From positions 4,313,001-4,377,000 of the forward strand of contig NZ_CP015136.1 in the NCBI RefSeq assembly GCF_001618865.1: a DNA stretch of 64,000 nt, in the 5' to 3' direction. Of this stretch, positions 1 through 64,000 are shown one piece after another (the first letter of the stretch is position 1; the number at the start of each line of letters is the position of its first letter). A program made the translations under genes and the position numbers. A model generated the notes under the pieces. The model did no database searches, had not been told where the DNA came from, and was given only the letters and a program-made list of their open reading frames with translations. Source of the DNA: Luteitalea pratensis. GTDB taxonomy: Bacteria > Acidobacteriota > Vicinamibacteria > Vicinamibacterales > Vicinamibacteraceae.

Positions 1-1
1 C

Positions 2-229
2 GCCTCGACACCTGCGGGCCCTCAAGCGGTCTCGGTGCGCGTCAACGATCACCAGGTCAGTGCCGACTGGCCCGGTGCGGATCGGGCGACGATTCCGGTG
101 GAGGCGTTGCGTGCAGGGACCAACACGATCACGCTGTCGGTGCCGCAGACCGTGCAGCCCGGGCATGACACGCGCACCCTGGGAGTGCTGGTGCGTCAAT
201 TGCGCGTCATCACGCCGGAGGCGCGATGA
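2..229 (+). CDS. C-terminal fragment of an unidentified protein
   Basis: The gene enters from the left edge, so only the last 75 residues are visible, in the frame starting at base 2 and ending at TGA 227-229. The fragment alternates hydrophobic and polar residues as a beta-sandwich would, with a stretch NTITLSVPQTVQPG followed by DTRTLGVLVRQLRV. A closing block of the type DTRTLGV is known to me from C-terminal beta domains of large membrane or secreted glycan-related proteins, but the fragment is too short to name a family. Its last 20 bases overlap the 3' end of the convergent gene on the minus strand. Confidence 0.5.
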   Translation, partial: ASTPAGPQAVSVRVNDHQVSADWPGADRATIPVEALRAGTNTITLSVPQTVQPGHDTRTLGVLVRQLRVITPEAR

Positions 230-527
230 ACGTTGTGCCTTCGACGTTGACGAGGCGGCCTTCGCCGTCGAGCACGAACACCTCGAGACGGCGGCCGTCG
301 TCCATGCGCAACATGAAGGTCCCGCCACGTCCGGCGAGCGCCGCGAGCGCCTCGGGATGCGCGAGCAGGTGCCCCTCGATCACCCATTCGCCGGCGACCA
401 TCGTGCCAGCCTCGATCGTCCAGTCGCGGTAGACGTCCAGTTCGTACGCGGTGGACAGCGGCGCGCCGGGCGCATTCGGATCGTCCAGCTGCCCTTCGCC
501 GATCAGGCGCTCCACCAATCGCAGCAT
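210..527 (-). CDS. Small conserved-looking hypothetical protein (105 aa)
   Basis: I do not recognise this gene. The start at 527 is chosen because AAGGAG lies about 7 nt upstream on the minus strand. The protein starts MLRLVERLIGEG, has no signal peptide or membrane segment, and its second half reads like a small beta-rich domain (GTFMLRMDDGRRLEVFVLDGEGRLVNVEG, given here only as a pattern of alternating strands). It overlaps the convergent gene at its 3' end by 20 bp. Its ATG sits on the same CATG as the divergent gene at 526, so both start codons share two base pairs. Function is unknown. Confidence 0.6.
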   Translation of the reverse strand: MLRLVERLIGEGQLDDPNAPGAPLSTAYELDVYRDWTIEAGTMVAGEWVIEGHLLAHPEALAALAGRGGTFMLRMDDGRRLEVFVLDGEGRLVNVEGTTFIAPPA

Positions 528-939
528 GCGTAATCTCCTTGGACGCCAGTGGCGCCCCATCGCGAGGATCGCGGCCGTGGCGTGGTTGCTGGTGCTGGCC
601 CCGGCCGAACTCGCCGCGACGCTGGCCCGGCTGATCTCCGCACCGGCGGGCGAGCCTGGTTTCGGCCCCGCAACGCTCATCGCGCTGCGTGTGCTGGTCA
701 CGGCTGGCGGCCTCATGCTCGGCCGGCGACTGGTGTCCGGCGCAACCGGCATGCGGCCGGCAGCACTCGCCTGGGCTGTCGCTGATCTTGGCACGCTGGT
801 CCTTGTGCTGACCAGCGGGCGCGTGCCATCCAACCGCGCCCCCGGCGACGCGCCGATCGTGTGGGCTGTGTACGCGATGGCGGCACTCGTCGTGATCGCG
901 GCATCGTCTTCCACCGCGCCTCCGGGGCGAGAGCCGTGA
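526..939 (+). CDS. Small integral membrane protein (137 aa)
   Basis: I do not recognise this gene. The protein begins MRNLLGRQWRP and then shows about four hydrophobic segments (around residues 14-30, 45-65, 78-95 and 112-128), so it should sit in the cytoplasmic membrane. No catalytic motif is visible. The start at 526 is the ATG of a shared CATG; no Shine-Dalgarno is visible before it because that region is the coding start of the divergent gene. An in-frame GTG at about 577 is an alternative start that would still keep three segments. Confidence 0.5.
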   Translation: MRNLLGRQWRPIARIAAVAWLLVLAPAELAATLARLISAPAGEPGFGPATLIALRVLVTAGGLMLGRRLVSGATGMRPAALAWAVADLGTLVLVLTSGRVPSNRAPGDAPIVWAVYAMAALVVIAASSSTAPPGREP

Positions 940-974
940 GTCGTCGGTCCATGCGCAACTGACACACAGGGCGC

Positions 975-1003
975 TTGTCGCGCTGCGACGCCCGAGGTAG
1001 CAT
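975..1003 (+). promoter_or_regulatory. Candidate sigma-70-type promoter of the amidohydrolase operon
   Basis: TTGTCG (975-980) and TAGCAT (998-1003) are separated by exactly 17 bp, upstream of the first amidohydrolase. The expected transcription start is near 1010, leaving a leader of about 50 nt that carries the strong GGAGGAGGT ribosome binding site. Confidence 0.45.
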
Positions 1004-1063
1004 CCCCGCTTCCCCACGCGACGCGCGGGGCGGCTCATGCATTTCGTGGAGGAGGTCGCGTTG

Positions 1064-2452
1064 GTGATCGCTGCGCGGTTGCGCACGGCGGCGTTTGGTG
1101 TGGCGTGCGCGCTCGGGACGGGGACCATCGGACAGGCCCAGCCCGTGGCGCCCATCGCCATCCGCAACGCACGTATCGTGCCCGTTTCAGGTGCGCCGAT
1201 CGACGGGGGCAGCATCGTCCTCGTCAACGGACTCATCAAGTCCGTGGGATCGAACGTGGACGTGCCCGCCGAGGCTGTCGTGATCGACGGCACCGGTCTC
1301 ACCGTGTACCCCGGCCTGATCGACGCCCTGACGGATCTGGGCATGGCACAGCCCACCGCGGCCCCCCCTGCCGGCGCAGCGCCCGGTGGCGGCCCCAACG
1401 CGCCTCGTCCGCCGTCCCGCATCCGTGGTCCCGAGGATCGACCGGGCTCGACGCCCTGGCTGCAGGCCGCCGACGAGTTCCGGGCCGACGATCGCCGGAT
1501 TGAGACGTGGCGCAACGGCGGCGTGACGACCGTGGTGACGGCACCGCGGGTCGGCATCTTCCCCGGCCAGGCCGCGGTCATCAACCTGAGTGGCGAGCGG
1601 CGTGAGGACGTCGTCGTGCGCAGCGCCGTTGCGGTGCCGCTGGTGATGACTCCGCCCGCCGGCGGCGGGACGTTTCCCGGCTCGACGATGGGCCTGGTCG
1701 CGTACGTGAGGCAGGTGTTCCTCGATACGCGCTACACGGCCGAACAGGTCAAGCGGTACGACCAGGACGCACGCGGCAAGGCACGCCCGGAAACCGACCG
1801 CACGGTGCAGGCGCTGCAGGCCGCGCTGCAGGCGAAGGTGCCGTTCCTGCTGCCTGCGGGCAACGAAGTGCAGATCGATCGCATGCTTGCCCTCGGGCGC
1901 GAATTCGACGTGCCCGCCGTGCTGTACGGCGTGCACGAGGGGTACGCCGCGGCCGGCCGGATCGCGAAAGCCAGGATTCCGGTCATCGTCAGCGCAAAGT
2001 GGCCCGAGAAGCCGAAGGACGCCGATCCCGATGCCGACGAACTGCTCGAGACCCTCGAGTTGCGCGATCGCGCGCCACACACGCCTGCGGCGCTCGCGGA
2101 GCAGAAGGTGCCGTTCGCGTTTTCGTCGGACGGCCTGGCGACGCCCGGCGAGTTCCTGGCCAGCGTGCGGAAGGCGATCAAGGCGGGATTGCCGGCCGAT
2201 GCGGCATTGCGGGCGCTGACGATCGATGCGGCCCGGATCTATGGCGTGCAGGATCGCCTTGGCAGCCTGGAGGCGGGCAAGATCGCCAATGTGATCGTCG
2301 TGCAGGGCGACCTGCTCGGCGACAAGAGCACCGTCAAGCATGTCTTCGTGGATGGCCGTCGCTTCGAGGTGCCCGTCGACGCGAGCGGTGCGGCCCCCGG
2401 CGGCGCCGGGCGAGGTCCGAGTGCCCGGCCGAGTGAAGGAGACCGCCGATGA
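1064..2452 (+). CDS. Secreted amidohydrolase-superfamily protein lacking the HxH metal motif
   Basis: This is a 462-residue protein of the metal-dependent amidohydrolase superfamily (imidazolonepropionase-like branch). The start is placed at GTG 1064, since GGAGGAGGT at 1048-1056 lies inside any longer reading from ATG 1037; this also gives a normal signal peptide ending near GQAQ. The beta-sandwich N-terminus (IRNARIVPVSG ... DGTGLTVYPGLIDA) and the C-terminal GSLEAGKIANVIVVQGD block are typical. The first metal motif, normally DxHxH after PGLID, reads DALTDLG, so two metal ligands are missing. The C-terminal FSSDG segment is kept. It is the first gene of a three-gene operon, overlapping the next by ATGA. 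It may be a partner subunit or bind ligand without catalysis. Confidence 0.85.
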   Translation: MIAARLRTAAFGVACALGTGTIGQAQPVAPIAIRNARIVPVSGAPIDGGSIVLVNGLIKSVGSNVDVPAEAVVIDGTGLTVYPGLIDALTDLGMAQPTAAPPAGAAPGGGPNAPRPPSRIRGPEDRPGSTPWLQAADEFRADDRRIETWRNGGVTTVVTAPRVGIFPGQAAVINLSGERREDVVVRSAVAVPLVMTPPAGGGTFPGSTMGLVAYVRQVFLDTRYTAEQVKRYDQDARGKARPETDRTVQALQAALQAKVPFLLPAGNEVQIDRMLALGREFDVPAVLYGVHEGYAAAGRIAKARIPVIVSAKWPEKPKDADPDADELLETLELRDRAPHTPAALAEQKVPFAFSSDGLATPGEFLASVRKAIKAGLPADAALRALTIDAARIYGVQDRLGSLEAGKIANVIVVQGDLLGDKSTVKHVFVDGRRFEVPVDASGAAPGGAGRGPSARPSEGDRR

Positions 2453-3852
2453 TTCGCCGCAGCATGCAGATCGCCGTCCTGGTGGCGGTCGGGCCGATGG
2501 GAGCCGTAACCGCGTTCGCGCAGGCCGGTGGACCCGTGACGGTGATCCGCAACGCGACGGTCCTGACGGTCACCAGGGGAACGATCGAGAAGGGCACGAT
2601 CGTGATCCGTGACGGCAAGATCGCCGCCGTCGGCACCAACGTGGACGTGCCGCGTGGCGCGACCGAGATCGATGCCACGGGCCTGTTCGTCATGCCGGGC
2701 ATCATCGACGCGCACAGCCACATCGCCATCGACGGCGCCGTCAACGAGTCGAGTCTCTCGGTGACGTCGATGGTCGGCGTCGCTGACGTCCTCAACCCGA
2801 AGGATATCGACATCTATCGCGGCCTGGCCGGTGGCGTGACGTCCGCCAACGTGCTGCACGGCAGCGCCAACGCTATCGGCGGCAAGAACGCCGTCATCAA
2901 GTTGCGGTGGGGCAAGGACGCGCACGGTCTTCTGTTCGAAGGGGCGCCACCAGGAATCAAGTTCGCGCTCGGCGAGAACCCGAAGCGCGCAAGCGCCGGT
3001 GGCAACAACGCCGACCGCCGCTATCCCGCCACCCGCATGGGCGTGATGGACGTGATTCGCGAGGCCTTCGTGGAGGCGCGGACCTACCAGGGCAAGTGGC
3101 GCGCCTACGACGCCGCGGTCAAGGCCGGGGATCGCACAGCCGCCGCCCCGTCGCGCGACCTCAGGCTCGAACCGCTCGTCGAGGTGCTCGAGGGCAAGCG
3201 CCTGGTCCACGCGCACTCCTACCGGGCCGACGAGATCCTGCAGTTGCTGCGCATCGCCGAGGAGTTCAAGTTCCGCATCGCCACGCTGCAGCACGTGCTC
3301 GAGGGCTACAAGGTCGCCGACGAGATCGCGAAGCACGGTGCCGGCGCCTCCACGTTCTCCGACTGGTGGGCCTACAAGGTCGAGGCGTACGACGCGACGC
3401 CCTACAACCCGGCGTTGATGACGCAGCGCGGCGTGCTCGTCTCGATCAATTCCGACAGCGCCGAGGAGCATCGGCACCTGAACCAGGAAGCCGCCAAGGC
3501 CATGAAGTACGGCGGCCTCACCGAAGAACAGGCCCTCAAGCTGGTCACGATCAACCCGGCCACCCAGCTCGGCATCGACAAGCGGGTCGGCTCAATCGAG
3601 GTCGGCAAGGATGCGGACCTGGCGATCTACACCGCGCATCCACTCAGTACCTTCGCGATTCCACGGCAGGTGCTCGTCGACGGTGTCGTCTACTTCGACC
3701 GCGAGAAGGACCTGCAGCAGCGGGAGGTCCGGGCACGGCAGAAACAGGCGCTGAAGGACAAGGAGAACGCAGGCAGTACGCCGGCGCGGCCGACGGCGCC
3801 CGACACCACCCCGAAGGCCGAGACCACACCCGGCAGCGAGGAGAAGCGATGA
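2449..3852 (+). CDS. Secreted amidohydrolase with intact HxH motif
   Basis: This 467-residue amidohydrolase-superfamily protein is expected to be a periplasmic zinc-dependent hydrolase of cyclic amides or peptides; the substrate cannot be read from sequence. An N-terminal hydrophobic segment ending near AFAQ looks like a signal peptide. PGIIDAHSH provides the HxH ligands, HAHSYRADEI and LQHVLEGYK provide further histidines, and INSDS supplies the usual late aspartate. The C-terminal GSIEVGKDADLAIY block belongs to the family. Both ends overlap the neighbouring amidohydrolase genes by ATGA, so all three are translated together. Of the three, this is the only one that looks catalytically complete. 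Confidence 0.9.
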   Translation: MIRRSMQIAVLVAVGPMGAVTAFAQAGGPVTVIRNATVLTVTRGTIEKGTIVIRDGKIAAVGTNVDVPRGATEIDATGLFVMPGIIDAHSHIAIDGAVNESSLSVTSMVGVADVLNPKDIDIYRGLAGGVTSANVLHGSANAIGGKNAVIKLRWGKDAHGLLFEGAPPGIKFALGENPKRASAGGNNADRRYPATRMGVMDVIREAFVEARTYQGKWRAYDAAVKAGDRTAAAPSRDLRLEPLVEVLEGKRLVHAHSYRADEILQLLRIAEEFKFRIATLQHVLEGYKVADEIAKHGAGASTFSDWWAYKVEAYDATPYNPALMTQRGVLVSINSDSAEEHRHLNQEAAKAMKYGGLTEEQALKLVTINPATQLGIDKRVGSIEVGKDADLAIYTAHPLSTFAIPRQVLVDGVVYFDREKDLQQREVRARQKQALKDKENAGSTPARPTAPDTTPKAETTPGSEEKR

Positions 3853-5228
3853 GGCCGCGAGTCAGGATCGCGACATGGCTGTACGTGTCGGGGACGGCCG
3901 CGGCGCTGCTCGCGCTGGCCACGACCACGACCACCCGCGCGCAGGGACCGGCAAAGACGTACGCGATCAAGGGCGCCCGGATCGTCACCGTTTCTGGTCC
4001 GATCATCGACAACGGCACGGTGGTCATCGCCGACGGCAAGATCGTGTCGGTCGGTGCGTCGGCGCCGGTGCCCGCGGGGGCGGAGGTGATCGACGGCACG
4101 GGCCTCGAGGTGTCGCCCGGCTTCTTCGACGCGATGAGCGAGCTCGGGCTGACCGAGATCGGTGCCGTCAACGCCACCAACGACATCACCGAGGTCGGCG
4201 CGTTCAACCCTCAGGTGGACGCCGCTACCGCGGTGCATCCGGCCACCGATCACATCCCGGTCGCGCGGGCCAACGGGATCACCCACGCCGTCGCGGTCCC
4301 CGGCATGGCAGGAATGGGCGAAACAGCGCCGAGGGGCGGCACCGGCCCGGTGATCGGCGGCCAGGCGTCGGCGTTCCACCTCGACGGCTGGACGATCGAG
4401 GAGATGTTGATCAGCCGCTCGGTCGGCATGGTCGTGAACTGGCCGTCGCTGCAGGCACGCACCTTCGACTTCGCGACCTTCTCGTCGCGGACGAGGCCCT
4501 ATCGCGAGGTCAAGGAGGAGCAGGCCAAGCAGACCAGGGAGATTGCCCGCTGGATCAGTGACGCCCGCGATTACCGTGCGGCGCGCGCCAGGGGCGCCGA
4601 TCGCGTCGAGCGCAACCTCAAGCTCGAGGCCCTCGGGCCCTACGCGGCCGGCGAGAAGCCGTGGCTGGTGCGCGCCGGCCGCGAGCGTGACATCCGCGAT
4701 GCCGTCTCGTTCTTCGTCGATACGCACAAGCAGAAGATTGTCCTGGTCGGCGCCGAAGAGGCGTGGAAGGTCGCGGCGCTGCTCGCCGAGAAGAAGGTGC
4801 CGGTGATCGTCGGGCCCACCCAGGCGTTGCCGGACTCCGACGACGACCCGTACGACGCGACGATGGCCGCGCCGGCGGTGCTGCACAAGGCGGGCGTGAC
4901 GTTCGCGCTGTCCACGTACAGTTCCTCCGACGCGCGCAACCTGCCCTACGAGATCGGCACGGCGGTCGGCTTCGGCCTGCCACGCGACGTCGCACTCCGT
5001 GCGATCACGCTGGCGCCGGCGCAGATCCTCGGCCTCGGTGCCTTCGTGGGCTCGGTCGAGCCCGGCAAGATCGCGAACCTGGTCGTCAGCCGTGGGGACC
5101 CGCTCGAGATCCGCAGCACCATCACGCACGTGTTCATCAAGGGCGTGCCGGTGTCGCTCGAGACGAGGCACACGCAGTTGTACGAGAAATACCGCAACCG
5201 CCCGAGGCCTGCCGCCGCGACGCGCTAG
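3849..5228 (+). CDS. Secreted amidohydrolase-superfamily protein lacking the HxH metal motif
   Basis: This is the third member of the coupled operon (459 aa), starting at ATG 3849, which overlaps the preceding TGA. A signal peptide precedes AQGPAKTYAIKGARIVTVSG. The family fold is clear (DGTGLEVSPGFFDA; GSVEPGKIANLVVSRGDPL at the C-terminus), but the position of HxH reads DAMSELG, as in the first gene of the operon. Aspartates and lysines in the central part (LVGAEEAWKVAALLAEKKVPVIVG) match that first gene, not the middle one, so the first and third proteins form one subtype. Sequence length and frame are intact, so this is a conserved variant and not a pseudogene. Confidence 0.85.
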   Translation: MRPRVRIATWLYVSGTAAALLALATTTTTRAQGPAKTYAIKGARIVTVSGPIIDNGTVVIADGKIVSVGASAPVPAGAEVIDGTGLEVSPGFFDAMSELGLTEIGAVNATNDITEVGAFNPQVDAATAVHPATDHIPVARANGITHAVAVPGMAGMGETAPRGGTGPVIGGQASAFHLDGWTIEEMLISRSVGMVVNWPSLQARTFDFATFSSRTRPYREVKEEQAKQTREIARWISDARDYRAARARGADRVERNLKLEALGPYAAGEKPWLVRAGRERDIRDAVSFFVDTHKQKIVLVGAEEAWKVAALLAEKKVPVIVGPTQALPDSDDDPYDATMAAPAVLHKAGVTFALSTYSSSDARNLPYEIGTAVGFGLPRDVALRAITLAPAQILGLGAFVGSVEPGKIANLVVSRGDPLEIRSTITHVFIKGVPVSLETRHTQLYEKYRNRPRPAAATR

Positions 5229-5288
5229 GCAAGCCTGCGATCGAAACGCCGTGCGCGCGAGCGCACGCGTCAATTCACGTCTCACCAC

Positions 5289-5323
5289 CCGCCACGGCCG
5301 GGCTTCTTTGCCGTGGCGGTTTC
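5289..5323 (+). terminator. Rho-independent terminator of the amidohydrolase operon
   Basis: A 10-bp perfect stem (CCGCCACGGC at 5289-5298 with GCCGTGGCGG at 5310-5319) and an 11-nt loop are followed by TTTCATT. It lies 60 bp after the stop of the third amidohydrolase. Confidence 0.75.
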
Positions 5324-5418
5324 ATTCACGCGGGATCCCGGCTACGATCCTTGCGCTGACGCCTCACGCGTCGCTGTCGTCCGCGCTCCCGCGCGGTGTC
5401 CTACATTTCGCAGAATCG

Positions 5419-5811
5419 ATGCCCACTGTGTCCACGTTACCGCCCGCCGACGCCCGTCCTTCCGTGCTCGGTTCCACCGTCGTCATCACCGGCACCATCA
5501 CCACCGAGGAGGACCTGGAGGTGCACGGCACCCTGCGCGGTCAGTTGGCCGCACCCGCGCACTGCGTGCGGCTGGAAGGTGACGCACGGGTCGATGCCGA
5601 CGTGCTCGCGCGCGACATCACGGTGCTGGGCCAGGCCTCGGGCAAGTTCACGGCGACCGAGATCATCGACATACGTGCGACGGCACGCCTGCAGGGTCAT
5701 ATCGCCGCGCCGCGGCTCGTGCTCGAGGAAGGCGCGGTGGTGAACGCGAAGGTGGAGACGCGCAGCGTCGACGCCGCCGTCCGCGTGGCGCAATACCGCA
5801 AACAACGCTAG
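5419..5811 (+). CDS. Bactofilin-family polymer-forming protein
   Basis: This 130-residue protein carries the bactofilin (DUF583) domain, a right-handed beta-helix that polymerises into cytoplasmic filaments used in envelope organisation and cell shape. The signature is SVLGSTVVITGTITTEEDLEVHG followed by repeated turns ending GQL, DARVDADV, GQASGKFTATEIIDIRATARLQGHI and a short charged tail; the pattern of about 16-residue turns is visible. Flanking tails of about 20 residues each are normal for the family. The start at 5419 gives the usual short, disordered N-terminus. A TACATT box lies 11 nt upstream and there is no Shine-Dalgarno. It is monocistronic; the next gene has its own promoter. 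Confidence 0.9.
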   Translation: MPTVSTLPPADARPSVLGSTVVITGTITTEEDLEVHGTLRGQLAAPAHCVRLEGDARVDADVLARDITVLGQASGKFTATEIIDIRATARLQGHIAAPRLVLEEGAVVNAKVETRSVDAAVRVAQYRKQR

Positions 5812-5818
5812 CCAGCGC

Positions 5819-5842
5819 GACGGGCCGGGCCCGGGTCCCGTC
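5819..5842. terminator. Possible hairpin terminator after the bactofilin gene
   Basis: GACGGG and CCCGTC form a 6-bp stem around a GC palindrome, 8 bp after the bactofilin stop. There is no T-run, so termination is uncertain. Confidence 0.35.
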
Positions 5843-5900
5843 ACCGAATCATCACCACGCGTGGCTGCAACGAAGCCGATAGACGAGGGTCAATTGCCCG

Positions 5901-5906
5901 TATGAT
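5901..5906 (+). promoter_or_regulatory. -10-like box directly before speA
   Basis: TATGAT ends 6 nt before the ATG at 5913, which would put the transcription start at or next to the start codon. No Shine-Dalgarno is present, so a leaderless speA mRNA is likely. Confidence 0.45.
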
Positions 5907-5912
5907 GTCCCG

Positions 5913-7856
<1,944 letters not shown>

Positions 7857-7859
<3 letters not shown>

Positions 7860-8070
7860 ACAAGGGACAAGGAACGAGTCACAAGGGCGACAAGTCACAA
7901 GGGACCAGGACGAAAGCGACAAGTGAATGGGCTCATGGCGCCGTCGCTGCGTGAGTGTCGAACGCGCGGCCTGCCCGTAGTTCCGCCTTCTACCTGCTGT
8001 CTTGCCCTTGTCTTCTCGCTTGTCCCTTGATGCCCTTGTGACTTCTTCCCTGTCTCTTGTCCCTTGTTCA
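7857..8070. repeat. Inverted heptad-array element between two convergent genes
   Basis: The 5' arm is a degenerate 7-bp array (ACAAGGG, ACAAGGA, ACGAGTC, ACAAGGG ...) and the 3' arm, read on the minus strand, is ACAAGGG, ACAAGAG ... AGTCACAAGGGC. The outermost 15 bp, TGAACAAGGGACAAG, are identical on both arms, and their first three bases are the stop codons of speA (7857-7859) and of the DUF349 gene (8068-8070). The core of about 80 bp shows no gene. I cannot name a known element for it. Confidence 0.75.
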
Positions 8071-10968
8071 GGCGCGCTGGTCTTGCCGTGGCGCGCGCGC
8101 CCGCGCGCCTTGCGGCCGTGGGCCACGGCGGTCCCCGCGATCGCCCCGGTCACCGTGTTGGTCACGCGGGTCGTCGAACTTGCGGCACGCGGCGGCGAAG
8201 CGCCGTTCCAGGTCGGCGGCGTCATCGCCCGACGCCGGGCCAAGGCGGCTCCACGCCGCCCGGGCAACACGGACTGTCTCCTGCGCGGCACGTCGCTTCG
8301 TCTGATCGTCGACACGCCCACCGATGGTGTTGGACGCCAGCGCCTCCTTCAGCATCGTCGCCAGCGCGGCGGCCGGGGCCACCTGCACTGATGCCTGTGG
8401 TGACGACAGCGGCGACCCGAGCTGCTCCACCTGGGTCACCAATTCGGTCATCCGTGTCCGCGTCACCTCCGGATCGAACGCCGAACGGCGGAACGTCTCG
8501 GGGTAGCGTTCGAGCAGCGCCTGCGACGCGGTCGCGAATCGATCCTGCATCGGGCGGACGATGTCGCGTGGCAGCGGCGGACCGTTCCGCCACGTGTGCC
8601 AGGCCGCTTCGGCGCGGGCGAGCACGGGCGGGCCCTCGGTGCCCTCCTCGGCGGCCAGCGCTTCGAAATCGATCAGCGCCTGCTCGCGGGTGGCGCGACG
8701 GGTATCGAACTCCGCCTCATGGCGATGCTTGTAGCGCTCGAAGAAGCGGTCGCAGGCAGCGCGGAACTTCTGCCACAGCTGCTCGGACTTCTGCCGCTTG
8801 ACCGGGCCACTCGCCTTCCAGGCTGCCTGCAACGCCTTGATCGTCTCGACCCCGGCGTTCCAGTCGGTCGTCTCGGCGATCACTTCGGCCTGGGCGATGA
8901 GGTCCTCCTTCACGGCCTGGTTGGCGCTCCAGACGTCCTTGCGCTGCGTCAGGTCGTCCTTGCGACGGGTGAAGAACCGGTCGCACGCGGCGCGGAACCT
9001 GTTGTTCAGCGCCTTGCCCTGCTCGCCCCGGGGCGCGTGCCCGAGCGCATTCCACCGCTGCTGCAGCGCCTTCAGCGCGTCGGCGGTCTTGAGCCAGTCG
9101 GTGGACTCGGCCAGTGCTTCTGCCTGCTCGGCGAGTTGCGCCTTCTCCTGCAACACCGCGGCGTCCTCGACGGAGCGCTGCGCGTAGAACGCATCGACGC
9201 GTGTCTGGGCCGTATCGGCGCCGGCCTTGAAGCGCTGCCAGAGCGCGTCGCCTTCGGCGCCGCGTGGCCCCGCGCTGGCCTGCTTCCAGTCCTGCCGCAG
9301 GTCCTTGAGCCGCTTGGCCACGTCGGGCAACGCCTCGATCTGCGCCAGCGCCTCGATCTTCTCGCACAGCTCCTGCTGCACCGTGGCGTTGGCCCAGCGC
9401 TTCCAGTCGTCGGCGCTGCGCAGGTCGCGAATCACGTCCATCAACCGCGCCTGGACCTTCTTGAGCCGATCGACAATGGCCCCCTGGTCGTCGCGTGACG
9501 GGAGGGCACCGAGTTGCTCGGCGGTGCTGCGCGCGTCGCGCAGCGCTTGTTCTGCGTCCTTCAGCGGCAGGTTCTCGCGGGCCGTGATCGCCTCGAGGCG
9601 ATCGCACGATGCGAGCGCACGCGCCAGGTTCTCCCCGCGGGCCGCACCCTCCTGCTCGCGAATGGCGGCAGTGCGCGAGGCGATCGCGCTCTCGGCGGCC
9701 TTCACACGTGAAACCAGCACGGGGTCGACGTTCGATCCATCCTGCGCCAGTGACGTCCAACGCCTGAGCAGGTCGGCCCAGCGCTTGTGCGCGTGTGGCA
9801 GGTCGTCCATGCCGGCGAGCAGTTCGGCCTCGCCGGCAAGGCTCGCCAGTTGGGTGTGCCGCTCGGCATCGGCCAGCCGCGCCGCCAGACGGGCGCGCTG
9901 GCGCGCGATGGACGCGAGGAACCGCTGGTTCACGGCATCGCTGCCGGGCTCGTGTTCGGCGTCGAGCTCGCCCCATGCGGTCTGGGCGGCCGTGACGGCA
10001 TCCTCGATGTCGTCGCCGGCGTAGTCCTCGAGCTGCTGGCACACGTCGGCGCGACGCGCATCCTTGGCGGCGCGTGCCTCGGCCTCGGCCTGGACCGCGG
10101 CAACGTCGGCGCGTAACTGCTCGAGACGGGCCCGAGCCGCCGCCGCGGCGGCATCGAATCGGGTCTGCAAGAGCGATGGCGCCTCGTCCAGCGCGGCAAG
10201 CTGCTGCCACGCCTCGACCGCGGCATCGAGCGGCGCCTGGATGGCGTCGACGCGCGGCTCGTGCCCGAGCCCTTCCACCATGTCGCACAACCGATCGCGA
10301 TTGAGCTCGCCGGTGTGCGCCGGTGCGTCGACCGCTGCCGGCTGCTGGTCGCGCAAGCGTGTGCGCGCTCGCCGCGACACGAGCTTGTTCTTCGCGCGAT
10401 TGGCGATCTGCTCGAGCGCGTCCGCGTCGGTGAGTGACTCGAGGGCCGACAGCGCGACGTCCTTGTGCTCGCTGTTGAGGGCGACGAGCAGTCGCTCGGC
10501 CGGATCGGTCATCAGGGCGAGGGCGGCCAGGCGGATGCCCCCGCCAGCGGCCCGGCCGGCAACGCTGCCGATGAGACGCGGCGCGGAGACGCGGCGCAGC
10601 GCCGCGAGGCCCACGGCCTCCGCGTCGGTGGTCCGCGCAATCACCGCGAGGTCGCGCTCGTCGTCGAGACCAGCCAGCGCCTCGAGCGCTTCGGACTCAT
10701 CGCTGCCGTCCGTAGCGAGGTCCATCAGCAGCTTGCGCGCCTCGGCACGGACGCCTTCGTCCATGTCGCTGCGGGCCACGCTGGCGAGCGTGCCGATGTC
10801 TTCCACGCGAGCCACGGCCCGCCGGCGCACACCGGGATCCGCGTCCTCGCGGGCGAGACTGCACAGCACCTCCTGCGCGTCGTCTCCGAGCTCGTTGACC
10901 GCCTCGAGCCGGATGGCCGGGTCGGCATGCTTCCACTTGGGCTGCCGAAAGCGATCGAAGAGGGCCAT
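8068..10968 (-). CDS. Large DUF349 helical-repeat protein with N-terminal HEAT-like region
   Basis: This 966-residue, highly charged, all-helical protein has no signal peptide, so it should be cytoplasmic. Start 10968 (MALFDRFRQPKWKHAD) is the natural N-terminus; longer readings run into the promoter region of the MATE gene. Residues about 20-220 contain HEAT-like repeats (DPAIRLEAVNELGDD, DPGVRRRAVARV). The rest holds several DUF349 units, recognisable by RFRAACDRFFTRRKDD, KFRAACDRFFERYKHRH and RWNALGHAPRGEQG. DUF349 proteins have no settled biochemical role. The tail is disordered and rich in R, G and D. Its TGA is the first triplet of the inverted array at 7857-8070. Confidence 0.85.
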   Translation of the reverse strand: MALFDRFRQPKWKHADPAIRLEAVNELGDDAQEVLCSLAREDADPGVRRRAVARVEDIGTLASVARSDMDEGVRAEARKLLMDLATDGSDESEALEALAGLDDERDLAVIARTTDAEAVGLAALRRVSAPRLIGSVAGRAAGGGIRLAALALMTDPAERLLVALNSEHKDVALSALESLTDADALEQIANRAKNKLVSRRARTRLRDQQPAAVDAPAHTGELNRDRLCDMVEGLGHEPRVDAIQAPLDAAVEAWQQLAALDEAPSLLQTRFDAAAAAARARLEQLRADVAAVQAEAEARAAKDARRADVCQQLEDYAGDDIEDAVTAAQTAWGELDAEHEPGSDAVNQRFLASIARQRARLAARLADAERHTQLASLAGEAELLAGMDDLPHAHKRWADLLRRWTSLAQDGSNVDPVLVSRVKAAESAIASRTAAIREQEGAARGENLARALASCDRLEAITARENLPLKDAEQALRDARSTAEQLGALPSRDDQGAIVDRLKKVQARLMDVIRDLRSADDWKRWANATVQQELCEKIEALAQIEALPDVAKRLKDLRQDWKQASAGPRGAEGDALWQRFKAGADTAQTRVDAFYAQRSVEDAAVLQEKAQLAEQAEALAESTDWLKTADALKALQQRWNALGHAPRGEQGKALNNRFRAACDRFFTRRKDDLTQRKDVWSANQAVKEDLIAQAEVIAETTDWNAGVETIKALQAAWKASGPVKRQKSEQLWQKFRAACDRFFERYKHRHEAEFDTRRATREQALIDFEALAAEEGTEGPPVLARAEAAWHTWRNGPPLPRDIVRPMQDRFATASQALLERYPETFRRSAFDPEVTRTRMTELVTQVEQLGSPLSSPQASVQVAPAAALATMLKEALASNTIGGRVDDQTKRRAAQETVRVARAAWSRLGPASGDDAADLERRFAAACRKFDDPRDQHGDRGDRGDRRGPRPQGARARAPRQDQRA

Positions 10969-11089
10969 GACAGTACGTATCTCCGGATGGAACCCAGCGC
11001 GGCTGGCAGCCGCGCAACAGAACCGGTAGTCTACCCGCTGATCACGATGTTCTGCCACCACGCGCCTCGACGGGTCGGGGCGGTCGGGC

Positions 11090-11095
11090 TATCGT
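11090..11095 (+). promoter_or_regulatory. -10-like box before the MATE gene
   Basis: TATCGT ends 9 nt before ATG 11105 and no Shine-Dalgarno is present, so the transcript is probably leaderless or nearly so. It lies in the 136-bp gap that separates the divergent DUF349 and MATE genes. Confidence 0.35.
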
Positions 11096-11104
11096 GTAGC
11101 CGCC

Positions 11105-12541
11105 ATGCCGCCCCTCGCGCGCCCGTCGCATTTTGACCGCTCGATCATCGAGGGGTCCCTCGGACGAGCCGTCTGGCGCCTCGCCTGGCCCACCATGCTG
11201 CAGAACGCCATCGGCGGACTGCAAGGGATCATCGACCACGCCATGGTCGGCCATTTCGTCGGCTACACGGCCAACGCCGCCATCGGCGTCAGCTGGCAGA
11301 TCTTCGTCGTCGTCATCGTCTTCATCAGCTCGCTGTACGCCGGGATGGGTGTGCTGGTCGCCCGGTTCGCTGGCGCCGGTGACCGGGATTCGGTCGATCG
11401 CACCGTCGGCCAGGCCTTCCTCGTGTCGCTGGTACTGGCCGGCGGCGTGATGGCGCCGCTCGGCTACATGCTCTCGCCGCGGCTGCTGCTGTTCGTCAAT
11501 GCGACGCATGAGGTCCGGGAGGCGGCCCTGCCGTTCCTGCGGCTGATGTTTGTCGGCGGCATCGGCCTGCTGATGTTCTTCATGCTCGGCGGCGCGTTCC
11601 GGGCCGCCGGCGATCCGCGTACGCCACTGCGCCTCGGCATCCTCCTGACCGCCCTCAACGTGGTCTTCAACGTCGTGCTGATCAGAGGCGCCGGTCCGAT
11701 CCCGGCGTTCGGCGCCACCGGTGCCGCCATGGGCACGGTGTCGGCGTCACTGATCGTGGCGGTGCTCGGCCTGATGGCCATGCGATCGCCCTCGGCGGCG
11801 GTCCACCTGCCCAACCTCACCGCCCTGCGTCCCGACTGGACGCTGATTCGGCAACTGTTCAAATTCGGTCTGCCGACCGGCATCCAGGGCGTGGCGATGA
11901 ACGTGGGCGGCGTGTTCCTGCTGCGCTTCATCGGCGCCCTGCCCGAGAGCGCCAACGCGCAGGCAGCCTACGCCATTGCGTACACGCAACTGTTCTCGCT
12001 GATCACCTTCACGTCGGTCGGCGTGATGGGGGCGACCGCGGCCGTGGTTGGCCAGAACCTGGGCGCGGGCCGGCCCGACCGGACGTGGGCTGCCGTGGGC
12101 GTGAGCTCGCGCATCGCCTTCGGCGTCGCGGTTGGCGTCGGCCTGCTCTTCCTGCTGATTCCCTCGGCCCTGCTCGCGATCTTCGGCGTCAACGATCCGC
12201 TGACCAGCGCGCTGGCGCGCAGCCTGCTGCGTCACCTCGCCGTGTCCGGGCTGTTTGTCACGGTGGCGCTGGCCTATACCGGCGCGCTCCAGGGATCGGG
12301 CGACACCCGCAGCCCGCTCTACATCTCGATCGTGTCGCAGTTGCTGGTGCCGCTCGGCCTGTGCCTGCTGTTTGCGCGCATCGGCACGTTCGAGGCGGTG
12401 GACATCTGGCGCGCCATCGTGGCCGGGCACATGACCCGCTGCCTGCTCTCGATCGCCCGCTTCAAGCAAGGCAAATGGCAATGCATCGTCGTGGATCTCG
12501 GCCACCGTGTGCCGGACGCGCCGCGACCGGAGGTCACGTAA
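11105..12541 (+). CDS. MATE-family multidrug/toxin exporter
   Basis: This 478-residue protein shows twelve hydrophobic segments in two related halves, the layout of MATE (NorM-type) cation antiporters in the cytoplasmic membrane. Family features include RLAWPTMLQNAIGGLQGIIDHAMVGHF at the start, NVVFNVVLIRGAGPIPAFGATGAA at the end of the first half, KFGLPTGIQG opening the second, VVGQNLGAGRPDR in the second half and TGALQGSGDTRSP near the end (each given as family landmarks). The substrate cannot be predicted. A flavoprotein gene follows after 3 bp, so the two form an operon. Confidence 0.92.
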   Translation: MPPLARPSHFDRSIIEGSLGRAVWRLAWPTMLQNAIGGLQGIIDHAMVGHFVGYTANAAIGVSWQIFVVVIVFISSLYAGMGVLVARFAGAGDRDSVDRTVGQAFLVSLVLAGGVMAPLGYMLSPRLLLFVNATHEVREAALPFLRLMFVGGIGLLMFFMLGGAFRAAGDPRTPLRLGILLTALNVVFNVVLIRGAGPIPAFGATGAAMGTVSASLIVAVLGLMAMRSPSAAVHLPNLTALRPDWTLIRQLFKFGLPTGIQGVAMNVGGVFLLRFIGALPESANAQAAYAIAYTQLFSLITFTSVGVMGATAAVVGQNLGAGRPDRTWAAVGVSSRIAFGVAVGVGLLFLLIPSALLAIFGVNDPLTSALARSLLRHLAVSGLFVTVALAYTGALQGSGDTRSPLYISIVSQLLVPLGLCLLFARIGTFEAVDIWRAIVAGHMTRCLLSIARFKQGKWQCIVVDLGHRVPDAPRPEVT

Positions 12542-12544
12542 GCA

Positions 12545-13903
12545 ATGGTCGACGCGAACAGGCACGTGGTGGCGATTTTCGGCGGCGCGTCAGCGGGCTC
12601 CACCGCGGCCGAGATCCTGGCGGCGCGCGGCATCGAGGTCATCGTCTTCGAACAGAATCTCCGCCCGTATGGCAAGATCGAGGACGGTCTGCCGCGCTGG
12701 CATCGCGATCAACGACGCATGGAATACAAGCGCATCGACGGCAAGCTCGATCGTCCGGGCGTCCACGTCGTCCCACGCACCCGGCTCGGGACCGACATCC
12801 AGTTCGACGACGTCGTGCGATGGGGGTTCAGCGCGGTGTTGCTCGCAAACGGCGCATGGCGGGATCGGCCGCTCGATATTCCCGGCGCCGAGGCCTGGGT
12901 CGATCGCGGGCTGGTCTATCAGAACCCCTTCATCTACTGGTTCAACCATGCCCAGGAGGCGGCCTACGCTGGGCGCCGCTACACCATCCCGCCAGGCGCG
13001 ATCTGCATCGGCGGCGGACTCGCCTCCATCGACGTCGTCAAGGTGTTCCAGTTGGAGTTGTATGGCCAGGCGCTCGCCGCCCGCGGCATCGACGTCACGA
13101 TGCACGACCTCGAGCACGCCGGGATTCCCGCCACCTGCCTGAAGCACGGGATCACGGATCCCGCCGCGCTCGGCGTCGAGGACAGCTGGCTCGTCTACCG
13201 CCGCCGGGTCGAGGACATGCCGGTGGCGACGGCGCCGCCGGGCGCCTCGGCCGAGCAGTTGCTGAAGATCGAGGTGGTTCGCAAGAAACTGCTGGCCAAG
13301 GCGCAGGAGCGATACCTGTTCCGCGTGCGTCCGCTGGCGCTGCCGGTGGCCCTGCTCACCGATGACGACCATGTCGTTGGCGTCCGGTTCGTCGAAACGG
13401 AGATGCGTGATGGCAAGGCCGTCGCACGCGAGGAACGGCCGTTCGAGCTGCACAGCTCGCTGGTCGTGAGTTCCATCGGCAGCCTTCCCGAGCCTTTGCC
13501 CGGCATCGTCATGAAGGGCACGTTCTACGACTACGCCGACTGGGATACGGGCGCCTACGCGCCGGTCCCGGGGGTGTTCGGTGTCGGCAACGTGGTGACC
13601 GGCCGCGGCAACATCAAGGCGTCCGAACATCACGCCAAGGACGTCGCGCATTGGCTCACCGAACACTACCTCGGGGTCCAGGCAACCGACGTCGCCCGAT
13701 CGATTGAAGGCCTCTCGAAGGGATCCGAGGCCCGCGCGGAGGCCGCGGCAACCCAGGTGGCCGACTACGTCGAGACTCGCCCGCTTCTGGCCGCGGCCGC
13801 GGCCGACGCCCTCCTCGATCGCATCCGCGCGCGGCAGGCCGAGGTCGGCTACCACGGCTACGCGTCGTGGATGGCCACCGTCACGCCGCCAGATGCCGAA
13901 TAG
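12545..13903 (+). CDS. FAD-dependent ferredoxin/adrenodoxin reductase-like oxidoreductase
   Basis: This 452-residue protein resembles the adrenodoxin reductase/glutamate synthase small-subunit group of flavoproteins. VVAIFGGASAGSTAAEILAARG is an FAD dinucleotide-binding fold, although the usual GxGxxG reads GGASAG. The segment KIEDGLPRWHRDQR occupies the place of the GVAPDH-type motif. ICIGGGLASIDVVK is the NAD(P) site, and FGVGNVVTGRGNIKASEHHA near the C-terminus is the second FAD contact. It likely moves electrons between NAD(P)H and an unknown acceptor. The 3-bp gap after the MATE gene implies co-transcription; why an exporter and a reductase share an operon is not evident. The C-terminal 60 residues are helical. 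Confidence 0.75.
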   Translation: MVDANRHVVAIFGGASAGSTAAEILAARGIEVIVFEQNLRPYGKIEDGLPRWHRDQRRMEYKRIDGKLDRPGVHVVPRTRLGTDIQFDDVVRWGFSAVLLANGAWRDRPLDIPGAEAWVDRGLVYQNPFIYWFNHAQEAAYAGRRYTIPPGAICIGGGLASIDVVKVFQLELYGQALAARGIDVTMHDLEHAGIPATCLKHGITDPAALGVEDSWLVYRRRVEDMPVATAPPGASAEQLLKIEVVRKKLLAKAQERYLFRVRPLALPVALLTDDDHVVGVRFVETEMRDGKAVAREERPFELHSSLVVSSIGSLPEPLPGIVMKGTFYDYADWDTGAYAPVPGVFGVGNVVTGRGNIKASEHHAKDVAHWLTEHYLGVQATDVARSIEGLSKGSEARAEAAATQVADYVETRPLLAAAAADALLDRIRARQAEVGYHGYASWMATVTPPDAE

Positions 13904-14180
13904 GGCCGGCCTCCGGCCGCATGAACCCGGCCATCGTCAGGCGTCTTCGCTGACCGGCCACCGGCCTTCGTCAATCGGCTTCGCCATCGGCGTCGGCCTT
14001 CGTCAGGCTTCGCCGACCTCCCTTCGGCCTTCGACAAAGCGCTTCGCCATGCATTCGCCCTCGTGTAGCCTGTAGCCGGGCAGGCCGCAGCCCACGAGTC
14101 TGTTGTGCCCGAAGGCCGAAGGCCGATGGTCCGGGGCCGCCTGTGTTGACGAACGCCGACGACCGCAAGCCGACGGCCGA
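13904..14180. repeat. Short-period repeat region upstream of parC
   Basis: This gene-free stretch is almost entirely degenerate repeat. From about 13958 a 7-bp register can be followed (CGGCCTT, CGTCAAT, CGGCTTC ... CGGCCTT, CGACAAA), with CGGCCTT returning exactly nine units later. A pair of GTAGCCT/GTAGCCG units sits near 14066. From 14110 the units CGAAGGC, CGAAGGC, CGATGGT run in the opposite sense to the left arm. GCCGACG, ACCGCAA, GCCGACG, GCCGACA follow directly before parC. I see no gene in it. Confidence 0.7.
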
Positions 14181-14194
14181 CAATGAAACCGTAA

Positions 14195-16582
14195 ATGTCC
14201 TCTGAACCGAACCTGTTCGACCTGCCAGGCGCGCCCAACGGCGGCAGCACGCCCCCGCCTCCCACCGGTCCCGGCGAGACCGACGTCGCACTGCACGACG
14301 CGGCGCAGACGCGCTACCTCAATTACGCCCTCTCGGTCATCACGTCGCGGGCGCTGCCCGATGTGCGCGACGGCCTGAAGCCCGTGCAGCGCCGCATTCT
14401 CTACACGATGTGGCAGCAGAACCTCACGGCCGACGCCAAGCACCGCAAGTGCGCCAAGGTCGTCGGCGACGTGATGGGCAACTACCACCCGCACGGCGAC
14501 AGCGCGTTGTACGAAACGCTGGTACGCATGGCGCAGTCGTTCTCGCTGCGGTATCCGCTGGTCGACGGGTCGGGCAACTTCGGCTCGCTCGACGGCGACG
14601 GCGCCGCCGCCATGCGCTACACCGAGTGCAGGCTCGCGCGCATCAGCGACGAACTGCTCTCCGAACTCGACCAGGACACGGTGCCGTTCCGTCCCAACTA
14701 CGACGGCACACGCACCGAGCCTGTCGTCCTGCCCGCGCGCGTCCCGACGCTCCTGATCAACGGCGCGATGGGCATCGCGGTCGGCATGGCCACCAACATC
14801 CCGCCGCACCATCTCGGCGAGGTCTGCACGGCGCTGCTCCGGCTGATCGACAACCCCGAGCTGACGACGCTGCAGTTGTGCAAGTACGTCAAGGGCCCGG
14901 ACTTCCCCACCGGCGGCCAGATCCTCAACTCACCCGACGAGTTGAAGGAAATCTATCGCACCGGCAGCGGCGCGATCCGCCTGCGCGGCACCTGGGAGAA
15001 AGGTGAGGTCGGGCGCTCCAGCAAGGTCATCACGATCACCGCCATCCCGTACACGGTCGACAAGTCGGAACTGGTCACGCGCATCGCCGACCTGGTGATT
15101 TCGCGCAAGCTGCCACCGCTGCTCGACGTGCGCGACGTGAGCACCGACGACATCCGCGTCGAACTCGAGATCAAACGGGACGCCGACGAGGCGCTCATCA
15201 TGGCGTACCTGTGCCGGCACACGCCGCTCCAGGTGAGCCTGGGCGTGAACCTCACCTGCCTGATCCCGACCGAGCAGGAGGACATCGGCCGGCCCGAGCG
15301 CCTCGATCTGAAGGCGATGCTCTGGCACTTCCTGCACTTCCGCATGGAGGTCGTGAACCGCCGGCTCGAATACGAGGCCGCGGCGATTGCCAGGCGCGTC
15401 CACATCCTCGAAGGCTTCGAGAAGGTCTTCGACGCGCTCGATCGGATCCTCGAGATCGTCCGCAAGTCGGACGGGAAGGCCGATGCGGCCGCCAAGATCA
15501 TCGCGGCGTTCGGACTCGATGCCGAACAGGCCGACGCGATTCTCGAGCTCAAGGTCTACCGGCTGGCGCGGCTCGAGATCCTGATCATCCGTCGCGAACT
15601 GGCCGACAAGCGCGAACGGCAGGCCGAGATCATCGCCCTGCTCGGCGACGAGCCGGCGCGCTGGGCACTCGTGCGCAGCGAGATCGCCGAGGTGCAGAAG
15701 GTCTACAGCGACACCCGCGCGGATCGCCGTCGGACGACCTTTGCCAGCGACGACGAGGTCGTCGAGTACGACGCGGAGGCCTTCATCATCGAGGAGGACA
15801 ACGTCGTGGTCGTCTCGCGCGACGGCTGGATCAAGCGCCAGAAGGAGGTCAAGGATCCGGCGACGACGCGACTGCGCGAAGGCGACGAGATCCTGGCGGC
15901 TGTCGGCGGCAGCACGCGCGCGACGCTGGTCCTCTTCACGACCCAGGGCGGGGCGTACACATGTCGCTTCATCGACGTCCCGGCCTCGACGGGCTACGGC
16001 GAACCAGTGCAACGGTTCTTCAAGTTCAAGGACGGCGAGCGGGTGGTGGCGGTGATGAGCCTGGACCCGCGCGTGAGCCCAGGGCTGCACCCGAAGGCGG
16101 AGGGCGAGACACCACCGCGTCACGCGCTGGCGGCATCGTCGGACGGCTACGCGCTGCGCTTCAGCCTGGCGCCCTACATCGAGCCGAGCACGCGCGCGGG
16201 GCGCAAGTTCGTGAAGCTGCCCGACGGGGTCGAGGTGGTTGGCGTGGCGCAGGTGACCGGCGAGGAGACGATCATCGCCGCGACCCGGGAGGCGCGCGCG
16301 ATGCTGTGCGCGGCCAACGAAGTCAATGTGCTGTCGGGCCCGGGCCGCGGCGTTATCCTCATCAAGATCGATGGCGCCAAGGATCGGCTCCTCGGCTTCA
16401 TCGCCTCGCGCGGCGACCGCGATCTGATGGTCGTCGAGACGTCACGCGGTGCGGAGCAGACCATCAGCACCGCCAAGTACGAGGTCACCGCCCGCGGCGG
16501 CAAGGGACGCGAACTGCTGCAGCGCGGCTCGTTCACGCGCGTCGTGCCGCCGGCGCCCCAGGTGATCGGCGTCCCTGAGTAG
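14195..16582 (+). CDS. parC: DNA topoisomerase IV subunit A (type IIA topoisomerase A subunit)
   Basis: This 795-residue subunit cuts and rejoins DNA in the ParC2ParE2 enzyme that separates daughter chromosomes. [20 protein letters not shown] opens the breakage-reunion domain; [20 protein letters not shown] is the quinolone-region helix; Y142 in [11 protein letters not shown] is the catalytic tyrosine; [10 protein letters not shown] follows. A coiled coil (about 400-500) and a C-terminal beta-pinwheel of about 280 residues complete the protein. The classical GyrA box is absent from the first blade, which favours ParC; a partial RGGKGRE motif lies near the C-terminus. The ParE partner is 5.4 kb downstream on the same strand. 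Assignment as ParC rather than GyrA is likely but not proven. Confidence 0.85.
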
Positions 16583-16639
16583 CTCCCTTTGCTCCACCAA
16601 CCCATCCGCTGGCTCCGCCAAGCAGGTACGATGTCGCGC

Positions 16640-18604
16640 ATGCGCCGCCTCGCTCTCCTGCTGATGTGTGTGGTGTCGTCGGCCTGCGCCGGTACTCCCG
16701 CCGCGCCCGCCGCCGACAAGGGATGGCTCGTCGGTACCTCGAGCCGCTCGGTCCTGCCGACTGTTGACGGCGGCCACGGCTACGCCGCTCCGGAGCGCCT
16801 GCCACCCGACGCGGACGCCGACGACCCCGGCGTCTTCGCGGCGCAGTTCGATCAGGGCCCGATCACGGTCGGCAATGGCAAGGACAACGCGCACTGGGTG
16901 CGCGATGACCTGCGCGTGCGCACCCTCGCCGTGCAGCGCGCCGGGACCGATCGCGTCGTGGTGATTGCGTCGGCCGATGTGTACATGGTCTTCAGGCCGG
17001 ACGCCGAAGAACTGCGGCGGATGGTGCGGGAAGTGCTGCCGGCCGAGCGACAGGGCAAGGTCGAGGTCCTGATCCACGCCACGCACAACCACCACGGGCC
17101 CGACACCGCGTTCGCGGTCAATCCCGACTGGTACCGTTTCTTCCTCGAGCAGACACGCGACGCAGTGAAGGAGGCCGTCGAACGGCTCGAGCCGGCTACG
17201 TTGCGCGTCGCCGAGGGGACGCACTACTTCGGCGGCAGCGACCTCGGAGGCCTGCGCGTCTACGATCCGACACTCGGTGTCCTGCAGGCCCGCGCCGCCG
17301 ACGGGCGCGTCATTGCCACGCTCGTCAACTGGGCTGACCATCCGGAGAGCACGCTCAACTGGTCACCGCCCCGCGAGCGCATTGCCGCCGCCTGCAAGAC
17401 CCTCGGCTGGACGGCCGAGGCCTGTGACGCCGGAGGCCGCTACCTGACGGCAGATTACCCGGGCGCCCTGGCCCGCTGGCTCGCCCGTCGACTTGGCGGC
17501 GAAGTCATCTACATCAACGGCGCCATCGGCGCGATGGCATCGCCGCTCGACGTGCCTGCGTGGGAAGTCAGTGAGCGGACGCCGATTGGCGACGGCTACA
17601 CCCCACCGCCCAATGCCGTCCCGCCGGGCAGCGTCGGGCGAGACTTCCTCGTGCGCAACTTCCGCAAGCCGATCCTCGTGGGCGAGCAGCTCGGTGTCGC
17701 TGTCGAGGGCCTGCTGCGCGACGCGAAACCGCTCGAGCCCTCGCGCCTCGACGTGCGGCACCAGCCGTTCTTCACGCGGATGTCCAACATCGGCTTCCGG
17801 AAGCTGGCGGTGGTGAACGCGGAGTCGGGCCGGTCCAGCCTCGGCTTCAAGCCGGGAGAGCTCTACACGTGCCCGGCCTCGGGCCCCAAGACCGAGTCCA
17901 CATGCCACGACGACGGACGGGCGGTGGACGAGGATCCGGTGGTCGGCCCGATTCGCAAGGGAGACCACACGCGGAGCGCCGTCAGCCTCCTGCAGATCGG
18001 CGAGCTGACGTTGGCGTTCCTGCCTGGTGAGGTGCCGGGCGAACTCGTGATCGGCTTACCGAAAGGCATCAAGGCCACGCCGGAGCGATGGGCGGACGAA
18101 ACACCATCGGCCCACACGCCGCCGGATCAGATCACGACGCCAGGCTACGTGAAGCGATTGCTACCGGGCACGTGGACGTGGGCCGTGGGCCTCGGCAACG
18201 ACGAACTCGGCTACATCCTGCCGTTGTCGGACTATCGCGTGTTGTGCGTGGCCGACAAGCTTGGCGGTGCCGGCGCCTGCGCCAGGTTGCACCAGGCAGG
18301 TCTCATCGACTTCCCCGATGCGGTGTCGGGCGCGCGCTGCAAGAAGCTGGCGGACGACCCGGCGGCGTTGGCCGCGCTGCCGGAAGGCGCCGCGCGCGAC
18401 GCGGTCGTCGGCTCGTGCCGCTACGGGCAGGCGATGGGACGTCCGCAGGGGCACTACGAGGAAACCAATTCAGCCGGCTGGGACGTCGCGGCCGACATGC
18501 TGGCCGCAGTCGCGACGCTCACCGGCAAGAGTGACGCCACGCAGGTCAACGAGAACTTCGCCGGCTACCACCACCGATATCCACCGCCGCCGCCTCGGCC
18601 CTGA
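16640..18604 (+). CDS. Neutral/alkaline ceramidase-like lipoprotein
   Basis: This 654-residue protein belongs to the neutral/alkaline non-lysosomal ceramidase-related group; the family cleaves the amide of ceramides, but many bacterial members are uncharacterised. MRRLALLLMCVVSSAC is a lipoprotein-type signal, so it should be anchored in the envelope. ATHNHHGPD is the zinc-binding histidine motif, VNWADHPES gives another histidine, and LGNDELGYILP is the C-terminal family block. The ATG at 16640 is preferred over 16631 because TACGAT (16627-16632) lies 7 nt before it and no Shine-Dalgarno is seen. It follows parC by about 57 bp. A proline-rich tail ends the protein. Confidence 0.7.
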   Translation: MRRLALLLMCVVSSACAGTPAAPAADKGWLVGTSSRSVLPTVDGGHGYAAPERLPPDADADDPGVFAAQFDQGPITVGNGKDNAHWVRDDLRVRTLAVQRAGTDRVVVIASADVYMVFRPDAEELRRMVREVLPAERQGKVEVLIHATHNHHGPDTAFAVNPDWYRFFLEQTRDAVKEAVERLEPATLRVAEGTHYFGGSDLGGLRVYDPTLGVLQARAADGRVIATLVNWADHPESTLNWSPPRERIAAACKTLGWTAEACDAGGRYLTADYPGALARWLARRLGGEVIYINGAIGAMASPLDVPAWEVSERTPIGDGYTPPPNAVPPGSVGRDFLVRNFRKPILVGEQLGVAVEGLLRDAKPLEPSRLDVRHQPFFTRMSNIGFRKLAVVNAESGRSSLGFKPGELYTCPASGPKTESTCHDDGRAVDEDPVVGPIRKGDHTRSAVSLLQIGELTLAFLPGEVPGELVIGLPKGIKATPERWADETPSAHTPPDQITTPGYVKRLLPGTWTWAVGLGNDELGYILPLSDYRVLCVADKLGGAGACARLHQAGLIDFPDAVSGARCKKLADDPAALAALPEGAARDAVVGSCRYGQAMGRPQGHYEETNSAGWDVAADMLAAVATLTGKSDATQVNENFAGYHHRYPPPPPRP

Positions 18605-19031
18605 CGGGCCTCGTCGGGCGGGCAGTCAATGCTGGAATGCCGCAATGCTGACGAGCTCCTCGAGCAACCTGTCGGCCACGAGAACGCCGTCTGCTTCGAT
18701 CGTGGTCGTGAATTCTGCCGGCGCAAGGTCGGCTACGGCCCGCGCCTCGACGGTTCGTCGGCTCTTCGCGGGCACCGTCACGGAATGACGGATCGCGCGG
18801 CCCATCTCCGGTCTCGAGCCGTTTGCCTCCTGCCTTTCGCGAAACCTCGTGTGTGGACAGGCGGCATTGTAGTCAGTTTGGCCGAGCTGGATTTTGAACA
18901 GTGGGTTCGATGCGCTCCGCTGTCGGAGCGGCATCGAACTACTGAAGGCTGCTACGTGTGTGCGGAGTTATCGAGTGCGGCTCTCGACATTCCCGCATTC
19001 CGGCATTGCAGCATTTCGCGGTTCTTACCGC
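18605..19031. repeat. Intergenic element: inverted heptad arrays around a gene remnant
   Basis: The left array (18627-18650) reads AATGCTG, GAATGCC, GCAATGC; the right array (18987-19016), on the minus strand, reads AATGCTG, CAATGCC, GGAATGC, GGGAATG. The two are therefore the same units in opposite orientation, 335 bp apart. Between them lie a decayed coding fragment and a strong hairpin (18905-18939) whose arms GTTCGATGC and GCATCGAAC pair around a second CTCCG/CGGAG stem. Confidence 0.7.
18626..18934 (-). pseudogene. Remnant of a secreted beta-sandwich repeat gene
   Basis: A 102-codon minus-strand frame contains VTVPAKSRRTVEARAVAD and AEFTTTIEADGVLVADR. These align with VVPPASRLTVWPNQEG and AEFATTIETDLPVVAER in the genes at 26-30 kb, which is the repeat domain of that family. 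The part upstream of the match (before residue about 48) has no similarity and no signal peptide, and the match covers only about half of one repeat. The 3' end runs into the left heptad array. I read it as a fragment left after loss of a paralogue. Confidence 0.55.
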
Positions 19032-19337
19032 CTATGCGGTGACTGACCTGGTCTGGAAGCCGGCGGCCTCGAGGTCCTGGAGAATCGCGTCCATGCGCAC
19101 GGACACGTCGGCGGGTAGCGTCTCGTGGTGCTGCTTGATCAGGCGGCTCATCGTGAACGCGCGAAACCGGATCGCCTCCATGTGGAAGGCCCGGATGGCG
19201 CGCTCGAGATGCTCGCCGAGGTCGATGAGGTCGGTGATGACCGCGTCGGACGGGACGGTGCGCAAGTAGGACACGAGCGCGGCGGCGTCTTGGGCGGCCT
19301 TGTCGCGGGCGGAGGGCGTAGTCGTCACGGTCGGCAT
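19032..19337 (-). CDS. Small helical hypothetical protein (101 aa)
   Basis: I do not recognise this gene. From ATG 19337 the product is MPTVTTTPSARDKAAQDAAA followed by three predicted amphipathic helices (VSYLRTVPSDAVITDLIDLG, LERAIRAFHMEAIRFRAFTM and VSVRMDAILQDLEAAGF) and no membrane segment. It is acidic overall and probably cytoplasmic. It is divergent from glnN, with 196 bp between the two starts. Nothing in it points to a function, though the proximity to glutamine synthetase might be tested for a regulatory link. Confidence 0.55.
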   Translation of the reverse strand: MPTVTTTPSARDKAAQDAAALVSYLRTVPSDAVITDLIDLGEHLERAIRAFHMEAIRFRAFTMSRLIKQHHETLPADVSVRMDAILQDLEAAGFQTRSVTA

Positions 19338-19444
19338 GATACCGAGGCGGGCGGCGCCAGAAAAGACCCGACCACGCCCGCAGTCCGTGGCTGCATAGAA
19401 AGGCCGTGCACGACGCATGCTTTCTGGATTAAAGTTAGCGTTTT

Positions 19445-19450
19445 TATAAA
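19445..19450 (+). promoter_or_regulatory. Possible -10 region of glnN
   Basis: TATAAA lies in an unusually AT-rich tract (19425-19450) in otherwise GC-rich DNA, about 85 bp before glnN. No convincing -35 or sigma-54 (-24/-12) motif was found. Confidence 0.3.
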
Positions 19451-19533
19451 CCGTGTCAGCGACCTTGCTGAACCATGTCTGGTTCCGGCATACTGCCCGC
19501 ATTCGCGTCGGGCGCAATGCCGCGTCGGCGCCC

Positions 19534-21744
19534 ATGTCTTCTTACTCCGCGAGGCACACGACACCTATGGCATCAGCTGCGTCGCGCGAAGCGATTCGCG
19601 CCATCCGGGATTGGGCTGTGAACGGGCCGGTCGCCCGTCCCACTCCCCGCTCCGCCAATGACTTCGGCCGGCTCGTCTTCAGCGACGCCGTCCAGCGCAT
19701 CAAGCTGCCGCGCGACGTCTACAAGCGTCTTCGTCGCACGATCAACCGCGGCGAGCCCCTGGACGAGTCGGTGGCCGACGCCGTCGCGGTAGCCGTGAAG
19801 GACTGGGCCCTGGAGCACGGCGCGACGCACTACACGCACTGGTTCCAGCCGCTCACCGGCATCACCGCCGAGAAGCATGACGCCTTCCTCTCCCCAACTC
19901 CCGACGGCAAGGCCGTCACGGAGTTCAGCGGCAAGGAACTGATCAAGGGCGAGCCCGACGCCTCGTCGTTCCCCTCCGGCGGCATGCGGTCCACCTTCGA
20001 GGCGCGCGGCTACACCGCGTGGGACCCGACCAGCCCGCCCTGGATCTACAAGACGGCGTCCGGCACGACGCTGGTCATCCCGACGGCATTCATCAGCTGG
20101 ACCGGCGAGTCGCTCGACAAGAAGACGCCGCTGCTACGCTCGATCGAGGCGTTGTCCAAGCAGGCTGTCCGCGTGCTGAAGCTGTTTGGCTCCAAGGCCG
20201 ACCGCGTCACGACCACCTGCGGCCCCGAACAGGAATACTTCCTGATCGACGCGCACTTCTACTACACGCGCCCGGACCTCATCGGCGCGGGCCGGACGCT
20301 GTTCGGCGCCAAGCCTCCCAAGGGCCAGGAACTCGAGGACCAGTATTTCGGCTCGATACCCGAGCGCGTGCTCGCCTGCATGCGCGAGGTCGAGGACGAA
20401 CTCTACGCCATCGGCGTCCCCGTCAAGACGCGACACAACGAAGTCGCCCCGAGCCAGTACGAGATCGCCCCGATCTTCGAGCAGGCCAACGTCGCCACCG
20501 ATCACCAGATGATGGTCATGGAGACGCTCAAGCGGGTCGCGCCCAAGCACGGGCTCGCCTGCCTGCTGCACGAGAAGCCGTTTGCCGGCATCAACGGCTC
20601 CGGTAAGCACGTCAACTGGAGCATGGGCGACAGCGAGGGCAACAACCTCCTGAACCCCGGCGATACGCCGCACGACAACATCCAGTTCCTGGTGTTCTGC
20701 GCGGCGGTGATGCGTGCAGTCAACAAGTACCAGGGCCTGCTCCGCATGAGCGTGGCCAGCGCCGGCAACGATCACCGCCTCGGCGCCAACGAAGCGCCGC
20801 CGGCGATCATCTCGATCTTCCTCGGCGATATGCTCACGGGCATCTTCGAGCAGATCGAAAAAGGCGCGACGCGGAGCACCACCCACGGCGGCCTGCTCGA
20901 GACCGGCGTCGACGTGCTGCCCAAGCTGCCGCGCGACGCGGGCGACCGCAACCGCACGAGCCCGTTTGCCTTCACCGGCAACAAGTTCGAGTTCCGCGCG
21001 GTCTCGTCCAACCAGAGCATCGCCTTCCCGAACATCGTCCTCAACGTGGCGGTGGCCGATTCGCTCGACTACATCGCGACCGAGCTCGAGAAGGCTGTCG
21101 AGAAGGGCGCCGACTTCGAGGATGCGGTCGGCAAGCTGCTCGTGAAGCTGACCAAGGAGAACAAGCAGATCATCTTCAACGGCAACAACTACTCCGACGC
21201 GTGGCAGAAGGAAGCCAGCAAGCGCGGGCTGCTCAACCTGCGCAACACGGTGGACGCGCTGCCGCAGCTGGCCTCGGCCGAGGCGGTCAAGCTGTTCGAG
21301 GCCTACAAGGTCCTGAACAAGCGTGAACTCGAGGCCCGCCTCGAGATCAACCTCGAGACCTACAACAAGTCGATCAACGTCGAAGCCCAGACGATGGTGC
21401 TGATGGCGAACCGGTACATCCTGCCGGCAGCCCTCGGTTACCTCACCCAGGTGGCGCAGAGCGTCGCGGCGGGCAAGGCCGCGGGCGTCCAGAGCAAGGA
21501 AGCCAAGAAGTTGCTCGTGCATGTCACCAAGCTGGTGGACGCCTTCAAGCAGCGCACCGAGGCGCTCACGATCGCCATCGCACACGAAGGCAATGGCGAA
21601 TCGCTCAAGCATGCCAAGTACATGCGGGACAAGATCGTCCCCGCCATGGCTGCCCTGCGCGAGGTGGGCGACGCGATCGAGTCCGTGGTCCCGTCCAACG
21701 ACTGGCCGCTGCCGACGTATCGCGAGATGTTGTTCATCAAGTGA
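19534..21744 (+). CDS. glnN: Glutamine synthetase type III
   Basis: This 736-residue enzyme makes glutamine from glutamate, ammonia and ATP. The length and motifs fit GSIII, not the 470-residue GSI. KVWFQPLTG-like [81 protein letters not shown] and [20 protein letters not shown] mark the metal, ammonium, glutamate and ATP sites (each is a family landmark). The C-terminal helical region is typical. Two starts are possible: 19534 (used here) and 19567; neither has a good Shine-Dalgarno. It has its own upstream region and a downstream terminator, so it seems monocistronic. Confidence 0.95.
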
Positions 21745-21746
21745 GG

Positions 21747-21770
21747 GTAGGCCGGCTCTCCGAGCCGGCC
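21747..21770. repeat. GTAG-headed REP-like hairpin (single)
   Basis: GTAG (21747-21750) is followed by a perfect 9-bp stem, GGCCGGCTC with GAGCCGGCC, and loop TCC. The same stem-loop occurs in inverted orientation at 55858-55886. Confidence 0.7.
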
Positions 21771-21780
21771 GTTCATCGAC

Positions 21781-21850
21781 ACCGGGTGCCGGGTACCGGG
21801 TACCGGGTTGCTACAGTCATATGACGTAGGCGTTAGGCGTTAGGCGTTAG
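21781..21850. repeat. Two heptad arrays downstream of glnN
   Basis: Four exact-register units ACCGGGT, GCCGGGT, ACCGGGT, ACCGGGT fill 21781-21808. After an 18-bp spacer that contains the palindrome GTCATATGAC, three perfect TAGGCGT units fill 21827-21847. A further run of 9-bp units (TCGCCCTTT) lies at about 21934-21966, just before parE. Confidence 0.8.
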
Positions 21851-21856
21851 AGAAGA

Positions 21857-21892
21857 GGCGGGTGTCGCGGAGCGGCCCCGCCTTTTCTTTTT
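21857..21892 (+). terminator. Terminator between glnN and parE
   Basis: GGCGGG (21857-21862) and CCCGCC (21877-21882) pair around a 14-nt GC-rich loop, followed by TTTTCTTTTTTC. This should stop transcripts from glnN, so parE needs its own promoter in the 80 bp that follow. Confidence 0.7.
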
Positions 21893-21974
21893 TCTTCGCC
21901 CCTCCCCTTTTTCCCTTATCCTTTTGCTCGGACCTTTCGCCCTTTTCGCCCTTTTCGCCCTTTTTCCTTTCCGA

Positions 21975-23879
<1,905 letters not shown>

Positions 23880-23930
23880 GGGCACAGTTGCGGTCAGCCG
23901 CGACCAAGCGTAAGGTTTGGCTTGCGTCCC

Positions 23931-26120
23931 ATGACTCACCGCCCTCGGTCCGGCCTTCTGCTTGGACTCCTCCTCGCGTGGAGTGGGTCCGCGTCTGCTG
24001 TCCAGACACCTGCGCCGACGCCGACGCCGCAGGCGCCACAACCGGCGCCTCAGCCACCCGCGGAGGCTGAGGCGGACGAGAAGCAGAAATACGAGGAATC
24101 GATCGTGATCACCGCCTCGCGGACCGAGCAGATGCTCGTGAACGCGCCGGCCACGGTCACGCTGATCGACAGTCGCACGATCGAGAACTCGCCGGCCACC
24201 AATTACGCCGACCTGCTGCGAGCCGTCCCCGGCCTGAACGTCACGCAGACCTCGGCCCGCGACATCAACATCACCTCCCGCTCCGCGACCGGCACGCTCG
24301 CCACGTCGCAGCTTGCGCTGGTCGACGGCCGCAGCATCTACCTGGACTTCTTCGGCTTCGTGGCGTGGGACTTCCTGCCGATCGACCCGCAGGAGATCAA
24401 GCAGATCGAGGTCATTCGCGGCCCGGCCTCGGCGGTGTGGGGCGCCAACGCGCTGACCGGCGTGGTCAACATCATCACCAAGACCCCGCGCGAATCGCCG
24501 GGCTCGACATTCATTCTGGGCGGCGGCCTGTTCGGCCGCGACGCCATGGACGTGGAAAAAGGGAGCGGCGCCCTGTTCTCCGTGTCTGCCAGCCACGCCG
24601 CCGCCGTGAACGACCGTTGGGCGTACAAGGTCGCGACCGGGTACTACCAGCAGGACGCGATGGCGCGCCCGTCCGGGCCGATTCCGGACGGGGCCGGCCA
24701 GATGTATCCAGACTTCCCCAACAGCGGCACGCGACAGCCCAAGTTCGACGCGCGCCTCGACTACGACCATCCCGATGGCCGGCGGAAGGTCGTCATGCAG
24801 GGCGGCTTCGCCGGCACCGAGGGGATGATCCACTCGGGTATCGGCCCCTTCGACATCGACCGCGGGACGTACCTCGCCTACGGCAAGGTCAACTACACGC
24901 ACGGCGCGACGCGGCTGAACACGTTCGTCAATCGCCTCGACGGCAGCGCCACCAACCTGCTCGCGGTCGGCCTCGATGGCCTGCCGATTCCGTTCGTTTT
25001 CAAGACCACCACGTTCGACGTCGAGGCCGGGCACGTGGCCACATGGCGCAACCGCCACGTATTCAGCCTGGGCGGCAATTTCCGCTACAACGGCTTCGAC
25101 CTCTCGCTGGCACCGCTCGGGGACTCGCGCACGGAGGGTGGCGCGTACGGGCAGGACGAGATCTTCCTGTCGCCGATGTGGCGGTGGCTGATCGGCGGCC
25201 GGGTGGACGCGTTCTCCGTGCTCGACGGCCCGGTGTTCTCGCCGCGCACCACGCTGCTCTTCAAGCCGGACCCGGCGCACACGGTCCGTGTGTCGTACAA
25301 CCGCGCCTACCGTGCGCCGTCGCTGGTCAACAACTTCCTCGACACGACGATCCTCAGCCAGCTCGATCTCGGCGCGCTCAACCCGGCCCTCGCGGGACGC
25401 ACGTACGTCTTCCCCGTCGCTGCCGTCGGCAACCAGAACCTGACCGAGGAGTCACTCGACGCCTACGAGATCGGTTACTCGGGGGTGATCGCCAACCGCG
25501 CAACGGTAAGCGCCGCCTTCTACGTCAACGACAGCAAGAACTCGATTTTCTTCACGCAGGACGGCTCGTACCGCGCCGCCAATCCGCCACCGGGCTGGCC
25601 GCTGCCGCCGGCCGCGCTCGAGCTGATCTACCTGTCGGGCCGGTTCGGGCCGGGCAACGGATTGCCCGCGTCGTACACCTACCTGAACTTCGGCAAGGTG
25701 CGGCAGAAGGGGTTCGAACTCGGCGTCGACACCGATGTCTCGAAGGGACTCACCGCCTTTGCCAACTACTCGTTCCAGCCGACGCCGGAGCCGACCGGCT
25801 TCGACATCTCCGAGCTGAACCTGCCGCCCCGCCATCGAGTGAATCTCGGCGCCAACTACACCGGCGGTCGCGTGATCGGCAATCTCGCGATGAATTACGT
25901 CGGCGAGGCCTACTGGCAGGACGTCTCCAGTTACCAGGGAACCACCGAGGCATACACGCTGGTCAACGGTACGCTCGGTTACCGCTGGAACGACTCGTTC
26001 ACCACATCGCTGAAGGTGATCAACCTGTTCGACCAGGAGATTCAACAACACATCTTCGGTGACGTCATGCGTCGCCAGGTGGTACTGGAACTGCGCATGC
26101 GCGTCGGCACGAAGCCGTAG
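23931..26120 (+). CDS. TonB-dependent outer-membrane receptor
   Basis: This 729-residue protein imports a substrate across the outer membrane using TonB energy. The order is: signal peptide (about 1-25), a proline-rich stretch, a plausible TonB box EESIVITASR, the plug domain (LLRAVPGLNVTQTSARD, LALVDGRSIYLDFFG, QIEVIRGPASAVWGANALTGVVNIITKTPRE) and a 22-strand barrel with DAYEIGYSG and GLTAFANYSFQPTPEP. There is no STN or carboxypeptidase-like N-domain. The last strand ends ...RVGTKP and lacks the terminal aromatic residue common in barrels. The plug resembles siderophore/cobalamin receptors more than SusC types. The substrate is not predictable. Confidence 0.92.
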   Translation: MTHRPRSGLLLGLLLAWSGSASAVQTPAPTPTPQAPQPAPQPPAEAEADEKQKYEESIVITASRTEQMLVNAPATVTLIDSRTIENSPATNYADLLRAVPGLNVTQTSARDINITSRSATGTLATSQLALVDGRSIYLDFFGFVAWDFLPIDPQEIKQIEVIRGPASAVWGANALTGVVNIITKTPRESPGSTFILGGGLFGRDAMDVEKGSGALFSVSASHAAAVNDRWAYKVATGYYQQDAMARPSGPIPDGAGQMYPDFPNSGTRQPKFDARLDYDHPDGRRKVVMQGGFAGTEGMIHSGIGPFDIDRGTYLAYGKVNYTHGATRLNTFVNRLDGSATNLLAVGLDGLPIPFVFKTTTFDVEAGHVATWRNRHVFSLGGNFRYNGFDLSLAPLGDSRTEGGAYGQDEIFLSPMWRWLIGGRVDAFSVLDGPVFSPRTTLLFKPDPAHTVRVSYNRAYRAPSLVNNFLDTTILSQLDLGALNPALAGRTYVFPVAAVGNQNLTEESLDAYEIGYSGVIANRATVSAAFYVNDSKNSIFFTQDGSYRAANPPPGWPLPPAALELIYLSGRFGPGNGLPASYTYLNFGKVRQKGFELGVDTDVSKGLTAFANYSFQPTPEPTGFDISELNLPPRHRVNLGANYTGGRVIGNLAMNYVGEAYWQDVSSYQGTTEAYTLVNGTLGYRWNDSFTTSLKVINLFDQEIQQHIFGDVMRRQVVLELRMRVGTKP

Positions 26121-26208
26121 GCACACGCCGACCAATCGTGCCGCAGGTGATATGCCCTCACCTCGATGAGCGCGCAACCATCGCAGCGCGCTCCTGGCGC
26201 CGACGGCG

Positions 26209-27405
26209 ATGTGTCGCGGGCGCTTCGCTGCCGCGAGTGCAGCACTCGCCACGCGCTTGCCCGACAGGTCATGGGCTGCGTCCGACCTCGGTGTGCCTCT
26301 TACCGTCGAGCGCCGCATGACCTGGGATCGCACGCGCGTCTATGGCAGCCACAGCAGCGCGGGCGTTGATGCACCAGCTCCGACGTGGCACTTCGCCGAG
26401 GGCGCCACGATAGGGGACATCCAGACGTTCTTCCTCTTGCAGAATCCCGGTGACGCCCCTGCCCATGTGACGATGCGTTACTGGCTCGCCGATGGCACGA
26501 CGGTGGCCCGGACGCACGTCGTGCCTCCTGCGTCCCGTCTGACCGTGTGGCCCAACCAGGAGGGGCATCCGCTCGACGCCGCGGAGTTTGCGACGACGAT
26601 CGAAACCGATCTGCCGGTCGTGGCCGAACGCGCGGTGTATCGCAACGCGCCCGGCGAGCTGTTCAGCGCCGGGTCTGTGGCCAGCGGCGTCGCGGTTCCC
26701 GACACCGCGTGGAACTTCGCCGAAGGTGCGACCGGCCCCTATTTCGACATGTTCCTGCTCCTGGCCAATCCAGGCGACGTCCCGGCGACCGCGCAGGTGC
26801 AGTTCCGGCGCGCCGGCGTACATTCTTCCCAAGACGCTGACCTCCAGCGGACGTACGTCATCGCGCCGCGGTCGCGGCGCACCATCTGGGTCGATCACGA
26901 GGACGCACGACTGACCGATGCAGCCGTGTCCAGCCTGGTGAACTCCGATGTGCCAATCGTCGCTGAGCGCGCGATGTGGTGGCCCGGTCCGACGGCAGCG
27001 ACCTGGCACGGGACACATGTCGAGACGGGGGCTCGGTCCAGCATGTCGTGGGCGGTCGCCGACGTCGAGGTCGGCTCGACTCCCGAGGTCGACACCTTCA
27101 TCTCTGTGAGCAGTCGATCGCTTCTGGGCGCGGGCCTGCGCATCACGCTGCGTTACGAGGATGGAACATCGTCCACACGGGATATCGGCGTCGCTGATCG
27201 GTTCACGCTGTGGCCACGGCACGACTTCCCCGAGTCAGTGGGCCGGCGCTTTGCCGCGACCATCGAATCGTTGGACGTGCTGCTGGGTGCGTCTCCCAGC
27301 CTCCCTCGAGGCCGGATCCCGATCGTCGTCGAGAAGGTCACCTACCGCGGGCATTTTGCGGCTGGCGCGGCTTCGCTAGCCTCGCGCTTGCCGGATCCGC
27401 CGTGA
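26209..27405 (+). CDS. Truncated fusion of secreted beta-sandwich repeat genes, probable pseudogene
   Basis: The 398-codon frame joins two pieces of one gene family. Its first residues, RGRFAAASAALATRLPD, match the C-terminus of the downstream paralogue (RGHFAAGGVTLATRLPDPP), and from VPLTVERRMTWDR onward it matches that paralogue's middle and C-terminal repeats. So the end of one copy is fused in frame to the middle of another. There is no signal peptide, whereas the full-length neighbour has one; the product would stay in the cytoplasm. The repeats read WHFAEGATIGDIQTFFLLQNPG and WNFAEGATGPYFDMFLLLANPG. The frame is still open, so expression cannot be excluded. Confidence 0.6.
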   Translation: MCRGRFAAASAALATRLPDRSWAASDLGVPLTVERRMTWDRTRVYGSHSSAGVDAPAPTWHFAEGATIGDIQTFFLLQNPGDAPAHVTMRYWLADGTTVARTHVVPPASRLTVWPNQEGHPLDAAEFATTIETDLPVVAERAVYRNAPGELFSAGSVASGVAVPDTAWNFAEGATGPYFDMFLLLANPGDVPATAQVQFRRAGVHSSQDADLQRTYVIAPRSRRTIWVDHEDARLTDAAVSSLVNSDVPIVAERAMWWPGPTAATWHGTHVETGARSSMSWAVADVEVGSTPEVDTFISVSSRSLLGAGLRITLRYEDGTSSTRDIGVADRFTLWPRHDFPESVGRRFAATIESLDVLLGASPSLPRGRIPIVVEKVTYRGHFAAGAASLASRLPDPP

Positions 27406-27484
27406 AGGGCGCCGAGCCCCGCAAAGCGGCGTCCTCCTACGAACGGCGAGCGCGCTCTCGCGTCGCAGGTCTACACCACCGCCG

Positions 27485-27517
27485 CTGGCGACGCGCCTGC
27501 CGGACCCGCCGCCGTAG
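27485..27517 (+). pseudogene. C-terminal scrap of another repeat paralogue
   Basis: LATRLPDPPP followed by TAG is encoded here, the same ending as the full gene (LATRLPDPP then TAG at 30370) and the fusion gene (LASRLPDPP). No upstream homology remains in the frame. The rest of 27406-27748 holds no gene; it includes a small AGACGC/GCGTCT hairpin near 27570. Confidence 0.5.
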
Positions 27518-27748
27518 CCGTGGTATAAGTCCGCCCGAGCCTCCCGACCTCGATCCGCTCACCCGGAAGACGCTGTGCGTCTCACTGTCGGCTGCAGGAT
27601 GGTGCGCCGCGGCTTCGTGTGGGCCCTGGGCCTTGCGGCGGCGCAGGCACCATCGATCACGCCGTTATCGCCGTGGCGGCCAACCCTGAGCCCTGGGGAC
27701 GGGCCTGGCGCGCTGCGGGCAATGGCAGCCGAACGAGTGGAGAACAAG

Positions 27749-30370
27749 ATGGCTCGCGTCCTGAACTCTTATCGCCGCGTGCTCGCCTACGGCTTCGTCC
27801 TCACCAGCGCGCTCACCGCCAGTCCCGCCTTGCTGCGGGCGCAGACCGCTGTCGTCGCCGAACCGGTCGCGGGGCTGGTCGATGCCCCCGAGGCGCACAT
27901 CACCCAGGTCACGCGAGATGGCGCACGCCTGGTCGCGACCTTGGCGCCGGGTGACGACAACCGGGTCGTGCTCGATACGCACACCGGCACCACCGTATTT
28001 GCAGACCCGGTTCGGAGGTACACCCTCTCCCCGGAAGGCTCCTACGTCGCCTGGTTCGACGGCGGGTTCTTTGGTGACATCTACCTTCGAAACCTGGCGA
28101 GCGGGGAGGAACGCCCGGCCTTCCGCAGCGGCCTGGGAACCTACGCAATCGTGCTCTCCGACGAAGGCACCAGGGCGGCGACCCTCGGCTCCTTCGCCTT
28201 GACACTCCTTCGGTCTTCGGCGGTAATCGCGGGAGCAGCCGGCCAGGCGATGACGACGATCGACACGCGATTGTGTCCGCCCCCAGGGATCAGCGGCACC
28301 TGTCTGGGTGGCCCCCTCGGCATCAGTGCCGACGGGCGCCACGTCGTGTACGGCGCGTACTATACGTATGGCGACGGCGGCGCAAGTCGCACTACCGTGA
28401 CGACTGCCGACCTCACCACTGGGCTCACGCAAGCGGTACCTGTGCAGCACCCGGATCTCGATGGGTCGGTCTCGGGCGAATTCGACCTCAGCGGCGATGG
28501 CAATTGGATCGGTGTCACGGCCCAGACGCGCGTCGGTCGCCATCCACGGGCGGCGCTGTTGGTCCGAGCCGGCGGACCGACGATGCTCGTCGCTCCGTCC
28601 CTCGGTGACACGTCCTTCATGGGTATCAGTGACAGCGGCCGCTTCGTGCTCGTCGCATCGCCTGCGAGCGTGTCCGGCGGGGAGCGCCTCCGCGTGGTCG
28701 ACCGAACCAGCGGCGTGCTGACGGAGGTGATCTACCAGTCTGTTGCGCACCAGGCCGACTACCGCCTCGAATCCGCGCACCTCAGCGGTGACGGGCGAAC
28801 CGTTGTCGGCACGTTGGTGCGCCGAACCTCCACCGATGCACCCCATCGGCGCACGTTCATCGCTCGTCTCGACAGCGACGGCGACGGACTGCACGACGGT
28901 TGGGAAACTGTGTTCGGTACCAATCCTGCCGATCCCGCCGATGCCGCACTCGATCCGGACCACGACGGCCGTACCAACGCACAAGAGAACGTCGACGGCA
29001 CCCATCCGAACGGAGTACCCGTCCGCTACTTCGCCGAAGGTGCCAACGGCACGTTCTTCGCGACGTCGCTGTCGCTGTTCAATCCATCGAACCAGGACGT
29101 GACGGCCAACGTACGCTTTCTCGGCCCGGATGGGGCTGCGGCCTCGATGCCCGTTGTCGTGCCGGCGGGTCGACCCGCGTATCTCGATGCCGATCAGGCC
29201 AACCTGCCCTTCACCGAGTTCTCGATCATCGTCGAGAGCGTCGTGCGACTCGTCGCCGAACGCCGCATGACATGGGACCGCACCGGGCAGTATGGCAGTC
29301 ACAGCGGCACGGGCGTGGCGGCCCCCTCGACGACGTGGCATTTCGCCGAAGGCGCCACCATCGCGGGGCTGCAGACCTTCTTCCTGCTGCAGAACCCTGG
29401 TGATGTTGCTGCGACGGCGACCCTGCGCTTCCTGCTGGCGACCGGCAATGTACAGGAGCGCACGCACACGGTCCCCGCGGGCTCGCGCCTCACCGTCTGG
29501 GCCAACCAGGAGGGCTCGCCCCTCGACGCCGCGGAGTTCTCGACGACAGTCGTTTCCGATCGGCCGTTGGTGGCCGAGCGTGCCATGTACCGCGATGCAC
29601 CGGGCGAGACGTTCGCGGCGGGCTCGGCTGCCGCCGGGGTCACGATGCCGGCGACGGCGTGGTTCTTCGCCGAAGGCGCGACGGGGGCCTTCTTCGACAC
29701 CTATTTGCTCCTGTCCAACCCCAACGACACACCGGCCACCGTGAACGTGGAGTTCGTCCGTTCTCATGACTTCGGGGACATCAACACGGCCTGGCCCATC
29801 CAGAAGGCCTATGTTCTGGCGCCCCACAGTCGTCGCACCATCTGGGTCGTACAGGAAGATGAGGGCCTGCGAGACACGCAGGTGGGTGCCCGAATGGCGT
29901 CGGACCTGCCCATCGTCGCGGAACGCACCATGTGGTGGCCCGGGCCGACCTCCGCCACCTGGCGCGAGAATGACGCCGAGTCCGGCTCGCCCGAGAGCGG
30001 CCAACTGTGGGCCGTCACCGACGTGCAGGCCGATGCCGACGACGGCGGCTGGGACACGTTCGTCCTTGTCGCCACGACCGAGCAGTATCTGTCGCACGTC
30101 CGGATCCGGGTTGCGTGTGTTGACGGCACGACTGTGACTCGCGACAAGAGCCTGTCGGTCAATCGCACGACCCTGTGGATGCGTTACGAATTCCCGGAGA
30201 TCGTCGGCAGCCGCTGCGCGGCCACCGTGGAGTCGCTGCCCACCCGCATCACGTTGTCGCCGACCGTGCCGCTGTACCGCACGCCGCTTGTCGTCGAAAA
30301 GGCAATATATCGCGGGCACTTCGCCGCCGGTGGAGTGACGCTGGCGACCCGCCTGCCAGACCCGCCCTAG
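27749..30370 (+). CDS. Secreted multidomain protein: beta-propeller-like N-half, calcium-type repeats, beta-sandwich repeats
   Basis: This 873-residue protein has no assigned function. The ATG at 27749 has GGAG 7 nt upstream and gives a signal peptide ending near RAQTA. Residues about 40-410 look like a WD40/TolB-like propeller (SPEGSYVAWFDGG, SADGRHVVYGA, SGDGNWIGVTAQT). SDGDGLHDGWETVFGTNP and DPDHDGRTNAQE are thrombospondin type 3-like calcium-binding loops at about 420-460. After these come four or five repeats with FAEGA....FFLLLNP, SRRTIWV and PIVAER motifs. The domain order suggests a cell-surface or extracellular protein. Three paralogue fragments lie nearby. Confidence 0.75.
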   Translation: MARVLNSYRRVLAYGFVLTSALTASPALLRAQTAVVAEPVAGLVDAPEAHITQVTRDGARLVATLAPGDDNRVVLDTHTGTTVFADPVRRYTLSPEGSYVAWFDGGFFGDIYLRNLASGEERPAFRSGLGTYAIVLSDEGTRAATLGSFALTLLRSSAVIAGAAGQAMTTIDTRLCPPPGISGTCLGGPLGISADGRHVVYGAYYTYGDGGASRTTVTTADLTTGLTQAVPVQHPDLDGSVSGEFDLSGDGNWIGVTAQTRVGRHPRAALLVRAGGPTMLVAPSLGDTSFMGISDSGRFVLVASPASVSGGERLRVVDRTSGVLTEVIYQSVAHQADYRLESAHLSGDGRTVVGTLVRRTSTDAPHRRTFIARLDSDGDGLHDGWETVFGTNPADPADAALDPDHDGRTNAQENVDGTHPNGVPVRYFAEGANGTFFATSLSLFNPSNQDVTANVRFLGPDGAAASMPVVVPAGRPAYLDADQANLPFTEFSIIVESVVRLVAERRMTWDRTGQYGSHSGTGVAAPSTTWHFAEGATIAGLQTFFLLQNPGDVAATATLRFLLATGNVQERTHTVPAGSRLTVWANQEGSPLDAAEFSTTVVSDRPLVAERAMYRDAPGETFAAGSAAAGVTMPATAWFFAEGATGAFFDTYLLLSNPNDTPATVNVEFVRSHDFGDINTAWPIQKAYVLAPHSRRTIWVVQEDEGLRDTQVGARMASDLPIVAERTMWWPGPTSATWRENDAESGSPESGQLWAVTDVQADADDGGWDTFVLVATTEQYLSHVRIRVACVDGTTVTRDKSLSVNRTTLWMRYEFPEIVGSRCAATVESLPTRITLSPTVPLYRTPLVVEKAIYRGHFAAGGVTLATRLPDPP

Positions 30371-30420
30371 GCCTTCAACAACCCAATTCCTCCAGCGTTC
30401 GACGTCTGGCGTTGTCGTTA

Positions 30421-30447
30421 AGCGTCAGGCGTCAGGCGTTCTATAAT
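30421..30447 (+). promoter_or_regulatory. Heptad array ending in a perfect -10 box
   Basis: Three 7-bp units AGCGTCA, GGCGTCA, GGCGTTC (30421-30441) are followed at once by TATAAT (30442-30447). The GTG start of the next gene is 12 nt further on, leaving a leader of only about six bases. The -35 region would fall inside the repeat array. Confidence 0.5.
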
Positions 30448-30459
30448 GGCCGGTCGTAC

Positions 30460-31566
30460 GTGTCCGCATCGCCCCTCCCTTCACCTCATCCCCACGAGTT
30501 ACCCCGAACGCCGCCGGCCGAGTGGTCCCGCCGGGGATGGGTGCGCCTGCTGGCGCTGCTGGTCGTCGGGGCGACGTTGCCGTTGCTGTGGCATCCGGTG
30601 ATGGCGCGACTCTCGACGCGCGCAGTGCAACCGAGCTACCTGCCAGCGCTCGAGGCGGCGCGGGAGCGCATCGCGTTCCGACCGGGCCCGATCGAGGACC
30701 TGCACCGGCTCAAGCCGTCCTACGTCTTCATCGGTGACTCGATGCTCGGGACCCGCATCGATGCGGGTTACCTCGCGGGCCTGCTGGGCAAGGACGTCGC
30801 GATGCTGGCACGCGCCGGAACCGGACCCGCCTACTGGTACCTGAGCTTCAAGAACTACCTGATCGCCAGTGGCGAACGGCCCCGCGTCACGTTCTTCTTC
30901 TTCCGTGACCTGAACATGACCGATCCGCTGTTCCGCCTCACGGGGCCGTTTCGCTGGTCGCTCGACGAGGTGGCCGGTCCCGAGGAGCCGGCGCTGAACG
31001 ACGTCATCGCGGCACGCGTGCGAGGGCCGTGGTTCCGCGTCCACAACACGGTCAATACGGTTTACGGGATCGATCGCGCCAACGCGTGGGTCGAGCGGCA
31101 GCTATATGACTGGCCCACCCGCCTGTGGACACGTGACGAGCCGTCGCGGCGCGCCTGGCTGGACAAGATGAACTTCGAGATCATGGGCCTGGACCGCTTG
31201 CGGCCCATGGCGGCCGCCGACCTGCAGGCGGCCGAGGACGCCGAGGCCGACTTCGATCGCTTCGTGCCGCGATCGGTCCTGCCGTTGATCATCGATCTCG
31301 CGAAGCAGCACGACATGAAGGTGTGCTTCGTGCGCGTGCAGCGGCGTCCCGTCGGCAACAAGGCACCGGAGCAGTCGCCGCGGATGCAGGCGTACGTGCG
31401 CGAGTTCCGCGCCTACGTCGAGCAGCAGGGCATGTACTTCCACGACGACACGGGCGATCCGATGCAGACCCTCGCCATGTACGAGGACGGCGATCACATC
31501 GCGCGTGCGCATCGGCAACGCTACACGCGCCAGTTCCGCGCCAACCTCAACCAGCTGCTCCGATGA
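30460..31566 (+). CDS. SGNH/GDSL-fold membrane-anchored protein, MBOAT partner
   Basis: This 368-residue protein begins with GTG 30460 and has a hydrophobic segment at about 25-45, leaving the rest outside the cytoplasmic membrane. FIGDSMLGTRI is the SGNH block I serine motif and MYEDGDHIARAH near the C-terminus fits the block V Asp-His pair. The AlgJ/AlgX and DltD groups of this fold cooperate with MBOAT acyltransferases to acetylate exported glycans. The MBOAT gene follows with an ATGA overlap, so the pair probably O-acetylates a polysaccharide or cell-surface polymer. No glycan synthesis genes lie alongside, so the acceptor is unknown. Confidence 0.7.
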   Translation: MSASPLPSPHPHELPRTPPAEWSRRGWVRLLALLVVGATLPLLWHPVMARLSTRAVQPSYLPALEAARERIAFRPGPIEDLHRLKPSYVFIGDSMLGTRIDAGYLAGLLGKDVAMLARAGTGPAYWYLSFKNYLIASGERPRVTFFFFRDLNMTDPLFRLTGPFRWSLDEVAGPEEPALNDVIAARVRGPWFRVHNTVNTVYGIDRANAWVERQLYDWPTRLWTRDEPSRRAWLDKMNFEIMGLDRLRPMAAADLQAAEDAEADFDRFVPRSVLPLIIDLAKQHDMKVCFVRVQRRPVGNKAPEQSPRMQAYVREFRAYVEQQGMYFHDDTGDPMQTLAMYEDGDHIARAHRQRYTRQFRANLNQLLR

Positions 31567-33053
31567 CGTTCCACAGCCTGGACTACGTCGTCTTCTTCCT
31601 GGTCGTGTCCGCCGTCTACTGGCGGCTGTCACACCACTGGCAGAACCGCTTCCTGCTCGGCGCCAGCTACCTGTTCTACGGATGGTTCGAGCCATGGTTC
31701 TGCCTGCTGCTCGCGGGCACCACGCTGGTGGACTGGTTCGCGGGCCTGAAGATGGACCCCGATCCCGCCGTCGACGACGCGACGTACGCACGCCCGGACG
31801 CACAGGTGCGCGCGCGACGGAGATGGTGGCTGGTGCTCAGCCTGATCTCGAACCTGTCGGTGCTGGGGTTCTTCAAGTACTTCAACTTCTTCGTCGACAG
31901 TGCCCAGGCCGGACTTGCGGCGCTGGGCCTGAACACATCCCTGCCGGTGCTCCAGGTGGTCCTGCCGGTCGGGATCTCCTTCTACACGTTCCAGAGCCTG
32001 TCCTACACCATCGACGTGTACCGCGGGCGGTTGCGCGCCTGTCGATCGCTGCTCGACTTCGCGCTGTTCGTGGCCTTCTTCCCGCAGCTCGTGGCCGGCC
32101 CGATCGAACGCGCCGAGGCGCTGGTGCCACGCGTGCTGTCATCGCGCGTGTTCAACCTGGTGGTGGCGCGCGACGCCCTGGTACTGATGGCCTGGGGCTT
32201 CTTCAAGAAGCTCGTCATCGCCGACAACGTCGGCGTCATCGCCAACCGGGTCTTCTCGATGAAGGATCCGGGATTCGAGATGCTGTGGGCAGGCGTCTTT
32301 GCGTTCGGGGTCCAGATCTACGCGGATTTCTCGGCGTACACCGACATCGCGCGCGGCACCGCACGATGGCTGGGGTTCGACCTGATGAAGAACTTCGATC
32401 ACCCCTACGTCGCGGTGTCGCCGTCGGACTTCTGGCGCCGCTGGCACATCTCGCTGTCATCCTGGTTTCGCGATTACCTCTATATCCCGCTCGGGGGTTC
32501 CCGTCATGGACTGCCGCGCACGTTGCTGAACGTGATGATCACGTTCGTGATCTCCGGCCTCTGGCATGGCGCCGCCTGGAACTTCGTGCTCTGGGGCACG
32601 TTCCATGGGCTGCTGCTGGTCGGGGAGCGGACATGGCGGGCGCTGCGCGGGGTCAGTCGCCACGGCCGGCATCGCCTGCCGCTGTGGCGCGCCCTGCCGC
32701 AGTGGGCGGCAATGTTCGTGCTGGTGCACATCGGCTGGTTGATGTTCCGCGAGGGCGACGCCGCCAGGCTGTGGCGCGACGTGATGCTGGTGCCCGGCAC
32801 CGCGCCGCTCGCCGAGCGGCAGGCGGGGCTGTACCTGTTCCTGATCTCGTTCACGCTCTCGCTGCCGTTGTGGGCCCACAGCCTGTGGACCGTGTGGCAC
32901 GGACGGTCGTACTCGGATCGGCCGGCGGTTCGTGAGATCGAAGTCCCGGCGACCACGGTCGCGTGGCAGGCGCTGGCAATCGGCATCATGTTCGCCACGA
33001 TCCTGGTGCTGCGCAGCCGGACCTCGCTCGACTTCATCTACTTCGCGTTCTAG
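31563..33053 (+). CDS. MBOAT-family O-acyltransferase
   Basis: This 496-residue membrane protein belongs to the AlgI/DltB group of membrane-bound O-acyltransferases, which pass acyl groups across the membrane to an exported acceptor. It has about ten membrane segments. LPVGISFYTFQSLSYTIDVY, FFPQLVAGPIERA, PSDFWRRWHISLSSWFRDYLYIPLGGSR and the catalytic histidine in ISGLWHGAAWNFVLWG are the family's landmarks (each named, not quoted in full beyond the motif). The start codon overlaps the stop of the SGNH gene (ATGA), so the two are coupled. The stop at 33053 is followed by an inverted heptad element. Confidence 0.92.
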   Translation: MTFHSLDYVVFFLVVSAVYWRLSHHWQNRFLLGASYLFYGWFEPWFCLLLAGTTLVDWFAGLKMDPDPAVDDATYARPDAQVRARRRWWLVLSLISNLSVLGFFKYFNFFVDSAQAGLAALGLNTSLPVLQVVLPVGISFYTFQSLSYTIDVYRGRLRACRSLLDFALFVAFFPQLVAGPIERAEALVPRVLSSRVFNLVVARDALVLMAWGFFKKLVIADNVGVIANRVFSMKDPGFEMLWAGVFAFGVQIYADFSAYTDIARGTARWLGFDLMKNFDHPYVAVSPSDFWRRWHISLSSWFRDYLYIPLGGSRHGLPRTLLNVMITFVISGLWHGAAWNFVLWGTFHGLLLVGERTWRALRGVSRHGRHRLPLWRALPQWAAMFVLVHIGWLMFREGDAARLWRDVMLVPGTAPLAERQAGLYLFLISFTLSLPLWAHSLWTVWHGRSYSDRPAVREIEVPATTVAWQALAIGIMFATILVLRSRTSLDFIYFAF

Positions 33054-33060
33054 GCTTGGG

Positions 33061-33147
33061 GGCTGCAGGCTGCCGGCTACCTGAGCGGCCGGTCGTCTCG
33101 CGGCCTGCCGGACCACACGCGTGGCCTGTAGCCTGTAGCCTGTAGCC
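33061..33147. repeat. Compact inverted heptad-array element
   Basis: Three units GGCTGCA, GGCTGCC, GGCTACC (33061-33081) face CGTGGCC and three perfect TGTAGCC units (33120-33147), which read GGCTACA on the other strand. The 38-bp core between them is GC-rich with short self-complementary parts. It is the clearest small example of the array type seen across this window. Confidence 0.8.
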
Positions 33148-33154
33148 ATTCCTG

Positions 33155-33415
33155 ATGTCGCAGGCATCCCTCCCGCCCTTCGCCGCCGTCGTGCTCGAGG
33201 CCCTCGCCGGTCACGGCTTGCGGCCGCATACCGGGACCGGCGTCGACGTATTGCGCGCACAGGTCAGCGACCTCTACCGCTACGAGATACGCCAGCTGCG
33301 CGGGCGCCTGCTCGCCGGCGACATCCCCAAGGCGTCCTATGCCGATGCCGTTCGCGCGCTGCGACTGCGCTACCTGCTCCTGTCCGTGCCGAAGGACCAG
33401 TGGCGGGTGCGATAG
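33155..33415 (+). CDS. Small hypothetical protein (86 aa)
   Basis: I do not recognise this gene. The product is soluble, with an N-terminal hydrophobic helix (FAAVVLEALAGHGL) and a basic helical C-terminal half containing VSDLYRYEIRQLRGRLLAGD and YADAVRALRLRYLLL. The regular spacing of Arg and Tyr suggests a helical bundle. It ends 14 bp before the start of the 2-oxoglutarate dehydrogenase gene and its 3' end would overlap that gene's promoter. Its upstream boundary is the heptad element. Coding is supported by the high third-position GC and by the helical pattern, not by a known family. Confidence 0.55.
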   Translation: MSQASLPPFAAVVLEALAGHGLRPHTGTGVDVLRAQVSDLYRYEIRQLRGRLLAGDIPKASYADAVRALRLRYLLLSVPKDQWRVR

Positions 33416-33418
33416 AAT
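33413..33418 (+). promoter_or_regulatory. -10-like box before odhA
   Basis: TAGAAT ends 11 nt before ATG 33430 and there is no Shine-Dalgarno. A nearly leaderless transcript is likely. Confidence 0.35.
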
Positions 33419-33429
33419 CTGGATTCCGT

Positions 33430-36228
33430 ATGGGTGGATGGAACGAGTTTCAAGGGCTGAATGCCGGGTACGTCCTCGAGTTGTACGACCGGTACCGGCA
33501 GGATCCCACCGCGGTCGACGCGCAGACGCGCGCCTACTTCGAGCAGTGGACGCCCCCGGATCAGTCCCCGGTGGCCGCCCCCGCAGGGACCGCCACGGTC
33601 GACCTCCGGGCCGTCGTGGGCGTCGCCACGCTGGCCGAGTGGATTCGCCGGTACGGGCACCTCGGCGCCCAGATCGACCCGCTGGGGTCGCGGCCGACCG
33701 GTGACCCGATGCTTGCCCCCGAAGGCCATGGGATCACCGAGGAACAGCTCCGGCAGCTCCCGGCCAGCGTCGTCAGCGGACCGCTTGCCGAGGGCCAGCC
33801 CGACGCGGCCGCGGCCATCGCCGCCCTGCGGAGGGCCTACTGTTCGCGTACCGGCTACGACTTCGCGCAGGTCTTCGTCCCTGAAGAGCGCGAGTGGCTG
33901 CGAATCGCCGTCGAGACGGGGCGCTTCCGTCCGCCCATGGCGCCCATCGACGAGGAGGCGCTGCTCGATCGCATCACCGAGGTCGAGACTTTCGAGCGTT
34001 TCCTGCACCGCACGTTCCCCGGCAAGACGCGCTTCTCGGTCGAAGGCCTCGACATGCTGGTGCCGATCCTCGACACCGTCATCGACGGCGGCAACGACGG
34101 CGGGCTGAGGCACGTGCTGATCGGGATGGCGCATCGCGGCCGGCTCAACGTGCTGGCGCACGTGCTCGGCAAGCCGTACGCGCAGATCCTTGCCGAATTC
34201 AAGGACCCGGTGCTGGCCCGCACCGGCTATCGCATCGACCTCGGCTGGACCGGCGACGTGAAGTACCACGCCGGCGCGCTGCGCCAGGTGGACGACGACA
34301 CGCAGGCGTCGATGGCGCCCAACCCCAGCCATCTCGAGTTCGTCAATCCGGTCATCGAGGGCATGGCCCGTGCGGCGGGCACCGACGCCGGCAAGCCGGG
34401 CAAGCCGGTGTTCGACGCGACCCTCACGCTGCCCGTCCTCATCCACGGGGACGCGGCCTTCCCCGGACAGGGGATCGTCGCGGAGACGCTGAACCTGGGA
34501 CGCCTGGACGGCTACACGACCGGCGGCACGATCCACATCATCGCCAACAACCAGCTCGGGTTCACCGCGGTCCCGGCCGAGTCCTACTCGACCTCGTATG
34601 CGAGTGGCCTGGCGCGCGGCTTCAAGATCCCGATCGTGCACGTCAACGCTGACGATCCCGTGGCGTGCATCGAGGCAGCGCGCATGGCGTGGGCGTATCG
34701 GGCGCGCTTCCAGCGCGATTTCCTGATCGACCTCGTCGGGTACCGCCGCTACGGCCACAACGAAGGCGACGAGCCGGCCTTCACGCAGCCGTTGATGTAC
34801 CAGAAGATCGCCAACCACCCGACGGTGCGCGAGCAATGGGCGGCTCACGTCGAGCAGACCACCGGCCGCACCGGCATCGCCCAGGCGATGGTCGAGCGTC
34901 GAATGAAAGCCCTCGAGCAGGTGTACGAGCAGCTCAAGCCCGAGGAAGCGATCGTCAATCCGATCCCCGAGCCGCCGCCGGCGGGCGCCGCGCGTCATGT
35001 CCGGACCGCGGTGCCGATCGCACAGTTGCAGGCGATCAACGAGGCGTTGTTGACGCGGCCGGAAGGCTTCGTCGGTCACCGCAAGCTGGATCGCGGCCGC
35101 GAGCGCCGCAAGGCCATCTTCGAGGATCGCGACGAGCGCACCATCGACTGGGCTACCGCCGAGGAACTGGCGTACGCCAGCATCCTGGCCGACGGCATTC
35201 CGATCCGCCTGACCGGAGAGGACGTGCAGCGTGGCACCTTCAGCCATCGCCACGCGGCGTTCCGCGACGTCGAGACCGGCGCCATCGACATCCCGCTGCA
35301 ACGCCTGCCGCAGGCGCGGGCGAGCATCGAGATCCACAACAGCCCGCTCAGCGAGAACGCCACGATCGGGTTCGAGTACGGCTACAACGTACAGGCCCCG
35401 GACCGGATGGTCATCTGGGAGGGCCAGTACGGCGACTTCATCAACGGCGCGCAGGTGATGCTCGATCAGTTCGTCACCTCGGCGCGGGCCAAGTGGGGGC
35501 AGACGCCGTCGCTGGTGCTGCTGTTGCCGCACGGCTACGAAGGCCAGGGGCCGGAGCACTCGAGCGCGCGTCCGGAACGGTTCCTCGCCGCCGGCGCGGA
35601 CATCAACCTGCGGATGGCCAACTGCACCACGGCGGCGCAGTACTTCCACTTGCTACGCCGGCAGGCGCTGCTGCTCACCACCGATCCGCTGCCGCTGATC
35701 GTCCTGACGCCGAAGAGCCTGCTGCGCCATCCTCTCGTGGCCTCCACGCCGCGCGAGCTCGAGGAGGGCGCGTGGCGACCGGTACTCGACGACGACGAGG
35801 CGAAGGCGCGAGCGCGCGAGATACGCCGCGTCGTGTTCTGCAGCGGCAAGGTCTACGTCGATCTCGTGTCCGCCGAGCAACGCCAGGCCGACCGGCAGAC
35901 GGCGATCTGCCGGATCGAACAGCTGTATCCGTTCCCGAGCGACGCGGTGGATACGGTGCTCGATGGCTACCCGAACGTCGAGGACGTCGTGTGGCTGCAG
36001 GAAGAGCCATTCAACATGGGTGCCTGGGATTTCTTCCGCCCGTGCTTCGAGGAACTGCTCGACGGGCGGCTGCCGGTGCGCTACGTCGGTCGGCCGCGCA
36101 GCGCCAGCCCGTCAGAGGGGTCGCTCGGCTGGCACATGATCAACCAGAAGATGCTGGTGGCCGAGGCATACGCCCCCACCGCTCCCGCGTCTCGCGGCAC
36201 GCGCAGCCGGGTCAAGGCAAAGGCATAG
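33430..36228 (+). CDS. sucA: 2-oxoglutarate dehydrogenase E1 component
   Basis: This 932-residue thiamine-diphosphate enzyme decarboxylates 2-oxoglutarate in the TCA cycle and passes the succinyl group to E2. GWNEFQGLNAGYVLELYDRY at the N-terminus is the E2/E3-binding type region. GMAHRGRLNVLAHVLGK, SMAPNPSHLEFVNPVIEG, HGDAAFPGQG, IANNQLGFT and GYRRYGHNEGDEPAFTQP form the ThDP site. SPLSENATIGFEYGY and LLPHGYEGQGPEHSSAR belong to the transketolase pyrimidine domain. Length is close to 930-940, as in other SucA. E2 follows after 9 bp. No E3 gene is adjacent. Confidence 0.97.
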   Translation: MGGWNEFQGLNAGYVLELYDRYRQDPTAVDAQTRAYFEQWTPPDQSPVAAPAGTATVDLRAVVGVATLAEWIRRYGHLGAQIDPLGSRPTGDPMLAPEGHGITEEQLRQLPASVVSGPLAEGQPDAAAAIAALRRAYCSRTGYDFAQVFVPEEREWLRIAVETGRFRPPMAPIDEEALLDRITEVETFERFLHRTFPGKTRFSVEGLDMLVPILDTVIDGGNDGGLRHVLIGMAHRGRLNVLAHVLGKPYAQILAEFKDPVLARTGYRIDLGWTGDVKYHAGALRQVDDDTQASMAPNPSHLEFVNPVIEGMARAAGTDAGKPGKPVFDATLTLPVLIHGDAAFPGQGIVAETLNLGRLDGYTTGGTIHIIANNQLGFTAVPAESYSTSYASGLARGFKIPIVHVNADDPVACIEAARMAWAYRARFQRDFLIDLVGYRRYGHNEGDEPAFTQPLMYQKIANHPTVREQWAAHVEQTTGRTGIAQAMVERRMKALEQVYEQLKPEEAIVNPIPEPPPAGAARHVRTAVPIAQLQAINEALLTRPEGFVGHRKLDRGRERRKAIFEDRDERTIDWATAEELAYASILADGIPIRLTGEDVQRGTFSHRHAAFRDVETGAIDIPLQRLPQARASIEIHNSPLSENATIGFEYGYNVQAPDRMVIWEGQYGDFINGAQVMLDQFVTSARAKWGQTPSLVLLLPHGYEGQGPEHSSARPERFLAAGADINLRMANCTTAAQYFHLLRRQALLLTTDPLPLIVLTPKSLLRHPLVASTPRELEEGAWRPVLDDDEAKARAREIRRVVFCSGKVYVDLVSAEQRQADRQTAICRIEQLYPFPSDAVDTVLDGYPNVEDVVWLQEEPFNMGAWDFFRPCFEELLDGRLPVRYVGRPRSASPSEGSLGWHMINQKMLVAEAYAPTAPASRGTRSRVKAKA

Positions 36229-36237
36229 AGAGCACAC

Positions 36238-37512
36238 ATGGCCGCACAGGTGGTGGTCCCCCAGCTCGGTGAATCGGTAGTCGAGGCGCGCGTCGCGCGC
36301 TGGCTCAAGAAGGAGGGCGAGGCGATTGCCGTCGGCGACCCGCTCGTCGAGCTCGAGACCGAGAAGATCGACCTGGAAGTGAATGCCGATCAGGCCGGCG
36401 TGCTGGCGAAGATCCTGCGGCAGGAAGGCGAGGACGTGAAGGTCGGCGAGCAGCTCGCGCTGATCGAGGCCGGTACCGGTGCCGCTGCTGCGCCCGCGTC
36501 TGCCCAGTCGGATGCGCCAGCACACGCGACGCCAGCGCCGCCCGAGGCGATCACACCCGCCGTGGCCGCGGCCCCTGCCGGCGCGGCCGATGGCCCGCGC
36601 AGTACGCCGGCCGCCCGAAAGGCCGCCGAAATGCATCAGGTCGACATGGCCCAGGTCCAGGGCAGCGGCAATGCCGGGCGCGTGATGCGGCGCGACGTCG
36701 AGGCGGCCGCCACGCAGGCCGCTCCCGCTTCGCCGGCAGCGCCAGCACCGGCGGCGGCCAGGTCGGCACCGGCCCCGGTGGCCCCGCCGCGCCCCGCCAT
36801 CGCGCCAGGCAGCCGCACCGAGGAACGCGTGCGGATGTCCAAGCGCCGCCTGACGATCGCGCGCAATCTCGTCGAGGCGCAGCGGACCGCGGCGATGCTC
36901 ACCACCTTCAACGAGGTGGACATGACCGAGCTGATGGGCCTGCGCGAGCGCCGCAAGGAGCAGTTCGCCAAGCGGCACGGCGTCGGCATCGGTATCGCGT
37001 CCTTTTTCGTCAAGGCGGCCGTCGCCGCCCTGAAAGCCTTCCCGCGCCTCAACGCCGAGATCCAGGGCGAGGAGATGGTGCTCAAGCACTACTACGACGT
37101 CGGCATCGCCGTCGGTGCGGAGCAGGGTCTCGTCGTGCCGGTGATCAGGTCCGCAGAGCAGTTGTCGTTTGCCGGTATCGAGCTCGCGATCCGCGATTTC
37201 GCGGCACGGGCCAAGAGCAACACGCTCACCCTCGAAGACCTCAAGGGCGGCTCGTTCACGATCACCAACGGCGGCGTGTTCGGGTCGCTGCTCAGCACGC
37301 CGATCCTGAACCCGCCGCAGGTGGGCATCCTCGGCCTGCACAAGATCGAGGACCGACCGGTGGCGATCAAGGGCCAGGTCGTCGTGCGACCGATGATGTA
37401 CCTCGCGCTCTCCTACGATCACCGGATCGTGGACGGGCTCGAAGCCGTGCAGTTCCTGGTCAAGGTCAAGGAGTACATCGAGGATCCGGGGCATCTGTTG
37501 CTCGAATCCTGA
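36238..37512 (+). CDS. sucB: Dihydrolipoyllysine succinyltransferase, E2 of 2-oxoglutarate dehydrogenase
   Basis: This 424-residue core enzyme transfers the succinyl group from E1 to CoA. The lipoyl domain (1-80) carries K43 in ETEKIDLEV as the lipoylation site. An Ala-Pro-rich linker (about 82-120) leads to the peripheral subunit-binding domain ([30 protein letters not shown]), then a second linker and the catalytic domain with [30 protein letters not shown] and the active-site [14 protein letters not shown]. The gene is in an operon with sucA. Its TGA (37510-37512) begins a perfect 12-bp inverted repeat. Confidence 0.96.
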
Positions 37513-37540
37513 AATTTGAAGTTTCACACTTCAAATTTCA
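37510..37540. repeat. Perfect inverted repeat starting at the sucB stop codon
   Basis: TGAAATTTGAAG (37510-37521) pairs with CTTCAAATTTCA (37529-37540) around TTTCACA. The first three bases are the sucB stop. It can also be read as 7-bp units TGAAATT, TGAAGTT, TCACACT, TCAAATT. The hairpin may end the sucAB transcript, but no T-run follows. Confidence 0.75.
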
Positions 37541-37574
37541 TCGGCCGCGGTTCTCGACGGAGCGTCCTATCTGT

Positions 37575-38048
37575 ATGCCGCCGACACGACCGTACATCGC
37601 CACGGTCCTGCTGCTGGGCTGCGTGCTCGGCTCCTCCCCCGCATGGGCCCAGCAGCCGGCGGCGCGTGCGACGGTCGACCTGGATCGCATCCGGCGGCAG
37701 CTCGCCGTCGAGCCCACCGAGTCCATCTTCAGGGGACCCGTGCGCGCCGACTACACCGTGCGGGTCGAGGATTCCCCGGACGATCTCGACTATCACTTCG
37801 GCTGGCTGTACGACCAGACGACTGCGACGCCGGGGTACGTACGACCCTGGTACCCCTCCTACCACTACGAGATGCTGTCGATGGTGATCCCGATTGAGCA
37901 CCGGGCGCAGCTCTATCCCGTCGGGGTGCCGACGAGCGTGATCGGCAGCGCCGTCGGTGCGATCAAGGACGCGTTCCGCAAGCGGAAGGAACGTGAAGCC
38001 AAGAAACAGGTCGAGGCCGAGGTGGCAGCGATCAAGAAGGACCAGTAA
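37575..38048 (+). CDS. Secreted hypothetical protein (157 aa)
   Basis: I do not recognise this gene. A signal peptide (MPPTRPYIATVLLLGCVLG...) is followed by AWAQQP, a likely cleavage site. The mature part contains several Trp and Tyr residues (YHFGWLYDQTTATPGYVRPW), a hydrophobic stretch IGSAVGAIKDAF and a strongly charged C-terminal helix rich in Lys and Glu. The protein should be periplasmic or membrane-associated by its tail. It lies between two related short-period arrays (37510-37540 and 38050-38077) and is convergent with the esterase gene. Confidence 0.6.
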   Translation: MPPTRPYIATVLLLGCVLGSSPAWAQQPAARATVDLDRIRRQLAVEPTESIFRGPVRADYTVRVEDSPDDLDYHFGWLYDQTTATPGYVRPWYPSYHYEMLSMVIPIEHRAQLYPVGVPTSVIGSAVGAIKDAFRKRKEREAKKQVEAEVAAIKKDQ

Positions 38049-38049
38049 C

Positions 38050-38077
38050 TTGAAATTCCGGATTTGACATTTCATCT
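38050..38077. repeat. Heptad array containing the esterase stop codon
   Basis: Four units TTGAAAT, TCCGGAT, TTGACAT, TTCATCT fill 38050-38077. The TCA at 38072-38074 is the stop codon of the minus-strand esterase. The array shares its ends (TGAAATT ... TTTCATC) with the repeat at 37510, so the gene between them is flanked by similar sequence. Confidence 0.65.
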
Positions 38078-39022
38078 CACCGGAAAGAGGAACTCCAGCA
38101 TCGGAGCCACGCGTTCGGCCCACGCGGACTCCGCGTGCGGCGCTTCCGGGGCCTCGAGGTAATGCAGGTCCGATCCACGCTGCCATCCCTTCGCCTGCAG
38201 GATCCCCTTCAGCGCCCGCGTGTTGCGCAGCGTGTCGCGGCCTTCAGCGGTACCGACGTCGAGCCAGATGCGCCAGGGCAACCGGCCTGGCAGCGCCTCG
38301 ACGCGTGTCAGCAGGGCCCGGCGATCCCACCAGAGCGACGGCGACAACACCGCCAGCACACCGAAGACGTCAGGATGCTCGAGCCCGATGTGGAGCGTGA
38401 CCAGGCCGCCGAGCGACGACCCCCCGAGCGCCGTCTGCGCCGCCGCGGGATGGGTCCGGAACGTGCAATCGACGTACGGTTTCAACTCCTCGACCACGAA
38501 TCGCGTGTAGGCGTTGGCCTGCCCGCCGGCATCGCGATGCGTGTCGCGGGTCGGCGCGAATTCATCGGCCCGCTGCGAGCCGGCGTGGTTGATTGCGACG
38601 ATGATCAGTGGGGCGACGCGCCCCTCCTGCACGAGCCGTTCAGCCGTTTCGTCGACGCCCCACTCGGTGCCCGCAAACGACGTGCTCGTGTCGAACACGT
38701 TCTGGCCGTCGTGCAGGTACAGGACGGGAAACCGGCGATGCCGGTCGTCCTCGTACCCGGGCGGGAGGTAGACGAGGACGTCGCGGCTGTTGCCGAGCGC
38801 GTCGGACTGGAAGGCCTCGAGCAAGCGGATGTCGCCGGTGAGGCTGCGGCCATCGCGTGGCGCCTGGACACACTGGGAGGGGCCCGGGGACACGGCTACG
38901 CGTGCCACCGAGACGATGCGAGCCGGTGGATCATCGCCACCAAGTGTAAACCGCGCGCGCCCAGGAACGTGCGCTTCAGGTAGCCTGTATGTTACCAGCC
39001 GGCCGGCGACGCACGCCGGCAT
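38072..39022 (-). CDS. Alpha/beta-hydrolase esterase of the enterochelin-esterase/esterase D type
   Basis: This protein of about 316 residues belongs to the putative esterase family (PF00756). The hydrolase domain begins near residue 80 with SRDVLVYLPPGYEDDRHRRFPVLYLHDGQNVF; GGSSLGGLVTLHIGL holds the nucleophile serine; DVGTAEGRD and a late histidine in APEAPHAESAW complete the likely triad. A short N-terminal segment (VTYRLPEAHVPGRARFTLGG) looks like a reduced immunoglobulin-like domain. The start is uncertain: ATG 39022 is used because the family's N-domain must be included, but no Shine-Dalgarno is visible. The substrate is unknown. Confidence 0.75.
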   Translation of the reverse strand: MPACVAGRLVTYRLPEAHVPGRARFTLGGDDPPARIVSVARVAVSPGPSQCVQAPRDGRSLTGDIRLLEAFQSDALGNSRDVLVYLPPGYEDDRHRRFPVLYLHDGQNVFDTSTSFAGTEWGVDETAERLVQEGRVAPLIIVAINHAGSQRADEFAPTRDTHRDAGGQANAYTRFVVEELKPYVDCTFRTHPAAAQTALGGSSLGGLVTLHIGLEHPDVFGVLAVLSPSLWWDRRALLTRVEALPGRLPWRIWLDVGTAEGRDTLRNTRALKGILQAKGWQRGSDLHYLEAPEAPHAESAWAERVAPMLEFLFPVR

Positions 39023-39078
39023 GGCGACAAGCGCCCGGACGATTGGGCGGGCGAACCAGGCAAAGGACGCAATACCAG

Positions 39079-39555
39079 ATGGCACTCATCGAACCCGGCA
39101 CCACGGCCCCGGCGTTTTCGCTGCCCGACCAGCACGGCACGATCCACACCCTTTCGGCGTACCGGGGGCGTCCCGTGGTGTTGTTCTTCTACCCGAAGGA
39201 CGACACCTCGGGGTGTACGAAGGAAGCCTGCGGCTTCCGGGATGCCCTCCCGGATTTCTCGAAGGTGCAGGCGGCGGTTTTCGGCGTCAGCATCCTCGAC
39301 ACGGCGAGCAAGGCGAAGTTCGCCGCCAAGTACGGCCTGACCTTCCCGCTGCTCGCCGACGAGGACCACGCCGTGTGCGACGCCTATGGCGTGTGGCAGG
39401 AGAAGAGCATGTACGGCCGCAAGTACATGGGCATCGCCCGCGTGACCTACCTGATCGACGCCACCGGCGCGGTGGTGCGCCGCTGGGATGCCGTGAAGGT
39501 GGAGGACCATGCCGCCGAAGTGCTCGACGCGGTGAACCAGCTGGGGGACCGGTGA
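39079..39555 (+). CDS. bcp: Thioredoxin-dependent thiol peroxidase (BCP/PrxQ type)
   Basis: This 158-residue peroxiredoxin reduces hydrogen and organic peroxides. The active site DDTSGCTKEACGFRD has the peroxidatic Cys and, five residues on, the resolving Cys, as in the atypical 2-Cys PrxQ/Bcp proteins. PGTTAPAFSLPDQHG and FPLLADEDHAVCDAYGVW are family landmarks, and the length is normal. It is cytoplasmic. The stop overlaps the GTG start of the next gene (GTGA), so a peroxidase and a haem-binding-type protein are co-expressed, consistent with a link between iron/haem handling and oxidative stress. Confidence 0.95.
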   Translation: MALIEPGTTAPAFSLPDQHGTIHTLSAYRGRPVVLFFYPKDDTSGCTKEACGFRDALPDFSKVQAAVFGVSILDTASKAKFAAKYGLTFPLLADEDHAVCDAYGVWQEKSMYGRKYMGIARVTYLIDATGAVVRRWDAVKVEDHAAEVLDAVNQLGDR

Positions 39556-40805
39556 GCCGCGCCACACGACTGCTCTTGCTCACGCTGACGGGCACGCTCG
39601 TGCTGACCGGCCTTTCCCGCGGCCAGGGCCGCGAGCCGTTCAACCTGGAGGTGGGCGACCCGGCGCGCAAGACGAAGAGCATCGCGCTGGTCGTCGATCA
39701 GATCCACGACACCAACAAGGGCGTCGACGTGTCGCCCGACGAAGTGGCCGCGGCGCTCTCCGACGCGTCGATCGTGCTGGTCGGCGAGGCGCACACCTCG
39801 ATCGAGTCCCACCGCGTGCAGATCGCGGTAATCGCAGCCCTCCAACGCGCCGGACGCAAGGTGACGATCGGCCTCGAGATGTTTCCGGCCGAGGCGCCCA
39901 CGGCGCCGTTCGATCGGTGGCTGCGCGGCGGCATCGACGAGGCCGCACTGTTGCGCGAGTCGGGCTGGTACGACTACTGGGGCTATCCGTGGGGGTACTA
40001 CCGCGACGTGTTCCTGATCGCGAAACAGTACCGGTTGCCGATCCGCGGCGTGAACGCGCCACGCGCGGTCGTCGCCATGGTCGGCCGGCGCGGACTTGCC
40101 GGCATCGGCGGCATGGAGCGCGGCCAGATCGCTCCCACCATCGACACGACCAACGAGGAGCACAAGCAGGTGTTCCTCGCGTACGTCGGTGGCACCAGCG
40201 ACACGCCCGCCTCCGCCACAAGCTCCGGCGCGCCAGGGCACGGCGCCGGCATGCCAGCCGAGACGCTGCAGCGCATGGTCGATGCGCAGTGCACGTGGGA
40301 CGCGACCATGGCCTTGCACGCCGCCGAGTTGATCAAGGACAACCCGGACCCGAAGGCGGTGGTCGTCGTGCTCGTGGGCAGCGGACACGTCGCGTACGGG
40401 CTTGGCATCGCACGGCAAGCGAAGGCGTATACCGACAAGCGGGTCGCGACGGTGCTGCCGATCGCCAGCACGCCTGGCAAGCCGGAGCAGATTCGCGCGT
40501 CCGTGGCCGACATCGTCTGGGGCGTGCCGGCCGAGACGTACCCGCTGTTCCCGACGCTCGGCGTCTCGTTCCGCAGCAACGGCGATCAGCCGAACACGGT
40601 GCTGATGGTGTCGCCCGGGTCGGCGGCCGAGACGATGGGGCTCAAGCCGGGCGACATGCTGATGACCATCGACGATCAGCCGATCCACAAGGACGTCGAA
40701 GTGCGCGCGCTGCTCGATCGCAAGCAATGGGGCGATGCCGTCAAGGCGACGGTCAAGCGCGGCGCTGACACGCTGACGCTGACGGGCCGCTTGCGGCGGC
40801 GGTAG
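39552..40805 (+). CDS. ChaN-like (Tiki superfamily) protein with C-terminal PDZ domain
   Basis: This 417-residue protein starts at GTG 39552 inside the end of bcp, with GGGGG upstream as ribosome binding site. A signal peptide (to about residue 24) exports it. The ChaN/Tiki-like domain carries IVLVGEAHTSIESHRVQ, IGLEMFPAEA and VVLVGSGHVAYG; ChaN of Campylobacter binds haem, while Tiki proteins are metalloproteases, so either activity is possible. From about residue 325 a PDZ domain follows (PNTVLMVSPGSAAETMGLKPGDMLMTID in outline), suggesting protein binding or regulated proteolysis in the periplasm. The fusion is less common than ChaN alone. Confidence 0.8.
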   Translation: MSRATRLLLLTLTGTLVLTGLSRGQGREPFNLEVGDPARKTKSIALVVDQIHDTNKGVDVSPDEVAAALSDASIVLVGEAHTSIESHRVQIAVIAALQRAGRKVTIGLEMFPAEAPTAPFDRWLRGGIDEAALLRESGWYDYWGYPWGYYRDVFLIAKQYRLPIRGVNAPRAVVAMVGRRGLAGIGGMERGQIAPTIDTTNEEHKQVFLAYVGGTSDTPASATSSGAPGHGAGMPAETLQRMVDAQCTWDATMALHAAELIKDNPDPKAVVVVLVGSGHVAYGLGIARQAKAYTDKRVATVLPIASTPGKPEQIRASVADIVWGVPAETYPLFPTLGVSFRSNGDQPNTVLMVSPGSAAETMGLKPGDMLMTIDDQPIHKDVEVRALLDRKQWGDAVKATVKRGADTLTLTGRLRRR

Positions 40806-40815
40806 GCATTGGAAG

Positions 40816-40971
40816 GTAGCGCCAGGCTGTCCCAGCCCGGCGTTCCGGCGGCGTCGGATCGTAGCGGTCGCGGGCCGGCCCGCTGGGACAGCGGGCCGCT
40901 ACCTACCGTTTGTAGCCGTCGACCTTCAGGTCGACGGGCGTCGCGACCGTCGGACAAAGTCCGACGGCTAC
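40816..40971. repeat. Cluster of four GTAG-headed hairpins (two inverted pairs)
   Basis: Pair one: GTAG 40816-40819 with a 10-bp stem carrying one mismatch (40820-40842, loop TCC), facing a perfect 9-bp stem GGCCCGCTG/CAGCGGGCC (40877-40897) headed by CTAC at 40899-40902. Pair two: GTAG 40912-40915 with stem CCGTCGACC (40916-40937) and the facing stem CCGTCGGAC/GTCCGACGG (40947-40967) headed by CTAC 40968-40971. The last CTA is the stop codon of the minus-strand gene that starts there. Confidence 0.8.
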
Positions 40972-41882
40972 ATCCCCTTCGATCGCAGCGTCGCGGTCAC
41001 CGGGAAATGATCCGACGGATAGCGGTCGCCGCGCGCCGCGCGGACGATCGCCGCGTCGACCACGTCCCACTCCGGCGTGACGAAGATGTAGTCGATCTTC
41101 TCGCCCTGCACCTGACCGAACTTGAAGCCGGTGAAGGTCCCCGCTGGCGAGGCGTCCGGGTGCGCGACCCTGAACGTGTCGCGCAGGACGCTGCCGTCGA
41201 GCATCGCCATGACGGCCGGATTCTTCTCGCCGGCGTTGAAGTCACCGGTGACGATGACTGGTGCCTTCGGGTCGCGGGCCTCGACTCGCTTGCGGAGCAG
41301 CGCGACCGACTTCTCTCGTGACGGTTGCGACTGGTGATCGAGGTGCAGGTTGTAGACATACAACGGCCGCCCGTCGGGCGCCGTGAACTGCGCCCACGTG
41401 CAGATGCGCGTGATGGTGTTGCCCCACGACGTGGAGGCCACGCGCTCTGGCGTCTCCGAGAACCAGAACGTGTCGCTCCGGCTCAACGAGAGACTCCCCC
41501 TCCGGTACAGGATGGCCGAGTACTCCCCCTTCCTGATCCCATCGTCGCGGCCGACGCCCACCATCGAGTAGTCCGGCAGCGCCTCGAGGATGTACGCCAG
41601 TTGCCCGTACAGAGCCTCCTGCACGCCGAGAACCTGCGGCGCCTCGGCGCGGATGACGTCGACCAGGAAGTCCTTGCGCTTGTCCCAGTGGTTCTCACCG
41701 TCGCTGGCGGTGCCGTAGCGAATGTTGAAGGTCATGACCTTCAGCGTCCCGGCAGGCGGAGGCGCGGCCGATTGCGCGCGCAGCGGCGCCGCGGCGGCCG
41801 CGGCCGCCGCCAGCGCGCCGAGCACCACCGTGCGCCGGCTCGGCCCTTCGTGGAGTGACTGCGGTGAAACGGTGTGACTCAT
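40968..41882 (-). CDS. Secreted endonuclease/exonuclease/phosphatase-family protein
   Basis: This 304-residue metal-dependent phosphoesterase has the EEP fold (DNase I, sphingomyelinase, inositol phosphatase relatives). The ATG at 41882 overlaps the stop of the dipeptidase gene (ATGA). SRRTVVLGALAAAAAA is a Tat-type signal, so the folded protein is exported. Motifs in order: MTFNIRYGT, GVQEALYGQL, NLHLDHQSQPSR, VTGDFNAG, KIDYIFVT and PSDHFPV, giving the metal Asp/Glu and the catalytic His residues. The exact substrate is unknown; proteins of this length and type are often annotated only as EEP family. The TAG stop is part of a GTAG hairpin. Confidence 0.88.
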   Translation of the reverse strand: MSHTVSPQSLHEGPSRRTVVLGALAAAAAAAAPLRAQSAAPPPAGTLKVMTFNIRYGTASDGENHWDKRKDFLVDVIRAEAPQVLGVQEALYGQLAYILEALPDYSMVGVGRDDGIRKGEYSAILYRRGSLSLSRSDTFWFSETPERVASTSWGNTITRICTWAQFTAPDGRPLYVYNLHLDHQSQPSREKSVALLRKRVEARDPKAPVIVTGDFNAGEKNPAVMAMLDGSVLRDTFRVAHPDASPAGTFTGFKFGQVQGEKIDYIFVTPEWDVVDAAIVRAARGDRYPSDHFPVTATLRSKGM

Positions 41883-42961
41883 GCGATCCATGTCCGGTTC
41901 GCCCAGTGGGCGCGAAGAAACCCGACGACGTTGCGCCACCTGAAGCCCTCGAGATCGCCGTCGGTGAAGCCGCGGCTCCCGAGGACGTCGCAGAGGCGAT
42001 GGAGGTCGGCGATGGTATCAATCTCCTGCGGTGTCTGCTCGGTGCCAAAAGCGCCGTCGAGATCCGACCCGATGCAGACGTGCCGCGTCGACCCGGCCAG
42101 CGAGCAGATGTGCACGACGTGATCGGCGAGCCGCTCGAACGTGCAGCCCGTGGACTGCGGCGTGGACGAGCCGCGGACCCACCCGGGCACGATCATCCAT
42201 GCGTCGCACGACGCACCGATGACGGCGCCGCGCGCGATGACGGCCTTGATCTGATCGTCTGGCAGTTGCCGCTGGTCGGGCACGAGCATGCGCGCGTTGT
42301 GATGGCTGGCCCACACCGCGCCGCCGAACAGGTCGAGCGCCTGCCACAGGCTGTCGTCGCTCAGGTGCGTGACGTCGAGGATGACGCCGAGGCGTTCCAT
42401 GGCTGCCAGGAGCGCCGGCCCGTTGGCCTCGAGCGGACCCGTGGTGTGCGTGCCCGGAGCGTAGCGGCCGGGACCGTAGTGCGCAGGCCCCACGGCACGC
42501 AGTCCATCGCGAACGGCACGTTCGAGGTAGTCGACCGACACGAGCGAGTCGGCACCTTCGAGGCTGCGCACGTAGCCGATTGGCGCGTTGTCAGGCGGCA
42601 CCTGCCACAACGCGAGATGCGCGTCGAGAGAGGCGAGATCGGCGATGGCCGCCATCTCTCCGGCCTTCTCCATCTCGCGATACCACGCCAGTTGTCCTTG
42701 CGTCTGCGCCCACGCCTGCTCGGCCGAATGCCATCCAGGCAACGGGTTGTCCGGGGCGACGTACCGGGCGATCTGGGTCGCGACCACGAGGCCGAAACCG
42801 GCGCGGCGCAACTCGGGCAAGGACACCGTACCGCGTCCGCGGTCCGGCTTGTCGGTGAGCGCCGACTCGCGCGTACGAATGGACGCGATCGGCTGGCGCA
42901 GGTCGCGATTCCACTCGAGCGCGTTCATGGCCAGGTCGAGGTGCGCGTCGACCAGGAACAT
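41879..42961 (-). CDS. Membrane-dipeptidase-like (peptidase M19) enzyme
   Basis: This 360-residue zinc hydrolase resembles renal dipeptidase, which cleaves dipeptides including D-amino-acid forms. The start MFLVDAHLDLAMNALEW, at 42961, uses a TGATG overlap with the RidA stop. DAHLD supplies the first HxD ligands, VILDVTHLSDDSLWQ the next histidine, WASHHNARML two more, and CIGSDLDGAFG the late aspartate. No signal peptide is seen, so it should be cytoplasmic, unlike the exported EEP protein next to it. It is the middle gene of a coupled three-gene operon. Confidence 0.88.
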   Translation of the reverse strand: MFLVDAHLDLAMNALEWNRDLRQPIASIRTRESALTDKPDRGRGTVSLPELRRAGFGLVVATQIARYVAPDNPLPGWHSAEQAWAQTQGQLAWYREMEKAGEMAAIADLASLDAHLALWQVPPDNAPIGYVRSLEGADSLVSVDYLERAVRDGLRAVGPAHYGPGRYAPGTHTTGPLEANGPALLAAMERLGVILDVTHLSDDSLWQALDLFGGAVWASHHNARMLVPDQRQLPDDQIKAVIARGAVIGASCDAWMIVPGWVRGSSTPQSTGCTFERLADHVVHICSLAGSTRHVCIGSDLDGAFGTEQTPQEIDTIADLHRLCDVLGSRGFTDGDLEGFRWRNVVGFLRAHWANRTWIA

Positions 42962-43431
42962 CACGCGTCCTCGAGGCGGAACAAGGCCTCGATCTCGACC
43001 GGGATGTTCCCCGGCAGCGACCCCATCCCGACGGCGCTGCGGACGCCGACGCCGCGTTCCTCGCCCCAGATGGCCGCGAACAACTCGCTGCAGCCATTGA
43101 TCACGAACGGGTGCCGGTCGAACTCGGGTATCGCCCACACCATGCCCAGCACCTTGACGACGCGATGGATGCGGTCGAGCGAGCCAACGGTGGCCTTGAT
43201 GCTCGCGATCATGGAGAGGCCGACCTGCCGCGCCGCCATCTTGCCCGCCTCGGCGTCGAGGTCCTGCCCGACCCTGCCGGTGATCATCGACCCGTCCGGC
43301 TTCATCGTGCCGTGGCCCGAGACGTACAGGTACACGCCCTCCACGAGCGCGGGCTTGTAGACACCCATCGGTTTGGGCGGGGGCGGGAGTTCGAGGCCGA
43401 GGGCGGCGAAGCGTTCTTCAGGTGTCGACAT
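42961..43431 (-). CDS. RidA/YjgF-family protein
   Basis: This 156-residue protein belongs to the RidA superfamily, whose characterised members deaminate reactive enamine/imine intermediates released by PLP enzymes. The start at 43431 (MSTPEERFAALGLELPPPPK) is the usual one for the longer RidA subgroup. VYLYVSGHGTM, AGKMAARQVGLSMIASIKA, VVKVLGMVWAI and NIPVEIEALFRLED mark the fold. The arginine of canonical RidA (RN/CVxxxL) is not obvious, so activity may differ. It begins the operon with the dipeptidase and EEP genes; heptads and a GTAG hairpin lie directly upstream. Confidence 0.85.
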   Translation of the reverse strand: MSTPEERFAALGLELPPPPKPMGVYKPALVEGVYLYVSGHGTMKPDGSMITGRVGQDLDAEAGKMAARQVGLSMIASIKATVGSLDRIHRVVKVLGMVWAIPEFDRHPFVINGCSELFAAIWGEERGVGVRSAVGMGSLPGNIPVEIEALFRLEDA

Positions 43432-43439
43432 GGCAGGAA

Positions 43440-43501
43440 TTGGGTACCGGGTAACGGGAATCGGGCAACGACAAATCGTAGCCGCCGGACTTGTCCGGCG
43501 G
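43440..43501. repeat. Heptad array joined to a GTAG hairpin
   Basis: Five units TTGGGTA, CCGGGTA, ACGGGAA, TCGGGCA, ACGACAA fill 43440-43474. GTAG follows at 43478-43481 and heads a perfect 9-bp stem CCGCCGGAC/GTCCGGCGG with a 2-nt loop. Here the two intergenic repeat classes lie side by side. Confidence 0.75.
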
Positions 43502-43512
43502 TCACCACGCGA

Positions 43513-44835
43513 TCAGATCCAGACATCGAGCAACAGCACACCGACCAGGCCGACGATCGAGACGATCGTCTCCATGGCGGTCCAGCTCTGCAAGGTCTCG
43601 GCAACCGACAGATTGAAATACTCCTTGAACAACCAGAACGCGCCGTCGTTGATGTGCGACAGCATCAGGCTGCCGGCGCCGATCGCCAGCACCATGAGGT
43701 TGGGATCGGCCGACCCGTTGGTCACGAGCGGCGCCACGAATCCTGCTGTCGTGAGGCCAGCCACCGTGGCCGATCCGACGCACACCCGCACCAACGCGGC
43801 CATCGTCCAGGCGAGCACGAGGGGTGGCGCATGCAGGCTGCCGAGCGCTGACGCGATGGCGGTGCTCGCACCTGCATCGGTCAGGACCTGCTTGAACGCG
43901 CCAGCGCCGGCAACCACCAGCAGCACCAGGGCGATGTCGGCGACGGCACGCTCGCACCAGCCGGTGACGATCCCGATCGGGGCACCGTTGCGCAGCCCGA
44001 GTGCACCGATCGCGACGAGCACGGCGACCAGCATGGCGAGCGACGCGTCCGACAGCGCGCGCACGATCGGCACCATGATGGCGCCGGTGACATGTGGCGA
44101 CAACAGCGAACCCACGGCGAGCATGACCACGGGCAGCAATGCCGCGCTCAGGCTCGCGGCCAGCGACGGCAACGTCGCTTCGTCACGGAAGACGGGAACG
44201 AATGTCGCCAGCGGTGGCCGATCGATTCGGGGCATGAACCGGGTGTAGACGGGACCTGCCAGGATGATGGCCGGCACGGCGATCAGCAAGCCATAGAGGA
44301 GCGTGCGTCCCATGTCGGCGTGGAACTGCTGGACCAGCGCCGCCGGCGCGGGATGCGGCGGCAGATAGCCGTGGGTGACCGACAGGGCGGCCAGCATCGG
44401 CAGTCCGACCCAGACGGGCGGCACGCGGTACTGCGCGGCGACGCTGAAGATCAGCGGGATCACCAACACGAATCCGACCGAGTAGAACAGCGGCAGACCG
44501 ACGATGAAGCCCGTAATCATCAGCGCCCACTGGACGTGGGCCGGACCGCTGATGCGCATGAGGCTGGTGGCGATCCGCTGCGCCGCGCCGCTCTCCGCGA
44601 CGATCTTGCCGAGCATCGCGCCGAGTCCGATGACCAGCAGGAGCGACCCGAGCGTATCGCCGAGCCCCTTCTGGATGGCCGCCGAGACCTGCAGCGGACC
44701 GAGTCCAGAAGCCAGCCCCACCCCGATGCAGACGATGAGGAACGCCAGGAAGGGCGTCAGCCGCGCGACGGCGATCAGCAGGACCAGCGCGACGATGCCG
44801 GTCAGGGCGATGGCGAGGAGCATGGGCGCGCCCAT
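43513..44835 (-). CDS. GntP-family gluconate/organic-acid permease
   Basis: This 440-residue inner-membrane transporter has about twelve to fourteen hydrophobic segments and belongs to the GntP family of proton symporters for gluconate, D-serine and related hydroxy acids. GLGAMLGKIVAESGAAQRIA, PLFYSVGFVLVIPLIF, TTAGFVAPLV, LAIGAGSLMLSHINDGAFWL and FKEYFNLS are the family's conserved stretches. Start 44835 is taken from two nearby ATG codons (44835, 44823); no Shine-Dalgarno is clear. No kinase or regulator of gluconate metabolism is adjacent, so the substrate remains open. A heptad/GTAG element follows its stop. Confidence 0.9.
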   Translation of the reverse strand: MGAPMLLAIALTGIVALVLLIAVARLTPFLAFLIVCIGVGLASGLGPLQVSAAIQKGLGDTLGSLLLVIGLGAMLGKIVAESGAAQRIATSLMRISGPAHVQWALMITGFIVGLPLFYSVGFVLVIPLIFSVAAQYRVPPVWVGLPMLAALSVTHGYLPPHPAPAALVQQFHADMGRTLLYGLLIAVPAIILAGPVYTRFMPRIDRPPLATFVPVFRDEATLPSLAASLSAALLPVVMLAVGSLLSPHVTGAIMVPIVRALSDASLAMLVAVLVAIGALGLRNGAPIGIVTGWCERAVADIALVLLVVAGAGAFKQVLTDAGASTAIASALGSLHAPPLVLAWTMAALVRVCVGSATVAGLTTAGFVAPLVTNGSADPNLMVLAIGAGSLMLSHINDGAFWLFKEYFNLSVAETLQSWTAMETIVSIVGLVGVLLLDVWI

Positions 44836-44860
44836 GCTATCGCAGGGGGCACCCGGCAAA

Positions 44861-44953
44861 TTTCAGAATTGCAGAATTGCAGAATTGCACCACCCCTCAA
44901 CGCTTCGAAGGTTGGCGGTGGCAGTGAACTTCTGAAATTCTGAACTTCTGAAA
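44861..44953. repeat. Inverted octamer-array element
   Basis: Units TTTCAGAA, TTGCAGAA, TTGCAGAA, TTGCACCA (44861-44892) face CAGTGAAC, TTCTGAAA, TTCTGAAC, TTCTGAAA (44922-44953), which read TTTCAGAA/GTTCAGAA on the other strand. The core between (CCACC ... GGTGG) can itself form a hairpin around CTTCGAAG. Same architecture as the other array elements but with period 8. Confidence 0.8.
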
Positions 44954-44957
44954 TTGT

Positions 44958-47210
44958 CTAGGTATCGGGCAACGCCGCAACCCATACATTGCCGGTCCAG
45001 TAGCCGCGCTCGTACACGATGCGATCGCCGCGTGGGGACCACACGGGCCACCGGACGTATTCGCCCGGCGCACCGGGTGCGGTCAGGCGTCGTACCCGCC
45101 CCGTGGCGACGTCGACGGTCTCGATCGCCCACCGGCCCCGGCGCAGTGCCGCGTAGACGATGTGCCGTCCGTCCGGCGACCAGTCGTTGGGCCACGCGTG
45201 ATCGGCATCGGTGACCAACGGCCGCACCTCGCCCTCGACCGCCCGTTCCTGAGCTCCTGTGCTCCTGAGGTCCTGTGCTCCTGCGCTAATGACTCCGACG
45301 CCCGTCCGCCAGCCGCGGATGTGCTGCAGGGCCACCCGCCGGCCGTCGGCCGACCAGGCGCCGAACATCACGTCGCTGGCGAGGTGCACTGCCGGCGTAT
45401 TGCCACTGACCTCGCCGAGCCACACACCGAGCTGTCCGTGCTCGTCGGAGGTGTACACGTAGCGCCGGAAGTCAGGCGACAGCCGCAGCGTGAACAGACG
45501 CCGCGGCACATCGGCGGCACCTGCCCAGTGATCCAGGCGCAGCAGCGGCGCGGCGCGGCCGGTCAGGACGTCGACGTGCTTCAGGGCGAGCGGTCCGTCC
45601 TCGCCGAGCAGCGCGAGGGCACGGCCGTCAGGTGACCAGCCCTTCACGAACCCGGTCATGGCGGTGCCGAGCTGATGCGAGGTGCCTGTCTCGAGATCGT
45701 GCAGCCACGGCGCGGGGCGGTCGCCGAGACGTGACGTCGTGTAGGCAAGCCGGGTGCCGTCGGGCGACACGGCGAACTCGCCGTAACGCGGCCGCCGCTC
45801 ACCAAGCAGTACTGCTGGCGGACTGGCCGCCCCCCCATCGCCATGCAACATCGCCACTGACCACGCCTCGCTGGTGCGCTCGGCATTCGTGAACGCCAGT
45901 TGTGAGCCGTCGCGGGACACGCTGACGTCGGTTACGCCCAGCGTGCGCGGCAGCGGTGTCATGCGTGCCCGGCTCATGTCGACGTCGCCCGCTGCGGTCA
46001 CGGGTGCGAGCCAGAGTTCCTGCGTCCACCCGCGCCGGAGGGCGCCGACCCATGTCGTCTCACCGTGACGAAACGCGAAGGGACGGCATGTCGCGTGACA
46101 CGGGCCCAGCCGCGTCAGGCGCCCATCGCGCCTGGCCTGCCAGATGTCCGCAGCCGGCACGCGCGCGGCGGCGAAGACCACCGTGTCGTGCCCAGGCAAC
46201 CACACCGGGCTGCCGTGCGATCCCGGTGCGTCGCCCGCCCGTGTCAGCGGCTCGACGACGCCGGTGGCCACATCGACGACCGCCAGCGTCGACGGCGACG
46301 CGCCCGTGCCGCCGAGCATGTCCACTTCGCCCGCCGTCTGGAACACGATCGCGTGGCCGTCGGGCGACCAGCTCGGCGCAGCACCGTCGGAGACCAGTTG
46401 GCGCGAAGGACCACCGGAGGCGGGAACCAGCCAGACGCCGCCAAAACGCCGCGAGTGATACGCGAGCCACTGCCCATCGGGTGACCAGGCGGGATCGACG
46501 TTGTCGCCCCCGTTTTCGGTCACGGCGCGTACCGTGGTGCCGGCCAGGCGCGGACGCACGTGGATCTCGAGCGCGCCCGAGGCATCCGAGGCATACGCGA
46601 CCGCGGTGCCGTCGGGCGACAGGGCCGGATCGGCATCCAGCCCACGCGACGTCGTGATCTGGATGGCGTCATGGGTGATGCCCGACATGAGCACGGCCCC
46701 GAGATCAGCCGAGGCCGCATGGGAGGGGGCGCCATGCCAGGCCAGGCGGATGCCACCCAGCCCGAGCAGCATCAAGGCGACGACTGCACCCGCCCGCGTG
46801 ACCCACCATCGTGGCCTGCCGCGGCTGCTCGCGACCTCCCTGGCCGATGCCATGGCACGCGAGTCCGCCGGAGCCAGTGGCGCCCGTGCCGGCGGCGGCT
46901 GCAGTGTCCCGATGAAGCGATAACCCCGCGTGGGTACCGTCTCGATGTAGCGAGGCGTCCGGATGTCGTCGCCGATTGCACGGCGCACCTGCGTGATGGC
47001 ACGCGCCAGCGAACTGTCGGTCACGTGCACGTCCGACCAGACCTCGCCGAGCAGCCGTCGCTTCTCCACGACCCGCCCTGGCTGGGCCAGCAGCAGGAGC
47101 AACACGTCGAGCGCCTTCGGCTCCAGGGCGACGCGCGCCCCGCCACGTCGCAGTTCGCGTCCTCCCACCTCCACTTCGACATCACCGAAGCGATAGGTCG
47201 ACTCGGGCAT
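44958..47210 (-). CDS. CadC-like transmembrane regulator with TolB-type propeller sensor
   Basis: This 750-residue protein combines an OmpR/PhoB winged helix (residues 1-105: ELRRGGARVALEPKALDVLLLL, SSLARAITQVRRAIGDD, IETVPTRGYRFIG), one membrane segment (about 135-155) and a long extracytoplasmic beta-propeller with repeated ADPALSPDGTAVAYAS, DPAWSPDGQWLAYHS and FAVSPDGTRLAYTTS units. Such ToxR/CadC-type proteins bind DNA without phosphorylation and sense a signal outside. The start at 47210 has GAGG upstream. The divergent retropepsin gene (80 bp away) is the obvious candidate target. A 42-bp heptad array lies inside the propeller coding region. Confidence 0.88.
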   Translation of the reverse strand: MPESTYRFGDVEVEVGGRELRRGGARVALEPKALDVLLLLLAQPGRVVEKRRLLGEVWSDVHVTDSSLARAITQVRRAIGDDIRTPRYIETVPTRGYRFIGTLQPPPARAPLAPADSRAMASAREVASSRGRPRWWVTRAGAVVALMLLGLGGIRLAWHGAPSHAASADLGAVLMSGITHDAIQITTSRGLDADPALSPDGTAVAYASDASGALEIHVRPRLAGTTVRAVTENGGDNVDPAWSPDGQWLAYHSRRFGGVWLVPASGGPSRQLVSDGAAPSWSPDGHAIVFQTAGEVDMLGGTGASPSTLAVVDVATGVVEPLTRAGDAPGSHGSPVWLPGHDTVVFAAARVPAADIWQARRDGRLTRLGPCHATCRPFAFRHGETTWVGALRRGWTQELWLAPVTAAGDVDMSRARMTPLPRTLGVTDVSVSRDGSQLAFTNAERTSEAWSVAMLHGDGGAASPPAVLLGERRPRYGEFAVSPDGTRLAYTTSRLGDRPAPWLHDLETGTSHQLGTAMTGFVKGWSPDGRALALLGEDGPLALKHVDVLTGRAAPLLRLDHWAGAADVPRRLFTLRLSPDFRRYVYTSDEHGQLGVWLGEVSGNTPAVHLASDVMFGAWSADGRRVALQHIRGWRTGVGVISAGAQDLRSTGAQERAVEGEVRPLVTDADHAWPNDWSPDGRHIVYAALRRGRWAIETVDVATGRVRRLTAPGAPGEYVRWPVWSPRGDRIVYERGYWTGNVWVAALPDT
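45247..45288. repeat. In-frame heptad array inside the CadC-like gene
   Basis: Six units TCCTGAG, CTCCTGT, GCTCCTG, AGGTCCT, GTGCTCC, TGCGCTA run within the coding sequence. Because 42 bp is 14 codons, the frame is kept, and the encoded loop reads AGAQDLRSTGAQE. It replaces what should be a surface loop of the propeller. Confidence 0.65.
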
Positions 47211-47290
47211 CAGATCCTCATGATTTCCGCAGATCGCTCACGAAAGCGTGTCGTCCCTCCCGGGTGTTCGCAACCACCGGAGGAGCCCAC

Positions 47291-48157
47291 ATGCTAGTCA
47301 CGCCATTCCTGCTGTTGACGATCCTGACCGCCCCCGCAGTTCCCCTGCCCGCGCAACCGATGCTCGGCACCGTCGAGTGCCGGCTGCGCATCACCGCCGC
47401 TGGCGTACCGCTCGTGCGTGTCCGTGTGACGTCCGGGCACGATGCATGGTTCGTCCTGGACACGGGTGCCACGGGCACCACGCTGCACGCCGGGCTCGCC
47501 CGCCGGCTGGGTCTCCACGCGTCGGGCGAGAGTCACATGACGACTCTCGAGGCCACGTCACGCGTCGCAACGGTACGGCTCGGCGCCTTCGCCATCGTCG
47601 GCCTGCCGGTCACACACGGGCTCGACGTCGCCGTACACGACATGACGCTGGTCCGTCGAAGCGCGCCCGACGCCGATGGGATCGTGGGCCAGGACGTGTT
47701 GTCGCGATACGACTACCTGATCGACACGGAGCACGCGCGGCTGACCATCGGACGATTCGCGGCACCCTCGTCCGGGGTACACCTGCCCATTACGACGAGC
47801 GCCGGCCGCCCGGTGCTGCTGATGGACGACGGACGCGGACGATACGGGCTGGTGCTGGATACGGGGGCGGACGTGCTGGTGATGGAGGCGCACGCGGCGC
47901 GGCAGGCCATCGGCGATGTGCCGCCGGTGGGTCGCACGCGGGGCCGGCTCGAAACCCACCTCGGTGCCCGTGACGTCGACGTCGAGCTTCACGTGGGCAT
48001 GCGGATGGCGAATGTCGATCTGCCGCCACTCGCGATGGTGCGGCTCCCCGCGGAGGCCTGGTCGATGTCGCCCGAAGTCGGCTTGCTGCCGGCGTCGCTG
48101 TTCAGCCGGGTGTATGTGTCGACGCGCATGGGCGAGGCCGTCGTCTGGCCGAAGTAG
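47291..48157 (+). CDS. Two-lobed retropepsin-like aspartyl protease
   Basis: This 288-residue protein has a perfect ribosome binding site (GGAGGAG, 6 nt before ATG 47291) and a signal peptide ending near LPAQP. Two retropepsin half-sites occur in one chain: FVLDTGATGTTLH with D57 and LVLDTGADVLVME with D190. GIVGQDVLSRYDYLIDT and LLPASLFSRVYVST are the matching strands that follow each. A retroviral protease needs two subunits, each with one DTG; here both lie in one polypeptide and could form an internal pseudodimer as in pepsin. It is exported. Its divergent neighbour is a CadC-like regulator. Substrate unknown. Confidence 0.75.
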   Translation: MLVTPFLLLTILTAPAVPLPAQPMLGTVECRLRITAAGVPLVRVRVTSGHDAWFVLDTGATGTTLHAGLARRLGLHASGESHMTTLEATSRVATVRLGAFAIVGLPVTHGLDVAVHDMTLVRRSAPDADGIVGQDVLSRYDYLIDTEHARLTIGRFAAPSSGVHLPITTSAGRPVLLMDDGRGRYGLVLDTGADVLVMEAHAARQAIGDVPPVGRTRGRLETHLGARDVDVELHVGMRMANVDLPPLAMVRLPAEAWSMSPEVGLLPASLFSRVYVSTRMGEAVVWPK

Positions 48158-48166
48158 GAGCTCACA

Positions 48167-48298
48167 ATCGGCCTTCGGCGGTCGGCCTTCGGCCTTCGTC
48201 AACCCTCGTGTGTGGTGCAAAAGACAAAGGGCCGGCCCAGGATTCCAGGCCGGCCCTTCAGCGTTCAGCGTTCAGCGTTCGACGTTCGTCGAAGGTCG
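48167..48298. repeat. Two heptad arrays around a terminator
   Basis: Units ATCGGCC, TTCGGCG, GTCGGCC, TTCGGCC, TTCGTCA fill 48167-48201, and TTCAGCG (three times), TTCGACG, TTCGTCG, AAGGTCG fill 48257-48298. The hairpin between them is listed separately. The right array ends two bases before the ahcY stop codon. Confidence 0.75.
48217..48258 (-). terminator. Terminator of ahcY
   Basis: AAGGGCCGGCC (48227-48237) pairs perfectly with GGCCGGCCCTT (48248-48258) over 11 bp around a 10-nt loop. On the minus strand the stem is followed by TTTGTCTTTTGC. It may also stop the convergent retropepsin transcript. Confidence 0.75.
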
Positions 48299-48299
48299 C

Positions 48300-49805
48300 T
48301 CAGTACCGGTAGTGGTCCGCCTTGTACGGCCCATCGACCGGCACGCCGATGTAGTCGGCCTGCTCCTTGGCGAGCACCGTCAGCTTGACCCCGAGCTTCT
48401 CGAGGTGCAGGCGCGCGACCTTCTCGTCGAGGCGCTTGGGGAGCACGTACACCTTCTTGGCGTACGCCGTGTTGTTGGTGTGCAGCTCGAGTTGCGCCAT
48501 CACCTGGTTGGTGAACGAGGCCGACATCACGAAGCTCGGGTGACCGGTCGCGCAGCCGAGGTTGAGCAGACGCCCCTCGGCGAGGATCATCACGCTGTGG
48601 CCGTCCGGGAAGCGCCACTCGTCGTACTGCGGCTTGATGTTGATCCGCTCGATGCCCGCGACCTTCTTCAGCCCGGCCATGTCGATCTCGTTGTCGAAGT
48701 GACCGATGTTACCGACGATGGCCTTGTCCTTCATCCTCGCCATGTGCTCGGCGGTGATGATGTTGCGGTTGCCCGTCGCGGTGATGAAGATGTCGGCGGT
48801 CGCGACCACGTCGCCGATCGTCGTCACCTGATAGCCTTCCATCGCGGCCTGCAGCGCGCAGATGGGGTCGATCTCGGTGATGATGACGCGCGCGCCCTGG
48901 CCACGCAGCGACTGCGCACAGCCCTTGCCGACGTCACCGTAGCCGAACACCACGGCGACCTTGCCCGAGAGCATCACGTCGCTGGCGCGCATGATGCCGT
49001 CGGTCAGCGAGTGGCGGCAGCCGTACAGGTTGTCGAACTTGCTCTTGGTGACCGCGTCGTTGACGTTGATCGCCGGGAACAGCAGCGTGCCGGCGGCCAT
49101 CATCTCGTACAGGCGGTGAACGCCCGTGGTCGTCTCCTCGCTGACGCCCTTGATGCCGCGCGCGATCGCCTGCCACTGGGCCGACGCCTTGCCGAGCTCG
49201 TCACGCAGCGTCTGGAGGATGATGCCCCACTCCTCCGGCTCCTTCTCGGCATCGAAGGCCGGGACCTTGTCGGCCGTGCCGTACTCGAGCGCCTTGTGCA
49301 CGAACAGCGTCGCATCGCCGCCGTCGTCGACGATCTGTTCGGGGCCGCTGCCGTCCGGCCACACGAGGGACTCCTTCGTGCACCACCAGTACTCGTCCAG
49401 CGTCTCGCCCTTCCACGCAAACACCGGGATGCCCTTCGGGTTCTGCACGGTGCCGCCCGTCTCCGGACGACCGACGACCACCGCGGCAGCCGCGTGATCC
49501 TGCGTCGAGAAGATGTTGCAGGACACCCAGCGCACGTCGGCGCCGAGGGCATCGAGCGTCTCGATGAGGACGGCGGTCTGCACGGTCATGTGCAGGCTGC
49601 CCATGATCTTCACACCGGCAAGCGGCTTCTTCGCGGCGAACTCCTCGCGAATCGCCATCAGGCCGGGCATCTCCTGCTCGGCGAGACGGATCTCCTTGCG
49701 GCCGAAGTCGGCCTGCGACAGATCCTTGACCTTGAAAGCCGGGCGCCCGGCCTTCTCGGCCTGGGCAAACGCATGCAACGACTCGGTTGCGACTGCAGGG
49801 GTCAT
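48300..49805 (-). CDS. ahcY: S-adenosyl-L-homocysteine hydrolase (adenosylhomocysteinase)
   Basis: This 501-residue NAD-dependent enzyme splits S-adenosylhomocysteine into adenosine and homocysteine, clearing the by-product of methylation. Start 49805 has AAGGAG 8 nt upstream. [92 protein letters not shown] (NAD fold) and the C-terminal KADHYRY are all standard. Homocysteine then goes to MetH, encoded 1.2 kb upstream on the same strand. The preceding gene is an ArsR-methyltransferase fusion, with a GTAG hairpin pair in the 148-bp gap. No riboswitch was recognised. Confidence 0.97.
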
Positions 49806-49883
49806 TCGTTGTGCTCCTTGTGCGCGGCGCACTCCGTGCCGCGTTGCTTTTGTCACCGTCCGGGCGACGTCGTTTACGAGAAG

Positions 49884-49950
49884 GTAGGGCGCGTTCCCTG
49901 AACGCGCCTGACGGCGTCAGGGCCGCTCGGGGAGCGGCCCCGACCTTCCA
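49884..49950. repeat. Inverted pair of GTAG-type hairpins upstream of ahcY
   Basis: GAAGGTAGG heads a perfect 9-bp stem GGCGCGTTC/GAACGCGCC (49888-49908, loop CCT). A 6-bp mini-stem CCTGAC/GTCAGG follows, then a perfect 9-bp stem GGGCCGCTC/GAGCGGCCC (49920-49940, loop GGG), with the inverted head CGACCTTC. It sits in the leader or spacer region of ahcY. Confidence 0.75.
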
Positions 49951-49953
49951 GAC

Positions 49954-50922
49954 TCAAGTTCTTTCCGACAATGAGGACTTGCCCGCGGTGGCCCGGGCGA
50001 CGAACAAGGCCGGGCCACGCACGCCCGGCGCCGGGGACAGCGGCACCACCCGCGTTCCGTCGAAACCGGCGCCTGCGAGGAGCCGGCCAATCTGCGGCTC
50101 GGAGAACCCGAGCCAGACATGGCCCATCTGGCCACGATACTCCTCGCGGTCGTGCGGCTGCATGTCGATCACAAGGACGCGTCCACCGGGTGCGAGCACG
50201 CGCCGCGCTTCCTTGAGGACCGCTGCCGGATCCGCGAGGTGATGCAGCACCAGCACGAGCAGCGCGAGGTCGACAGCGCCGTCGGCGACCGGCACCGCTT
50301 CCAGCGTGCCTTCGCGGACGTCGACGTTCCGCGTGCCGCGCAAGCGCTCGCGCGCCGCGCCGAGCATCTCGGGCGACGCGTCGACGGCCACCACTCGTTG
50401 CACGAACGGCGCCAGCGCCGCGGCAGTCCGTCCTGTGCCGCAGCCGAGATCGGCAACCGTCCATGACGGGTCGCAGGCGGCCAGTAGGCCGTCCAGGTGG
50501 AACGTACTGCCGTACAGGTCGTCGCGCACGTCGTCCCACTCGCCTGCCGTGCGTGAGAAGAACGCCGCTGACTCGGTCCGGCGTTGCGCCAGCACCCGCG
50601 TCAGTCGTACGCGGTCCTGCGCCACTGCCGCTGTCGTCACCAGTTGCGCCTTGACGACGCGCCAGAGGTCGTTGGACGCGGGGTCGAGGTCCTCGGTCAC
50701 CAACGAGTACAAACGGCTCGTGCCCTCGCGGCGAACCTGGGACCAGCCCCCGTCGGTGAGCGTCTTCAGGTGGCGGCTGATGGTGGATTGCGGGAGCTGC
50801 AGGATGTCGCACAACTCACCCACGGCCAGCGTCTGCCCCTCGAGGACCAGCAGCAAACGCGCCCGCAAGGGGTCGCCGAGAACGTTGAGGTGCGCCAGAA
50901 CCGGCGAGGTGAGTTGATTCAT
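49954..50922 (-). CDS. ArsR-family regulator fused to a class I methyltransferase domain (SahR-like)
   Basis: This 322-residue protein joins an ArsR winged helix (residues 1-100: LNVLGDPLRARLLLVLEG, LQLPQSTISRHLKTLTDGGW) to a SAM-binding Rossmann domain (VADLGCGTGRTAAAL, RVVAVDASPEMLGAARERL, LVLVLHHLADPAAVLKEA). In Proteobacteria, regulators of this build (SahR) sense S-adenosylhomocysteine and control the methionine cycle; the position between metH and ahcY suggests the same here. It has its own promoter with a 16-bp palindrome. ahcY follows after 148 bp and may be co-transcribed. It is a different protein from the paralogue at 54739. Confidence 0.8.
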   Translation of the reverse strand: MNQLTSPVLAHLNVLGDPLRARLLLVLEGQTLAVGELCDILQLPQSTISRHLKTLTDGGWSQVRREGTSRLYSLVTEDLDPASNDLWRVVKAQLVTTAAVAQDRVRLTRVLAQRRTESAAFFSRTAGEWDDVRDDLYGSTFHLDGLLAACDPSWTVADLGCGTGRTAAALAPFVQRVVAVDASPEMLGAARERLRGTRNVDVREGTLEAVPVADGAVDLALLVLVLHHLADPAAVLKEARRVLAPGGRVLVIDMQPHDREEYRGQMGHVWLGFSEPQIGRLLAGAGFDGTRVVPLSPAPGVRGPALFVARATAGKSSLSERT

Positions 50923-50924
50923 CC

Positions 50925-50968
50925 CTCTATCCGGATAGAGAGTACGACAGGCCGTCTGATGCTGTCAA
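50925..50968 (-). promoter_or_regulatory. Promoter and palindromic operator of the ArsR-methyltransferase/ahcY unit
   Basis: On the minus strand TTGACA (50963-50968) and TACTCT (50939-50944) are 18 bp apart. The 16-bp perfect palindrome CTCTATCCGGATAGAG (50925-50940) overlaps the end of the -10 box and covers the expected transcription start, ending just before the ATG at 50922. This placement fits a repressor site for the protein encoded directly downstream. Confidence 0.65.
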
Positions 50969-51055
50969 CAGGCATCTGACGAAAGAGGCCGGAGACATGG
51001 TCTCCGACCCCTGTGACGCCCTGCGAAATGGCCGGTTCCTGACGGGTGCCTCCGC

Positions 51056-54738
<3,683 letters not shown>

Positions 54739-54742
<4 letters not shown>

Positions 54743-55716
54743 CGCACACTCCCTCGCGCCGATGGTGCGGCGCCCGTCCGTCCACGTCGCGCGCCGCCGG
54801 CCTTGTGGCCGCTGGCGACGAGCACCGTGAATGGATCTCCCTTCAATCGTGCGCCCACTTCCACGCGCACGTCCTCGAGTCCGGCCCGGAACAGCCAGTC
54901 CTCGAGCGATTCGTCACGAAACCCCAGCCATCGATCGCCGAGCCGTTCGCGCACCCAGTCCTGCCCGTGCGCCCGCAGCTCCAGCACGAGGACCGTGCCA
55001 CCCGGCTTCAGCGCGCGTACCGCCTCGCAGAGGGCCAGGTCCGGCTTCGGCACGTGGTGCAGCGCCTGCGACAGCAACACCACGTCCACCGATGCGTCCT
55101 CGAGCGGCAGCTCCTCGATCCGCCCTTCCCGCCAGGTGATGTTGGTAACGCCCCGCTTGCGCGCCAACTGCCGCGCCCGCTTGAGGACGTCGCGCGAGCT
55201 GTCGATGGCAATCACCTGCTCGGCCCAGCGTGCGGCCTCGAGCGACAGGTACCCTTCACCGCAGCCGGCGTCGACGACGACGAGAGGCGGCAGCAGGTGC
55301 CCGAGGGCGCGGCTCCAGGCGGCCCAACTGCGACCCGGCACGAGCTGTCCAGCGCTGCTGCCATGCGCCTGGAAGTCCTCCTTACGCATGCGCAGGACCT
55401 CGAGGAGGCGCGCGTCGTCGGCCTTCAGCTCGGGGTCCTCGGCCATCGGCAGCGAGGCCTCGAGCGCTTCCCACATCGGGCGCGCGTGACCGGCGCCGTC
55501 CGGACGGAGGGAGTAATAGGCGAAGCCACCTTCCCGGCGTTCCTCGACCAACCCGCTCTTGCGCAGCAGCCCCAGGTGACGCGAGACGCCGGACTGGGCG
55601 ATCCCGAGGATGGCGGTGAGTTCCTTGACGTTCAGCTGCTCCTTGCCGAGCAGGCGAATGAGCCGCAGCCGAACATCGTCACCAAGGAGCCGACAGAAGG
55701 CGGACAGGTCCTTCAC
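54739..55716 (-). CDS. ArsR-family regulator fused to a class I methyltransferase domain (SahR-like, metH-linked)
   Basis: This 325-residue paralogue has the same layout as the gene at 49954: ArsR helix-turn-helix ([38 protein letters not shown]) then a methyltransferase fold ([50 protein letters not shown]). The start is moved to GTG 55716, since it gives a normal ArsR N-terminus ([12 protein letters not shown]) and lies 7 nt after a TAGATT box; the longer frame to 55791 reads through repeat DNA. A disordered basic tail of about 25 residues precedes the metH overlap. It probably controls its own operon with metH in response to SAH or SAM. Confidence 0.78.
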
Positions 55717-55723
55717 ATACGTA

Positions 55724-55743
55724 AATCTACATGCATTGATGTA
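55724..55743 (-). promoter_or_regulatory. -10 box with overlapping inverted repeat before the metH operon
   Basis: On the minus strand TACAT and ATGTA (55728-55743) flank a 6-bp spacer and the second arm runs into TAGATT (55724-55729), the putative -10 box. The start codon follows 7 nt later, so the transcript is likely leaderless. This repeat does not resemble the CTCTATCC half-site at the other regulator gene. Confidence 0.5.
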
Positions 55744-55764
55744 ACGATGCAACTCTCGGGTGAG

Positions 55765-55886
55765 GTAGGGACCGCTCTGCGAGCGGTCCATCCCCTCGGC
55801 CTTCCGAGCAGTTCCCGTTCTCCGCGCCGCCGCAATCGTGCATGCGACCGAGGAGATGGCCGGCTCGGAGAGCCGGCCCTACCTTC
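55765..55886. repeat. Inverted pair of GTAG-type hairpins
   Basis: GTAG (55765-55768) heads a 9-bp stem GGACCGCTC/GAGCGGTCC with loop TGC; the facing stem GGCCGGCTC/GAGCCGGCC (55858-55878, loop GGA on the plus strand) is followed by CTACCTTCC. The CTA at 55879-55881 is the stop codon of the LytTR gene. The 69 bp between the hairpins show no gene. Confidence 0.75.
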
Positions 55887-56625
55887 CGAGGGCGTCGGTC
55901 AACCGTTGGTGGCCCGACCGGCTGATGGGGAGCCGGCTGCCGTCTCGCAGGACGGCGACCCTTCGGTCCTTGGCTTCGAGTTCGACGCGCTCGAGTTGAG
56001 TCAGATTGATCAGCCACGACCGGTGGATGCGCACGAAGCGGGCCGGATCGAGCTGGGCTTCGAGACTGCTGATCGGCTGTTCCTTGAGCAACCGCCGGCC
56101 CTGCGAGTGCAGGAGTACGTAGTCGTCCTGCGCCTGCGCGTATTCGAGCGTCTCCACGGGGACGATGAAGACCTTGCCTCCATCACGAACGAGGATGCGC
56201 TCGACGCGCACCGATCGCAGGGCCACCCGCAACTCGTCGGCCGGAGAACCGGCTCTGACCGCCAGACGCTGACGGGCCCGCGTGACGGCGTCAGCGAGTC
56301 GCGCCTGGCTGAATGGCTTCAGCAGGTAGTCGACCGCGTGGACCTCGAATGCCTTCAGCGCGAATTCGTCGTGCGCCGTGGCGAAGATCACCGCCGGCCC
56401 AGCGCCGATGAGTTCCAGCACGTCGAAGCCGGAGAGCCTGGGCATCTGCACATCGAGCAGCAGCACATCGGGCATGGCGTCGCTCACCGCCTTGACGGCC
56501 TCGTAGCCGTTCGCGCACTGCCCTGCGACCTCGACGTCTTCGATCTGCGACAGGTACTCGACTGCCACCTCGCGCGCCAGGGCCTCGTCATCCACAACCA
56601 GCACCTGCAGCGGACGTGTCGTCAT
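55879..56625 (-). CDS. LytTR-family response regulator
   Basis: This 248-residue protein has a CheY-like receiver (VLVVDDEALAREVAVEYL, DVLLLDVQMPRLSGFDVLE with the phospho-accepting Asp, FATAHDEFALKAFEVHAVDYLLKPF) and a LytTR DNA-binding domain (RVERILVRDGGKVFIVP, YAQAQDDYVLLHSQG, FVRIHRSWLINL). The ATG at 56625 is chosen over GTG 56634 because AGGGGAG lies about 8 nt upstream. The kinase gene overlaps or adjoins it. LytTR regulators usually control envelope or secretion functions. The TAG stop is supplied by a GTAG hairpin. Confidence 0.92.
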   Translation of the reverse strand: MTTRPLQVLVVDDEALAREVAVEYLSQIEDVEVAGQCANGYEAVKAVSDAMPDVLLLDVQMPRLSGFDVLELIGAGPAVIFATAHDEFALKAFEVHAVDYLLKPFSQARLADAVTRARQRLAVRAGSPADELRVALRSVRVERILVRDGGKVFIVPVETLEYAQAQDDYVLLHSQGRRLLKEQPISSLEAQLDPARFVRIHRSWLINLTQLERVELEAKDRRVAVLRDGSRLPISRSGHQRLTDALGR

Positions 56626-56630
56626 GCGGT

Positions 56631-57695
56631 TCACTCCCCTGCCCGCCCTGCGATCTGCTCGCAGGGATACGTCAACGTGACGGTGAAGCGGTCGCCTTCG
56701 ACCCTCGCGTCGAACGACGCCGTCGCCCCGAAATGCATCGCGAGGCGATCACGGACGTTGCGCACCCCGGTGCCGGTGCCGGCGCGTGGCGTGCCTTCGG
56801 GATCGAAAAGGTTGGCCACCGTCACGACGCACCGGTCCGATTCGCGCCGCGCGGCAATCGAGACGAGACCGCCTTCGAGCAAGCCGGCGACTCCATGCTT
56901 GATGGCGTTCTCGACGAGTGGCTGCAGTAGCAACGGTGGCACCAGCGTGCTGCCGGCGCGGGGATCCACGTCGACCTGCACCTGCAGCCGCTCCCCGAAC
57001 CGCACCTGCTCGATGGCCAGGTACTGCGCCATCAGATCGACCTCCTGCTGCAGCGGCACCCCGGCCAATCCTCCCAGCCGAAGACTCTGCCGGAGAAACT
57101 CGCCCAGGGCAATGCACATGTCGCGCGCCGCTGCCGGCCGCGTGCCCGCGAGCGATCCGATCGAGTGCAGGCTGTTGAAGAGGAAATGCGGGTTGACCTG
57201 GGCACGCAACGCGCGCAGTTCCGCTTCGCGGGCGAGCACCGCCGACTCGAGCGCTTGCCGGCGTGCGGTCTCCCGGTCCTCCAGCGCGAGAAACACGTAG
57301 TGCACGGCCGCGGAGAAGAGGAACAGCAGCACACCCGCCACGAACAACAGCAGCGTCGCGTCACGCGACCAGAACGGCTGCGCCGGCAATTGTGCCCGCA
57401 GCCACCACTGCGCGAACCCCACCCAGGTGGCGCTCGTGATCGAGGCCGCCGCTCCTTGCGCGAGGAGCACGCGCCCGAGCGACCTGGCGCCCTGCAGCGG
57501 GAAGGCGCGGCACACATACCACGCCGCCAGGCACACCACGCCGTACGCCAGCGCAAGCGGCAGGACGCCCGTGAGCGCGGCCACCCACGGCCAGCCGGCG
57601 CGGACCGCCAGCGACAGCGCGGCGGCGAGGCCGAGCACGAGCCACAACCCCAGGTAGACGGTCAGGCCGACGATGCGCCCGAGGAGCGGATGCAC
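56631..57695 (-). CDS. LytS/AlgZ-family sensor histidine kinase
   Basis: This 354-residue membrane kinase has four or five N-terminal hydrophobic segments (residues 8-30, 38-60, 72-95, 112-135), a short coiled-coil linker (ALESAVLAREAELRALRAQ), the His_kinase motif QVNPHFLFNSLHSIGSL with the phospho-accepting His, and an ATPase domain with LQPLVENAIKHGV and GTGTGVRNVRDRL. It lacks a separate sensor domain, as is usual for this family, so the membrane part likely senses the signal. It lies between the LiaF-like gene (4 bp upstream) and the LytTR gene, its presumed partner. Confidence 0.92.
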   Translation of the reverse strand: MHPLLGRIVGLTVYLGLWLVLGLAAALSLAVRAGWPWVAALTGVLPLALAYGVVCLAAWYVCRAFPLQGARSLGRVLLAQGAAASITSATWVGFAQWWLRAQLPAQPFWSRDATLLLFVAGVLLFLFSAAVHYVFLALEDRETARRQALESAVLAREAELRALRAQVNPHFLFNSLHSIGSLAGTRPAAARDMCIALGEFLRQSLRLGGLAGVPLQQEVDLMAQYLAIEQVRFGERLQVQVDVDPRAGSTLVPPLLLQPLVENAIKHGVAGLLEGGLVSIAARRESDRCVVTVANLFDPEGTPRAGTGTGVRNVRDRLAMHFGATASFDARVEGDRFTVTLTYPCEQIAGRAGE

Positions 57696-57699
57696 GAGG

Positions 57700-58389
57700 T
57701 CAGTTCTTGATTTCCACGCCGCCCATGAGGGCCACGCCGCGAATGATCAATCGCTTCTCGGTCGCCAGCGCGGGGGGACGCGTCTTGTCGACGAACCCCG
57801 CCAGCAGCGGTGTGCCCTGGAGATCGACGGTCCAGTCGTCGGGCACGCGAATCTCCACGCCGCCCCACATGACGAAGATGTCGATGCTCGCCGGCGCACG
57901 CAGCGAGGCCTGGCGCAGGTCGATCTCGCATCCGCCCATCACCGCGGTCAGGTCACCGCCCCGGAAGTCCTGGGAGTTGTTGGAGCGCTCGAAGCCGGCC
58001 AGCATGGCAAACGCGGAAATCGAATCGCTCGAGTCCTTGCTGACGTCAGGTTCGGGACGGCCGAAGACACCGCGGCCGATCATGAAGGTACCGACGACGA
58101 TGAGCGTGACGGCAGCGATGTCGGCCGGACCAGGGGACCAGTATCCCAGCACCTTGGCCAGTTGTCCGGCGCCGAGGCAGGTCAGGAAGATGCCGAACGC
58201 CTGGTCGCCGCGTGACTGTGCCGTGAACAGCTTCAGCAGCCCGACGCCGAGTGGCAGCACTGCCCAGTAGCGCCAGTACTGGCGTACCTCGAACAGGTCG
58301 AGGTTCTGCGCGAACAACAGCGACCCGATCGTCAGGAGCACCAGCCCGGCCAGCGCCTGCCCGCCGGAGCGTCGCCGCTCGCGCCTCAT
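57700..58389 (-). CDS. LiaF-like membrane protein
   Basis: This 229-residue protein has about four hydrophobic segments in its first 100 residues (GLVLLTIGSLLFAQN, WAVLPLGVGLLKLF, AAVTLIVVGTFMIGRG) and a C-terminal LiaF/cell-wall-active-antibiotics-response domain: SAFAMLAGFERSNNSQDFRGG, GGCEIDLRQA, IDIFVMWGGVEIRVP, VALMGGVEIKN. In Firmicutes LiaF restrains a kinase that answers envelope damage. Here it sits directly before a LytS-type kinase with 4 bp between, so it may play that part in a different two-component family. The ATG at 58389 overlaps the upstream stop. Confidence 0.8.
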   Translation of the reverse strand: MRRERRRSGGQALAGLVLLTIGSLLFAQNLDLFEVRQYWRYWAVLPLGVGLLKLFTAQSRGDQAFGIFLTCLGAGQLAKVLGYWSPGPADIAAVTLIVVGTFMIGRGVFGRPEPDVSKDSSDSISAFAMLAGFERSNNSQDFRGGDLTAVMGGCEIDLRQASLRAPASIDIFVMWGGVEIRVPDDWTVDLQGTPLLAGFVDKTRPPALATEKRLIIRGVALMGGVEIKN

Positions 58390-58733
58390 CGCGTCCCTCC
58401 CAAGCGCGCCCGGGACCTGTACAAAAGGCGCGCGCCGAGGGCCACCAGCAACAGCGGTACGAGATCCCGCAGCCGCAATTGGACGTACCCGAGGTTGAGC
58501 GACACCAGGAGTGCGGCGACTCCAGCCCAGGCCAGCGCCGCCACCAGGCTTCGCTCGGGCCCCACCAGGCGACTGGTAGCGGGCAGCAGGAACACCAGGG
58601 GCCAGAAGGCCCTGTACCGCTCGATGTCCCACCAGCCGCGCAGGGCCCCCAGCAGCGCCACCCCACTCAGCACGAGCATGACGCCGGTCAGCACCGAATG
58701 CGTACGATTGGTCGCGCAGTGACGGACGCTCAT
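58386..58733 (-). CDS. Small membrane protein (115 aa) of the LiaF/DUF5668 type
   Basis: The protein has three or four hydrophobic segments (LTGVMLVLSGVALLGALRG, FWPLVFLLPATSRL, AALAWAGVAALLVSLNLG, DLVPLLLVALGARLLY). The W..E..R.FWPL pattern is like the membrane part of LiaF-like proteins, but the extracytoplasmic domain is missing. It probably works with the next gene, which has both parts. The start overlaps the stop of the small gene upstream and its own stop overlaps the LiaF-like start, so translation is coupled. Confidence 0.65.
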   Translation of the reverse strand: MSVRHCATNRTHSVLTGVMLVLSGVALLGALRGWWDIERYRAFWPLVFLLPATSRLVGPERSLVAALAWAGVAALLVSLNLGYVQLRLRDLVPLLLVALGARLLYRSRARLGGTR

Positions 58734-59011
58734 CGCGCCTTCCTTGTCTTGAGGCCGTCCCGCATGACGGTCACCACCGTCGCCGTTCCCTGCCGGACCA
58801 CCGCCGGCACGCCGCGCGCACCGTCACGTTCCAGCGTCGTCATCGTCGGGACGGGATGTGCCAGCAGCGCGACCACCAGCGCCAGCACGCTCCAGAAGGC
58901 CGCAATGACCGCGACGAGGGAAGCCAGGATGCCTCCGTGGGCCAGCGTCGCTCGCCATCGCCCCTGCGTCGTGAACCCGAACCCGTCGTTGCCCAGCACC
59001 ATCGTCGTCAC
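58730..59011 (-). CDS. Small single-span membrane protein (93 aa), first gene of the sensor operon
   Basis: I do not recognise this gene. GTG 59011 has GGGAG 8 nt upstream and gives a protein with one strong membrane helix (HGGILASLVAVIAAFWSVL...), an N-terminal part FGFTTQGRWRATLA and a basic C-terminus rich in Arg and Thr. Longer readings back to 59164 run into repeats. The 4-bp overlap with the next gene puts it in the operon with the LiaF-like protein, kinase and LytTR regulator, so a small sensing or accessory role is plausible. Confidence 0.55.
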   Translation of the reverse strand: MTTMVLGNDGFGFTTQGRWRATLAHGGILASLVAVIAAFWSVLALVVALLAHPVPTMTTLERDGARGVPAVVRQGTATVVTVMRDGLKTRKAR

Positions 59012-59153
59012 CGTTCTCACTCCCACGATGACGATACGGAGCCGTGGCGTCTGAGGCACCCACGTTCCGGCGAGTGCCGCTGCGCGTCGGTGAATGACGC
59101 CGGGGGGATCCAGACGGCCATCGGCATGCGGCCTTCGGCGTGGGGCACGGTGC

Positions 59154-59217
59154 CCGTCGACCAAGGTCGACGGCTACAACCAAACGGAAAGATGTAGGCG
59201 TCGAGCTTGCTCGACGC
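59154..59217. repeat. Pair of GTAG-type hairpins with heads facing inward
   Basis: Stem CCGTCGACC/GGTCGACGG (59154-59173, loop AA) is followed by CTAC (59174-59177); then, after 16 bp, GTAG (59194-59197) heads stem GCGTCGAGC/GCTCGACGC (59198-59217, loop TT). In the other pairs the GTAG heads are outermost; here they are innermost. The rest of 59012-59232 shows no gene. Confidence 0.75.
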
Positions 59218-59227
59218 TCGCCGCGAC

Positions 59228-59255
59228 GGCGTTCAGCGTTCGGCGATCGGCGTTC
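59228..59255. repeat. Heptad array overlapping the end of the dehydrogenase gene
   Basis: Four units GGCGTTC, AGCGTTC, GGCGATC, GGCGTTC fill 59228-59255. The stop codon of the minus-strand gene (59233-59235) and its last seven codons lie inside the array, so the repeat has determined the C-terminus. Confidence 0.7.
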
Positions 59256-60282
59256 CTGCCTCGTGCTCGTAGCGGGCCTTGATGGCCGGCAGCAGGTACT
59301 CGGTGAAGGCGCGGTCGAAGCCGTAGGCCGGCGAGAAGCCCCAGTCGGCACGCGCGGCGGAGTCGTCCACGTCGGCGGGCCAGCTGTCGACGATGCCCTG
59401 CCGCTTGGTGTCGATGTCGAAGCCGATTTCCGCCCCGGGAAACGCCTCCAGCACCTTGGTGCGAATCTCTTCGGCCGACGGGTTGAACGCACCGACGTTG
59501 TACGCCGTGCGGGTCAGTTGCCAGCGCGGTGCGGCGGCGACCTTGAGCAGGGCTTCGACGGCGTCGGGCATGGCCATGAACGGGATGCGCGTGTCGGGCC
59601 GCACGAAGCAGTCGTAGGCCTCGCCGCGCGCCGCGGCGTGCAGCATCTCTGGCGCATAGTCCGAGGTGCCGCCCGACGGCAGCGTCGCCGCCGAGATGAG
59701 GCCAGGAAAGCGCAGCGCGCGGAAGTCGACACGACTGGCCGCAGGCGACGCCGACAGCTGCTTGTAATGCCGCGCGTAGTAGGTCCCGAGCAGTTCGCAG
59801 TACAACTTGTTGCAGCCGTACATCGTCGTCGGGGATGTGTGCTGGTCCTCGTGGACACGCCCGGCCGTGGCCCGTGTTTCGGCGTCGGGCAGGCCGTAGG
59901 CGGCGATGCTCGACGGATAGACGAAGACGACCGGACGCCCGTGCGACTCGCCTTCCTTCTGGGCGAACTCCAGCAGCGTGAGCATGCCTTCGACGTTGAC
60001 CTGGTGCGCCATGATCGGCGTGAACTCGGAGCGTGTCGACAGCAGCGCCGCGAGGTGGAACACCAGGTCGATTTCGAACTCCGCGAGGATGCGCTCGAGC
60101 AGCGCCGTGTCGAGGATCGACCCCGTGAACTCGCGGGTGACCATCTTGCCGATCTCGGGATCGAGCCGCGTCAGGTCGAGGGTGACGATGCGTTGGCGGC
60201 CGGACGCGGCGAGCCGGGTGATCAGGCCGTGACCGATCTCCCCGCCCGCCCCCGTGATGAGGACGACAGGCTTGCGCAGCAT
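59233..60282 (-). CDS. NAD-dependent L-threonine 3-dehydrogenase (short-chain/epimerase type)
   Basis: This 349-residue protein belongs to the extended short-chain dehydrogenase family that resembles UDP-sugar epimerases and oxidises threonine to 2-amino-3-ketobutyrate. ITGAGGEIGHGLITRL binds NAD; YPSSIAAYG and MYGCNKLYCE give the Ser-Tyr-Lys triad; LRFPGLIS, GGTSDYAPEMLHAA, CFVRPDTRIPFMAMPDAVEAL and DSWPADVDDSAARADWG match the TDH subgroup closely, not sugar epimerases. It is cytoplasmic. pepF ends 9 bp upstream, so both are in one operon: an oligopeptidase and an amino-acid catabolic enzyme. Its end is formed by a heptad array. Confidence 0.85.
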   Translation of the reverse strand: MLRKPVVLITGAGGEIGHGLITRLAASGRQRIVTLDLTRLDPEIGKMVTREFTGSILDTALLERILAEFEIDLVFHLAALLSTRSEFTPIMAHQVNVEGMLTLLEFAQKEGESHGRPVVFVYPSSIAAYGLPDAETRATAGRVHEDQHTSPTTMYGCNKLYCELLGTYYARHYKQLSASPAASRVDFRALRFPGLISAATLPSGGTSDYAPEMLHAAARGEAYDCFVRPDTRIPFMAMPDAVEALLKVAAAPRWQLTRTAYNVGAFNPSAEEIRTKVLEAFPGAEIGFDIDTKRQGIVDSWPADVDDSAARADWGFSPAYGFDRAFTEYLLPAIKARYEHEAGTPIAER

Positions 60283-60291
60283 GGGTGGCTT

Positions 60292-62169
60292 TCAGAGAAG
60301 CCCGCGGGCCCCGAGGGCGTCCTCGAGCTGGTCCACGAGCGTGTCGAGCAGCGCGCCGACGGCGCCGACCGTCGACCGATCCGCCAGGTCGATGCCCGCG
60401 CGCTGCAACAGCGTCATCGGATAGTCGCTCCCACCAGCCGCGAGCAGGTCCAGGTAGCGCGCGATCGTCCCTTCCCGGGTTGCCGCGTCGGCATCGCGCA
60501 GCCCCACCAGCAGGCGGGCGCTCGACGCGTAACACGTGGCGTACTGATACACATAGTACGGCGAGCCGAAAAAATGCGGGATGCGCGCCCACGTCAACCG
60601 CGACAGGGGGTCGTAGTCGATCGCGTCGCCGTGGTAGGCGCGCAGCGTCGTGTCGTAGAGGGTACTGAGGACGTCGGCGGTGACCGGTTCCCCCGCCTCG
60701 ACGAGGCGATGCGCCTGCAGTTCCCAATCGGCAAACATCACCTGCGTGAAGAACGTGCCAGTGATGCCATCGATGGCGTGCTGGAGGAGGACGATACGCT
60801 CGAGTGGATCGGTCGCGTGCGAGAGCCGGTAGTCGAGCAGGAGCGCCTCGCTCAGCGTCGACGGCACCTCGGCGACGAAGATGGTGTAGTCGGAGTACAC
60901 GAATGGCTGGCGCTCGTGCGACAGCACCGTGTGCATGGAGTGTCCCATCTCGTGCGCGAGCGTGAAGGCGGCATCGAGTGTGTCGTTGTAGTTCATGAGC
61001 ACGTACGGGTGGACGCCGTACACCGGCGCCGAGTAGGCACCCGAGCGCTTGCCGTCGTTCTCGTAGATGTCCACCCAGCGGCTTTCGAAGCCGGCGGCAA
61101 GGCGCTGCTGGTACTGCCGGCCGAGCGGCGCGACGGATGCCACGATCCACTCCACCACCTGCTGATACGGGTAGTGCTCGGTGAAGTCCACCAGCGGGAT
61201 CGACCCGTCGTACAGGTGATACGTGTCGAGCCTGAGCGCGCGGCGCCGCAGCTTCTCGTACCGCTGGTAGGCCGAGATGTTGGCGCGCGCCGAGGCGATC
61301 AGGTTCTCGACGACGGCAACGGGGATGTTGTCGCCGTGGAGAGCGGCCTCGAGCGTCGATGCGTAGCCGCGCGCACGCGCCTGGTACCAGTCGCGCTGCA
61401 GGACGCCGTTGTACAGCGCCGCATACGTGTTGAGCGACACCTCGAAGGCGCCGTGGTGCGCCTCGAAGGCACGGGCCCGATCGGTCTGCACCCTGTTGGT
61501 CGCGAGCAGCGCCCGATAGCGCGCATAGGTGACCTGCACCTTCTCGCCGGTAGTGAGTTCGATCGTCGCAAAGCGCATGTCCGCTGTCGAGAGCGCTTCG
61601 TATGCATCGTCGGGGACCCGCGTGAGTTGCGTGGCGAGCGAGAGCAGGTGCTCGCCACGCTCGTCGAGGACGTGTTCCTGCTGCCGGAACAGCGATTCGA
61701 TCATGAAGCGATAGAGCGCCAGCCCGCTGTCGGCATCCATCCAGCCGCGCAGCGTCTCGAGTGGCAGCGCGAGGACCTCGGGGTTGAACCACGCCGTCGA
61801 CTGCCGCCACTGTGCGAACAGCAGTTGCACCTGCTGGCGCCTGGCCCCGATCTGGTTGTCGCGTTGATCCTCGTCGTGCGCGAGGGACGCGAAGTACCAC
61901 ACCTTGTAGGCCAGCTGGCCCATGGTGTCGCTCTCGCGCAACGCGTCGAGCAGCGCCGCGGCGCCGCCGGCGAGCGTACCCTTGCGCGCGCCGTAGGCCT
62001 GGACGCGCCGTTCCAGGTCGTCATACGCCTCGCGCCATGCTTCCCATGACGTGAAGATGTCGGCCAGGTTCCAGCGCTCGGGCTCAGGGACGTCGGGACG
62101 GGCACGAGAACCAGCGGGGGCCGAGGCGAAGGTGGTGTCGAACAAGAGGCCGGGCACGGGAGCAGTCAC
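60292..62169 (-). CDS. pepF: Oligoendopeptidase F (peptidase M3)
   Basis: This 625-residue zinc peptidase cleaves short peptides in the cytoplasm. H406EMGH410 is the zinc-binding motif, and SHERQPFVYSDYTIFVAEVPSTLSEAL contains the third ligand glutamate; YQYATCYASSARL and GGSDYPMTLLQRAGID near the C-terminus are typical of PepF. The family average is 600-620 residues. GTG 62169 is chosen because TAGGAT (62177-62182, minus strand) ends 7 nt upstream and no Shine-Dalgarno is seen; longer frames lack homology. It heads an operon with the threonine dehydrogenase. Confidence 0.93.
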   Translation of the reverse strand: MTAPVPGLLFDTTFASAPAGSRARPDVPEPERWNLADIFTSWEAWREAYDDLERRVQAYGARKGTLAGGAAALLDALRESDTMGQLAYKVWYFASLAHDEDQRDNQIGARRQQVQLLFAQWRQSTAWFNPEVLALPLETLRGWMDADSGLALYRFMIESLFRQQEHVLDERGEHLLSLATQLTRVPDDAYEALSTADMRFATIELTTGEKVQVTYARYRALLATNRVQTDRARAFEAHHGAFEVSLNTYAALYNGVLQRDWYQARARGYASTLEAALHGDNIPVAVVENLIASARANISAYQRYEKLRRRALRLDTYHLYDGSIPLVDFTEHYPYQQVVEWIVASVAPLGRQYQQRLAAGFESRWVDIYENDGKRSGAYSAPVYGVHPYVLMNYNDTLDAAFTLAHEMGHSMHTVLSHERQPFVYSDYTIFVAEVPSTLSEALLLDYRLSHATDPLERIVLLQHAIDGITGTFFTQVMFADWELQAHRLVEAGEPVTADVLSTLYDTTLRAYHGDAIDYDPLSRLTWARIPHFFGSPYYVYQYATCYASSARLLVGLRDADAATREGTIARYLDLLAAGGSDYPMTLLQRAGIDLADRSTVGAVGALLDTLVDQLEDALGARGLL

Positions 62170-62310
62170 GCCGGCGATCCTACCGGAACCGGAACAGGCC
62201 GGGCTACACTTGCGCCGCAATATGGCCTGGGTGAGGGCGGCTCTGCTGGCAGCCCGGCGAGGCGTCCGACGTCCACGACCCGAGGGACGATTCAGAGACG
62301 AGGATGCAAC

Positions 62311-62871
62311 GTGGATCGCAACGACTACATCCTGTTCAGCGGTGGGGCCCCCGGGGCCGAGGCCGAGTTCGGCGCGCAAGCGGAGCGGTACGGCATCGAG
62401 GAGGTGAACTTCGGCTTCGAAGGACACATCACGGTCCGCAACCGCGGCCTGCGCATCCTCAACCACGAAGAGCTGAAGGCGGGCGACGTGAGCCTCGCGT
62501 ACGTGTCGCAGCTCATGAATCGCCGCTACTCGGACACGCCGACGTTCCGCAAGGTCCTGCAGAGCATCTGGTACCAGGTCAACGCCGGGCAGGACATCTT
62601 CGTCGTCGGCACGATCCTGCCCGACACCCATGTCAAGGGCGGCACCGGATGGGGCGCGGAGTTCGCCAAACTCTGCAACAAGCCACTGCACGTCTACGAT
62701 CAGGAGAAGGACACCTGGTTCACGTGGGATGAGCGGCAGTGGGTGGCGCGCACGGGCTCGGACCTGCCGACGATTCAGCACGCGCACTTCACGGGCACCG
62801 GCACACGCACTCTGACCGACGCGGGCAAGACAGCCATTTCCGCACTGTTCGAGCGGTCCTTCCAGGCGTGA
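62311..62871 (+). CDS. SLOG-like Rossmann-fold protein (186 aa)
   Basis: The start SGGAPGAEAEFGAQAERYGI resembles the nucleotide-binding loop of SLOG/DprA-like (YpsA-type) Rossmann proteins, and further family-like blocks follow: FEGHITVRNRGLR, VSLAYVSQLMNRR, SIWYQVNAGQDIFVVGTI, VKGGTGWGAEFAKL and VYDQEKDTWFTWDE. SLOG domains bind or process nucleotide-like ligands; no catalytic role is known here. GTG 62311 has GAGGA about 7 nt upstream. The TGA overlaps the GTG of the secreted esterase gene, an odd pairing of a cytoplasmic nucleotide-binding protein with an exported hydrolase. Confidence 0.65.
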   Translation: MDRNDYILFSGGAPGAEAEFGAQAERYGIEEVNFGFEGHITVRNRGLRILNHEELKAGDVSLAYVSQLMNRRYSDTPTFRKVLQSIWYQVNAGQDIFVVGTILPDTHVKGGTGWGAEFAKLCNKPLHVYDQEKDTWFTWDERQWVARTGSDLPTIQHAHFTGTGTRTLTDAGKTAISALFERSFQA

Positions 62872-64000
62872 CCGGCATGGGTGCGCGCCTGCTGCTGGCG
62901 GGACTGCTGCTGGCGGGCTGGGCGCCCGCACACGCGCAGCAGTCTGCGCCGCTCACGCCACAAGCCCTCGATGCGGCCCTGGCCGCCGCGCCGCAAGGCG
63001 CCGACGCGGAACGGCTGGCCGACCGCGTCCGCGAATGGTTCGGTGGCAGCCAACGCCTGCTCGCCGGATCGGCGGCGCCGAAGATCGAGAGTCTGCAGGT
63101 CGCCTGGGCGATCGAGGTGCCAGCCGGGGCCACCACCGACACGGACGTACCGATCGTCGAGTCAGACGCCGTGCACTTCACGCGCCGGCTGACGCGCATC
63201 GGCACGACGAGTGTCTACGCGACTGTCGCCTCGCTGGCGCATGGTGATGCGTTCACGTGGCATTTCACGCAAGGCACGCGTCGGCTCGGTGGCGGTCAAC
63301 TCGAGGTCTACGAGACGCATGCCGATAGCGTCGAACACTCGGGAGTTCCGCGAGGCGTCGTGACGCAGCAGGCGCCGTGGAAGAGCACCATCTTCGATGG
63401 CACCACGCGCGACTGGTGGGTCTACGTGCCCGCGCAGTACACGGCCGGCACACCGGCGGCGGTGATGGTGTTCCAGGACGGCGCGGGGGTGCGGACCTTC
63501 GTCCCCACCGTGTTCGACAACCTGATCGCCCGTGGCGAGATGCCGGTGACCGTGGGCATCTTCATCGAACCGGGTGTCTTTGCCGACGGCCGGCGCAATC
63601 GCAGCGTCGAGTACGACACGCTGTCGGACAAGTACGCGCGCTTTCTCCTCGAGGAGATCCTGCCGGCAGTCGAGAAGACGGTGGCGCTGCGCCACGACGC
63701 CGCGGGCCGTGCCATCGCCGGCGCCAGCAGCGGCGGCATCTGCGCGTTCACCGCGGCCTGGGAGCGCCCCGACGCCTTCGGCAAGGTCGTGTCCTGGATC
63801 GGCAGCTTCACGAACATCGCCAGCGGCACGTCGTTGCGGGAGGGCGGTCACAACTACCAGGCCCTGGTGCGCAAGACACCGCAAAAGCCGATCCGTGTGT
63901 TCCTCCAGGACGGCGCCAACGACCTCGACAACGTCCATGGCAACTGGCCGCTCGCCAACCTCACGCTCGCGAGCTCCCTCGCGTACGCGGGCTACGACCA
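62868..64000 (+). CDS. Secreted esterase of the enterochelin-esterase type, 3' end outside the window
   Basis: The frame is open to the right edge (377 codons visible). It may start at GTG 62868, overlapping the previous stop (GTGA), or at ATG 62877; both give the signal peptide GARLLLAGLLLAGWAPAHAQ. Residues about 30-160 are a beta-rich N-terminal domain (ESLQVAWAIEVPAGATT, TRIGTTSVYATVASLAHGD). The esterase domain follows: RDWWVYVPAQYTAGTPAAVMVFQDG, and AGASSGGICAFTAA with the nucleophile serine, then VFLQDGANDLDN. It is of the same superfamily as the gene at 38072 but longer and with a fuller N-domain. The histidine region lies beyond the window. Confidence 0.8.
   Translation, partial: MTGMGARLLLAGLLLAGWAPAHAQQSAPLTPQALDAALAAAPQGADAERLADRVREWFGGSQRLLAGSAAPKIESLQVAWAIEVPAGATTDTDVPIVESDAVHFTRRLTRIGTTSVYATVASLAHGDAFTWHFTQGTRRLGGGQLEVYETHADSVEHSGVPRGVVTQQAPWKSTIFDGTTRDWWVYVPAQYTAGTPAAVMVFQDGAGVRTFVPTVFDNLIARGEMPVTVGIFIEPGVFADGRRNRSVEYDTLSDKYARFLLEEILPAVEKTVALRHDAAGRAIAGASSGGICAFTAAWERPDAFGKVVSWIGSFTNIASGTSLREGGHNYQALVRKTPQKPIRVFLQDGANDLDNVHGNWPLANLTLASSLAYAGYD

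Follow-up and report, generated by a model that had tools for sequence, protein, structure and literature searches.

In the genome of Luteitalea pratensis, the stretch between a TonB-dependent receptor gene and an SGNH/MBOAT-like gene pair is probably best explained as an old tandem array that was eroded lineage by lineage and now holds one live gene, whose product would carry a glycan-binding anchor. The DNA analysed here (the window, 64,000 nucleotides of contig NZ_CP015136.1) retains four pieces at this site, all on the plus strand: relic 1 (26212-26265; a C-terminal remnant of 18 codons, CRGRFAAASAALATRLPD), truncated copy A (26293-27405), relic 2 (27485-27517; also C-terminal) and intact copy B (27749-30370; 873 codons). 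The left flank is the receptor gene (23922-26120, plus strand; Pfam TonB_dep_Rec_b-barrel at 3.2e-37 and Plug at 2.7e-18); the right flank (from about 30460 to 33053, plus strand) consists of two genes in a conserved order which we take, from sequence features, to be SGNH-like and MBOAT-like, with no Pfam match for the former. Copy B is composed of a signal peptide (recognized by eye), an N-terminal domain, a TSP3-like linker (TSP3_bac, 1.1e-4, below its cut-off) and a four-repeat C-terminal module (29030-30367, plus strand). With this signal peptide, ATG 27749 is a more likely start of the gene than GTG 27575, where the longest frame begins. The proteins are presumed to be secreted and located at the cell surface.

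What connects the four pieces? They share a C-terminal signature: LATRLPD lies inside relic 1, which is in frame with copy A; LASRLPDPP ends the open frame of copy A at 27405; relic 2, which sits in the spacer just upstream of the intact gene and in a reading frame different from that of copy A, reads LATRLPDPPP-stop; and LATRLPDPP ends the intact gene at 30370. All four signatures are present in the sequence, as the first-pass annotation, which counted three ahead of the intact ending, had stated. It had also described the frame at 26209 as the end of one copy fused to the middle of another, and correctly so, since the middle homology begins at about 26293, some 27 nt past relic 1. Aligned with the intact frame (read from 27722), this frame matches residues 508-882 at 57% identity (215/377 aa). 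The same homology is seen in two direct repeats, 297 and 197 nt long, which are 71-72% identical and share an offset of 2950 nt. The relics were tested by local alignment against gene tails, with the null taken from 1000 dinucleotide-shuffled versions of the spacers in which they lie. When aligned with the intact gene's 3' end, relic 1 scores 41 (BLASTP piece, 12/19) and relic 2 scores 46 (26/28 nt identical to 30339-30366); none of 1000 shuffles reaches either score, and a chance origin was rejected. Support from other tails is uneven: with those of copy A and of copies 1 and 2 of a related genome, G001, shuffles score as high in 5, 0 and 21 cases per 1000, respectively, for relic 1, and in 0, 19 and 633 for relic 2.

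Copy A lacks about the first 500 codons, and with them the signal peptide, the N-terminal domain and all of repeat 1 except its end; repeats 2-4 are kept. The surviving frame shows coding constraint, its differences being distributed 113/97/200 by codon position (369 of each). It is open for 398 codons, with GC3 of 0.79 vs 0.81 in copy B. From the node that the two copies share in the tree, the branch leading to copy A is 0.36, vs 0.60 for copy B. The description of the cluster as decaying suits the truncation but not the frame, which is constrained and sits on a branch no longer than that of copy B. If so, could copy A be a working shorter gene, with three repeats read from ATG 26209 and perhaps expressed with the TonB gene? 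The open frame, its GC3, the third-position excess of differences and the branch length are all in line with this proposal, but the constraint may predate the truncation, repeat 1 is broken, no signal peptide was seen when one was looked for by eye, and the sole ATG preceding copy A in its frame, 26209, lies within the relic fusion. We regard a working copy A as unlikely; under the eroded-array reading, the working protein would come from copy B only. A recent duplication that produced A and B in the window genome was rejected, because silent sites between the two copies look saturated.

The site was compared in four other genomes of the genus (G001 to G004), with one genome per species. The order parE-TonB-site-SGNH-MBOAT-sucA is found in G001, G002 and G004, each with the TonB-dependent receptor in the equivalent position; G003 has the right side of the site, SGNH-MBOAT-sucA, and the SGNH-like gene precedes the MBOAT-like gene in all four. 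G001 has two intact tandem copies at the site. G003 has a C-terminal relic of 54 codons ahead of SGNH (tblastn E 4e-16), which is closest to copy B (35/52 identical residues, vs 27/52 to copy A and 25/51 and 26/51 to G001 copies 1 and 2). In G004, about 28 middle codons are fused to LATRLPDPPG, and no remnant was detected at the site in G002. Since the remains differ in extent among genomes, an old array was most simply lost piecemeal. There is good support for tandem duplication with subsequent loss of parts: the duplication that the first-pass annotation proposed stands, and what followed it is seen as piecewise loss, with unequal recombination as one candidate mechanism. The annotation had held that identical breakpoints in relatives would speak against its history; they were looked for and not found.

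In a tree of 28 rows, the four site modules of the window genome and G001 form one clade (100/99), apart from 24 other modules. The branching order within the genus has weak support (UFBoot 66, 54 and 78). The N-terminal domain of copy B matches G001 copy 2 at E of about 1e-48 and copy 1 at 2e-11, and residues 801-850 of copy B are identical to copy 2 at 33/50 positions vs 28/50 for copy 1; the two genes, copy B and copy 2 of G001, appear to be orthologous. Copy A, on the other hand, is no closer to copy 1 (24/49 in the same stretch) than to copy 2 (25/49) and is thus assignable to neither; an unconverted patch pairing copy A with G001 copy 1 was dropped on these numbers, and only the pairing of B with copy 2 is supported. 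Might the pieces then be independent insertions of a shuffled module, with no tandem array behind them? Many unlinked loci of the genome do carry the module, and the ambiguous position of copy A would fit, but independent insertions are hardly credible given the single clade of site modules, the two full tandem copies in G001 and the G003 relic that is nearest to copy B. A related-locus search with the whole intact protein found no relative.

The eroded-array reading can be put as a sequence of steps. The tandem array would most simply go back to the ancestor shared by the whole genus, each full gene encoding, behind a signal peptide, an N-terminal domain that evolves fast and may be a beta-propeller, then a TSP3-like linker and four repeats of the ASRAH kind (see below). 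Different pieces would then have been deleted in each lineage, probably through recombination or slippage inside copies and between them; in the window genome, what survived would be relic 1, the truncated copy A, relic 2 and the intact copy B. The N-terminal domain of copy B may have a propeller-like fold, with all propeller matches below cut-off; phmmer found nothing for this part among solved structures, and a single-sequence model of it has a pLDDT of 39.5.

If copies of the array have been lost, do those that remain exchange sequence? In G001 they do. Over B residues 531-800, its tandem copies are identical at 265/271 amino acids and at 173/180 silent sites; outside this tract, silent identity is 23/45 (residues 365-495), 3/14 (495-530) and 25/63 (N-terminal domain), and the N-terminal domains are 29% identical. 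The longest identical run spans 76 informative sites, with a maximum of 30 in 10,000 permutations. Gene conversion has homogenised most of the C-terminal modules in G001 while sparing the N-terminal domains; selection at the protein level alone was rejected as an explanation for this module identity, given the 173/180 silent sites. In the proposed history, conversion in G001 would maintain the similarity of the modules as the N-terminal domains diverge. When tandem gene families evolve in concert by gene conversion, neighbors share a near-identical block and the rest diverges; here, homogenisation is confined to the C-terminal module and is seen in two of the three tandem pairs tested in G001 (the second with silent identity of 260/283 in the module and 79/160 in the N part; the third, which is not homogenised, with 112/183). 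Other pairs behave differently: a TIG pair in G004 is not homogenised (silent 133/241), and in G005/G006 orthologs are closer than neighbors. For SBBP-propeller pairs in G001 and G004, the amino-acid hint of an older conversion (80% vs 71%) is not counted because silent sites look saturated. A search of the openly available literature turned up no paper, by title, on gene conversion among tandem secreted-protein genes in Acidobacteria.

These data bear on the suggestion, made in the first-pass annotation, that the cluster is a reservoir for varying the surface protein, the truncated copies being silent donors that recombine into the expressed one. In silent-cassette systems, such as vls of Borrelia, truncated copies lie beside an intact gene, and the window resembles them in that truncated copy A, with no visible signal peptide, adjoins intact copy B; tandem copies do convert in G001. 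But a converted tract between A and B was looked for in the window genome (one genome of the species) and none was found, with silent identity of 38/93 in B residues 531-800, a best 60-nt bin of 47/60 and a longest exact match of 17 nt; unlike in vls-type cassettes, no A/B mosaicism was seen in this genome. Moreover, the exchange seen in G001 evens out the module and leaves the variable N-terminal domain untouched, and relics of 10 and 18 codons offer little variation to donate. The reservoir idea is unsupported, and we consider it very improbable.

What does the retained module look like? In copy B, repeats 1-4 occupy approximately 29030-29317, 29318-29647, 29648-29983 and 29984-30367; limits other than those of repeat 2 were drawn by eye from the model and the alignment. 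An AlphaFold2 model of the module (pLDDT 95.3, pTM 0.93) contains four predicted beta-sandwich repeats, in keeping with the earlier description, and repeat 2 matches a solved fold. Compared with 1nc7_A, repeat 2 of the model gives Z 16.5 and rmsd 2.1 over 107 residues; ASRT entries follow at Z 12.8-13.1 (2iia at 13.1), and the next unrelated row is at 6.5. Foldseek assigns probability 1.00 to 1nc7 and 2ii8; several rows rank above 1nc7 by E-value, yet have TM-scores near 0.1. Rows beyond TM1070/ASRT (Z 6.5 or less) are taken as common beta-sandwich resemblance, and the predicted model clearly gives repeat 2 the eight-stranded ASRT/ASRAH beta-sandwich fold. Profile searches with the module rank 1nc7 (E 0.0035), 2iia (0.0057) and 2ii7 (0.0091) at the top, all borderline; Pfam ASRT is matched by 7/55 modules at E 0.01 (best 9.3e-07), and by neither copy A nor copy B. 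Conserved positions in the 55 modules include W103, W211 and W327, which are invariant and taken to belong to repeats 2, 3 and 4, invariant N122 and N230, and N18 and N349, present in 90% or more; repeat 1 lacks the conserved W (copy B has Y there), and repeat 4 of copy B has T in place of N.

ASRAH (Anabaena sensory rhodopsin transducer homology) domains are presented by De Souza, Iyer and Aravind 2009 (PMC2739507) as predicted binders of sugars or small molecules. The superfamily is marked by a conserved tryptophan where strand 1 starts and an almost invariant asparagine where strand 2 ends. The likeness to the module lies in the fold predicted for repeat 2, that of TM1070 (1nc7)/ASRT, in the W at the start and the N after strand 2 in repeats 2-4, and in the four domains per chain, as in the amidase-linked secreted versions described in that paper. 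Unlike these, the module, which is mostly C-terminal, is joined to many unrelated domains and to no amidase. It also differs from ASRT: by eye, the SHEshChhN signature of strand 2 is absent (the repeat 3 consensus is F-D-L-F-x-L-x-A-N-P), as are, in repeats 2 and 4 too, the H and C residues with which ASRT contacts its ligand. The module may bind a glycan of the envelope or the surroundings, and would thereby hold the variable N-terminal cargo at the cell surface. A second family match is to DUF5719 (PF18986), with 54.5 bits for copy B (1.3e-14) and 29.1 for copy A (7.1e-07) against a cut-off of 26.2, and with 36/55 aligned modules matched at E 0.01; the best stretches cover about 50-60 of 319 positions (48-107 and 39-91), so the architecture of DUF5719 as a whole is not reproduced. 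An NCBIfam scan gave sub-threshold matches only, and no paper on DUF5719 was found in the openly available literature. The comparison links DUF5719-like repeats, which belong to a domain of unknown function, to a fold that has been solved and for which sugar binding is proposed; if that role is true, a sizeable group of predicted secreted proteins gains a testable function.

The module extends well beyond this site. It is present in 27 other ORFs of the genome, and the Pfam domains that precede it are mutually unrelated; a Pfam scan of 20 sequences assigned no family to two (L106 and L114) and gave L096 only a sub-threshold match. An ASRAH-type fold, four to a set, thus follows many unrelated domains in a single, little-studied group of soil bacteria, and the five-genome record of the site captures a tandem array undergoing homogenisation in one lineage and loss in others. 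We suggest, tentatively and with more doubt than conviction, that Luteitalea and its closest relatives use the four-repeat module as a general device for retaining proteins at the surface: unrelated secreted proteins, dozens of them, would be docked on envelope glycan, and module DNA, as a recombination substrate, would homogenise and delete neighboring genes, leaving a common anchor on which cargo is exchanged or lost. A tblastn search of 72,556 plasmid records with the module gave no match.

Could the module instead be a dedicated C-terminal export or sorting signal, comparable to those of type IX secretion or PEP-CTERM? Such domains are defined by their presence only at the C-terminus of the cargo, and they are usually shorter than about 440 residues. 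Cargo domains here are unrelated, and most modules are near the end of the protein: 19/27 ORFs, all matches counted, end within 15 residues of the module (in one of these, L112, it is cut after about 278 of 446 positions), and 8/27 do not end with it. Of 77 loci found in other genomes, 61 were examined and 53 passed the length filter for alignment A2. In 51/61, the last VE..Y-type motif is no more than 25 residues away from the stop codon; 3 run off the contig end and 7 are without it. With a stricter domain threshold, 12 of the 27 modules are C-terminal, 5 N-terminal and 10 other, the C-terminal class shrinking because weak last-repeat matches drop out. Set against a sorting role, for which we see only a small chance, are the size of the module (about 440 residues, four domains) and its position: in five proteins of the genome the module precedes TIG and is thus not confined to the C-terminus, and three of these five also have GDSL matches, one of them below cut-off.

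The interval between the TonB receptor gene (23922-26120) and the SGNH-like gene (from about 30460) of the single-contig window genome (7,480,314 bp) holds a real eroding tandem array, of a generally known kind; its unusual feature is a four-repeat ASRAH-type tail that recurs across many unrelated predicted secreted proteins. The first-pass annotation was correct in seeing several pieces of one gene family here, of which there are four: relic 1 (26212-26265), truncated copy A (26293-27405), relic 2 (27485-27517), and intact copy B (27749-30370; 873 codons). A is 57% identical to B over 377 residues, and the alignment of each relic to the 3′ end of B beats all 1000 shuffles; against three other tails, the relics gave variable results in the shuffle test (0 to 633 of 1000).

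Copy B begins with a signal peptide (judged by eye), followed by an N-terminal domain with S.DG-like patterns and a resemblance to propeller blades, for which Pfam support is sub-threshold only, a TSP3-like linker scoring under the cut-off, and the C-terminal four-repeat module. The N-terminal domain (27749-28900) is matched in just 2 of the 7 family genomes, its own included, at 35% identity, as against 79-94% for flank genes within the genus, suggesting unusually fast N-terminal evolution. At its 5′ end, copy A lacks about 500 of B's 873 codons, among them those for the signal peptide and for most of repeat 1; the remainder retains an open frame. This surviving part is not degenerate: its GC3 is 0.79 (B, 0.81), A/B differences at codon positions 1, 2, and 3 number 113, 97, and 200 (369 sites each), and the A branch in the tree is not longer than that of B. 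Silent sites of A and B (38/93 identical, B residues 531-800) look saturated, so the copies arose by an old duplication.

What has become of the site in relatives? The order parE-TonB-[site]-SGNH-MBOAT-sucA is kept in three other genomes of the genus, G001, G002, and G004; a fourth, G003, keeps SGNH-MBOAT-sucA, its contig ending 426 bases before the relic, with the left flank out of view. G001 has two intact tandem copies (884 and 885 codons); G004 has about 28 codons from the middle of the module joined to the tail LATRLPDPPG; G003 has a 54-codon C-terminal relic ahead of SGNH, nearest to B (35/52 residues; A, 27/52; G001 copies, 25/51 and 26/51); and G002 has a gap with no detected relic. 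Identical breakpoints, which would have spoken against the decaying cluster proposed in the first-pass annotation, were sought but not found, the remains differing among relatives. In a tree of five flank genes, to which G003 contributes two, G003 branches outside the remaining four, which group together at UFBoot 78, with 100 for the genus as a whole and weaker inner forks (66 and 54). The simplest history is one in which the genus ancestor carried the array, which was then lost by differing routes. In G005, G006, G008, and G011, the sequence retrieved around TonB showed no module and none of the other flank genes (that of G005 ends 1.6 kb past the TonB gene), and these genomes are uninformative about an empty site. 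The SGNH-like and MBOAT-like pair (30460-33053) adjoins the site in all four other genus genomes; this gene order is known from polysaccharide O-acetylation.

The G001 copies bear the mark of gene conversion. Over B residues 531-800, 265/271 residues and 173/180 four-fold silent sites are identical between them; upstream, silent identity is 23/45 (residues 365-495), 3/14 (495-530), and, for the N-terminal domain, 25/63. At most 76 consecutive informative sites are identical, versus a permutation maximum of 30 (n = 10,000), and a less similar patch (43/60 nt) lies near the 3′ end. Over residues 801-850, B agrees with copy 2 at 33/50 and with copy 1 at 28/50, and its N-terminal domain likewise lies closer to copy 2 (E about 1e-48 vs 2e-11 for copy 1); in residues 801-850 A is near neither (24/49 and 25/49 to copies 1 and 2). 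A second G001 tandem pair, with TIG domains, is homogenized likewise (silent identity 260/283 in the module, 79/160 in the N part). Against general homogenization count a third tested G001 pair (112/183 silent), a G004 TIG pair (133/241), and G005/G006, in which orthologs are 81% and 75% identical versus 48% for neighbors. No converted tract like that of G001 was seen between A and B in the window genome. Where seen, conversion evens out adjacent modules and passes no variation to the divergent N-terminal part.

The module was modeled from an alignment of the B module and 54 other sequences (pLDDT 95.3, pTM 0.93). Its predicted repeat 2 matches Thermotoga TM1070 (1nc7; Z 16.5, rmsd 2.1, 107 residues) and the Anabaena sensory rhodopsin transducer (Z 12.8-13.1; the following row has 6.5); TM1070 and the transducer likewise came first when solved structures were searched with a profile of the module, with borderline E (0.0035-0.0091). 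The ASRAH superfamily was defined by De Souza et al. (2009; PMC2739507), who give as hallmarks a W opening strand 1 and an N following strand 2, describe its two other families as both secreted and arranged in dyads or tetrads, and predict sugar binding. Across the 55 modules, repeats 2-4 always carry the W, and each of the four repeats has the N either without exception or in at least 90% of modules. By predicted fold and motif, we file the module as a probable ASRAH member; it lies outside the ASRT-like subfamily, and the ASRT-type H and C ligand residues were not seen in it.

The window genome has 50 module matches. In 23 fetched stretches we found 27 further module ORFs of at least 150 codons; 19 end within 15 residues of the module and 8 do otherwise. 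The N-terminal parts or proteins scanned match subtilases, a matrixin-like peptidase, BACON, TIG, FG-GAP, several propellers, a sugar dehydrogenase, and fn3. Two clusters in the window genome (C1:3770131-3775327 and 3842123-3851481) encode proteins in which the module comes first, followed by TIG in five, three of these also with GDSL hydrolase matches (one below cut-off); G002 has a pair resembling them. The module is rare in the phylum sample (4/149 genomes including its own, two of the four partial); near the window genus it is common (12/40 including its own, with whole B as query). We infer its function: in the simplest reading, it is a shared surface-binding unit, and its N-terminal position in some proteins makes a strict sorting signal less probable.

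A PD40-propeller protein (C1:3271886-3274306), whose module ends after about 278 of 446 positions, is a possible relic, and short module fragments at C1:3266075-3266515 and C1:1625865-1626104 may be others. The module at 323-1618 of a 19,258-base contig (L124) groups with the clade of the window site (100/99); it begins near the contig end and occupies a different location in its own genome from the site.
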